Of a stretch of DNA of 31,110 nt, positions 1 through 31,110 are shown one piece after another. The position numbers and the translations under genes are program-made. The notes below the pieces were generated by a model. It was not told the DNA's origin, made no database searches, and was given only the letters and a program-made list of their open reading frames with translations. Each line of letters begins with the position of its first letter. Within the stretch, counting starts at the first letter, position 1. This DNA comes from a virus, in the IMG/VR virus record IMGVR_UViG_3300005045_000019, positions 1 through 31,110 of that record; one strand, written 5' to 3'.

Positions 1-55
1 CCCGTCCCCGTACCCGTCCCCGTACCCGTCCCCGTACCCGGACCCGTCCCCGTCC
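1..55. repeat. 12-bp in-frame tandem repeat
   Basis: Three perfect copies of CCCGTCCCCGTA (1-36) are followed by degenerate units to about 55. On the minus strand they encode alternating Gly-Asp-Gly-Tyr. The 12-base period equals four codons, so copy number can change without a frameshift. The array runs off the left edge. Confidence 0.9.
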
Positions 56-81
56 AGCGTTACGGTTAAAGTGTTTTCCAT
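1..81 (-). CDS. Gly-Asp/Tyr repeat protein, N-terminal fragment
   Basis: This small phage protein is cut by the window edge. An ATG at 81 (minus strand) opens 27 codons that reach the edge without a stop. The N-terminus is MENTLTVTLDGDGSG, followed by repeated GYGDG. The start overlaps the end of the upstream gene by 16 bases, which suggests translational coupling. Glycine-aspartate-tyrosine repeat proteins are known in phages and their function is unestablished. Acidic DG repeats could bind divalent cations, but that is inference. The repeat is encoded by the 12-bp DNA tandem array. The full length cannot be seen. Confidence 0.6.
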   Translation of the reverse strand, partial: MENTLTVTLDGDGSGYGDGYGDGYGDG

Positions 82-386
82 TTTTCTTGCACAACGTCGA
101 TCAGGTGAATCAGTGCGCGGACTGGTGCCGTAACAGTTCCAACGGAATCCAGTTTTGTATTGGAGAGAGGGCCGTTTATAAGTTCGCCAAGCCCTTTTGT
201 CGTTCCCCACACACGCAGATTTTTTGCGTTATGGATAGTCAAAAACTCGCCATCAATTTCAACTGCGCCGACATAGACAAATCCACGGTCAAGGACGACG
301 ATTTTTATATCCCCCTCGTTACTTTGCAGAAGTGAATCCTTGCGGACATATTCGACGTTTCCAATCGTTATTTCATTTGTGTTCAT
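66..386 (-). CDS. phage protein resembling DUF6948
   Basis: A 106-residue protein starting MNTNEITIGNVEYVRKDSL. An in-frame ATG 66 bases upstream exists, but AAAGGAG lies six bases before the chosen start. The pattern (N-terminal EYVRKDS, then VYVGxVE, an xNAKNLRVWG stretch, then a C-terminal LIHLIDV) resembles the DUF6948 phage family as I remember it, where an arginine/aromatic core is followed by a hydrophobic strand. The similarity is from memory, so the family call is tentative. No catalytic motif is visible. It shares a minus-strand operon with the Gly-Asp repeat gene, whose start lies inside its 3' end. Function unknown. Confidence 0.75.
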   Translation of the reverse strand: MNTNEITIGNVEYVRKDSLLQSNEGDIKIVVLDRGFVYVGAVEIDGEFLTIHNAKNLRVWGTTKGLGELINGPLSNTKLDSVGTVTAPVRALIHLIDVVQEKWKTL

Positions 387-441
387 TTGTTGCTCCTTTG
401 GTTGGTAAATCGTTATTGGCGCGGTGAGTTGCGCCGGGTGG

Positions 442-621
442 TTAGATTGCACTCATTTCAGAAATAAGTTTGTCGATCATGAATTGTCTAGTTTTACCGA
501 AACATTGACGTAATCCGTTAATTGATATGCTGCGACGACCATCCTTGTAGATACTAGCTACCATTCCATGATCATTGTCTATTACCAGAACAGAAGCATT
601 ATTAGTTGAGTAAGATTTCAT
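442..621 (-). CDS. small phage protein, unknown function
   Basis: A 59-residue ORF starting MKSYSTNNASVLVIDNDHG and ending at TAA 442-444. AGGGG lies six bases before the ATG, a good ribosome-binding site. The middle reads SIYKDGRRSISINGLRQCFGK, which would suit a small beta-hairpin with a basic helix. I do not recognise the family. It lies in the same direction as its neighbours, 55 bases upstream of the DUF6948-like gene and just downstream of the DnaA-box cluster. Its size, ribosome-binding site and position support a real gene. Confidence 0.7.
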   Translation of the reverse strand: MKSYSTNNASVLVIDNDHGMVASIYKDGRRSISINGLRQCFGKTRQFMIDKLISEMSAI

Positions 622-649
622 TTCATTCCCCTAAGCAGTTGGTGATTCG

Positions 650-753
650 ATGTGTTCATTTTACATTATTCGCATAATTTAGCTATCTAGTTATCCACAG
701 CAATGTACGGTTTATTTTCTGAGTTATTCACAATTCGAGGAAAGTTATGCACA
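650..753. other. candidate replication origin with three DnaA boxes
   Basis: Three perfect TTATNCACA boxes lie in one orientation: TTATCCACA at 691-699, TTATTCACA at 724-732 and TTATGCACA at 745-753. Start-to-start spacings are 33 and 21 bases, close to three and two helical turns, so DnaA would bind on one face. The boxes abut an AT-rich stretch (about 655-690) suited to be an unwinding element. The RepL-like gene ends at 759. An initiator gene beside DnaA boxes and an AT-rich tract is the usual form of a plasmid or phage-plasmid origin. Function is inferred. Confidence 0.65.
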
Positions 754-758
754 GGAGT

Positions 759-1169
759 TTATTTATGCGCATCTGGCAACTTCCCGCACCAGCATATTGC
801 GCGCTCTATCTTGTATGTGCCGGATGTGCTGGCGCGCTCCATCCTGGTGATGATCGAGTGTTTCTCAAGCTCCTGGACGGCCCGACCTACAGATGAACGG
901 GATAGCCCAAGATCAACGGCCATTTTCCCCTGATTGATGATGATCGTATTCCCATAGCGCACTCTACCGAGCAGATCAAAAAGAACCGCGCATTCATTTC
1001 CACTCAATCCAGTTTTAGCCAGCATTCTGAAACCTTTCTTGATTCCGCCGAACCATGATGCAGCCCGTACAGCACCCGTCTTTATTGGCTTTCCTGCGGC
1101 ATCAAGTTTAATAATTTCTCCTGTTTCAGTATCAATCAGCCCATCCTCCGTGTTTACGTACTTATCCAT
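759..1169 (-). CDS. RepL-like winged-helix replication/regulatory protein
   Basis: A 136-residue protein starting MDKYVNTEDGLIDTETGEI. An ORF extension upstream exists, but GAGGA lies five bases before this ATG. The layout matches RepL-family plasmid initiators: an N-terminal segment with D-T-x-T-G-E, then a winged helix (about residues 55-120) with L-S-G-N-E-C-A-V-L-F-D-L-L, N-Q-G-K-M-A-V-D-L-G-L-S-R-S-S-V-G-R-A-V-Q-E-L-E as recognition helix, and G-T-Y-K-I-E as the wing. RepL proteins bind an origin and start replication. A MarR-like repressor is the alternative. DnaA boxes right after the stop and repeats in its upstream region both favour a replication or autoregulated role. Confidence 0.6.
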   Translation of the reverse strand: MDKYVNTEDGLIDTETGEIIKLDAAGKPIKTGAVRAASWFGGIKKGFRMLAKTGLSGNECAVLFDLLGRVRYGNTIIINQGKMAVDLGLSRSSVGRAVQELEKHSIITRMERASTSGTYKIERAICWCGKLPDAHK

Positions 1170-1195
1170 TCGAGTCCTCAAGCGTTCATTTATTG

Positions 1196-1228
1196 TGATG
1201 CGGCAAATTTGCTGCAATGATGCGGCAA
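1196..1228. promoter_or_regulatory. direct repeats and near-palindrome, probable operator or iterons
   Basis: TGATGCGGCAA occurs at 1196-1206 and again at 1218-1228, exactly 22 bases apart, with a related 11-base unit between. The overlapping stretch 1200-1215 (GCGGCAAATTTGCTGC) is a 16-bp palindrome with one G/T exception. The repeats lie between the predicted promoter and the start of the RepL-like gene, where bound protein would block transcription. A likely ligand is the RepL-like protein itself, but that is inference. Confidence 0.5.
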
Positions 1229-1232
1229 TTCT

Positions 1233-1261
1233 AGCGTATCATAAAACACCTATACGGTCAA
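1233..1261 (-). promoter_or_regulatory. predicted sigma70 promoter for the RepL-like gene
   Basis: On the minus strand, TTGACC (1261-1256) is followed after 17 bases by TACGCT (1238-1233). The -35 is good and the -10 is weak (3 of 6). The start site would fall near 1226, inside the repeat cluster. Confidence 0.4.
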
Positions 1262-1320
1262 TATCTATAAGGCTTCATAGGTAATTCGCGGCGTTCTTCT
1301 TCTTTATCTTGTTTTAGCAT
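1258..1320 (-). CDS. possible 20-residue leader peptide
   Basis: The minus-strand ATG at 1320 is preceded by GGGGTG with a seven-base gap and opens a 20-codon charged peptide (MLKQDKEEERRELPMKPYRY). Its stop codon overlaps the -35 element of the next promoter. The ribosome-binding site is the only support. The length gives no statistical power, so this may be chance. Confidence 0.25.
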   Translation of the reverse strand: MLKQDKEEERRELPMKPYRY

Positions 1321-1351
1321 TTTTTTACACCCCATATTTTTTCTGTTTCAA

Positions 1352-1367
1352 GTGATCTAAAAGTCAC
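1352..1367. promoter_or_regulatory. 16-bp imperfect palindrome, possible operator
   Basis: GTGATCTAAAAGTCAC has matching outer arms (GTGA/TCAC) around a less symmetric centre. It lies in the gene-free divergent control region, in the size range of a repressor half-site pair. No repressor gene can be assigned to it. Confidence 0.3.
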
Positions 1368-1551
1368 CTCGTCAACTCCCGATGCGTCACAGTTATCAAT
1401 GTTCCATCACTCGTAGCCGGGGGGCGAGGTCAGGATGCACAGGAACGTGGATAGCGAAGCGATAACCTCCCCTGTAAAGACGATTTGAAGCCATCCACAG
1501 CGTACTGAACCGGCAGTTATTAAGTAATCATTAAGAACTGAAATAATGTGC

Positions 1552-1583
1552 TTGCGCTTCTCTATGGATAATGTATTATCCAT
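1552..1583 (+). promoter_or_regulatory. predicted promoter overlapped by a perfect palindrome
   Basis: TTGCGC (1552-1557), a 16-base spacer and TATTAT (1574-1579) form a plausible rightward sigma70 promoter. The -10 lies inside a perfect inverted repeat, ATGGATAAT-GT-ATTATCCAT (1564-1583). A dyad over a -10 is typical of a repressor operator. This would be the only obvious promoter between the divergent genes that reads toward the late operon. Confidence 0.45.
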
Positions 1584-1899
1584 TCTGCCAGATCAATCAA
1601 TCATTATTCGCTGTCCGCTGTGCTGAATGGTTGGACTGGTCGTTCACACTGATGTTACTGGTGCTATTCGGTGGAAGGCCGGAATCAACAATATAGGCGG
1701 TTGTGAAGGCAGGATGTAAGCGCGATTTAGTTCGTTGCGCCAGGATAGCCGTATCAATCAGCCGCCTTCCTTGTTGGGGGAATATGCGCAGGCTGATGCG
1801 CTGCCTTTGAAAGCGCGGATCATGGGTAAAAAATCCACCGCAGGCCGGGGATCAGCACCGGCCACCAACAACTTTTAACAACCACTAAAAGGGCTGAAA
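1584..1899 (+). other. gene-free leader of the late operon with nested inverted repeats
   Basis: I see no convincing gene in these 316 bases. An open 30-codon frame at 1627-1719 lacks a ribosome-binding site. Nested complementary segments occur: GGCGG 1696-1700 with CCGCC 1762-1766, GGC 1708-1710 with GCC 1748-1750, and GCGC 1720-1723 with GCGC 1737-1740. A second hairpin pairs GGCCGG (1843-1848) with CCGGCC (1858-1863) and has no U-run. If transcription starts near 1586, this is a long structured untranslated leader. An antitermination or attenuation role is a guess. Confidence 0.4.
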
Positions 1900-2292
1900 A
1901 TGAAACCAATATCACCTGAACTATTAGCACATCTCAATCAAAAGCCTGCCACACTGCCAGAGCAATTACTGGCCCGCGCAGAATCACTCCAGAATGATGC
2001 TGAATTGCTGGCTCTTTCTGCTGGCAAGATCGACTCGCTGGTTGAAGTCAATCGCCGCCTTGTTGCCGACAACGAAGCACTGAAGAAGGCCGTTATTGCG
2101 TTCGCGGTCGAGGTTGTTGAGCCTGCTTTCAGCGATGCGACGATGGATGAATTGATCCGCGATGCTGCACGGTATCGTTTCGTTCGTGAACATTGCGATA
2201 AAATTACTCTTGAGTCGCAAGGGCGTGCGATTAATACTCCGCAATCTGTTGACTCGTTTGTTGATTCTGTAGTTCGGGAATGTGGAAAATGA
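1900..2292 (+). CDS. phage protein with predicted coiled coil, unknown function
   Basis: A 130-residue protein starting MKPISPELLAHLNQKPA and the first gene of the plus-strand operon. AGGG lies six bases before the ATG. The first two thirds is helical and coiled-coil-like (LLARAESLQNDAELLALSAG, then VEVNRRLVADNEALKKAV). The C-terminal part contains IRDAARYRFVREH, a motif common in small phage proteins of unknown function (usually DAxRYRxLR). No enzymatic motif is seen. The stop overlaps the next start as ATGA, so translation is probably coupled. Confidence 0.8.
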   Translation: MKPISPELLAHLNQKPATLPEQLLARAESLQNDAELLALSAGKIDSLVEVNRRLVADNEALKKAVIAFAVEVVEPAFSDATMDELIRDAARYRFVREHCDKITLESQGRAINTPQSVDSFVDSVVRECGK

Positions 2293-2486
2293 AAAAGTGC
2301 AACGAATGCGGAGAAACAAAGGCGCTGACCGAGTTCTATAAGCGCACGGCGGCGGCTGACGGATTGCAGGCTTGCTGCAAGTCATGCAGCTGCGCAAAGT
2401 CTCTGCTCGTCGTGCTGGGAAAGCGTGATATAAAGGCCGTTGCAAAGGCTGCGAAGATTGCAGCAAAATTAACCGGGAAACTATGA
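2289..2486 (+). CDS. small four-cysteine zinc-ribbon protein
   Basis: A 65-residue protein. The start at 2289 is chosen over ATG 2280 because it forms the ATGA overlap with the previous gene. The N-terminus has CNECGETKALTEFYKR, then CCKSCSC, the CxxCG-x(3)-L-x-x-F-Y and CxxC zinc ribbon often found at the start of phage HNH nucleases. The HNH core itself is missing, and the protein ends in a basic, alanine-rich helix (KAVAKAAKIAAKLTGK). It is therefore a stand-alone ribbon and may bind nucleic acid. It lies just upstream of the terminase genes, the usual place for HNH-type packaging factors, but nuclease activity is not supported. Confidence 0.7.
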   Translation: MKKCNECGETKALTEFYKRTAAADGLQACCKSCSCAKSLLVVLGKRDIKAVAKAAKIAAKLTGKL

Positions 2487-2487
2487 A

Positions 2488-2682
2488 ATGGCAGACTGTT
2501 GCGACAACGCGCAAGACATAGAAGAACTTGCGCTTAAATCCGCATTGAGTGCGCGCAAACCAGCGATGAAGGCATGCGGTAATTGCTATTGGTGCGGAGA
2601 GGAGTGTCACGGGTGCTTTTGTGACGCGGATTGTGCGCATGACCACCAGCGGGCAAGTAAGGCGAAGATTCGGAATGGCTAG
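2488..2682 (+). CDS. TraR/DksA-like C4 zinc-finger protein
   Basis: A 64-residue protein. The N-terminus MADCCDNAQDIEELALKSAL matches the start of phage and plasmid TraR-type proteins (MADxxDxAQxxxE...AL), which bind the RNA polymerase secondary channel and alter promoter choice. The zinc finger CYWCGEECHGCFCDADCAHDH is unusual. It has extra cysteines and ends like the FCDADCRDDHE motifs of other phage zinc proteins instead of the usual CxxC-x17-CxxC spacing. Members are about 60-75 residues, so the length fits. It overlaps the terminase small subunit gene by eight bases. Altering host transcription during late expression is an inference from the family. Confidence 0.65.
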   Translation: MADCCDNAQDIEELALKSALSARKPAMKACGNCYWCGEECHGCFCDADCAHDHQRASKAKIRNG

Positions 2683-3205
2683 GCTAAGTGCTGAAAAATG
2701 GGCTGAAGTTAAGGCTAGATGGTCAGTTGGGAAAATGACTAATCGGGATATTGGTGAGATATTCGGAGTTAGTCATACCGCAATACAGCAACGTGCAGAT
2801 AAGGAATCATGGGTTAAGTTGGATGAAAATCTGGTTGATTCAGCGATAGATGCGAGCATGAAACTTTCCATACTTTCCAAAACGAACAATCTGGAAAGTT
2901 TCCATGTTAAAACAGAGATCGACCGGCACGCCTCTGATAAGGCTGAAGCTGATGAAGTGGGTATGGATATTATGCAGGCTATCAAGTTGCAGATACGCGG
3001 GGCAGAGGCGGTGGATATACAGCGCCTAGCCGCAGCTCATAAATCTGTTTATGATGGAAGGTTCAAAGTAACACCGGACACAGCAATCCAGATCAACAAC
3101 GTGCAAGATAAACTTCCGCAAAAGAAACTTTCACGCGAAGAGATTATTTCAGAGCTTGAATCTCGCGGATTGCCTGTCAGCTTAATCAATATCCACGAAG
3201 ATTAG
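2675..3205 (+). CDS. terS: terminase small subunit
   Basis: A 176-residue protein starting MARLSAEKWAEVKARWSVG. The longer frame would start inside the previous gene without a ribosome-binding site. Residues about 20-50 form a helix-turn-helix (MTNRDIGEIFGVSHTAIQQRADKE), the DNA-recognition part of small terminases. The middle is helical, as expected for oligomerisation, and the C-terminus (LSREEIISELESRGLPVSL) would contact the large subunit. It recognises the packaging site and loads the motor. It lies directly before the large subunit gene with a three-base gap. Sequence match to a specific subfamily is not claimed. Confidence 0.85.
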   Translation: MARLSAEKWAEVKARWSVGKMTNRDIGEIFGVSHTAIQQRADKESWVKLDENLVDSAIDASMKLSILSKTNNLESFHVKTEIDRHASDKAEADEVGMDIMQAIKLQIRGAEAVDIQRLAAAHKSVYDGRFKVTPDTAIQINNVQDKLPQKKLSREEIISELESRGLPVSLINIHED

Positions 3206-3208
3206 ATT

Positions 3209-4678
3209 ATGATGTCGATGTCCGATATCGACCTGTTAGAGCAGCTCATGATGTTCGAGTGCCAGGACGAGTTCTATTCGTTCCGTAGATTCATGCACCC
3301 GAAGATGAAAACCGGATGGTTCGTCTGTGATATAAGCGAGCAACTGCAAATATTCTATGATGAACTGGTTGCCGGAAATCGTCCGTTTCTTGCTATCTCA
3401 ACACCTCCTCAGCACGGTAAATCAATAGCAGTAGTTGATTTCATCGCATGGGCGGCAGGAAAGAATCCAAACCTAAGAACGATATTTGCGTCATTCTCTG
3501 ACCGTCTAGGAACTCGCGCAAATCTGATGCTGCAACGCATGTACGATAGCGAGAAGTACAAGCGGGTATTCCCTGATACACGGATAGGAACAAAGGGGAT
3601 ACAAAACAATTTCGGCGCAACCCGAAACCGTGAGCTGCTTGAATATATCGACCACGATGGGTATTTCAGAAATACGACGACGATGGGGTCGGTAACAGGT
3701 GAATCTGCTGACCTGATTGTAATTGACGACCCGTTCAAAGGGCGCGCAGAGGTAAACAGTCCTACGATTCGTGAAAAGACGATGGACTGGTACACGGACG
3801 ATCTTTCTACTCGCTGTTCTGAATTGTCCGGCACACTGATCGTGAACACTCGCTGGCATGTTGCGGACTTGGTCGGCCAGATTAAGGAAATGGCAGGCAA
3901 TTCATTAACCGTTGTGAATTACGAGGCCATAGCAACTCAAGACGAAAAGCACAGGAAAAAAGGCGATGCGCTATTCCCGTCCCATAAGAGCCTAGAATTT
4001 CTGCAATCAATTAAAAGAGTCATGGCGGTATCTTCGTGGGAGTCTTTGTTTCAGGGATCTCCATTCGTTGCGGAAGGTGAGTTTTATAAGCCTGACATGA
4101 TAAGCGTCATTGATGCGATACCGGTTGGCACGACATTCGTCAGGGCGTGGGACTTCGCTGCAACCGATGGCGGGGGTGATTGGACGGTAGGATTTAAAGT
4201 CGGCAAAATGCCAGATGGACGCGTATTGATAGCGGATATTGTTCGCGAACAGTTTGGGCCTGAAAAGGTACGAGAGCTACTTAAAAGCACAGCAAGCAGA
4301 GATAGTAACAGGGTGCGGATTCGCATACCGCAAGACCCTGGGCAGGCAGGCAAGGCGCAAGCGAAGTCTATGGTTGCTTATTTGTCAGGGTACACGGTAT
4401 CGGCATTAACTGTATCTGGAGAAAAAACAACTCGCGCAGAACCGTTCGCTTCGCAGGTGAACATTGGGAACGTGGTAATGCTGCGCGCATCGTGGAATGA
4501 CACGCTAATAGACGAGTTAAGGCCATTCCCTAACGGCGTACATGATGACCAGTCAGACGCAGGGGCGGACGCGTATAATGAGCTATTCGGCGGCGGGTGC
4601 GGGGCGGATGCGCTGCTCGAACACATGCGGAAACAGTACGAACAACAACAAGAGGCGAAGAATGGCAACAGCAAATAA
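3209..4678 (+). CDS. terL: terminase large subunit
   Basis: A 489-residue packaging motor, a normal length for this ATPase-nuclease. The Walker A region is STPPQHGKS (about residues 64-72), an H-G-K-S form common in phage terminases. Walker B is LIVIDDP (about 167-173). The nuclease domain begins near residue 314 with WDFAATDGGGDWT, carrying the first acidic metal ligand. A late acidic segment (DDQSDAGADAYNEL) supplies the last ligands. The enzyme cuts concatemeric DNA and drives it through the portal. Three ATG codons lie within ten bases at the start (3209, 3212, 3218) and the ribosome-binding site is weak, so the exact start is uncertain. Its end overlaps a small gene. Confidence 0.95.
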   Translation: MMSMSDIDLLEQLMMFECQDEFYSFRRFMHPKMKTGWFVCDISEQLQIFYDELVAGNRPFLAISTPPQHGKSIAVVDFIAWAAGKNPNLRTIFASFSDRLGTRANLMLQRMYDSEKYKRVFPDTRIGTKGIQNNFGATRNRELLEYIDHDGYFRNTTTMGSVTGESADLIVIDDPFKGRAEVNSPTIREKTMDWYTDDLSTRCSELSGTLIVNTRWHVADLVGQIKEMAGNSLTVVNYEAIATQDEKHRKKGDALFPSHKSLEFLQSIKRVMAVSSWESLFQGSPFVAEGEFYKPDMISVIDAIPVGTTFVRAWDFAATDGGGDWTVGFKVGKMPDGRVLIADIVREQFGPEKVRELLKSTASRDSNRVRIRIPQDPGQAGKAQAKSMVAYLSGYTVSALTVSGEKTTRAEPFASQVNIGNVVMLRASWNDTLIDELRPFPNGVHDDQSDAGADAYNELFGGGCGADALLEHMRKQYEQQQEAKNGNSK

Positions 4679-4844
4679 CGACCACACCGGCGACCCGATG
4701 AAGAGCAAGCTAGGCGACCAGGCTGCATATTCAACAGGGTATGATATAATTTTCGGTAATAAATCAATTCCTCACGCTGAAGAAGCGCCGGAGACACAAT
4801 GCCAAAAGTCACACAACTCGACCAGTCATTCATCCAACGAGTAG
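4662..4844 (+). CDS. small protein between terminase and portal
   Basis: The ATG at 4662 is preceded by GAGG with a good gap and opens 60 codons (MATANNDHTGDPMKSKLGDQ...). It overlaps the end of the terminase gene by 17 bases and the start of the portal gene by 46 bases. Phages often have a small gene here, such as a head-completion protein, but I see no match. The overlap with the portal start is longer than usual and the C-terminus is low-complexity (Ser, His, Asn), so this could be a chance frame. Confidence 0.4.
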   Translation: MATANNDHTGDPMKSKLGDQAAYSTGYDIIFGNKSIPHAEEAPETQCQKSHNSTSHSSNE

Positions 4845-6124
4845 CGTCAGGGATTCGATTCGCCGTCTCTGGCGTAGCACCTGACGCATGGATGACCCCA
4901 GCGCAGCCACTCAAGCCGGTAGCGCAAGAGAAGGCAGAAGGCCGGGCGATGGATTACCCGGTCGGCTTCAATACCCGTTTCACTCCGAAGCAACAGGACG
5001 GCGGCAGTCTCACAACCTATGCGCAGCTTCGTGGTCTTGCTGACAATCTGGATGTACTGCGCTTGGTGATCGAATCACGCAAAGATCAGATCGAGGCTTT
5101 CCAGTGGAGCATCAAGGCCCGCGACGGGCGCACGGTATCGGATGCGACGCTTGATGCGATCAGGGTGCGATTCATGCAGCCTTCAAGTGAACATGACTGG
5201 TCAGGCTGGCTGCGGGCTATTGTTGAGGACATGTTCGTCCTGGATGCTGTGGCAGTCTATCCGCGCATGACACGAGGCGGCGAGTTGTACAGCCTGGACG
5301 TGATAGACGCATCGACGATCAAGCGCGTGATTGACGCGGGCGGGCGCACTCCTACCGCACCAGACCCGGCCTACCAGCAAATCCTAAAGGGAGTTCCAGC
5401 CGTTGATTACACCGCCGATACTTTGATTTATTCCATGCGTAATCCGCGCAGCTTCAAGCTGTACGGATATAGCCCGGTCGAGCAGATTATGATGACGGTC
5501 AACATCGCACTACGCCGTCAGATGCTCCAGCTCGAACACTTCACCAGTGGGAACATACCGGCGGCATTCGGCGGTGTGCCTGAGACATGGAACCCTGACC
5601 AGATTGCACAGTTCCAGCTCTATTGGGATTCGTTACTTGAGGGCAATCTGGCGAACCGTTCCAAGCTGAAATTCATCCCGATGGATCCAAGCAAGATTCG
5701 TGAAGTTCGCGACATGACGGCAGACCTGAAAAACGAGTTCGACGAATGGATAGCCCGCGTAGTTTGCTATGCGTTCAGTGTTCCGCCTACCGCATTTGTC
5801 AAACAGGTAAACCGGGCGACGGCGGACAATGCCACTGATATGGCGACGAAAGAGGGCTTGCTCCCACTCATGCAATACATCAAGCGCATGGTTGACAAGA
5901 TCATCATCAAGTACCTGAAGAACGCCGATGTTGAGTTCATATGGGAGGTTGAGAAATCGCTGTCACCACTCGACCAGGCGCAGATTGATAAAATCTACGT
6001 TGACTCAGGCATCCGCACGGCTCAGGCAATCCACGAAGAACGCGGATTCTCTGGCGACTTTGTGGAAGCCCCTAAGCCTGAGATACCAGCCAACCCAGTG
6101 AAAGCGGATAATGTTGTTGCGTGA
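4799..6124 (+). CDS. portal protein
   Basis: A 441-residue protein starting MPKVTQLDQSFIQRV, with GGAG five bases before the ATG. It forms the twelve-subunit ring at the capsid vertex through which DNA enters and to which the tail attaches. Typical portal features are seen: LVIESRKDQIEAFQWSI near residue 90 (clip/wing entry), VDYTADTLIYSMRNPRSFKLYGYSPVEQ (about 200-230), the following long helix IMMTVNIALRRQMLQLEHFTSGN, and VCYAFSVPPTAFV with a C-terminal crown helix region. Length and position directly after the terminase are normal. The stop overlaps the next gene's start region. Confidence 0.92.
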   Translation: MPKVTQLDQSFIQRVASGIRFAVSGVAPDAWMTPAQPLKPVAQEKAEGRAMDYPVGFNTRFTPKQQDGGSLTTYAQLRGLADNLDVLRLVIESRKDQIEAFQWSIKARDGRTVSDATLDAIRVRFMQPSSEHDWSGWLRAIVEDMFVLDAVAVYPRMTRGGELYSLDVIDASTIKRVIDAGGRTPTAPDPAYQQILKGVPAVDYTADTLIYSMRNPRSFKLYGYSPVEQIMMTVNIALRRQMLQLEHFTSGNIPAAFGGVPETWNPDQIAQFQLYWDSLLEGNLANRSKLKFIPMDPSKIREVRDMTADLKNEFDEWIARVVCYAFSVPPTAFVKQVNRATADNATDMATKEGLLPLMQYIKRMVDKIIIKYLKNADVEFIWEVEKSLSPLDQAQIDKIYVDSGIRTAQAIHEERGFSGDFVEAPKPEIPANPVKADNVVA

Positions 6125-6911
6125 CATGCTCAAGGCCAAGCCGCGCACGATCAAGACATCTCCGCGCAGCCTGTACGCAAAGCATCACACGCGCATCGTG
6201 GAAGGCGTGAGCGCATTCCTAGCGGCTCAGGGCGCTATCATCATTCCAAAGGTAATCGCAAAATATGGCAAGGCAGAAAAAACGCAGATTATTGGCCTGT
6301 TGCGCAAGGTCACGCCGGAAGAGTTGGCATCATCTATTAAGCTGAGTGGCTGGGACGATATGGTCAGCGATACCATTCAGCCGGACATTGAAAGCGCGTT
6401 CAATGACGCGGGCGCGTTCGCTTCGGCAAAGACTATTGCGGCAGGTTCGACGGTTGAGATTGAGGCGCTGACTAGCATGGTGAACAAGCGCGCCGTTGAG
6501 TACGCCGCAACACGCTCCGCCGAACTGGTCACGCTTATCACCGATAGCACGCGCAACATGATACGGGATGCGGTAAGCACATCGTTGACTGAGGGGCTGG
6601 CATCCGCTGGACTGGCTGACAAACTCGCGCCAATCTTCGGGAATATCCGCGCTGACCTGATTGCATCCTATGAGCTTGGGCAGGCTGCGGTAAGTGGCAA
6701 CATCGAAGCATGGCAAGCGTCCGGCGTAGTGGAGTCGAAAGGGTGGTTGACAGTGGGGGATATACTGGTGGACGATTTATGCTCAATGAATGCGGCGCAG
6801 GGTTTTATCCCATTGGGTCAGTCTTTCCAATCAGGTCATATGCACCCGCTGGGCCACGTCGCCTGCCGTTGTGACGTAATTGCGAAGGTCGGGAAGCCTG
6901 TAAAAGTTTGA
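6111..6911 (+). CDS. head morphogenesis (Mu gpF/SPP1 gp7-like) protein
   Basis: A 266-residue minor head protein that binds the portal and helps start capsid assembly. The C-terminal signature is GHMHPLGHVACRCDVIA, matching the (H/P)PxCRC motif of the Mu gpF family, preceded by a helical segment SYELGQAAVSGNIEAWQASGVVESKGW typical of that domain (RTE.....N......G...KxW). The start is uncertain: ATG 6111 overlaps the portal end by 14 bases, and ATG 6126 directly follows the portal stop. Neither has a strong ribosome-binding site. A promoter follows its stop. Confidence 0.88.
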   Translation: MLLRDMLKAKPRTIKTSPRSLYAKHHTRIVEGVSAFLAAQGAIIIPKVIAKYGKAEKTQIIGLLRKVTPEELASSIKLSGWDDMVSDTIQPDIESAFNDAGAFASAKTIAAGSTVEIEALTSMVNKRAVEYAATRSAELVTLITDSTRNMIRDAVSTSLTEGLASAGLADKLAPIFGNIRADLIASYELGQAAVSGNIEAWQASGVVESKGWLTVGDILVDDLCSMNAAQGFIPLGQSFQSGHMHPLGHVACRCDVIAKVGKPVKV

Positions 6912-6936
6912 CACATCAAAAAATACGTGATATTTA
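6908..6936 (+). promoter_or_regulatory. predicted strong promoter before the protease/capsid genes
   Basis: A perfect TTGACA -35 (6908-6913), a 17-base spacer and TATTTA (6931-6936) preceded by TGA, an extended -10. The TGA stop of the head morphogenesis gene lies inside the -35 hexamer. It would add transcripts for protease, capsid and tail genes, which are needed in large amounts. Confidence 0.5.
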
Positions 6937-6961
6937 ACGCACACTGATAAAAGGAATACAC

Positions 6962-8488
6962 ATGCAATTATTTGAATTATTCGCGCAGATGACAAAGGTT
7001 GATGAGGCAAAGCGGCTTGTATATGGGCGTGCTGTGGACGAAACCCAAGACCATGCTGGAGAGATATTCGACTATGCAACTTCAAAGCCATACTTTGAGA
7101 AATGGCGCGATGATACATTATCAGCCAGTGATGGAAGGAGTCATGGAAATCTTCGCGAAATGCACGGGAATATCGCGGCTGGTAAGCTGGTTGACATGCA
7201 GTTTGATGATACTGCAAGGACGATTGATGTTGTCGCAAAGATCGTTGATGATGGTTCGTGGAAGAAGGTATTGGAAGGCGTATTCCTTGGGTTTTCGATT
7301 GGTGGAAATTATGCGAAGCGATGGGATGATCCAGTTGTTAAAAGTGCTGGCGGCACGGCTGCGAAACGTTACACGGCAAATCCGTCTGAATTAAGTTTGG
7401 CTGATAGACCGTGTAATAAAAACGCCATATTTTTCGACATTCAGAAAGCGGACGGACTCATGGAAAAAGTAGCATTCAAGAATCAACCAGCAGCAGAAAT
7501 CAGCGTGGACGGTACGCCGGAAGACGCAGACGCGCTGGCAAAGCTGCTCAGTGATAATGGCCTGTCTATCGGTGACGCGGTAAGCGAACTGCAAAAGGCA
7601 ATCGCGGCGCGTACAGACGTTAAGGCCAAAGAAGGCGAAAGCAAATACGGCGACGTGAAGTTTGCCGATGAGAAAAACAACAAGTATCCGATTGATACCG
7701 AGGAGCATATCCGTGCCGCATGGAGTTATATCGGCAAGGCAAAGAATGCTGCGAAGTACAGTGCCGCCGATGTAAAATCGATCAAATCAAAGATCGTATC
7801 CGCATGGAAGGCCAAGATTGACAAGGAAGGCCCCCCATCAGCCGCGAAGAAGTCTCAAGCGCCGGACGGCATGGAGAAATCGCTTTACGGCGTTTCGCAA
7901 CTCGCATACCTGATTATGTCTCTGCAATCCCTGATTCAATTCGGGATCGAGGATTATGATGGCGACGATGACGAGCCGGTGATTGAAAAGCTGGAAGCCG
8001 TATCTGTAACCTTGGCTGAGATTTTCAAGGAATACGCGATTGAAGAAGCCGATGAGCTTATTGGAGGTGAGTCAGATTCCGGTGAGTCGATGCAGATGGC
8101 TGAAATGGCTATCGACTTATTCAAGGCTGGTAAACGTAACAGTTCGGCTGACCAAACTAAATTGCAGACCATGCACGATCACGCTGTTGCTCTGGGTGCA
8201 GACTGTGCGACTGTTGGAAAGTCCGACACTCCAGACGAACTGCAAAAGCGCGCAGATGACCTGCAAAAGGCTGTCAGCGATGCTACCGAGCCGCTGAACA
8301 AGCGCATTGCTGAACTCGAAGCCCTGCCAGCCGCCCCATCTGGAGTTCTGATGTCGGTCGGTAAGGGCGACGAATCGAACGACGAAATCAAAAAGATTGC
8401 CCCAGTAGTTGATTCGAATACGGGCGAAGTTTCAGAGGTTGCAACACTGATTAAAGCGTCTCGTGGTAACATGAAGACATTCTATTAA
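6962..8488 (+). CDS. capsid maturation protease with fused scaffold (XkdF-like)
   Basis: A 508-residue protein. The N-terminal 160 residues are a phage serine protease: catalytic His68 in LREMHGNIAAGK, Ser112 in GVFLGFSIGG, and ELSLADRPCNKNAIF, the usual end of the domain. It cleaves scaffold and capsid proteins during head maturation. Residues about 220-285 match DUF6582 (FADEKNNKYPIDTEEHIRAA...), a small helical domain found in phage proteases. The rest is acidic and helical (IAELEALPAAPSG and heptad-like regions), as expected of an internal scaffold removed later. The length is explained by the fusion. It has its own promoter and AAAGGA eight bases before ATG. Confidence 0.85.
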   Translation: MQLFELFAQMTKVDEAKRLVYGRAVDETQDHAGEIFDYATSKPYFEKWRDDTLSASDGRSHGNLREMHGNIAAGKLVDMQFDDTARTIDVVAKIVDDGSWKKVLEGVFLGFSIGGNYAKRWDDPVVKSAGGTAAKRYTANPSELSLADRPCNKNAIFFDIQKADGLMEKVAFKNQPAAEISVDGTPEDADALAKLLSDNGLSIGDAVSELQKAIAARTDVKAKEGESKYGDVKFADEKNNKYPIDTEEHIRAAWSYIGKAKNAAKYSAADVKSIKSKIVSAWKAKIDKEGPPSAAKKSQAPDGMEKSLYGVSQLAYLIMSLQSLIQFGIEDYDGDDDEPVIEKLEAVSVTLAEIFKEYAIEEADELIGGESDSGESMQMAEMAIDLFKAGKRNSSADQTKLQTMHDHAVALGADCATVGKSDTPDELQKRADDLQKAVSDATEPLNKRIAELEALPAAPSGVLMSVGKGDESNDEIKKIAPVVDSNTGEVSEVATLIKASRGNMKTFY

Positions 8489-8530
8489 CCAACCGAAGCA
8501 AACGCCCTAACGCAGAGAGTGCGCCGGGCA

Positions 8531-8579
8531 ATTCAAATTAACACCGCTGTGAAGCGGCTTAAAACAAAGGAATACGACC
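8531..8579 (+). promoter_or_regulatory. duplicated leader element, copy A, before the major capsid gene
   Basis: The element has constant ATTCAAATTAACA (8531-8543), a hairpin CCGCT-GTGA-AGCGG (8544-8557) with a GNRA-type loop, then CTTAAAACAAAGGAATACGA up to the ATG. A near-identical copy stands before the tail tube gene at 12045-12094, with two base pairs changed on both sides of the stem. AAAGGA (8566-8571) is the ribosome-binding site. It probably sets high translation or mRNA stability. Confidence 0.75.
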
Positions 8580-10094
8580 ATGAGCGACACCACGACTCAA
8601 ACACTTGACTTGATCAAGAATCAACGTGCAGAACTGGCTAAGGCTGGATGGCAGCAATCCGGCTCGGCGGTTTCTGGCATTACCAACTATGATCTGGAAC
8701 TCGGCGCTAAAAAGCTGTTCCCGGTCATTACGCCATTGCGTGACCGAATCCCCCGCGTCTCTGCTAAGGGCGGCATCCAAGCCAACTGGCGCGCCGTCAC
8801 CGGCATCAATACGCTGGGCGTTAGTGCAGGTATCTCACCCGGCCAGCGCAATGCCCGTGTGACGCATACAACTGCTGACTATTTCGCCGCCTACCGCACG
8901 CTGGGTATGGATGACGCTGTGGACTTTCAGGCTGACTGGTCGGCTGAAGGATTCGATGATGTGAAGGCGCTGTCCGTTGAGCAGCTGCTGTACTCGACCA
9001 TGATTCAGGAAGAGTTCGTGGATCTGGGCGGAAATACCTCCGTGGCGCTCGGTACGACTCCAACGCCAACATTGGCAACAGCAACTACCGGCGGAACTAT
9101 CCAGCTGAGCACCGCAATGATTGTCAACTGTGTGGCTCTGACTCTGCCCGGCTATCAGCAATTGGCAGGCTGGAACAACGGTACTACCGGCCAGACTCTC
9201 AATATCGCAACCGGCGTGTTGACTGCTGTTTCTACCCGTACGAATGCCGACGGTACGACTGATACAATCGCGGGCGGTGTTGGTCAGGTTTCTGCTGCTG
9301 CAACGGTAACAACCGGCGCAGGTACATCGACAAGCGTGGTAACTGCAACCGTAGCACCTGTTCGCGGCGCTGTTGCATATGCTTGGTATTGGGGTACAGT
9401 TGGCGCCGTTACACTGGGCGGCGTGACTACGATCAACTCGATCAACATCACCACTGCACTGGGTACTGGTACTCAGAACGTATCCGCCCTTCCTGCTGCT
9501 GACCACTCGACCGATTCACTGGTTTATGACGGCCTGCTAACTCAGATCATGAAGTCGGGTTCCGGCGCGTACTTCGCGGACTTGGCAACTGGCGTGGCTG
9601 GTGTTGGTACTGTGTTGACTTCGGATGGCGCTGCTGGTTGTAACGAAATCGATGTTGTGCTGCGTGACCGTTGGGATCAGTACCGTGTCAGCCCGAACGA
9701 GATGTTTATGGGCGCGTCTGTGGCGCTGGCATTGAACAAACTGATTATCGCTAACGGTGGCGCGCCTCTGATTCGTTACAGCATGGATGCGAACGGTTCG
9801 ACGATCACTGCCGGTACTATGGTGGGCTCGTACCTGAACAAGATCACTGGCACGCTGATCAAGATCACGATCCACCCGAACATGCCAGCCGGTCAGATTC
9901 TGTTCTTCAGTGACAAGTCACCGTACCCGATGAGCGGAGTTCCTGCCCCTCTGGTCAAGCGTCTGCGCCGTGACTACTTCGCGACCGAATGGCCTTTGCG
10001 CTCGTACCGTTTCGAGTATTCAACAGCGTTCGATGGTGTACTCCAATGCTACTTTCCGCCGGTTTTCGGGCTGTTGCGTAACATCGCTGCCTAG
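8580..10094 (+). CDS. major capsid protein with inserted Thr/Gly/Ala-rich domain
   Basis: A 504-residue HK97-fold capsid protein. The N-terminal part has AVSGITNYDLELGAKKLFPVI, TPLRDRIPRV, then IQANWRAVTGIN, and the C-terminal part ends KRLRRDYFATEWPLRSYRFE and FPPVFGLLRNIA, with MAGQILFFSDKSPYP-type strands before it. It is longer than a bare HK97 capsid (about 300-400 residues) because residues about 155-315 form a Thr/Ala/Gly-rich, strand-rich domain, including VRGAVAYAWYWGTVGAVTL, which resembles Ig/FN3-like insertions in other capsids. It is expected to be the most abundant virion protein and has a special leader. Confidence 0.93.
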   Translation: MSDTTTQTLDLIKNQRAELAKAGWQQSGSAVSGITNYDLELGAKKLFPVITPLRDRIPRVSAKGGIQANWRAVTGINTLGVSAGISPGQRNARVTHTTADYFAAYRTLGMDDAVDFQADWSAEGFDDVKALSVEQLLYSTMIQEEFVDLGGNTSVALGTTPTPTLATATTGGTIQLSTAMIVNCVALTLPGYQQLAGWNNGTTGQTLNIATGVLTAVSTRTNADGTTDTIAGGVGQVSAAATVTTGAGTSTSVVTATVAPVRGAVAYAWYWGTVGAVTLGGVTTINSINITTALGTGTQNVSALPAADHSTDSLVYDGLLTQIMKSGSGAYFADLATGVAGVGTVLTSDGAAGCNEIDVVLRDRWDQYRVSPNEMFMGASVALALNKLIIANGGAPLIRYSMDANGSTITAGTMVGSYLNKITGTLIKITIHPNMPAGQILFFSDKSPYPMSGVPAPLVKRLRRDYFATEWPLRSYRFEYSTAFDGVLQCYFPPVFGLLRNIAA

Positions 10095-10105
10095 TAGTTA
10101 GGCTC

Positions 10106-10129
10106 TGGCGCATCCTTCGGGGTGCGTCA
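10106..10129 (+). other. UUCG-capped hairpin after the capsid gene
   Basis: A ten-pair stem (two G-U pairs at opposite ends of an otherwise canonical helix) closes on TTCG between C and G, the classic extra-stable tetraloop. It lies 12 bases after the capsid stop codon. No T-run follows, so it is probably not a terminator. A 3' stabiliser against exonucleases, or a partial transcription block, would fit the need for extra capsid mRNA. Confidence 0.55.
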
Positions 10130-10152
10130 CGGCATACCCACAAGGAGGCATC

Positions 10153-10338
10153 ATGCGAATTTACACAGACGGAAACATCAGCTTTGAAGGTATCGAATAC
10201 ATCAGCAAGGGCGGCGCGTGCGACGTTCCTGATAACTTCCCGCTAGATCATGTCGCAGCACATGGAATGAGTCTGGACGCGCCGAAGAAGCAACTCGGTC
10301 GCCCTGCGCAGAATCAGAAAATGGAAGGCTCAGAATGA
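10153..10338 (+). CDS. small structural-region protein, unknown function
   Basis: A 61-residue protein starting MRIYTDGNISFEGIEYISKGG, with AAGGAGG seven bases before the ATG. The N-terminal half has a beta pattern ending in a DVPDNFPLDHV segment. The next gene has a related DVPDELV segment. Such pairs of small proteins between capsid and connector genes are common in siphophages, where some are decoration or completion factors, but I cannot assign this one. Its stop overlaps the next start as ATGA. Confidence 0.7.
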   Translation: MRIYTDGNISFEGIEYISKGGACDVPDNFPLDHVAAHGMSLDAPKKQLGRPAQNQKMEGSE

Positions 10339-10523
10339 AACTGATCGTTCCCAAAGAATACACCGGCAGTATCATTGACGCATCTGGACAAACTTACGCA
10401 GCCGCGCCGGATGGCACTGTGGATGTTCCTGACGAGCTGGTGCATTACGGATTCTGGGGCTGCGGCTTTATTCGCTGCCCCGTTGCTGTGGCAGTGTCAG
10501 TTAAACCCGCACAGGACGATTAA
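10335..10523 (+). CDS. small structural-region protein, unknown function
   Basis: A 62-residue protein starting MKLIVPKEYTGSIIDASGQTY. It has alternating strand-like segments, GTVDVPDELVHYGFWGCGF and two cysteines. The DVPDE/DVPDN motif is shared with the preceding protein, so the two may be related small beta proteins or descend from one gene. Its start overlaps the previous stop (ATGA) and only three bases separate it from the connector gene. No known family is recognised. Confidence 0.7.
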   Translation: MKLIVPKEYTGSIIDASGQTYAAAPDGTVDVPDELVHYGFWGCGFIRCPVAVAVSVKPAQDD

Positions 10524-10526
10524 GCC

Positions 10527-11081
10527 GTGGCTGATTTAACCACTCTGGCAAATGTGAAATCGTGGCTGACTATCGCCACGACAACTGACGACGCGATACT
10601 GACCCGCATGGTCACGAGCGTGTCAAATTACATTCAGAGCTGGTTAAATCGGTCATTCGCTGTTGCCACGTACACGGACATCCACAACGGGAGCGGCACT
10701 GGATATCAACTTGCTCTGCATGAGTATCCGATTATCTCAGTGTCAAGCGTGACTATCAGCGGAAACATAATCCCGGCCTCGCCTGATGGAATTCAACCGG
10801 GATACATGTTTGACGCTCGTGGCATATACTTTAACGGATACCAGCTAACCAAGGGACTGCAGAACGTCAGGATTACATATTCAGCCGGTTACGCGGTAAC
10901 GCCGCCTGAGATTGAGCAGGCTTGTATTGAGCTGATTTCACTGCGCTACCGTGAGCGCAGCCGCATCGGTGAAGTGTCGAAGTCCATCGGTGGTGAGGTT
11001 ATTAGCTACACGCAGAAGGACTTCCCGGACGGCGTGAAAACGATCCTGAACAACTACAAGCGCGTCATTTCATACTACTGA
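10527..11081 (+). CDS. head-tail connector protein (gp6/gp15-like)
   Basis: A 184-residue protein with a GTG start, AGGA upstream. The N-terminus reads MADLTTLANVKSWLTIATTTDDAILTRMVTSVSNYIQSWLNR, which matches the adaptor family where a helix bundle begins LxxVKxxLxI-x(4)-DDxxLxxxIxxA. It sits below the portal and provides the surface for the tail completion proteins. The middle holds an inserted beta region (IISVSSVTISGN) and YSAGYAVTPPEIEQACIELISLRYRERSRIG, also typical. Position after the capsid gene fits. The stop overlaps the next start as TGATG. Confidence 0.85.
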   Translation: MADLTTLANVKSWLTIATTTDDAILTRMVTSVSNYIQSWLNRSFAVATYTDIHNGSGTGYQLALHEYPIISVSSVTISGNIIPASPDGIQPGYMFDARGIYFNGYQLTKGLQNVRITYSAGYAVTPPEIEQACIELISLRYRERSRIGEVSKSIGGEVISYTQKDFPDGVKTILNNYKRVISYY

Positions 11082-11605
11082 TGAAGATCACCACGACATT
11101 CACCGGATCTGATGAGCAGGCCGCACGCTATGCCGCGATGGATGGCAAGGTCAGGGGATTACTGCGTGAGGCTATAGAGAGTCTTGCGATCCGATTGCAG
11201 ACGAAGGTGAAGCGCGACAAGCTATCAGGCAACCCGCTGAAACGCGTTACGGGCGACCTGTCACGGTCAGTAAATTATAAATTTATCGACGGCGGAATGG
11301 CGGCACAGGTTGGCGCAAATACGCCCTATGCCGCCCGTCAGGAATATGGATTCAGCGGTACAGAATCGGTGCGCTCTTTCGTGCGCCGGTCACGCGCACA
11401 GATGACGACCGCAAAGTTCAACAAACTAGGACTCGAAACGCGACCTAGCAAAGCAAAGTCCAAAGGAACCGGGGAGGTAGTTGTCAGAGCATTCTCGAGA
11501 CACGTAAACACTCCGGCGCGCTCATACTTGAGATCGTCACTCGACGAAATGCGCGGCACGATCAAGGCTAAGATTCAGGCGGCAATTATGCAGGGTCTTC
11601 GATAA
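11081..11605 (+). CDS. tail completion protein (HK97 gp10-like)
   Basis: A 174-residue protein with a one-base overlap with the connector gene. It follows the HK97 gp10-like pattern: an N-terminal helix (MDGKVRGLLREAIESLAIRL), the segment SGNPLKRVTGDLSRSVNYKF, GANTPYAARQEYGF (the family's YAxxxEYG) and a C-terminal ARSYLRSSLDEMRGTI (RPFLRxAL-type). It acts at the head-tail joint between connector and tail terminator. The middle has an extra basic stretch, RPSKAKSKGTG. The gene overlaps its successor as TAATG. Confidence 0.85.
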   Translation: MKITTTFTGSDEQAARYAAMDGKVRGLLREAIESLAIRLQTKVKRDKLSGNPLKRVTGDLSRSVNYKFIDGGMAAQVGANTPYAARQEYGFSGTESVRSFVRRSRAQMTTAKFNKLGLETRPSKAKSKGTGEVVVRAFSRHVNTPARSYLRSSLDEMRGTIKAKIQAAIMQGLR

Positions 11606-12036
11606 TGCAGAGAGAGCCAATTTATGCCGCACTGTTCGCCCTTGTCAGCTCGGTTGCTGGCGTGAAAGTTGCAAGCCGCCGATTAAAAGCATTCGCGGAT
11701 ATTGGCAGCGGCGATCAGCCTGCCCTGTTCATGGAGCAGAAAAGTGAACTGTGTACGGTCGTTACAAAAATGCCCGCCGTATGGACGCTATCCGTCTACC
11801 TGCTCATCTACATCAACACTGGCGGCAATGATGCAAACGTAATCCCGTCCTCGGTCATCAACCCGATTATTGACGCGATCACGGCGCAACTTGTACCTCC
11901 TTTGCAGTTCGGAGACCAGACATTAGGTGGCTTGGTGCATCGTTGCCGCATTGATGGTATGATTGAACTTGTGGAAGGGGTGCAGGGAGACCAAGCATTC
12001 GCGATAATTCCAGTGCAGGTATTAGTTCCAGATTAA
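11605..12036 (+). CDS. tail terminator / minor tail protein (gp17/U-like)
   Basis: A 143-residue protein starting MQREPIYAALFALVSSVAGV. The frame fits the tail terminator/completion family with a length of 120-150: an N-terminal helix REPIYAALFALVSS, paired strands (AVWTLSVYLLIYINTGG) and a late strand pair with ALTAQL-like helix between. It would cap the tail tube and join it to the head. It lies between the gp10-like gene and the tail tube gene, the conserved place of this function. It overlaps the previous gene by one base (TAATG). The family match is by pattern and position. Confidence 0.75.
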   Translation: MQREPIYAALFALVSSVAGVKVASRRLKAFADIGSGDQPALFMEQKSELCTVVTKMPAVWTLSVYLLIYINTGGNDANVIPSSVINPIIDAITAQLVPPLQFGDQTLGGLVHRCRIDGMIELVEGVQGDQAFAIIPVQVLVPD

Positions 12037-12044
12037 CCCGTTTC

Positions 12045-12094
12045 ATTCAAATTAACATCGCCGTGACGGCGACTTAAAGCAAAGGAGTACGATC
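12045..12094 (+). promoter_or_regulatory. duplicated leader element, copy B, before the tail tube gene
   Basis: It has the same architecture as copy A: ATTCAAATTAACA (12045-12057), TCGCC-GTGAC-GGCGA (12058-12072), then CTTAAAGCAAAGGAGTACGA and the ATG at 12095. Relative to copy A the first stem pair changes C-G to T-A and the fifth changes T-A to C-G. Both are compensatory, which supports selection on an RNA hairpin. AAAGGAG is the ribosome-binding site. Confidence 0.75.
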
Positions 12095-12850
12095 ATGGCT
12101 CAATTCGTTTTTGGTTCGGGTGCGATATATTGCACACCCCTCGTTGATGCGGCAGGCAATGCCGTCGTCGTTCCAACACCTGTCAAATTCCTCGCGTGTC
12201 AGGACATTTCAATCGACTTGTCGTTCGACAGCAAAACTCTGTACGGCGGCTCGCAATTCCCTTTAGCGGTCGGTCGTGGTAAAGGTAAGGCTTCAGTCAA
12301 GGCAAAATTCGGGCAGGTAAACGGCGCTCTGTTCAATGCGGCGTTCTTCGGCCAGACATTCACGACCGGCCAAGAGCAATACTTTCAGGACATTACCGGA
12401 CAGGCTATCCCAGCGACTCCGTTCACCATCACCGTAGTGCCAGCCGGTTCAGGCGTATGGGCTGCGGATATGGGCGTGCGCAATGCTGCTGGTGTACCGA
12501 TGACCCGCGTAGCATCCGCCCCGACAACAGGACAATACAGCGTTACTGCTGGCGCATATCTGTTCGCTGCTGCTGATACTGGATTGGTCGTGCTGATTGA
12601 CTACCGTTATACCATTTTAACCGGACGCAAGATTGCGATTGCGAATCAACTGCTCGGCTCCACTCCTACCGTTTCGATTGATATTGTCGTTCCGTATCTG
12701 GGCAAGCAACTCACTTGCCGATTCCCGAATGGCGTGTCTAGCAAGTTGGCAATTGCCACTAAGCTGGACGATTTTACCATCCCGGAGATAGACCTAGACG
12801 TTTTTGCCGACCCGACAGGTAACGTCGGCACGATCAGTTTGAGCGAATAA
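12095..12850 (+). CDS. major tail tube protein
   Basis: A 251-residue protein starting MAQFVFGSGAIYCTPLVDAAG, with AAAGGAG before the ATG. It polymerises around the tape measure protein to form the tail tube. Evidence is the position between completion proteins and tail chaperones, the beta-rich sequence (FLACQDISIDLSFDSKTLYGG, GRGKGKASVKAKFGQVNG) and a C-terminal strand-loop region ending FADPTGNVGTISL, all typical of tubes of this length. It is one of only two genes with the special leader hairpin, consistent with high expression. A family number is not claimed. Confidence 0.88.
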   Translation: MAQFVFGSGAIYCTPLVDAAGNAVVVPTPVKFLACQDISIDLSFDSKTLYGGSQFPLAVGRGKGKASVKAKFGQVNGALFNAAFFGQTFTTGQEQYFQDITGQAIPATPFTITVVPAGSGVWAADMGVRNAAGVPMTRVASAPTTGQYSVTAGAYLFAAADTGLVVLIDYRYTILTGRKIAIANQLLGSTPTVSIDIVVPYLGKQLTCRFPNGVSSKLAIATKLDDFTIPEIDLDVFADPTGNVGTISLSE

Positions 12851-12852
12851 TC

Positions 12853-13155
12853 ATGGCTAAAACTTACACGTTAATCGTAGCAGGTGAATCTGTTATTGTG
12901 GATGAGCCGGTATTCGGAACGATTGATGACATGCTGGATGTTCTTGAGTCATTTCCTGAAAATCGTACCCGCAAAATTATGACCGACGCATCGGTTAAAA
13001 TTCTCGCGTTGATGACGGGTAAAACGGTTGAAGAAGTCCGCGCGTCTCATGTTAGTTTTAAGGAGCTTTCCGACATCATGGCGAGAGCGCTGGAGTTTTG
13101 CGGCATGGAACAGTCTGACCCATCATCGGGGGAAGTCACGACGATAGCGGCTTAG
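12853..13155 (+). CDS. tail assembly chaperone, short form (gpG-like)
   Basis: A 100-residue protein starting MAKTYTLIVAGESVIVDEPV that ends at TAG 13153-13155. Tail chaperones of this type bind the tape measure protein and are made as a short G form and a longer G-T form by ribosomal frameshifting. The helical core TIDDMLDVLESFPENRTRKIMTDASVKILALMTG followed by MARALEFCGMEQ is typical. It lies between tube and tape measure genes. The last 25 codons include the putative slippery site at 13128-13134. Confidence 0.85.
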   Translation: MAKTYTLIVAGESVIVDEPVFGTIDDMLDVLESFPENRTRKIMTDASVKILALMTGKTVEEVRASHVSFKELSDIMARALEFCGMEQSDPSSGEVTTIAA

Positions 13156-13379
13156 CCAGCATCTATTGTCACCTCATCGCATCATATGGCTGGACATGGG
13201 AATACATAGCCAGCCATATGACGATGACCCGGCTTAAGGCGATCCAGAAATACGAGCGAATTAACCCGCCAATACATCAGATCGTTGCCGCATATATCGG
13301 GTACAAGCCGCCTGAATCGATAGAAAAAGAACCAGAAGAACTTGATTTGGCCGGACTGATTGCCGCGCTCGGAGGTTAA
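12853..13379 (+). CDS. tail assembly chaperone, frameshifted long form (gpGT-like)
   Basis: A -1 shift near 13128-13134 would extend the short chaperone to about 175 residues. The -1 frame has a stop just before the site (TGA at about 13116), so slippage must occur after it. It then reads on to TAA 13377-13379 without interruption and gives YGWTWEYIASHMTMTRLKA and the NPP..HQIVAAYIGYKPP segment, which are the T-domain hallmarks (Gly-Trp, helix, PP). The extension has no good start codon of its own and ends three bases before the tape measure start, which supports a fusion product. Confidence 0.8.
13128..13134 (+). promoter_or_regulatory. candidate -1 frameshift site
   Basis: GGGGGAA is read TCG-GGG-GAA in the zero frame. 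After a -1 slip the P-site tRNA re-pairs perfectly (GGG to GGG) and the A-site pair is partly mismatched (GAA to GGA). It is the only homopolymer-like run in the permitted window between the -1 frame stop and the G stop. Confidence 0.6.
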
Positions 13380-13382
13380 AAA

Positions 13383-15923
13383 ATGGCTGATGAAGTAAGC
13401 GTTAAATTCGGGGCCGACATTGCCGACATACAGGCGAAGCTCAACACGCTCAATTCTGAGTTCAATAAGGCGACGGGCGGGATGGCGAACGGTGCAAAAG
13501 AGGCCGCAACATCCACTGAATCCAGCTTCGCCAAAATGGAAACTGCTATCAATGGGGTAAAGGCCGCAATCGCCCCCTTGATGGCTGTTTTCGCGCCTAT
13601 GCTTGCGGCAATCAGCGCGGCAAAGATCATCAATACAGCTTCAGAATTCGAGCAACTTGAAATACGATTGAATTCCGTAATGGGTTCTGCGGCGAAGGGA
13701 AAAGAAGCATTCGCATGGATCAAACAGTTCGCCGTCGACACTCCTTATTCCGTCCAGCAAACCACCGACGCGTTTATGACTCTGAAGAACTTCGGACTCG
13801 ACCCGATGGATGGCACATTGCAGAAGGTTTCAGACGCTTCCGCAAAATATGGAAAGAGCGCGGAAACTGCGCAGCGTGTCACACTGGCACTGGGTCAGGC
13901 ATGGGCGCGTGGTAAGCTGCAAGGTCAAGACACGTTGCAGATGATTGACGCGGGAATCCCCGTATATGACCTATTAAGCAAAGCCACTGGCAAGACTGCC
14001 GCCGAAATCCAGAATATGTCCGAAAAGGGAACGATGGGTCGCGACGTTATGCGCAAACTCATTGATCAGATGGGTGTGGAAGGGGCCGGGGCGGCTGCTG
14101 CAAAAATGCAATCCTATGCCGGCGCTGTTTCCAACATGGGAGACGCATTTGGCAATGCAATCGACAAACTGCGCAAGCAGGGCGGCTTCGACTTCCTGAC
14201 ACAAGGAATCCTCAAATTTACAGAAGCTATCCCAGCAATGGTGGATGTTTTCGGCTCGGCATTTGCGGCGATGGGTGACGTGGTAAAAGCATTGTTCTCC
14301 GTGGTATCTGACGTATTCACCGGCATAGGCGATGTTATCCATTCCGTGATGGGTTCAGGCGGATCTGGGCTGACAGCGATGGAATTTTTCCTGAATATGA
14401 TTAAAGTCGTTCAGGTCGCGATAATCGGTTTTAGGATTGGGTTCTCCGTTGCATTCGAGGGAATTAAGCTCGCGCTTGTCAGTTTCGCCGGATATATCGA
14501 CGCGGCTGCTTCAGCATCTAAAGAATTCTTCGCTGGCAACTTTATGAAGGTCGGAAGCGCATGGGATGAAGGCCTCGCTCGCCGCAAGATGGCTGTTAAT
14601 CAGGCAATGCAAGATATTATCGCGATCGCCGCAAAGGGTAAGGCAGATATTGACGCTGCGATAATGCCTACCGCGACAGACGGGAAAGTGAAGGATCACG
14701 CGGTAGATACGTCGAAGGATTTAGACGGACAGAAGAAAGACGGGAAATCGCCAAAGTCACAAATGGCGATCATGGAAGCAGAACTATCCCAGCAACAGAT
14801 TGCCATGATCGAGAAGCATGGACGCGAGATGGACAAGGCCGAAGAGGAAGCGTTCTGGGCGGCTAAATTGGCATCTGGCAAGGTGAACAGTACCGACTTG
14901 CTCAATGTGCAGAAGAAAGCCACTGCGGACAAGCTGGCGATTGCCAAGGCCGGATTGAAGGAAGAACAGGCTGCGACCATGCAGGCGGCAGCGGATTATA
15001 AAGCGTTCCTCGATCAAGACCGCGCAGTTACTGAAAAGGCTACGCTGGACGTGATCGACGTTAAACGCGCAGAACTCACGCAACTCCGTGCGCTCGGTCA
15101 GATTGACGCACTGGAAGAATTGACCGCGCTGCGCAAGCTTGAATCTGAAAAAGCGAAGATCATCCGCGATGCGTCAACTGTCCGCCGCGATGATTACGGA
15201 AACAACACTATCGAATATCGGAAGGCCCAGGATGGCATCACTGCGCAGGCCCGACAGGATGCTGTGACCATCAAGGGCATAGATGATAAGGTCATGCAAG
15301 AAAAGCGCAAGGCTTGGGATGATTCAGTAAAGCCCGTATTCGATGCGATGGACAAATCAGTGAATGCGGTGATTGCTAGAACAACAACAATCCAGAAAGC
15401 ATTCGTAGACCTCGCAAATAACATCGTCCTCGAAATCACGAACAAGATTATCAAGCAGGGAATCAACAAGATGATGGATGCGATGTTTGCATCATCTGGC
15501 GGTGGAGCAGGTGGTGGCGGAATTGCTGGAATGCTCAGCGGTTTTATGGGAAGCATGGCGGGAAGTATGGCTGGCGGTGGTGTTGCATCTGCTGGTGGAA
15601 ATTTTGGAGGAGGATTAGGAGCGGCAACAGCCAACGCATCGGCAAATATTCCGGCTGGTTACAATTTTGGCTCGATGGCATCTTTTGCTGTTGGCGCGTG
15701 GAATCTTCCTAGCGACATGGTGGCACAGGTTCATAAGGGCGAAACGATCCTACCTGCATCTCAGGCGGAGAAATTCCGCGCCGGGGCGCTGGGTGGCACA
15801 TCGACAAATATGCAAGTCTCGAACAACTTCGTCCTATCCGGTCCCGTTGATCGCAGCACACAAGATCAAATCGCTCTGATGGCTTCGTCGTCTATGCAAT
15901 CGGCAATGAGAAGGAACGGTTAG
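13383..15923 (+). CDS. tape measure protein
   Basis: An 846-residue protein with GGAGG eight bases before ATG. The N-terminal 250 residues match the phage tape measure domain: SEFEQLEIRLNSVMGSAAKG, then FAVDTPYSVQQTTDAFMTLKNFGLDP and LGQAWARGKLQGQDTLQMIDAGIPVYDLL. Hydrophobic, membrane-like segments follow (about 300-375), then long charged helices (KATADKLAIAKAGLKEEQAA and beyond, about 480-660), and a Gly/Ala-rich tail with QVHKGETILPASQAEKF. It sets tail length and is packed inside the tube until DNA ejection. At 846 residues, a long siphovirus-type tail is expected. It lies directly after the chaperone genes. Confidence 0.93.
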   Translation: MADEVSVKFGADIADIQAKLNTLNSEFNKATGGMANGAKEAATSTESSFAKMETAINGVKAAIAPLMAVFAPMLAAISAAKIINTASEFEQLEIRLNSVMGSAAKGKEAFAWIKQFAVDTPYSVQQTTDAFMTLKNFGLDPMDGTLQKVSDASAKYGKSAETAQRVTLALGQAWARGKLQGQDTLQMIDAGIPVYDLLSKATGKTAAEIQNMSEKGTMGRDVMRKLIDQMGVEGAGAAAAKMQSYAGAVSNMGDAFGNAIDKLRKQGGFDFLTQGILKFTEAIPAMVDVFGSAFAAMGDVVKALFSVVSDVFTGIGDVIHSVMGSGGSGLTAMEFFLNMIKVVQVAIIGFRIGFSVAFEGIKLALVSFAGYIDAAASASKEFFAGNFMKVGSAWDEGLARRKMAVNQAMQDIIAIAAKGKADIDAAIMPTATDGKVKDHAVDTSKDLDGQKKDGKSPKSQMAIMEAELSQQQIAMIEKHGREMDKAEEEAFWAAKLASGKVNSTDLLNVQKKATADKLAIAKAGLKEEQAATMQAAADYKAFLDQDRAVTEKATLDVIDVKRAELTQLRALGQIDALEELTALRKLESEKAKIIRDASTVRRDDYGNNTIEYRKAQDGITAQARQDAVTIKGIDDKVMQEKRKAWDDSVKPVFDAMDKSVNAVIARTTTIQKAFVDLANNIVLEITNKIIKQGINKMMDAMFASSGGGAGGGGIAGMLSGFMGSMAGSMAGGGVASAGGNFGGGLGAATANASANIPAGYNFGSMASFAVGAWNLPSDMVAQVHKGETILPASQAEKFRAGALGGTSTNMQVSNNFVLSGPVDRSTQDQIALMASSSMQSAMRRNG

Positions 15924-15925
15924 AT

Positions 15926-16798
15926 ATGGCATTTCATGAAAGCCCCAGATTCCCAGATGAAGTCAGCCCGTGGTTAGTCGGCGGCGATGAATTCATGACC
16001 GACATTGTGCAGACACAGGGCGGCTTCGAGCAGCGTAATCAGGTATGGGCGCAACCATTGCGCAGATACCGGCTATCCAACGCACTGCGCACGATTCCGA
16101 ATGCCACGGCTACAAAGGCGTTCTTCCGGGCAGTAGGCGGGCGCGCTAATGGGTTCAGGGTAAAAGACCTGTTCGATTACACCGTGGACGCGACGACCGG
16201 CATACTCGGCGCGGGTGTCGGTACGGGCCTGCCAACGTATCAGCTTCAGAAACAATACATCAGCGGAGCTATAACTTCCATTGGCAAGATCGTCAAGCCG
16301 GTGGTTGGGCAGGTGGCAATAACTCGCGGTGGCGTACCTGTGGCGGTGGGCGGCGCGGCGGGCAACTTCTCCGTAGACACCACAACCGGAATCGTCACCT
16401 TCATGGCTGACGCATCATCATCGGCATCGGTAATAACGCCCGGCACGACAATACAAGTCACGCTCGCGGCAAATCCCGGATCGCTGATTGCCGGGAAGCT
16501 GCTCTATCTGGCTGGATTCGCTGGTGCTGACGCGGCGCTGCTCAATGGACTGGCGCATACCATTATTTCCGTCTCCGGCACTGGGCCGTTCGTATTCACG
16601 TTGGCGACTAACACACTCGCGAAGGTTATCACGCTCGGTACTGGTGCTGGTTACGCTTTCCCGCAGGCTTCGGACTCGCTGGTGTGGGCCGGGCAGTTCG
16701 ACATTCCAGTGCGCTTTGATATGGACTGGCTGCAAGTTGGGATTGATACCGGACTCATGCTTTGGGACAACATCACAATTATTGAGATACGACTATGA
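15926..16798 (+). CDS. distal tail protein, DUF2460 family
   Basis: A 290-residue protein starting MAFHESPRFPDEVSPWLVGG, which matches the DUF2460/TIGR02217 family beginning (F-x-E-x-x-F-P-x-x-x-x). Residues about 40-80 contain RRYRLSNALRTIPNATATKAFFRAVGGRANGFRVKDLFDY, its core. This protein joins the tail tube end to the hub in siphophages and gene transfer agents. An extra Gly/Thr/Ala-rich segment (about 105-235) lengthens it over typical members of about 210 residues. The C-terminal FDIPVRFDMDWLQVGIDT is also typical. It overlaps the next gene by four bases (ATGA). Confidence 0.88.
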   Translation: MAFHESPRFPDEVSPWLVGGDEFMTDIVQTQGGFEQRNQVWAQPLRRYRLSNALRTIPNATATKAFFRAVGGRANGFRVKDLFDYTVDATTGILGAGVGTGLPTYQLQKQYISGAITSIGKIVKPVVGQVAITRGGVPVAVGGAAGNFSVDTTTGIVTFMADASSSASVITPGTTIQVTLAANPGSLIAGKLLYLAGFAGADAALLNGLAHTIISVSGTGPFVFTLATNTLAKVITLGTGAGYAFPQASDSLVWAGQFDIPVRFDMDWLQVGIDTGLMLWDNITIIEIRL

Positions 16799-17952
16799 GG
16801 ACAATCAGCACGGCGCTCAAGGCGCACATGGCGGGCGACGTAACGACACTGGCTAACCTGTGGCTGGCAACGCTTAAAAATGGCACTGTGAAAGCATTCA
16901 CTGACCACGATCAGGACATCGTATTCAGCGGATACACTTACGCGGCAGCGTCCGGCTTCACGACCTCGAACGTGGCGACATCATACACGCTGAACGTGGA
17001 CAATCTGGAGGTTCAGGGAATGTTGCAAAGCCCGTCAATTACTGAGGCCGATTTAGTGGCTGGGCTGTGGGATTCAGCAACTATCACCCTGTCCATCGTA
17101 AATTACAAAGACCTGACGCAAGGCGCAATGTCCGTGCGCACCGGGACAATCGGCAACGTCTCTGCGCTGCGTTCGCATTTTGTCGCAGAGTTGCGCGGAC
17201 TGACCCAGCCGTTGCAGCAAAACTTACTGGAATATTACACCCCCGCGTGCATGGCGAAGTTGGGGGATGCGCGCTGCAAAGTGAACCTCGCGCCATTTAC
17301 TGTTACCGGATCGGTGACGGGTGCGATCAGTCTGAAAGCGTGGAATGACACTAGCCTGACGCAGACGACCGCCACAATCCAACACGCTATCGCAACCGTT
17401 CCGCCCGGAGCGTTCCCGGCATTTCCGGCGCTGCTTGGTATCACCAACGCGAACCCGGCAGTAGTGCATTGCGCCGGGCATGGGTTCTCAAGTGGAAATC
17501 AGGTTTCATTTTCTGGTGTATCAGGAATGTCGCAGATCAACGGGCATGTTGCCGTGGTAACATTCATCGACGCGAATTCGTTCTCGATCAATATCGACAC
17601 TACATTGCTGACGCTACCCTATGCGCCGGGTTACGCGGTTGGCACTTATGGAATCTACACGGGCGGCGGACTGGCTACGCTCATGCCAACGTCGGAATAT
17701 TTCCAGAACGGACTTGTGACATGGATCACAGGGCTTAATGCAGGGCTTGCAGCGGAGGTTAAGCTGTATAGCATCGGTTATCTTGAACTGTTCCAGCCTA
17801 TGCCCTATACGGTGGCTGTGGGCGACACTTACACGGTGAATGCTGGCTGCGACAAGCAGCTAACAACCTGTATTGGCCGGTTCAGTAACGTGGTCAACTT
17901 TCGCGGATTCCCTCACATTCCGGGTATGGATCAAATGATGCAGCACGGGTAA
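16795..17952 (+). CDS. tail assembly protein, DUF2163 family with FCCH-like insertion
   Basis: A 385-residue protein. The N-terminal half matches DUF2163 (phage BR0599-type): STALKAHMAGDVTTLANLWLATLKNG, FTDHDQDIVFSGYTYAA, LNVDNLEVQGMLQSPSITEADLVAGLWDSATI, and the cysteine pair ACMAKLGDARCKVNL. The end has GCDKQLTTCIGRFSNVVNFRGFPHIPG, the typical C-terminal CxxR-x-FxN-x-x-N-F-R-G-F-P. Residues about 205-275 are an insertion (AVVHCAGHGFSSGNQVSFSG and following) like the FCCH-type repeat common in phage tail proteins. It probably plugs the tail tip. The NlpC gene follows three bases later. Confidence 0.88.
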   Translation: MRTISTALKAHMAGDVTTLANLWLATLKNGTVKAFTDHDQDIVFSGYTYAAASGFTTSNVATSYTLNVDNLEVQGMLQSPSITEADLVAGLWDSATITLSIVNYKDLTQGAMSVRTGTIGNVSALRSHFVAELRGLTQPLQQNLLEYYTPACMAKLGDARCKVNLAPFTVTGSVTGAISLKAWNDTSLTQTTATIQHAIATVPPGAFPAFPALLGITNANPAVVHCAGHGFSSGNQVSFSGVSGMSQINGHVAVVTFIDANSFSINIDTTLLTLPYAPGYAVGTYGIYTGGGLATLMPTSEYFQNGLVTWITGLNAGLAAEVKLYSIGYLELFQPMPYTVAVGDTYTVNAGCDKQLTTCIGRFSNVVNFRGFPHIPGMDQMMQHG

Positions 17953-17955
17953 AAC

Positions 17956-18363
17956 ATGACTACCAAACAAGACATCATCGACACGGCGCGCCAATATATT
18001 GGCACAGGTTTTCATCACACTGGACGAGTGAAAGGCGTGGGGATTGACTGCGCCGGACTGCTCATCTGCGTAGCGCGTGACCTCGGACTGCAACACTACG
18101 ACGTGCAGGGATACAGTCGCGTTCCGTCCGGCAGCGAGTTCGAGCGGCATCTCGACACGAATCTTGACCGCATAACCGCCATTGAACCGGGCTGTATCCT
18201 GTTGATGGCGTTCGACTCCGAACCGCAACACGTAGCAATCTGCACCTCGCTGACCAGCATCATCCACGCGCATTTTGAGGTTAGGAGGTGCGTAGAGCAT
18301 GATCTTGATGCGCTGTGGCTCTCCCGCGTACGCGCCATTTACAGATTTCGAGGGATTGCATAA
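17956..18363 (+). CDS. NlpC/P60 cysteine peptidase of the tail tip
   Basis: A 135-residue protein, the size of the phage NlpC family (TIGR02219). Catalytic Cys32 lies in GVGIDCAGLLI, a His92 in PQHVAI, and a third polar residue in IIHAHFE (His104/106). P78-G79-C80-I81-L82 is the pre-strand (family PGDILLF) with the usual Asp replaced by Cys. It cleaves peptidoglycan peptides to let the tail cross the cell wall, or has a structural role in the tip. It overlaps the hub gene start by one base (TAATG). Confidence 0.9.
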   Translation: MTTKQDIIDTARQYIGTGFHHTGRVKGVGIDCAGLLICVARDLGLQHYDVQGYSRVPSGSEFERHLDTNLDRITAIEPGCILLMAFDSEPQHVAICTSLTSIIHAHFEVRRCVEHDLDALWLSRVRAIYRFRGIA

Positions 18364-21300
18364 TGTCAGCTTCATTAGTGTTGGGCGTAGCGGGTGGGGT
18401 TATCGGCGGAATGGCTGGAATGCCAACATGGGGCGCGCAGGCTGGGTTTATGCTGGGCGCGGCTATTGGCGGTGCAATTGACGCAGCCGGTCAGCCAGCT
18501 AAACAGGGGCCGCGTCTGGGCGATTTACGCATCCAGACTTCGACCTATGGGAAAGCGATTCCTCAGATATTTGGCACGGCTCGTATCGCTGGCAACACCA
18601 TTTGGTCAACACAGCTTTTGGAGACTGCGCACAGTTCTGGTGGAGGCGGGAAGGGCGGCGGCGGGGGTGGGCAGGGGTCCTACACTTACGCCGCATCGTT
18701 CGCTGTGGCGCTATGCTCAACCACTCGCCCTGATGGTACGTGCGTACCGATTGCCGGGGTAGGTCGTATCTGGGCGGACGGGCAGCTCATTGCAAACTTT
18801 GGCTCAGTTGACCCGGGCACGATCATGGCGAGTTATGCCAACGGCGGCGGGAAGGATGGCTCAGGTGTCGGGTATCAGGCTTCGGGCAGTTCGCAACTAT
18901 ATACCGGCACTGAGACGCAGTTACCGAACCCGACGATGCAGGCCTATCTGGGCGCGGCGAATGTCCCGTCCTATCGCGGCACGGCATACATAGTTTTCAG
19001 CAATTTACAGCTCCAGAAGTTCGGAAACCGCGTACCTAATATCGAATGCGAGGTTATCGCGGGAAGCATGAGCGTAACGACCAGCATCGAGGCGAAGCCC
19101 GCAGTGTCTGGCGCACCCGGAGCGTCCATGTCCGAAATCGATGGGAATTATCTATATTCGGTAGGGACTGCATACCTTAGTGGCGGATTAGCGATAACTA
19201 ATATCTCAAATCCTTCATCCCCAATTCCTGTAAGTTTTACTTTAATGCCGTCGGGGAATAGTGCAGATTCAATTTGCATACAGAATGGATTAGCGTATAT
19301 CACGACGGGCGGAAATCTGCTCTATATTTTTAACATAACAGTCCCGTCTCTACCAGTTTTAATCAGTTCAACGGCGATAGCCGCTTCTGCTACTACCTTT
19401 ATTGCGGGGAATTACTATTACGCAATTAATTATTCATTACTTTCCATCTATGATGTTACCAACCCGTTGACGGTTGTGATGCTGGGGTCTTTGGCCGGAG
19501 TTGGGGGCGGCAGTGGTCTTATTCAAATACAGGTTATCGGGTCAATAGCGTACATCATGACTTATGATCAGCGCATTATTATCATCGATGTATCTAATAA
19601 AATAACTCCGATATTGAGAAATTCCCAGCAGATAATCAGCATCGTTGGCGCGTCTAAGGGACACTCATTTGATGTAGTTGGAAGTTATCTATATGTATTT
19701 GATGCGGGAATTTCTAGTCTGTTAATCTATGCGATAAGTTCAACCTACACTCTTACTTTAAGCGGGTCTATCGTATTCCCTACTTGGCCGTCTGGTGGAT
19801 ATCAGAGCAATCCAATCAGAGTTGTTGGTAATTGGTGCTGGGTTACAAGTACAATGGCTTCTGTAATCGCTATCGTAGACGTAACGAGCAAAACGAATCC
19901 GATTTTAGTTAAACAGACTTCCTTAAACCCTACGGATATATCTGTTAAACAATACCAATTTGAACAGTTCTGTTTTTCGATAGCGGGAAACTCATCAGGT
20001 AGCATCACGGCTTGCCGATACGCTACTGCGATAACGACTGCGACAACAACCGCAGATGTGATCATAACTAGAATATGCCAACAGGTGGGAGCCGGAAGCG
20101 TTGACGTGTCGCAGATCACCGACGTGGTTGATGGGTATGTAATCAGCAACCAGATGACCGCACGGGCTGCGATTGAGCCTTTGCAACGGGCGTTCTATTT
20201 CGATGCTGTGGAATCGGACAATCTGATCAGATTCGCAAAACGTGGCGCGCAGCCGATAACGATTATCCCTGAGGATGATCTTGCCGCACATTCTCCACAG
20301 ACTAAACAAGTGCCACCCGCAATCACTCTGGCGCGCACCCAAGATCTGGAATTGCCGCGTGTGTGTAACGTGAGTTACTACAACACCAGCAACGCGTTCC
20401 AGATGGGCGCACAGTACGCGCAACGGCAGACAACACCTAGTCGGCAGACGCTCGACCTGCAAGTTCCTATCTGCATGTCAGACGCACACGCGAAACAGAT
20501 GGCAGAGGTAAATCTTTACGTCGCATGGATTGCGCGTAACACTGTGCGATTCAGCACGACCCGGAAATATGCCTACCTTGACCCGTCCGACGTGGTACGC
20601 GTCGTTCGTGCAAACGGGATCGTCTATACGTTGCTTCTGACGAAAAAGACGGAGAAGGCGGGCGGCATCATCGACTGGGAGGCAATCGCAGATGAGGCGA
20701 GTTCTGCCACTAGCTCTGCACAGGGCGCGTCCGTCTATACTCAGGTTGCCATTGCCAGCCCGTCACCCGTGCCAATTACAACAATTTCACCTCTGCAAAA
20801 TACACGGATTGAGTTTCTCGACATTCCGTTACTGCGTGACCAGGATGATGCGACCGCTTCGGGATTCTATTCGGCGGCATCCGGAGTAACTGACGGTACC
20901 CAATCTGGATGGGGCGGCGGCGTGCTGCAAAAGTCTATCGATAGCGGTGCCACTTATTCGACGCTGGCCGGACTAACAGTTCCGGGCGCGATCATGGGTA
21001 ATGCGATTACAGTGCTGGGTAATTTCCTCGGCGGCAATGTGTTCGACGAACTGAATCAAGTAACAATCATCACGGATTACGGACAACTTTCTGGCGTAAC
21101 GATGCTGCAAGTTTTGAACGGTTCAAATGTGGCAGTAATCGGCAATGAGATAATCCAGTATCGTGATGCGACATTGACAGCGGCAAATACCTACGTTCTG
21201 GGCGGACTTTTGCGCGGACGGTTCGGCACCGAGCAGTATATGGCGACGCACGCGGCCGGTGACAGGTTCATAGTGCTGGACACGGCGACAATACAGCGAG

Positions 21301-21737
21301 AGTTGGCCGCGATAAATGAAATAGGACAGCCCAGACTTTACAAGGCTATCACCAATTATCAACTTGCAAGCGCGGCAACATCAGTATCATTCACCGACAC
21401 CGGGGCCGGATTGAAGCCGCTCTCACCAGCGCAAATTGGCGGGGGGCGTGACACGGCAGGAAACCTAACGATCAACTGGGCGCGCCGGACACGGATAGGC
21501 GGCGGCTGGAATAATTTTTCCGATGTGCCATTAGGCGAAACGTCTGAAAGTTACTCGATTGACGTTATGGCCGGGACCTTGGTTAAACGCACACTGACTA
21601 GCGCAACTCCGACCGTGAGTTACACCGCCGCGCAACAGGTGACGGATTTCGGCAGTAATCAGTCCAGTGTTCTGATAAATTGCTACCAGATAAGCGGAAC
21701 AATCGGACGCGGATTCGCTGGCATTGCAACCGTTTAG
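18363..21737 (+). CDS. tail hub / host specificity protein with inserted beta-propeller
   Basis: A 1124-residue central tail tip protein. The start at 18363 (TAATG overlap) is better than the longer frame. The N-terminus has VLGVAGGVIGGMAGMP and a glycine-rich membrane-like stretch, then GPRLGDLRIQTSTYGKAIPQIFGTARIAGN, the hallmark of this family, and a poly-Gly loop. The core resumes near residue 560 (IITRICQQVGAGSVDVSQI, FDAVESDNLIRFAKRG) and ends in FN3-like strands (INWARRTRIGGGWNNFSDVPLGETSESYSIDV). Between them, residues about 258-545 form six LVIVD-type blades in AT-richer DNA (25 and 22 G+C of 60 in two lines, versus 37 of 60 near 18500). The insert probably binds a receptor. Confidence 0.9.
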   Translation: MSASLVLGVAGGVIGGMAGMPTWGAQAGFMLGAAIGGAIDAAGQPAKQGPRLGDLRIQTSTYGKAIPQIFGTARIAGNTIWSTQLLETAHSSGGGGKGGGGGGQGSYTYAASFAVALCSTTRPDGTCVPIAGVGRIWADGQLIANFGSVDPGTIMASYANGGGKDGSGVGYQASGSSQLYTGTETQLPNPTMQAYLGAANVPSYRGTAYIVFSNLQLQKFGNRVPNIECEVIAGSMSVTTSIEAKPAVSGAPGASMSEIDGNYLYSVGTAYLSGGLAITNISNPSSPIPVSFTLMPSGNSADSICIQNGLAYITTGGNLLYIFNITVPSLPVLISSTAIAASATTFIAGNYYYAINYSLLSIYDVTNPLTVVMLGSLAGVGGGSGLIQIQVIGSIAYIMTYDQRIIIIDVSNKITPILRNSQQIISIVGASKGHSFDVVGSYLYVFDAGISSLLIYAISSTYTLTLSGSIVFPTWPSGGYQSNPIRVVGNWCWVTSTMASVIAIVDVTSKTNPILVKQTSLNPTDISVKQYQFEQFCFSIAGNSSGSITACRYATAITTATTTADVIITRICQQVGAGSVDVSQITDVVDGYVISNQMTARAAIEPLQRAFYFDAVESDNLIRFAKRGAQPITIIPEDDLAAHSPQTKQVPPAITLARTQDLELPRVCNVSYYNTSNAFQMGAQYAQRQTTPSRQTLDLQVPICMSDAHAKQMAEVNLYVAWIARNTVRFSTTRKYAYLDPSDVVRVVRANGIVYTLLLTKKTEKAGGIIDWEAIADEASSATSSAQGASVYTQVAIASPSPVPITTISPLQNTRIEFLDIPLLRDQDDATASGFYSAASGVTDGTQSGWGGGVLQKSIDSGATYSTLAGLTVPGAIMGNAITVLGNFLGGNVFDELNQVTIITDYGQLSGVTMLQVLNGSNVAVIGNEIIQYRDATLTAANTYVLGGLLRGRFGTEQYMATHAAGDRFIVLDTATIQRELAAINEIGQPRLYKAITNYQLASAATSVSFTDTGAGLKPLSPAQIGGGRDTAGNLTINWARRTRIGGGWNNFSDVPLGETSESYSIDVMAGTLVKRTLTSATPTVSYTAAQQVTDFGSNQSSVLINCYQISGTIGRGFAGIATV

Positions 21738-21746
21738 CAGTATAAT
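21718..21746 (+). promoter_or_regulatory. predicted promoter for the tail fibre gene
   Basis: CTGGCA (21718-21723, 4 of 6), a 17-base spacer, then a perfect TATAAT (21741-21746). It overlaps the last codons of the hub gene. The transcript would start near 21753, directly before a hairpin that holds the ribosome-binding site. Confidence 0.5.
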
Positions 21747-21759
21747 CAAAAAAATCTAA

Positions 21760-21772
21760 CGTCTAGGAGACG
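21760..21772 (+). promoter_or_regulatory. hairpin that contains the fibre gene ribosome-binding site
   Basis: CGTCT-AGG-AGACG is a five-pair stem with a three-base loop. The Shine-Dalgarno AGGAG (21765-21769) forms the loop and the first two bases of the 3' arm. The ATG follows seven bases after the stem. Folding would partly mask initiation, a possible translational control. Confidence 0.45.
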
Positions 21773-21778
21773 CTGATA

Positions 21779-23161
21779 ATGGCATCATCGACCACAAACC
21801 TCGACTTAATTTCTCCGTCACAAGCCTCGAAAGAGATCACCGCGAACGCGCTATTCGACGCAACCAGTGTATCGGCCTTATTTGGCCGTCGTGCGACAAC
21901 AACTATTGCGCTTACATGGGGCTACTATGGCGGCGTAGTCGTTGTGGCGAATGTCCTTACTCCAGTTGCAAATGGAACTCTCACGCTGACAGCAAGCGCA
22001 ATTAATTACCTCGAATACAACAACGCAACCGGCGCAATCGCAGTAAACACGACCGTTTATGCAAATGATGCGGCGTGGTTCTCTGCATTGACGGCAGCGA
22101 ATAAATCTGCGCTGTATAAAGTGGTTGCGGGTGCGGCAACGGTTACGTCCTATGTTGACTGGCGCTTTCAAGGAATCGGCGCGCCCATCGTACAGTTCCC
22201 CATGCAATATATTGGCACATGGAACGCTTCGACAAATACCCCAACACTCGCAGCAGGATCAGGTACAAAAGGCTCGTTTTATGTAGTATCGGTAGCTGGT
22301 ACGCAGAATCTAGGCCACGGGGCAATGCTCTACAATGCGAACGATTCGGTCGTCTATAACGGGGCGACATGGGATTATATTCAGGGAAGTGTTACATCGG
22401 CGGAGATCATAGCAGCTCTCGGTTATACACCTGAAAACCTAGCGAACAAAGACGCGTTAGGTGGATATCCATCACTGATCGGCTACGCGGTAAAAATATG
22501 GAATGCGGGAAAAACATTCTATTCATCATTAACATTGGCTGCTGGAACGGCGGCGAATGTGGTGCATACCTTGCAAGCTAGGAGCGGAGTATTAGCCGAC
22601 GATACTGATATTGCAGGAAGAGTATCTCCTGCCCAATTGAATGCAGGAACATTGCCGATTACTGCTACTACAGGGACGTTTAGTGGAACAATAACAAAAA
22701 ACAACCCACCCGCAACACTAGCTAACTTCTTCACTACATCAGGGTCTACAACCAGTGCCGCATATGCAAATATCTCGAATACTGGAGCGGCGCTTGCAAT
22801 CGGTATTGAAAGTAGTGCTGGATTATCCATATTGCCTGGTTCTACTGGGTATTCATCAGTACTATACACCTATACTGCTACAGATTTAATCTTTGGGACT
22901 AATGCTATAGTTAGGGGGGTTTTCAGCGGGACGACTGGGCTATTAACATTAAATAATGGACTTGCTGTAACTGGAGCAATTAGTTCCACTACAACTATCA
23001 GATCTGGTGGATATACAGTAGCCACTCTTCCCGCTGGGACTACAGGAGAAGAGTGCTATGTAACAGATGCCACGACCCCTGCATGGAATACGGCATTAAT
23101 CGGAGGTGGTGCGGTAGTAGTCGGGGCGAGGAAGAACGCAACAGTCTGGGTAGCTTTTTAA
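21779..23161 (+). CDS. tail fibre protein
   Basis: A 460-residue protein starting MASSTTNLDLISPSQASKEITANALFDATS, a common N-terminus of phage fibres that attach to the tail tip, followed by FGRRATTTIALTWGYYGG. The middle has repeats of strand and loop, and the C-terminus SGGYTVATLPAGTTGEECYVTDATTPAWNTALIGGGAVVVGA is a fibre-tip motif seen in many phages. It recognises the host surface. The DNA becomes AT-richer from about 22500 (23 G+C of 60 at 22861-22920), like the propeller insert in the hub, so the distal part may be exchanged independently. It has its own promoter and a hairpin at its ribosome-binding site. Confidence 0.85.
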   Translation: MASSTTNLDLISPSQASKEITANALFDATSVSALFGRRATTTIALTWGYYGGVVVVANVLTPVANGTLTLTASAINYLEYNNATGAIAVNTTVYANDAAWFSALTAANKSALYKVVAGAATVTSYVDWRFQGIGAPIVQFPMQYIGTWNASTNTPTLAAGSGTKGSFYVVSVAGTQNLGHGAMLYNANDSVVYNGATWDYIQGSVTSAEIIAALGYTPENLANKDALGGYPSLIGYAVKIWNAGKTFYSSLTLAAGTAANVVHTLQARSGVLADDTDIAGRVSPAQLNAGTLPITATTGTFSGTITKNNPPATLANFFTTSGSTTSAAYANISNTGAALAIGIESSAGLSILPGSTGYSSVLYTYTATDLIFGTNAIVRGVFSGTTGLLTLNNGLAVTGAISSTTTIRSGGYTVATLPAGTTGEECYVTDATTPAWNTALIGGGAVVVGARKNATVWVAF

Positions 23162-23172
23162 TTTAGGAGAAA

Positions 23173-23475
23173 ATGATGGCACAAATTCCTTATGAATTTT
23201 TAGTACGGTTAGATTATATTACGGGCGCTGTTAAAGGCGCACATTGTAAATTCTATGACTCGGTAACTCAGCGAGAAGGCGATGCACAATCCGTAGCAAT
23301 AGCAGGGCAGGCGGGATTCCCATTAACATCAATTCTTTCATCCGTGCAGACTGGCGCAATCATCGCGATGGATGCTGCAAATTTAGCTCTATCCACAGAG
23401 AAGACGGCACATGCCGCGACGACATCGGCGTTATCCGCCGCGCTTGCTAAATTGCAGGCAGCGGGAATACCATAA
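23173..23475 (+). CDS. small protein after the fibre, possibly tail-associated
   Basis: A 100-residue protein (99 if the second ATG, three bases later, is used). AGGAG lies three bases before the first and six before the second ATG, so the second is better spaced. The N-terminus IPYEFLVRLDYITGAVKGAHCKFYD looks like a small beta domain, and the C-terminus is an alanine-rich helix (MDAANLALSTEKTAHAATTSALSAALAKLQAAGI). Small proteins at this place can be fibre chaperones or assembly factors. I do not recognise the family. It directly follows the fibre gene with 11 bases between. Confidence 0.7.
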   Translation: MMAQIPYEFLVRLDYITGAVKGAHCKFYDSVTQREGDAQSVAIAGQAGFPLTSILSSVQTGAIIAMDAANLALSTEKTAHAATTSALSAALAKLQAAGIP

Positions 23476-23588
23476 AATTGAATGCAGTGTGTAATTGAAA
23501 ATTGTTTCGATTGCATTGTGTGCGGGCTTTGGACTCATGTTGTCGGTAAAGTCTATAGGTTCGTTGTTTCACCTAAAGGAGAATTATC

Positions 23589-24251
23589 ATGTCAGACATC
23601 GTAACCGGAACAGTAACAGGTATGGTCAACACATCAGATTTAGTGCGCGATCATGCAGATATTCGTCAGGAAGTTGCTAACGAGGCGCATCACGTAACAG
23701 ACGCGATCAGCGCTGCGTCTAATTTGGGTCAACGCGATGCTTCTGCATATTTCATTGCAGAGACTCAATCGGCAACCCAGACAGCCAAGGAAATTGCCCG
23801 CAGTCAGGCATGGACTGAGGCGAAGATCGACTCCGGATTTATCAAGGTGGCAGGAGATACTGCGCTTGCCTCTCAGGTAGTCCAGGGTAGCATTGCATTG
23901 CAAGGCGAGGTGACTCGCGGCGCAATGGCTCTTCAACATGGCGTTCTGACATTGCAAATCGCAAATGCAGCGGCAGCTACCAACGCATTGATGCAAGCAA
24001 ATGTGATTGCGGATCTTCGCAGCAAGTCTGAAGAACGCTTCATGGAGCTGACAGAACTGCGCGGCGACCGCCGTCATCATGAGCGCGAATGCGATGGCTT
24101 GCGCCATTCCTTGCAGGCAAATCAGTTTGCATCTTTGCAAAATCAATTGCAAATGATGAACTCCGATCTGCAAGCAGCTCGCCAAGGCGTAGTTAATCTG
24201 GGTACGATGACTGGCACTACACAGTCTGCAAATCCTGTTGCAATCCGCTAA
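23589..24251 (+). CDS. helical phage protein of unknown function
   Basis: A 220-residue protein starting MSDIVTGTVTGMVNTSDLVRDHADIRQEV, with AAAGGAG eight bases before the ATG. It is almost entirely helical, rich in Ala and Gln, and has coiled-coil character (QVVQGSIALQGEVTRGAMALQHGVLTLQIANAA). The end, MTGTTQSANPVAIR, is like those of helical proteins found near lysis genes of other phages. No transmembrane segment or catalytic motif is visible. A virion internal protein or a tail-associated coiled coil is possible. It is preceded by a 113-base gap where I see no gene. Confidence 0.7.
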   Translation: MSDIVTGTVTGMVNTSDLVRDHADIRQEVANEAHHVTDAISAASNLGQRDASAYFIAETQSATQTAKEIARSQAWTEAKIDSGFIKVAGDTALASQVVQGSIALQGEVTRGAMALQHGVLTLQIANAAAATNALMQANVIADLRSKSEERFMELTELRGDRRHHERECDGLRHSLQANQFASLQNQLQMMNSDLQAARQGVVNLGTMTGTTQSANPVAIR

Positions 24252-24263
24252 GTAGCATGTGTG

Positions 24264-24291
24264 GGGTTGCTTCTGATTATGGATGCAACCC
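24264..24291 (+). other. seven-pair hairpin at a gene start
   Basis: GGGTTGC (24264-24270) and GCAACCC (24285-24291) are perfect inverted arms with a 14-base loop. After a TACC spacer comes a TTTT run. It could be a weak terminator after the 23589-24251 gene. It encloses the ATG at 24279, so its meaning depends on which start the next gene uses. Confidence 0.4.
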
Positions 24292-24620
24292 TACCTTTTA
24301 AAAAAATGATCAACATGGATACAACGCATATCGACGCACTAACAATCACTATAGCAGGTGTGCTAATCAGCATGCTGCTCGGAATAATTTCATTTTTTCT
24401 TTCCCGGTTGCTTGGTCAGTTTGATGCGTTGCGCACAGAACTTTCCACGCTGAATACTACGATGACTCGGATCGACAAAGATCTATCTGGAGACGTAGGA
24501 ATTCTGAAGGGAAAAATTGAGGATTTAGACACTGTATGGGATAGAATTCGCGGAGTTGAGCAGTCAGTCGTGTCTATTCAGTCTGGCGGGTGTTCGCGCC
24601 ATAATAATTGCAAATTATAG
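24279..24620 (+). CDS. membrane protein with one transmembrane helix and coiled coil
   Basis: The open frame codes for about 113 residues from ATG 24279, with weak GGGG 12 bases away. Other starts at 24306 and 24315 would give shorter products and are possible because of the hairpin. A transmembrane helix (ALTITIAGVLISMLLGIISFFL) is followed by a charged coiled coil (LLGQFDALRTELSTLNTTMTRIDKDL) and a cysteine-containing tail. It precedes the endolysin gene and may be a holin accessory or antiholin, a membrane-tethered anchor being the alternative. I do not recognise a family. Confidence 0.65.
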   Translation: MDATLPFKKMINMDTTHIDALTITIAGVLISMLLGIISFFLSRLLGQFDALRTELSTLNTTMTRIDKDLSGDVGILKGKIEDLDTVWDRIRGVEQSVVSIQSGGCSRHNNCKL

Positions 24621-24635
24621 CGGAGAATTTACAAC

Positions 24636-25142
24636 ATGAGTCTTGATTCTGCGATTCGTTTCACCGCGCCGGCAGAGGGCGGGTTTACCATTGACCAAGG
24701 CGGGCCGACAATGTACGGAGTCACCCAGTCAACGTACGATGCATACCGTAAGCGCATCGGCGATCATTTGCAGCCGGTACAGTTAATCGGTAAGGATGAA
24801 GTTTATGATATTCGCAAGGATGAATACTGGACTCCTGCGCATTGTGGCGACCTTACTGAAAAAATGGGAGTCGTTCACTTTGACTGGGCGTTCAATCATG
24901 GCCCCATCGGAGCGATTAAGACATTGCAGGAAGTCGCTGGCTGCGTTGCTGATGGAATATATGGCCCAAGTACGAAAGCCTCGGCTCATGCTGCTGGTGA
25001 CGCTATATTGCAGCCGTATCTAGACGCTCGCCGCGAATGGTATCGAAATGCTGCGAAAACAAATCCATCAAAGTTCGCATCATCATTGCGCGGATGGCTG
25101 AATCGCGTTGATAATCTCGAAAACTATCTTAAAGGGCTGTAA
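24636..25142 (+). CDS. endolysin, glycoside hydrolase family 108 (N-acetylmuramidase)
   Basis: A 168-residue protein typical of phage lysins of this family. The catalytic glutamate is Glu14 in APAEGGFTIDQGGPTMYGVTQ, matching EGGxxxxxxDxGGxTxxGIT. The middle contains CGDLTEKMGVVHFDWAFNHGP and the C-terminal half resembles the partner PG-binding domain (GCVADGIYGPSTKASA, LDARREWYRNAAKTNP). It cleaves the glycan strand of peptidoglycan, acting after a holin opens the membrane. No signal sequence is seen. It lies in the lysis block directly upstream of a small holin-like gene. Confidence 0.93.
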   Translation: MSLDSAIRFTAPAEGGFTIDQGGPTMYGVTQSTYDAYRKRIGDHLQPVQLIGKDEVYDIRKDEYWTPAHCGDLTEKMGVVHFDWAFNHGPIGAIKTLQEVAGCVADGIYGPSTKASAHAAGDAILQPYLDARREWYRNAAKTNPSKFASSLRGWLNRVDNLENYLKGL

Positions 25143-25334
25143 ATGAACATCCTAAAATCACGAACCATTATTTTTTCTATCCTGCTCGCTGTGATGGGCG
25201 TTGTCCAGGCTAGCATGAATGTATTCACGCCCTATCTATCCGCGCAGGGAATGGGTTTTGCCACCGTTCTGATCGGTGCGATTGTTGGAGTTTTGCGCGT
25301 TCTGACTACGACCCCGCTGGATATCACGAAATGA
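25143..25334 (+). CDS. holin-like membrane protein
   Basis: A 63-residue protein with two predicted transmembrane helices, TIIFSILLAVMGVVQASMNV and FATVLIGAIVGVLRVLT, ending in TTTPLDITK. Short C-terminal LRxxTTTPL endings are common in small phage holins. Two transmembrane segments fit a class II holin that releases the endolysin. It starts directly after the endolysin stop, and its end overlaps the Rz gene by four bases. The genomic position is the main support. Confidence 0.75.
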   Translation: MNILKSRTIIFSILLAVMGVVQASMNVFTPYLSAQGMGFATVLIGAIVGVLRVLTTTPLDITK

Positions 25335-25819
25335 ATCCGCTAATCCTGAAAGCGGCTACTTTATTTATCGTTGCCGCCGCGCTGATGGTTGCCGGGGCGA
25401 TGGTCGATCATCACCTATATGTCGTGCCACTCAGATCCGCGATCGACAAACAGTCCGGTGCGTCTGCGCAAGCCAGCCATGATGCAATCGTCGCAGTTAA
25501 AACAACCACGGAGTCACAAAATGCCACAACAATACAATCCGCCAAGTCTTTCGATGATATTTCTGTCCGGGCTGATTCTGCTATTAGCAGGATGCAGCGC
25601 AGCGCCCGTACTGACAAGCAACATCTGCCCTCCGCTTCCGTCAGTTCCGGCGAATCTTCCGCGACAATCTGCCAATCATTCGGAAGTTGCGAAGATTCTG
25701 GAGATCCAGTCTGCACCATCACACGTGAGTTCTTCGACGGGGCAATAAAGGATTCCATTGGCGTAGACGGACACGTACAATGGGAAGACGCACAACATTT
25801 TCCAATCCAAAAGGAGTAA
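25331..25819 (+). CDS. i-spanin (Rz-like)
   Basis: A 162-residue inner membrane subunit of the spanin complex, which joins the inner and outer membranes and ends lysis. The N-terminal transmembrane helix is LILKAATLFIVAAALMVAGAM, followed by a periplasmic helix with heptad-like features (IDKQSGASAQASHDAIVAV, DSAISRMQRSART). The C-terminal region (TICQSFGSCEDSGDPVCTI) has cysteines that may form disulfides. It contains a complete o-spanin gene in the +1 frame, the usual Rz/Rz1 overlap. Its start overlaps the holin gene as ATGA. Confidence 0.85.
   Translation: MNPLILKAATLFIVAAALMVAGAMVDHHLYVVPLRSAIDKQSGASAQASHDAIVAVKTTTESQNATTIQSAKSFDDISVRADSAISRMQRSARTDKQHLPSASVSSGESSATICQSFGSCEDSGDPVCTITREFFDGAIKDSIGVDGHVQWEDAQHFPIQKE
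25521..25748 (+). CDS. o-spanin lipoprotein (Rz1-like), embedded in Rz
   Basis: A 75-residue gene in a different frame inside Rz. The ATG at 25521 has GGAG seven bases upstream. The signal peptide is followed by a perfect lipobox LLAGC (Cys25, after SLSMIFLSGLILLLAG), and the mature part is proline-containing (CPPLPSVPANLPR), as in other Rz1 proteins. It would be anchored in the outer membrane and bind the Rz periplasmic domain. Codon use here reflects two overlapping frames. The lipobox and embedded position make it strong. Confidence 0.9.
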   Translation: MPQQYNPPSLSMIFLSGLILLLAGCSAAPVLTSNICPPLPSVPANLPRQSANHSEVAKILEIQSAPSHVSSSTGQ

Positions 25820-25823
25820 TACC

Positions 25824-26057
25824 ATGAGCACATTAACTGAACAAATCGCAATCGACACACAAGCCGTTCTGGATGCACAGGACGCGCTAGCAGTAGCAGA
25901 GGTTACACTTTCCGCATCAAAGTCCGCGCTGCTCGCTGTAGCCCCTCAGAAGTCTATCCTGGACAAGATCGAGGAGGAGGCAGGAACACTCAGCGCGGAA
26001 TTTGGTGATTCATTGCGCGCAAGTGTGAATGAACTGCGCACTTTAATCGGGCTTTAA
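25824..26057 (+). CDS. small helical protein at the end of the late operon
   Basis: A 77-residue protein starting MSTLTEQIAIDTQAVLDAQDALAVAEVTL, with AAAGGAG seven bases before the ATG. It is fully helical with an alanine-rich, coiled-coil-like first half and a charged second half (LDKIEEEAGTLSAEFGDSLRASVNELRTLIG). I do not recognise the family. It is the last gene before the intrinsic terminator and follows the spanins by four bases. It could be a lysis regulator, but this is a guess. Confidence 0.7.
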   Translation: MSTLTEQIAIDTQAVLDAQDALAVAEVTLSASKSALLAVAPQKSILDKIEEEAGTLSAEFGDSLRASVNELRTLIGL

Positions 26058-26062
26058 TCATC

Positions 26063-26089
26063 CAGTTGTTAAGGATTACTTGACAACTG
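26063..26089. other. inverted repeat before the late terminator
   Basis: CAGTTGT (26063-26069) and ACAACTG (26083-26089) are perfect seven-base arms with a 13-base loop, flanked by short direct repeats AATCATCC. No U-run follows. It may be a second processing or stability hairpin in the 3' untranslated region of the late mRNA. Confidence 0.35.
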
Positions 26090-26093
26090 AATC

Positions 26094-26115
26094 ATCCCTC
26101 TTCGGAGGGATTTTT
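26094..26115 (+). terminator. Rho-independent terminator of the late operon
   Basis: ATCCCTC and GAGGGAT form a seven-pair stem capped by TTCG, then TTTT. It sits 37 bases after the last plus-strand gene and just before the convergent operon, whose last gene ends at 26115. It acts rightward only, since no U-run follows on the opposite strand. Confidence 0.88.
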
Positions 26116-26360
26116 CAATAGATAATCGCACCATCAAATTCAACTGCATGAAGTTGCATATCAGCTTTACGATACGCCACTAACGCAACTCTGTACCGTT
26201 TCGTTCTCCTATTAGCCTCGAATTTTTCTCCAAGTTTACTCCCGCATTCTTTTGAACAGCACGCATAATTATGCCCCCATTCGGTAGATCCCATTACGGT
26301 CCCGCCAATAATTCCACAATTCGCGCATTTTCCCATATTGTAATAGCTACTGTTGTTCAT
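26115..26360 (-). CDS. small zinc-binding protein
   Basis: An 81-residue protein, last gene of the minus operon. The start (26360, MNNSSYYNMGKCANC) has GGAGG eight bases upstream, so the longer frame is not needed. It has CANCG near the N-terminus and CCSKECGSKLG about 20 residues later, a treble-clef-like pattern (CxxCG...CCxxxC). The rest is basic (RRTKRYRVALVAYRK). The stop overlaps the terminator U-run. No known family is recognised. It is one of several tiny cysteine-rich proteins in this operon, often nucleic-acid binding. Confidence 0.7.
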   Translation of the reverse strand: MNNSSYYNMGKCANCGIIGGTVMGSTEWGHNYACCSKECGSKLGEKFEANRRTKRYRVALVAYRKADMQLHAVEFDGAIIY

Positions 26361-26364
26361 CAAT

Positions 26365-26490
26365 TCATCCTCCCGTAAAATATCGAACTGCGACACCAGC
26401 CAAAAATCCAATCAACCCGATTGCGAAGAGTCCGGCCAGCGTGTAAAGTCCACCGAGTATCATGTAAAAAATCTGGCTGCGTTTCATCAT
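26365..26490 (-). CDS. tiny membrane protein
   Basis: A 41-residue protein (40 if the second ATG at 26487 is used). It overlaps the upstream gene stop as ATGA and has GGGGGGA before it. One long hydrophobic stretch (YMILGGLYTLAGLFAIGLIGFLAGVAVRYF) predicts one or two membrane passes, with a short basic N-terminus (MKRSQ). Such small membrane proteins in early operons may alter the host envelope or exclude superinfection, but no function can be assigned. The length makes it uncertain. Confidence 0.5.
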   Translation of the reverse strand: MMKRSQIFYMILGGLYTLAGLFAIGLIGFLAGVAVRYFTGG

Positions 26491-26642
26491 TCCCCCCGTC
26501 CGTTGCAAGTTCTGCACGTTGATCCATCGTGCATTCCTTCTCCCGATCCCGCGCAAGCGGGGCAGATACCGTCGTCCTCGTCCTCGTGGTCGTCATCGTC
26601 AATCTCATGACGATCTATTAACTCCAATTCTTCTTCAAGCAT
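26487..26642 (-). CDS. DnaJ-type zinc-finger microprotein
   Basis: A 51-residue protein below normal ORF cutoffs. The ATG at 26642 overlaps the upstream gene by one base (TGATG), and its stop overlaps the next gene. It is an acidic N-terminal segment (LEEELELIDRHEIDDDDHED) followed by CPACAGSGEG and CRTCNGRGE, two CxxCxGxG motifs as in the DnaJ cysteine-rich domain. DnaJ has four such repeats, here there are two, enough for one zinc. Similar short proteins occur in phages. It may bind proteins or zinc. The overlaps and motif support reality. Confidence 0.75.
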   Translation of the reverse strand: MLEEELELIDRHEIDDDDHEDEDDGICPACAGSGEGMHDGSTCRTCNGRGE

Positions 26643-27331
26643 CACTCGCCGCCTTTCTGTGCTGCTGAGATCATGTTGCGATAAACATCCTTGTAGTCTT
26701 TTATGATTGCCTCCTCAGATTCATCATCAATATCGTCCATCGGTGTATCTCTTCCTGCCTGAATCATCGCATCCGTAGGCTCAACCGGCACAAGTACCAT
26801 CCCGTCCGGTATCGCTGGCGGCATTGGCTTGGCGTATATTCCAACTTGCTTATGAAATCCTTGCTGCGATACGCTTCTTATTCTCGACACTTCGATGTGA
26901 GCAAACCCTGAATAACTGAGCAGCAGCATTTCAGTCTCTTTTACAAATCCAACAGGATTCTGCTCCATCAACTCCGCACGATCTTTCAACATCGCATCAT
27001 AGTCAAATTTGAGCGCGTCTAACAAACTTTGCATATCTTTGTTTGCGGATTTCAAATTTCTGTTTTCTAGTTGACTCACATCATTCTGCGTGCATTCGGA
27101 TTCGAACTTGTCGCGATATGAATTACGCCCGGAAATCAGCGCAACGTTAACGCTTTCGAGTTCTGTGATTCGTGGTTGTTGGCTGGCAATTGCTGCGACA
27201 TAACCACGCATTACTCCGGACATGTGTGATTTATATACGCAGTCCGGATCAGATGAGTGCTTTTTAACATCCTCAACAGCCCATTCCACCATAGTATCTG
27301 GATTTAATCCGGATTCTAAATTTATGCTCAT
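26642..27331 (-). CDS. phage early protein, coiled coil plus C-terminal small domain
   Basis: A 229-residue protein starting MSINLESGLNPDTMVEWAVEDVKKH. Its middle is a coiled coil (RITELESVNVALISGRNSY, NRNLKSANKDMQSLLDALK). The C-terminus has IPDGMVLVPVEPTDAMIQAGRDT...YRNMISAAQKG, a signature common in enterobacterial and other phage early proteins (PTxxMxxAG..., YRAMxxAAP). The function of the signature domain is unknown. The gene starts inside the RusA stop (ATGA) and ends at the DnaJ-like start. Confidence 0.75.
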   Translation of the reverse strand: MSINLESGLNPDTMVEWAVEDVKKHSSDPDCVYKSHMSGVMRGYVAAIASQQPRITELESVNVALISGRNSYRDKFESECTQNDVSQLENRNLKSANKDMQSLLDALKFDYDAMLKDRAELMEQNPVGFVKETEMLLLSYSGFAHIEVSRIRSVSQQGFHKQVGIYAKPMPPAIPDGMVLVPVEPTDAMIQAGRDTPMDDIDDESEEAIIKDYKDVYRNMISAAQKGGE

Positions 27332-27675
27332 TTCGTCTCCTTAAAAGTTATCATCACTCCGCCGCCATTGATCGGGTCGCTAATATCAAGAGACGGGCGG
27401 AATCTTCGGTCGTTTACTCCAAGTCCATCAGCGATACCATCAAGCAGGTTTTTGCATGAAGAAAGCAAATTATCAATATCTCTGTGCCGATTGTCTGGCG
27501 GCAGAAATGTGATATCCAAATAGATTTTCCCTTCCCAGTTAATTTTTACACCGGACTCCTTCGCTGCAGTCTCTCCATACGCCCGATATTCTTTTGCGAT
27601 CTTCGCTTTCTTCAGTCGGAATACTCGCGCATTCGGGCTTAACTCACGAGGGGGCCAGATAAATCTGATAGTCAT
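27328..27675 (-). CDS. rusA: Holliday junction resolvase RusA
   Basis: A 115-residue protein. The start at 27675 (MTIRFIWPPRELSPNARV) is chosen because it overlaps the upstream stop as ATGA. RusA cleaves four-way DNA junctions as a dimer. Conserved residues are visible: PPD at 59-61, RDIDN at 65-69 (Asp66, Asp68), Lys75, and NDRRF with Asp89, which together form the acidic active site of known RusA. The usual length is about 120 residues. It lies in the same operon as an exonuclease, and would resolve junctions in recombining or concatemeric phage DNA before packaging. Confidence 0.93.
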   Translation of the reverse strand: MTIRFIWPPRELSPNARVFRLKKAKIAKEYRAYGETAAKESGVKINWEGKIYLDITFLPPDNRHRDIDNLLSSCKNLLDGIADGLGVNDRRFRPSLDISDPINGGGVMITFKETK

Positions 27676-28130
27676 TTTGCTGATTTCATGGCGCGGATTC
27701 CTTTTGCAGCATCCCACACGTCATTGTAGACATACGATTCTTGCCTTGCACCTTTGTACATTTTCGTGCGTTCGCACTCCGTAGCCACCTCTTCCAGCGC
27801 ATCATCGCGTACTTTTACATCGTGGGCAGCGAGCCAGTCTGATTCTGTAAAACCGATGGCATTTTTGATAACGCTCTTTGTCATTTCAATTTCATCACTA
27901 TTTGGAAATGACTTTATGTAAAGCCCGTCTCTGATATTCTCAAAAGTGACTCGTAGCATCGCCACTTGCGCATTCAGACGCTCGATTTCTTGCGAATTGT
28001 TGCCATTCAATGCCGATACTGCTTCGCCATACTGCTTAGCGCTGCATCTGCCTGATGAGTCTGCGGAATATCCACTGTCGGCAGAAATCTTTAATTTCCA
28101 TGTCGCAGAAACTTTGTCCATTTCACTCAT
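27672..28130 (-). CDS. phage early protein with coiled coil, unknown function
   Basis: A 152-residue protein starting MSEMDKVSATWKLKISADSG. GAGGTG lies seven bases before the ATG, which itself overlaps the upstream stop. An N-terminal domain with a GYSADSSGRC segment is followed by coiled coil (QEIERLNAQVAMLRVTFENI) and a C-terminal helical part with FTESDWLAAHDVKVRDDALEEVATECE. The AHDxxVxxxALxEVA stretch is common among small phage regulatory proteins. No catalytic motif is seen. It lies between a Cys-rich microprotein and RusA. Confidence 0.7.
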   Translation of the reverse strand: MSEMDKVSATWKLKISADSGYSADSSGRCSAKQYGEAVSALNGNNSQEIERLNAQVAMLRVTFENIRDGLYIKSFPNSDEIEMTKSVIKNAIGFTESDWLAAHDVKVRDDALEEVATECERTKMYKGARQESYVYNDVWDAAKGIRAMKSAK

Positions 28131-28293
28131 CTTTTTTCACCTCGAATTTATCGCATCCCATATCAACACGCCACCATCTACCTGCACCACGCAGCGCGCA
28201 CTCGGTATATCGCATACTGGTCATTACCGGTGCGGAACGATCTCCCTGCACCTCGAACAGCTTTTTGTGCATGCACGTTGCGCAGGTGGTCAC
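28123..28293 (-). CDS. GTG-initiated cysteine-rich microprotein
   Basis: A 56-residue protein starting at GTG 28293, which forms a GTGA overlap with the preceding gene. It reads (M)TTCATCMHKKLFEVQG and continues with MRYTECALRG and RWWRVDMGCDKFEVKKDE. Two CxxC-like cysteines near the N-terminus and two single cysteines later could bind zinc. It overlaps the next gene's start by eight bases (ATGAGTGA). Nothing else in this 150-base interval fits the minus strand, and coupling overlaps on both sides support it. Function unknown. Confidence 0.65.
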   Translation of the reverse strand: MTTCATCMHKKLFEVQGDRSAPVMTSMRYTECALRGAGRWWRVDMGCDKFEVKKDE

Positions 28294-28535
28294 GGAGCCG
28301 CCCCCGTCGTCGCTTCCAGATTCTCGCCTGGGAAGTTAGCCGGGTTGTTTGCCAATGCAATATTGGCTGAACATGACTCAGCAAACATTGCCGCCGTGAA
28401 AAATCTGCAAGATTGCTCATCATTACCATTTTCAGAATTTTCAGAAAGACAATTTAGCCGCTCAGCCAGCGCATCCGAAATCTTCTCGCACTCTTCCGGT
28501 GTCGCAGTGGTGATCTTGCAAATCGTGTTAATCAT
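28290..28535 (-). CDS. small phage protein, unknown function
   Basis: An 81-residue protein starting MINTICKITTATPEECEKISDAL, with GGAGG six bases before the ATG. The N-terminal half is a helical pair (ALAERLNCLSEN), followed by SCRFFTAAMFAESCSANIAL. Four cysteines are present without a clear pattern. It overlaps the upstream gene stop by eight bases. The phage position and ribosome-binding site support it, but no family is recognised. Confidence 0.65.
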   Translation of the reverse strand: MINTICKITTATPEECEKISDALAERLNCLSENSENGNDEQSCRFFTAAMFAESCSANIALANNPANFPGENLEATTGAAP

Positions 28536-29124
28536 TTTGAGCCTCCAGCCAGTCCTTAGCCTTTTTGTAAACGGATGCGCGCATTGTTTCCAGCGACTCG
28601 CACCCGGCCTTTTTCAGAAACTCCGCTGCCACATCCTCGCGTCCGGCCAGAATATCGGTCAGCACGGTTACTTGATCGACGGTGATGTATTCGATAGGCT
28701 CATCTTGTCGCTGTTCAGTGCGTGCTGCTTGCATTGCCAGCGGCTTGACCGTGTACGGCTTACGGACAGCCTTAGAAACCGTCAGAGCAACCGTTACAGG
28801 CGCGCTGATGTGTGACATTTCCGCTATGCGAATCCCGCCCACGTCTACCCCGCCGAAACGCACCTTTTCATCACGGTACAGCGTCATGCTGCGCCCGACG
28901 TATGCGGCCCCGTCATTTCCCCACAGCATTACCATGATGCGGCGCATGCCCTTCGATGGCTTGTATGGCTTCCCGTCGTCACCTTGGTAATGTACGGCAA
29001 CCGGCTGATCGCCGGCCAGCAACGAGACTTTCGTAACCGTTATTGTTATCGGCCCAGCAATAAGCGAATCTGCATTCAACTGATCCGTTTTAGGCTGTAT
29101 CGTTTTTGACAGGTCAATGCTCAT
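28528..29124 (-). CDS. recombination-region phage protein, unknown function
   Basis: A 198-residue protein starting MSIDLSKTIQPKTDQLNADSLI. Residues about 20-125 form a beta-rich domain with conserved-looking YKPSKGMRRIMVMLWGND and AAYVGRSMTLYRDEKVRFGGVDVGGIRIAEMSHI. A helical C-terminal part follows (DQVTVLTDILAGREDVAAEFLKKAG). I recall this arrangement in phage recombination regions near exonuclease genes, but its role is not established to my knowledge. A single-strand DNA binding role is possible. It overlaps the next gene downstream by eight bases and the previous gene by four. Confidence 0.75.
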   Translation of the reverse strand: MSIDLSKTIQPKTDQLNADSLIAGPITITVTKVSLLAGDQPVAVHYQGDDGKPYKPSKGMRRIMVMLWGNDGAAYVGRSMTLYRDEKVRFGGVDVGGIRIAEMSHISAPVTVALTVSKAVRKPYTVKPLAMQAARTEQRQDEPIEYITVDQVTVLTDILAGREDVAAEFLKKAGCESLETMRASVYKKAKDWLEAQND

Positions 29125-29318
29125 GCCAACACCTCACCAGCCGTTTCAACCTCGACGCCTGACTTTGTGAGAGCTATCAGGTCGCATTGTGTAGCAACCC
29201 CGGCAAAGATGGTATCCCTTGCAACGTGCGAGACGGCCTGTGCCTTGTTTGTGGCCTCCACGAGCCTTGTAGTTGCGCCCATCGTTACCGCGTAAATCCG
29301 TTTATGTGCTGTTGCCAT
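29121..29318 (-). CDS. small phage protein near recombination genes
   Basis: A 65-residue protein. The start at 29318 (MATAHKRIYAVTMGATTRLVEATNKAQAV) is supported by GGAGA five bases upstream. The pattern RIYAVTxGxxTRLVEAxNxAQAVxHVAR is a small alpha/beta domain seen in phage early operons, function unknown. The C-terminal half has FAGVATQCDLIALTKSGVEVE. It overlaps the next gene as ATGA and follows the long untranslated leader and RNA element. It is the first gene after the RNA switch and so would be the first one controlled by it. Confidence 0.75.
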   Translation of the reverse strand: MATAHKRIYAVTMGATTRLVEATNKAQAVSHVARDTIFAGVATQCDLIALTKSGVEVETAGEVLA

Positions 29319-29555
29319 ATTGTTCTCCTTGTTGGTTAATATCACTCAAAGCTTCCCCCTACCCATTAAAGGGCAAAGGAAGTATCACTCCTCAAAAGAG
29401 GATGCACATGCTAACTTTCGTTAGTCCCCGGACGTGTACATTCAGCGAGTCCATCGGATTTTAGGAATTGCACCTTGCCATTTCTGGCTACCGATACCGT
29501 TTGATTCCGCGCTGCCCGGTTAGGCCCTTGATACGCTCGGAGTGCGGCGCACACG
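29319..29555 (-). other. non-coding leader between RNA element and the next gene
   Basis: No convincing gene is present here. Two small hairpins with GAAA loops occur on the minus strand (GCCA-GAAA-TGGC near 29480, and CTAAC-GAAA-GTTAG near 29415). A hairpin TCCTC-TTTT-GAGGA (about 29390-29405) and arms CTTCC/GGAAG (about 29352-29382) also occur. The stretch looks like a structured 5' untranslated region. Confidence 0.4.
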
Positions 29556-29713
29556 AAAAAGCCCCAGTAGGTTGAGAACTGTTTGATCGTCGGATAAGCG
29601 GATTCTCGGCGGAGACGTTTTTTGCTTATCCGGCACAGTTCCCAAGCTGATGGGGCTTTGCCTACGTCTCCGCCAATTACCGCAAACTCGAACCGATCAA
29701 AATTCGTGAGTGC
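29556..29713 (-). ncRNA. bistable structured RNA with intrinsic terminator
   Basis: A minus-strand RNA of about 158 bases is predicted between a strong promoter and a U-run (29560-29556). Fold 1 pairs 29659-29651 with 29566-29558 (9 bp), 29641-29635 with 29582-29576 (7 bp), and 29632-29624 with 29599-29591 (9 bp), all perfect and nested, and it is followed by U5 as in a terminator. Fold 2 pairs 29674-29664 with 29618-29608 (11 bp) and 29701-29694 with 29589-29582 (8 bp), plus two short helices (GCGG/CCGC, TCG/CGA). The 29599-29591 arm is used in both, so the folds exclude each other, or they combine as a pseudoknot. No known RNA family is recognised. Confidence 0.75.
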
Positions 29714-29719
29714 GGAGCA

Positions 29720-29749
29720 ATTATAATACGCATTATTCACTTTGGTCAA
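29720..29749 (-). promoter_or_regulatory. strong sigma70 promoter for the RNA element
   Basis: On the minus strand TTGACC (29749-29744), an 18-base spacer and a perfect TATAAT (29725-29720). It lies at the very end of the exonuclease gene, whose stop codon is between the two hexamers. The start site is near 29713. Confidence 0.7.
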
Positions 29750-30500
29750 CTCTTCCGAAACAAAAACGCTCTTTGTTCCCCGGCATGTCAATATCGAAAC
29801 GCTGCAAAGCCGCCGAATCGCCCGCATCCATCGAAATTTCCTCGTCGAAAATCTTGCGTTCAGTCAGAATCATACCGCGTGAGTTTTGCTGATAACGCTC
29901 GATCACCTCGCATACCTGCTCCTCGAACGCCGTTGCCGCGCTGATGATGGCCGACTGCATAACCTGGTCGGCATATACTCGCTTAACGAACATTGGCAGC
30001 CCGCCTGAATACGACACAAAGTCAATCCACTCGCGTTCCGACACCATCAGGCCAGTTTGCAATTGCAGGACGTATTCAGCCGGAACTTCACCCGACACAA
30101 TCGTTTCAATCTGATACTTCTGTTTGCGCGACTTGATTTCGATCAGACCAGTATGCCCAATCAGTGCGTCAGGAGAATATCCAAGCGTGAAGCCGTGCGC
30201 ATCGTTCGTTATGAATCCGCATTCAATCGTCTCTGCGTAGTGCTTCCCGTACAGGATGCGCGCCTCTATCTCGTCGAAGTTGCCGCGCATCATATCGTCA
30301 CCAACATACGACGGTTCGACGTACCCGCTGATACGCTGTGCGGCTATCTCATTCACATGCGCCCGGCTCTTGTCGTTCTTGGCATATTGCAGCTTACCCG
30401 GCGTGACTACGTGCTTCATTTCAGATGCGGTTAGAGTACCCATCCGAGCAGCGAGCCAAATATCTGATCCTTGTATCATCTCTGCGTAAATCTTCAGCAT
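29733..30500 (-). CDS. YqaJ-type / lambda-like exonuclease
   Basis: A 255-residue alkaline exonuclease of the PD-(D/E)xK fold that digests one DNA strand for single-strand annealing recombination. The N-terminus has QGSDIWLAARMGTLTASEM (Q-G-S-x-x-W, then G-x-x-T-A-S). The active site is visible: GYSPDALIG with Asp111, then GLIEIKSRK with Glu121 and Lys123. The LQLQTGLMVSEREW helix follows. GGAG lies eight bases before the ATG. It overlaps the upstream gene by seven bases. A recombinase partner of the RecT/Beta type is not seen in this window. The promoter for the RNA element lies in its 3' end. Confidence 0.93.
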   Translation of the reverse strand: MLKIYAEMIQGSDIWLAARMGTLTASEMKHVVTPGKLQYAKNDKSRAHVNEIAAQRISGYVEPSYVGDDMMRGNFDEIEARILYGKHYAETIECGFITNDAHGFTLGYSPDALIGHTGLIEIKSRKQKYQIETIVSGEVPAEYVLQLQTGLMVSEREWIDFVSYSGGLPMFVKRVYADQVMQSAIISAATAFEEQVCEVIERYQQNSRGMILTERKIFDEEISMDAGDSAALQRFDIDMPGNKERFCFGRVDQSE

Positions 30501-30697
30501 GCTTTTTTCTCCATTTCATCGTGCCATTCTTCCGAACTAATCCCGCATTCTTCGCACACCAATTCATTTTCAATGCATGGGTTGCATGGTGGTGATAAAT
30601 TGCAGCTACAATTTTCTACAGGTGGAAATTGGAAACTCCCTACGCAACCATCCAATTTGCATAACTGTCCCTCTTCTGGATATTCAATCTTTAGCAT
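30494..30697 (-). CDS. cysteine-rich zinc-binding microprotein
   Basis: A 67-residue protein. The start at 30697 (MLKIEYPEEGQLC) is chosen because GGGGGAG directly precedes it. A longer GTG start lacks such a site. Cysteines occur as KLDGCVG, VENCSCNLSPPCNPC and CEECG, enough to bind one or two zinc ions. Similar small proteins occur in phage early operons without known function. It overlaps the upstream gene by seven bases and the exonuclease gene by seven, so it is tightly coupled. Confidence 0.75.
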   Translation of the reverse strand: MLKIEYPEEGQLCKLDGCVGSFQFPPVENCSCNLSPPCNPCIENELVCEECGISSEEWHDEMEKKAC

Positions 30698-31005
30698 GTC
30701 TCCCCCGCCGCGAAAGTAAGGCACTGAAGTTGCCTGATCTTGTCGTTGTTGGCTTCGACCTTCACGAACGCTTCGGCCTGAATTTTCTTGTTCTGCTCTT
30801 TCAGCGACTCGATCATTGAGCCAGACAGGAATTCATTCGATGGGCGTTCGACTAAAGGAACATCAATTTCAATTTCCTGCAACAGCAAATGAGTCGGATA
30901 ATATTCTTTTGGATAACTAATCGTTGAAATTATCGCTTTTTGAAGCTTCGGCAATTGGTATGAATTCATATCCCAGTAGTAATACAATTTTATGCGTGTT
31001 TTCAT
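30691..31005 (-). CDS. phage early protein, unknown function
   Basis: A 104-residue protein starting MKTRIKLYYYWDMNSYQLPK, with AGGGG ahead of the ATG. It has an aromatic beta-rich first half (IKLYYYWDM, PTHLLLQEIEIDVPLVE) and a helical, charged second half (MIESLKEQNKKIQAEAFVKVEANNDKIRQLQCLT) with coiled-coil character. No family or catalytic motif is recognised. It overlaps the next gene by seven bases and follows the previous reading frame by about 30 bases. It could be a small DNA-binding or structural accessory protein of the recombination operon. Confidence 0.65.
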   Translation of the reverse strand: MKTRIKLYYYWDMNSYQLPKLQKAIISTISYPKEYYPTHLLLQEIEIDVPLVERPSNEFLSGSMIESLKEQNKKIQAEAFVKVEANNDKIRQLQCLTFAAGETC

Positions 31006-31037
31006 TTTCAGCCCCTAGTTAGTTGATAAATACGTGA

Positions 31038-31110
31038 TTATTTTTTAAGCAGAGGCAGGTTGTCGCAGGACAGATCGGTGCATGAGTCGAGAGCGGGCAG
31101 CGCGGCGAGT
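31038..31110 (-). CDS. C-terminal fragment of an unknown protein
   Basis: One minus-strand frame is open from the right edge to TAA at 31038-31040 and gives 23 residues (LAALPALDSCTDLSCDNLPL, then LKK). It lies in the operon direction 32 bases before the next start, so it is likely the 3' end of the upstream early gene. Too short to classify. Another frame ends at a similar place, so the call is uncertain. Confidence 0.35.
   Translation of the reverse strand, partial: LAALPALDSCTDLSCDNLPLLKK

Follow-up and report, generated by a model that had tools for sequence, protein, structure and literature searches.

A predicted two-state RNA segment, possibly a terminator/read-through leader, behind the YqaJ exonuclease gene of an uncultured phage

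The window analysed here is a whole IMG/VR virus record of 31,110 bases from an uncultured phage. On its minus strand, a gene for a YqaJ-family exonuclease comes first; about 410 bases of non-coding sequence separate it from a 65-aa ORF, which has a good ribosome binding site, and the gene for a phrog_11517 protein comes next (Table 1). A sigma-70-like promoter overlaps the 3' end and the stop codon of the YqaJ gene and has its predicted +1 near position 29713, about 390 nt before the 65-aa ORF. The structured element described below ends about 240 nt before the first start codon, and the sequence between them (29320-29556) folded unexceptionally, with a z score of -1.0. Kin of the 65-aa ORF were found in four relatives and make up a family of 65 to 80 aa without a Pfam or PHROG match. 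In freshwater phages they lie close behind the exonuclease gene and before RecT, in one of them directly between the two genes. Loci ranging from Alphaproteobacteria to Actinobacteria keep the phrog_11517 protein beside YqaJ. The AlphaFold model (AF2) of this protein has a confident beta-rich core (pLDDT 84.6). A label as SSB was dropped because the PDB matches of the model were not significant (best E 0.09); OB-type matches were sub-threshold only and do not establish an OB fold.

Table 1. Features at the exonuclease/phrog_11517 junction, in 5' to 3' order along the minus strand
Feature	Position	Strand	Remarks
YqaJ-family exonuclease, gene 5' of the segment	29733..30500	-	Pfam E 1e-10
Sigma-70-like promoter TTGACC-18-TATAAT	29720..29749	-	11/12 consensus, 18-bp spacer
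Predicted two-state RNA segment, 160 nt	29554..29713	-	
Arm D, fold 2	29694..29701	-	partner 29589-29582
Arm E, fold 2, GGCGGAGACGT	29664..29674	-	partner 29618-29608, -21.5 kcal/mol
Arm A, fold 1, putative terminator 5' arm AAAGCCCCA	29651..29659	-	partner 29566-29558
Arm B, fold 1, GAACTGT	29635..29641	-	partner 29582-29576
Arm C, fold 1, CGGATAAGC	29624..29632	-	partner 29599-29591
Arm E', fold 2	29608..29618	-	within fold 1 apical loop
Arm C', common to both folds	29591..29599	-	
Arm D', fold 2	29582..29589	-	mostly fold 1's 8-nt bulge
Arm B', fold 1	29576..29582	-	
Arm A' and U tract TGGGGCTTTTT, terminator-like 3' end of fold 1	29556..29566	-	arm A' is 29566-29558; U tract runs to 29556
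Remaining non-coding segment as far as the 65-aa ORF	29319..29553	-	folding unexceptional
65-aa ORF, first gene 3' of the segment	29121..29318	-	AAGGAG then ATG at 29318
phrog_11517 protein, 198 aa, second gene 3' of the segment	28528..29124	-	

The first-pass annotation of this DNA had proposed a bistable RNA switch here and had named a conserved protein read from the same region as a finding that would speak against it. The open frame concerned (29740-29411) scored 0.04 bits per codon. For 109-codon windows of real genes the median was 0.26 and the 5th percentile 0.08; windows read out of frame went up to 0.07. The frame had no Pfam, PHROG or tblastn relative. With a score near the minimum of real genes and no protein relatives at all, the protein-coding explanation was rejected, and codon statistics and homology together indicate a non-coding segment, with a small residual doubt. 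A leader-peptide attenuator, which would need an ORF translated across its first arm, is not supported by this frame either, and a search for tRNA or tmRNA found none.

All the arms named in the first-pass annotation were located and paired perfectly on the minus strand. An independent repeat search returned E:E' (11 nt), C:C' (9 nt) and D:D' (8 nt), together with a 25-nt pair of 84% identity containing the 9- and 7-nt arms of fold 1. From 5' to 3', the order is D, E, A, B, C, E', C', D', B', A' and the U tract. Fold 1, built from A, B and C, is a 31-bp rod that leaves D' mostly in its bulge and E' in its apical loop. Fold 2 is built from D, E and additional short helices; it is a rod of 30 bp with A, B and C in its apical loop. 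The two folds are mutually exclusive, and substantial sharing between them is limited to C'. The earlier description of this arm as belonging to both folds was right for fold 1, where all 9 bp are paired, but fold 2 pairs just 6 of the 9 bases, and these sit in short helices. The design is an unusual one, in that the folds exclude each other largely by topology and trapping, with one arm in common.

In a nested model that ignores pseudoknots and proteins, the energies of folds 1 and 2 were -56.3 and -59.0 kcal/mol, respectively. The folds are thus nearly isoenergetic, and the two low-energy states expected from the first-pass annotation were recovered as mutually exclusive rods. The minimum free energy (MFE) of 29550-29713 (minus strand, 164 nt) was -62.5 kcal/mol (z -4.7, reached by none of 200 shuffles). 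We then asked for the best fold without any base pair common to the MFE fold and compared it with dinucleotide shuffles. This second, pair-disjoint fold had an energy (E2) of -56.3 kcal/mol and a z score of about -6.6 (-6.7), which none of 1,000 shuffles reached. Among 1,549 windows of the contig, put through an energy screen and then the shuffle test, the segment ranked first, and the next unrelated window scored -4.5. Relative to chance, the second fold was much stronger than in the attenuator leaders of Escherichia coli, which scored -3.7 (thr), -3.3 (his) and -0.1 (trp), the last value indicating that the measure misses some real attenuators. Forty random 160-nt windows, a small background with one window at the minimum of -4.0, averaged -0.2. 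Taken together, the shuffle, contig-rank and attenuator/random-window comparisons show that the second fold does not simply follow from the first. The 160 nt contain four perfect inverted repeats, each 8 nt or longer, as did none of 1,000 shuffles; a few further windows in DNA from the relatives also had perfect inverted repeats totalling at least 37 nt. Repeats counted by themselves therefore do not single the segment out, and more weight lies on the two-fold energy. When all loci were scanned for two folds with regression on GC, the result was uninformative, as the residuals track G+C content. On thermodynamic grounds, the prediction of a bistable RNA is well supported. Elsewhere on the contig, the second-best two-fold signal (z -4.5) was at 22921-23080 (plus strand), close to the 3' end of an ORF of 460 aa, and a cluster of perfect inverted repeats (11, 10, 8 and 8 nt) was seen at 2761-3020 (plus strand), inside an ORF upstream of the large terminase gene.

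The first-pass annotation knew no RNA family of this form, and the comparison with Rfam 15 agreed: none came up at the gathering score or at relaxed E-values, at which the matches were weak, unrelated eukaryotic ones plus one sub-threshold match to Mu-gpT-DE. A blastn search against INPHARED phages and PLSDB plasmids gave no homologue, with short matches at E values of at least 0.4, and degenerate DNA patterns run over GTDB and IMG/VR found none. Searches of the fetched relatives' loci with nhmmer and blastn gave nothing above chance, and covariance models of each fold (R1 and R2) gave chance-level matches only in the fetched loci and about 1,200 genomes. Three of these matches were looked at and discarded: one was an unrelated GC-rich hairpin, another a conserved pyrD-like coding motif (judged by eye), and the third covered one helix only. 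This absence of homologues is not proof, since the covariance models were built on one sequence, the large genome searches were strictly filtered, the pattern scans need exact matches and near-identical records were possibly left out. With no homologue, neither fold has covariation support.

The junction itself was compared among 128 relatives carrying both the exonuclease and phrog_11517. The gap between the two genes was 10 nt or less, usually an overlap, in 96 of them and exceeded 100 nt in 28. Most of the larger gaps were examined, and each one inspected held an ORF, for an RNase-T-like exonuclease or an HNH/AP2 endonuclease (both named by eye from the sequence) or a small gene without assignment; a long non-coding segment was absent from every larger gap examined. 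Because the operon is tight elsewhere and the examined larger gaps hold ORFs, the structured segment has the appearance of an insertion confined to the present phage or its close kin. The junction after YqaJ takes accessory genes in nine of the loci, including RNase-T-like exonucleases of about 230 aa and endonucleases of the HNH/AP2 homing type, both again named by eye.

The minus-strand promoter reported in the first-pass annotation was confirmed as the sole 11/12 match on both strands of the contig. The five U residues said to follow fold 1 are present, but three of them belong to the 9-bp arm, which leaves GCCCCA/UGGGGC, with UUUUU after it, as the usable terminator core. A simple-terminator scanner with a loop limit of 3 to 8 nt did not call the end of fold 1. 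An intact U tract is found solely at the minus-strand end of fold 1. On minus-strand RNA, all 31 pairs of fold 1 and all 30 pairs of fold 2 form, and plus-strand RNA loses 1 and 2 of them, respectively. Pair counts, promoter and U tract together weakly favour the minus strand. The near-equal folding of the plus strand, and the apparent insertion at a junction that takes accessory genes in relatives, would also suit a feature of the DNA, such as a recombination or replication signal or the remnant of an inserted element, or an incidental origin, the folding of the repeats as RNA being incidental. Such an origin is very unlikely in our judgement: promoter, U tract and G-U pairs all suit minus-strand RNA, and no further copies were present in the phages or plasmids searched.

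An 11/12 promoter directly 5' and a terminal U tract would also make a complete transcription unit, and no internal ORF has a coding signal. The segment could in that case be a stand-alone, trans-acting phage sRNA, about 155 nt long and carrying both a promoter and a terminator of its own, with the second fold as an intermediate of processing or target binding. We regard this as unlikely. The surrounding operon runs on the same strand, so that read-through would also make the RNA, a plain sRNA would not need a second fold of such strength, and no target was identified.

The order in which the folds could form was followed by equilibrium folding at growing lengths. The probability of E:E' was 0.98 from the completion of E' to an RNA end at 29554, whereas that of fold 1 was near zero until 29554 and about 0.35 with 20 more nucleotides. 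Some 50 nt before the terminator arm is made, the E:E' helix is already complete, and neither E nor E' has a competing partner in fold 1. Since E:E' is finished early and uncontested, fold 2 would be the default at any ordinary speed of transcription unless blocked. This disfavours the earlier suggestion that transcription speed could choose between the folds. Read-through would then be the default state, from which we infer that the terminator needs D or E to be blocked.

Arms E and C cross on different bases, and an H-type pseudoknot of E:E' with C:C', with loops of 31, 5 and 8 nt, is possible in its geometry. In phage T4, gp32 represses its own mRNA via a leader pseudoknot, which lies 67 nt before the start codon beside an A+U-rich run (PMC3014915). 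This precedent makes autogenous control by a downstream recombination protein attractive, which would bind the segment as a compact RNA pseudoknotted through E:E' and C:C', perhaps with D:D' as well. Both would be phage leader RNAs of recombination or replication genes with a possible pseudoknot, but the present segment differs from the gene 32 leader in its length of about 160 nt, its two states and its terminator-like end. Several points make such an RNA improbable here. The full A-B-C rod and E:E' would be hard to reconcile sterically, no PDB match of the phrog_11517 model is significant, nucleic-acid binding by this protein is putative, and the element ends far (about 240 nt) from the first start codon.

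The reading we prefer, with a probability of roughly 40%, is a cis-acting regulatory leader, lying behind the YqaJ exonuclease gene and ahead of two further genes of the phage's recombination operon, that would decide between termination and read-through. The contig's strongest promoter match just 5' of the segment and the intergenic place in a tight operon support a leader. Transcripts from the segment's own promoter, or reading through from upstream, would adopt one of the two exclusive folds. In fold 1, the long rod with its GC-rich base and UUUUU would stop transcription. In fold 2, the terminator 5' arms would be trapped in the apical loop, and the polymerase would proceed into the 65-aa ORF and phrog_11517. 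Because E:E' forms early and E is uncontested, a trans factor (a protein, a ligand or an antisense RNA) that blocks D or E would turn the operon off. The segment looks like an RNA on/off switch, and we infer the terminator/antiterminator action itself from the modelled folds. Against a leader, the distal part of the terminator is very large and there are only five U; with fold 2 as the default, a signal for fold 1 must be postulated; and a long stretch precedes the 65-aa ORF.

Long rods are also known as RNase III processing or retroregulation sites, as in the T7 early hairpins and lambda sib, which resemble the segment as long intercistronic rods near recombination or early genes whose fold may depend on the 3' extent of the RNA. 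Both folds here are rods of about 30 bp directly behind the exonuclease stop codon, and the predicted choice between them moves with the 3' end of the transcript. Rod cleavage might thereby separate or destabilise the exonuclease message, the fold depending on whether the transcript stops at the U tract or continues. We consider an intercistronic site of this kind rather improbable, as one rod would suffice.

Compared with known systems, the leader we favour resembles the thr, his and trp leaders of E. coli in having two exclusive RNA folds, one of them a U-tailed terminator-like stem, before controllable genes. It differs from them in lacking a leader peptide with a coding signal and in its arm order, which is 1-2-(1'/2') rather than 1-2-3-4. 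As in a transcriptional riboswitch, its 5' fold would sequester the terminator arms; unlike riboswitches, it has no Rfam match, known ligand logic or relatives. The first-pass annotation had offered a signal such as HK022 put as an alternative. The segment shares with putL/putR the character of a phage cis RNA near a promoter, but the put RNA consists of two local stem-loops in about 70 nt (PMC9378689), an architecture unlike two long nested, exclusive rods, and the alternative was not upheld.

A switchable leader before recombination genes, if true, would be a protein-economical way of timing recombination. In phage early operons, timing is mostly attributed to proteins (N, Q, repressors) or to simple cis RNAs (put). 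More speculatively, the segment might belong to a novel class of regulatory RNA in phages, one whose overlapping, exclusive 30-bp rods, made largely of different bases and crossing in pseudoknot order, take a one-time, co-transcriptional decision to terminate or read through in a recombination operon; we hold this to be somewhat unlikely.

Further short elements were seen in and around the remaining non-coding sequence. Its 3' half carries two perfect GAAA-tetraloop hairpins on the minus strand, GCCA-GAAA-TGGC (29477-29488) and CTAAC-GAAA-GTTAG (29411-29424). The motif GGCAAAG (29656-29662, minus strand), between arms E and A, has a complement in CTTTGCC (29372-29378, minus strand), which lies about 55 nt before the start codon of the 65-aa ORF.
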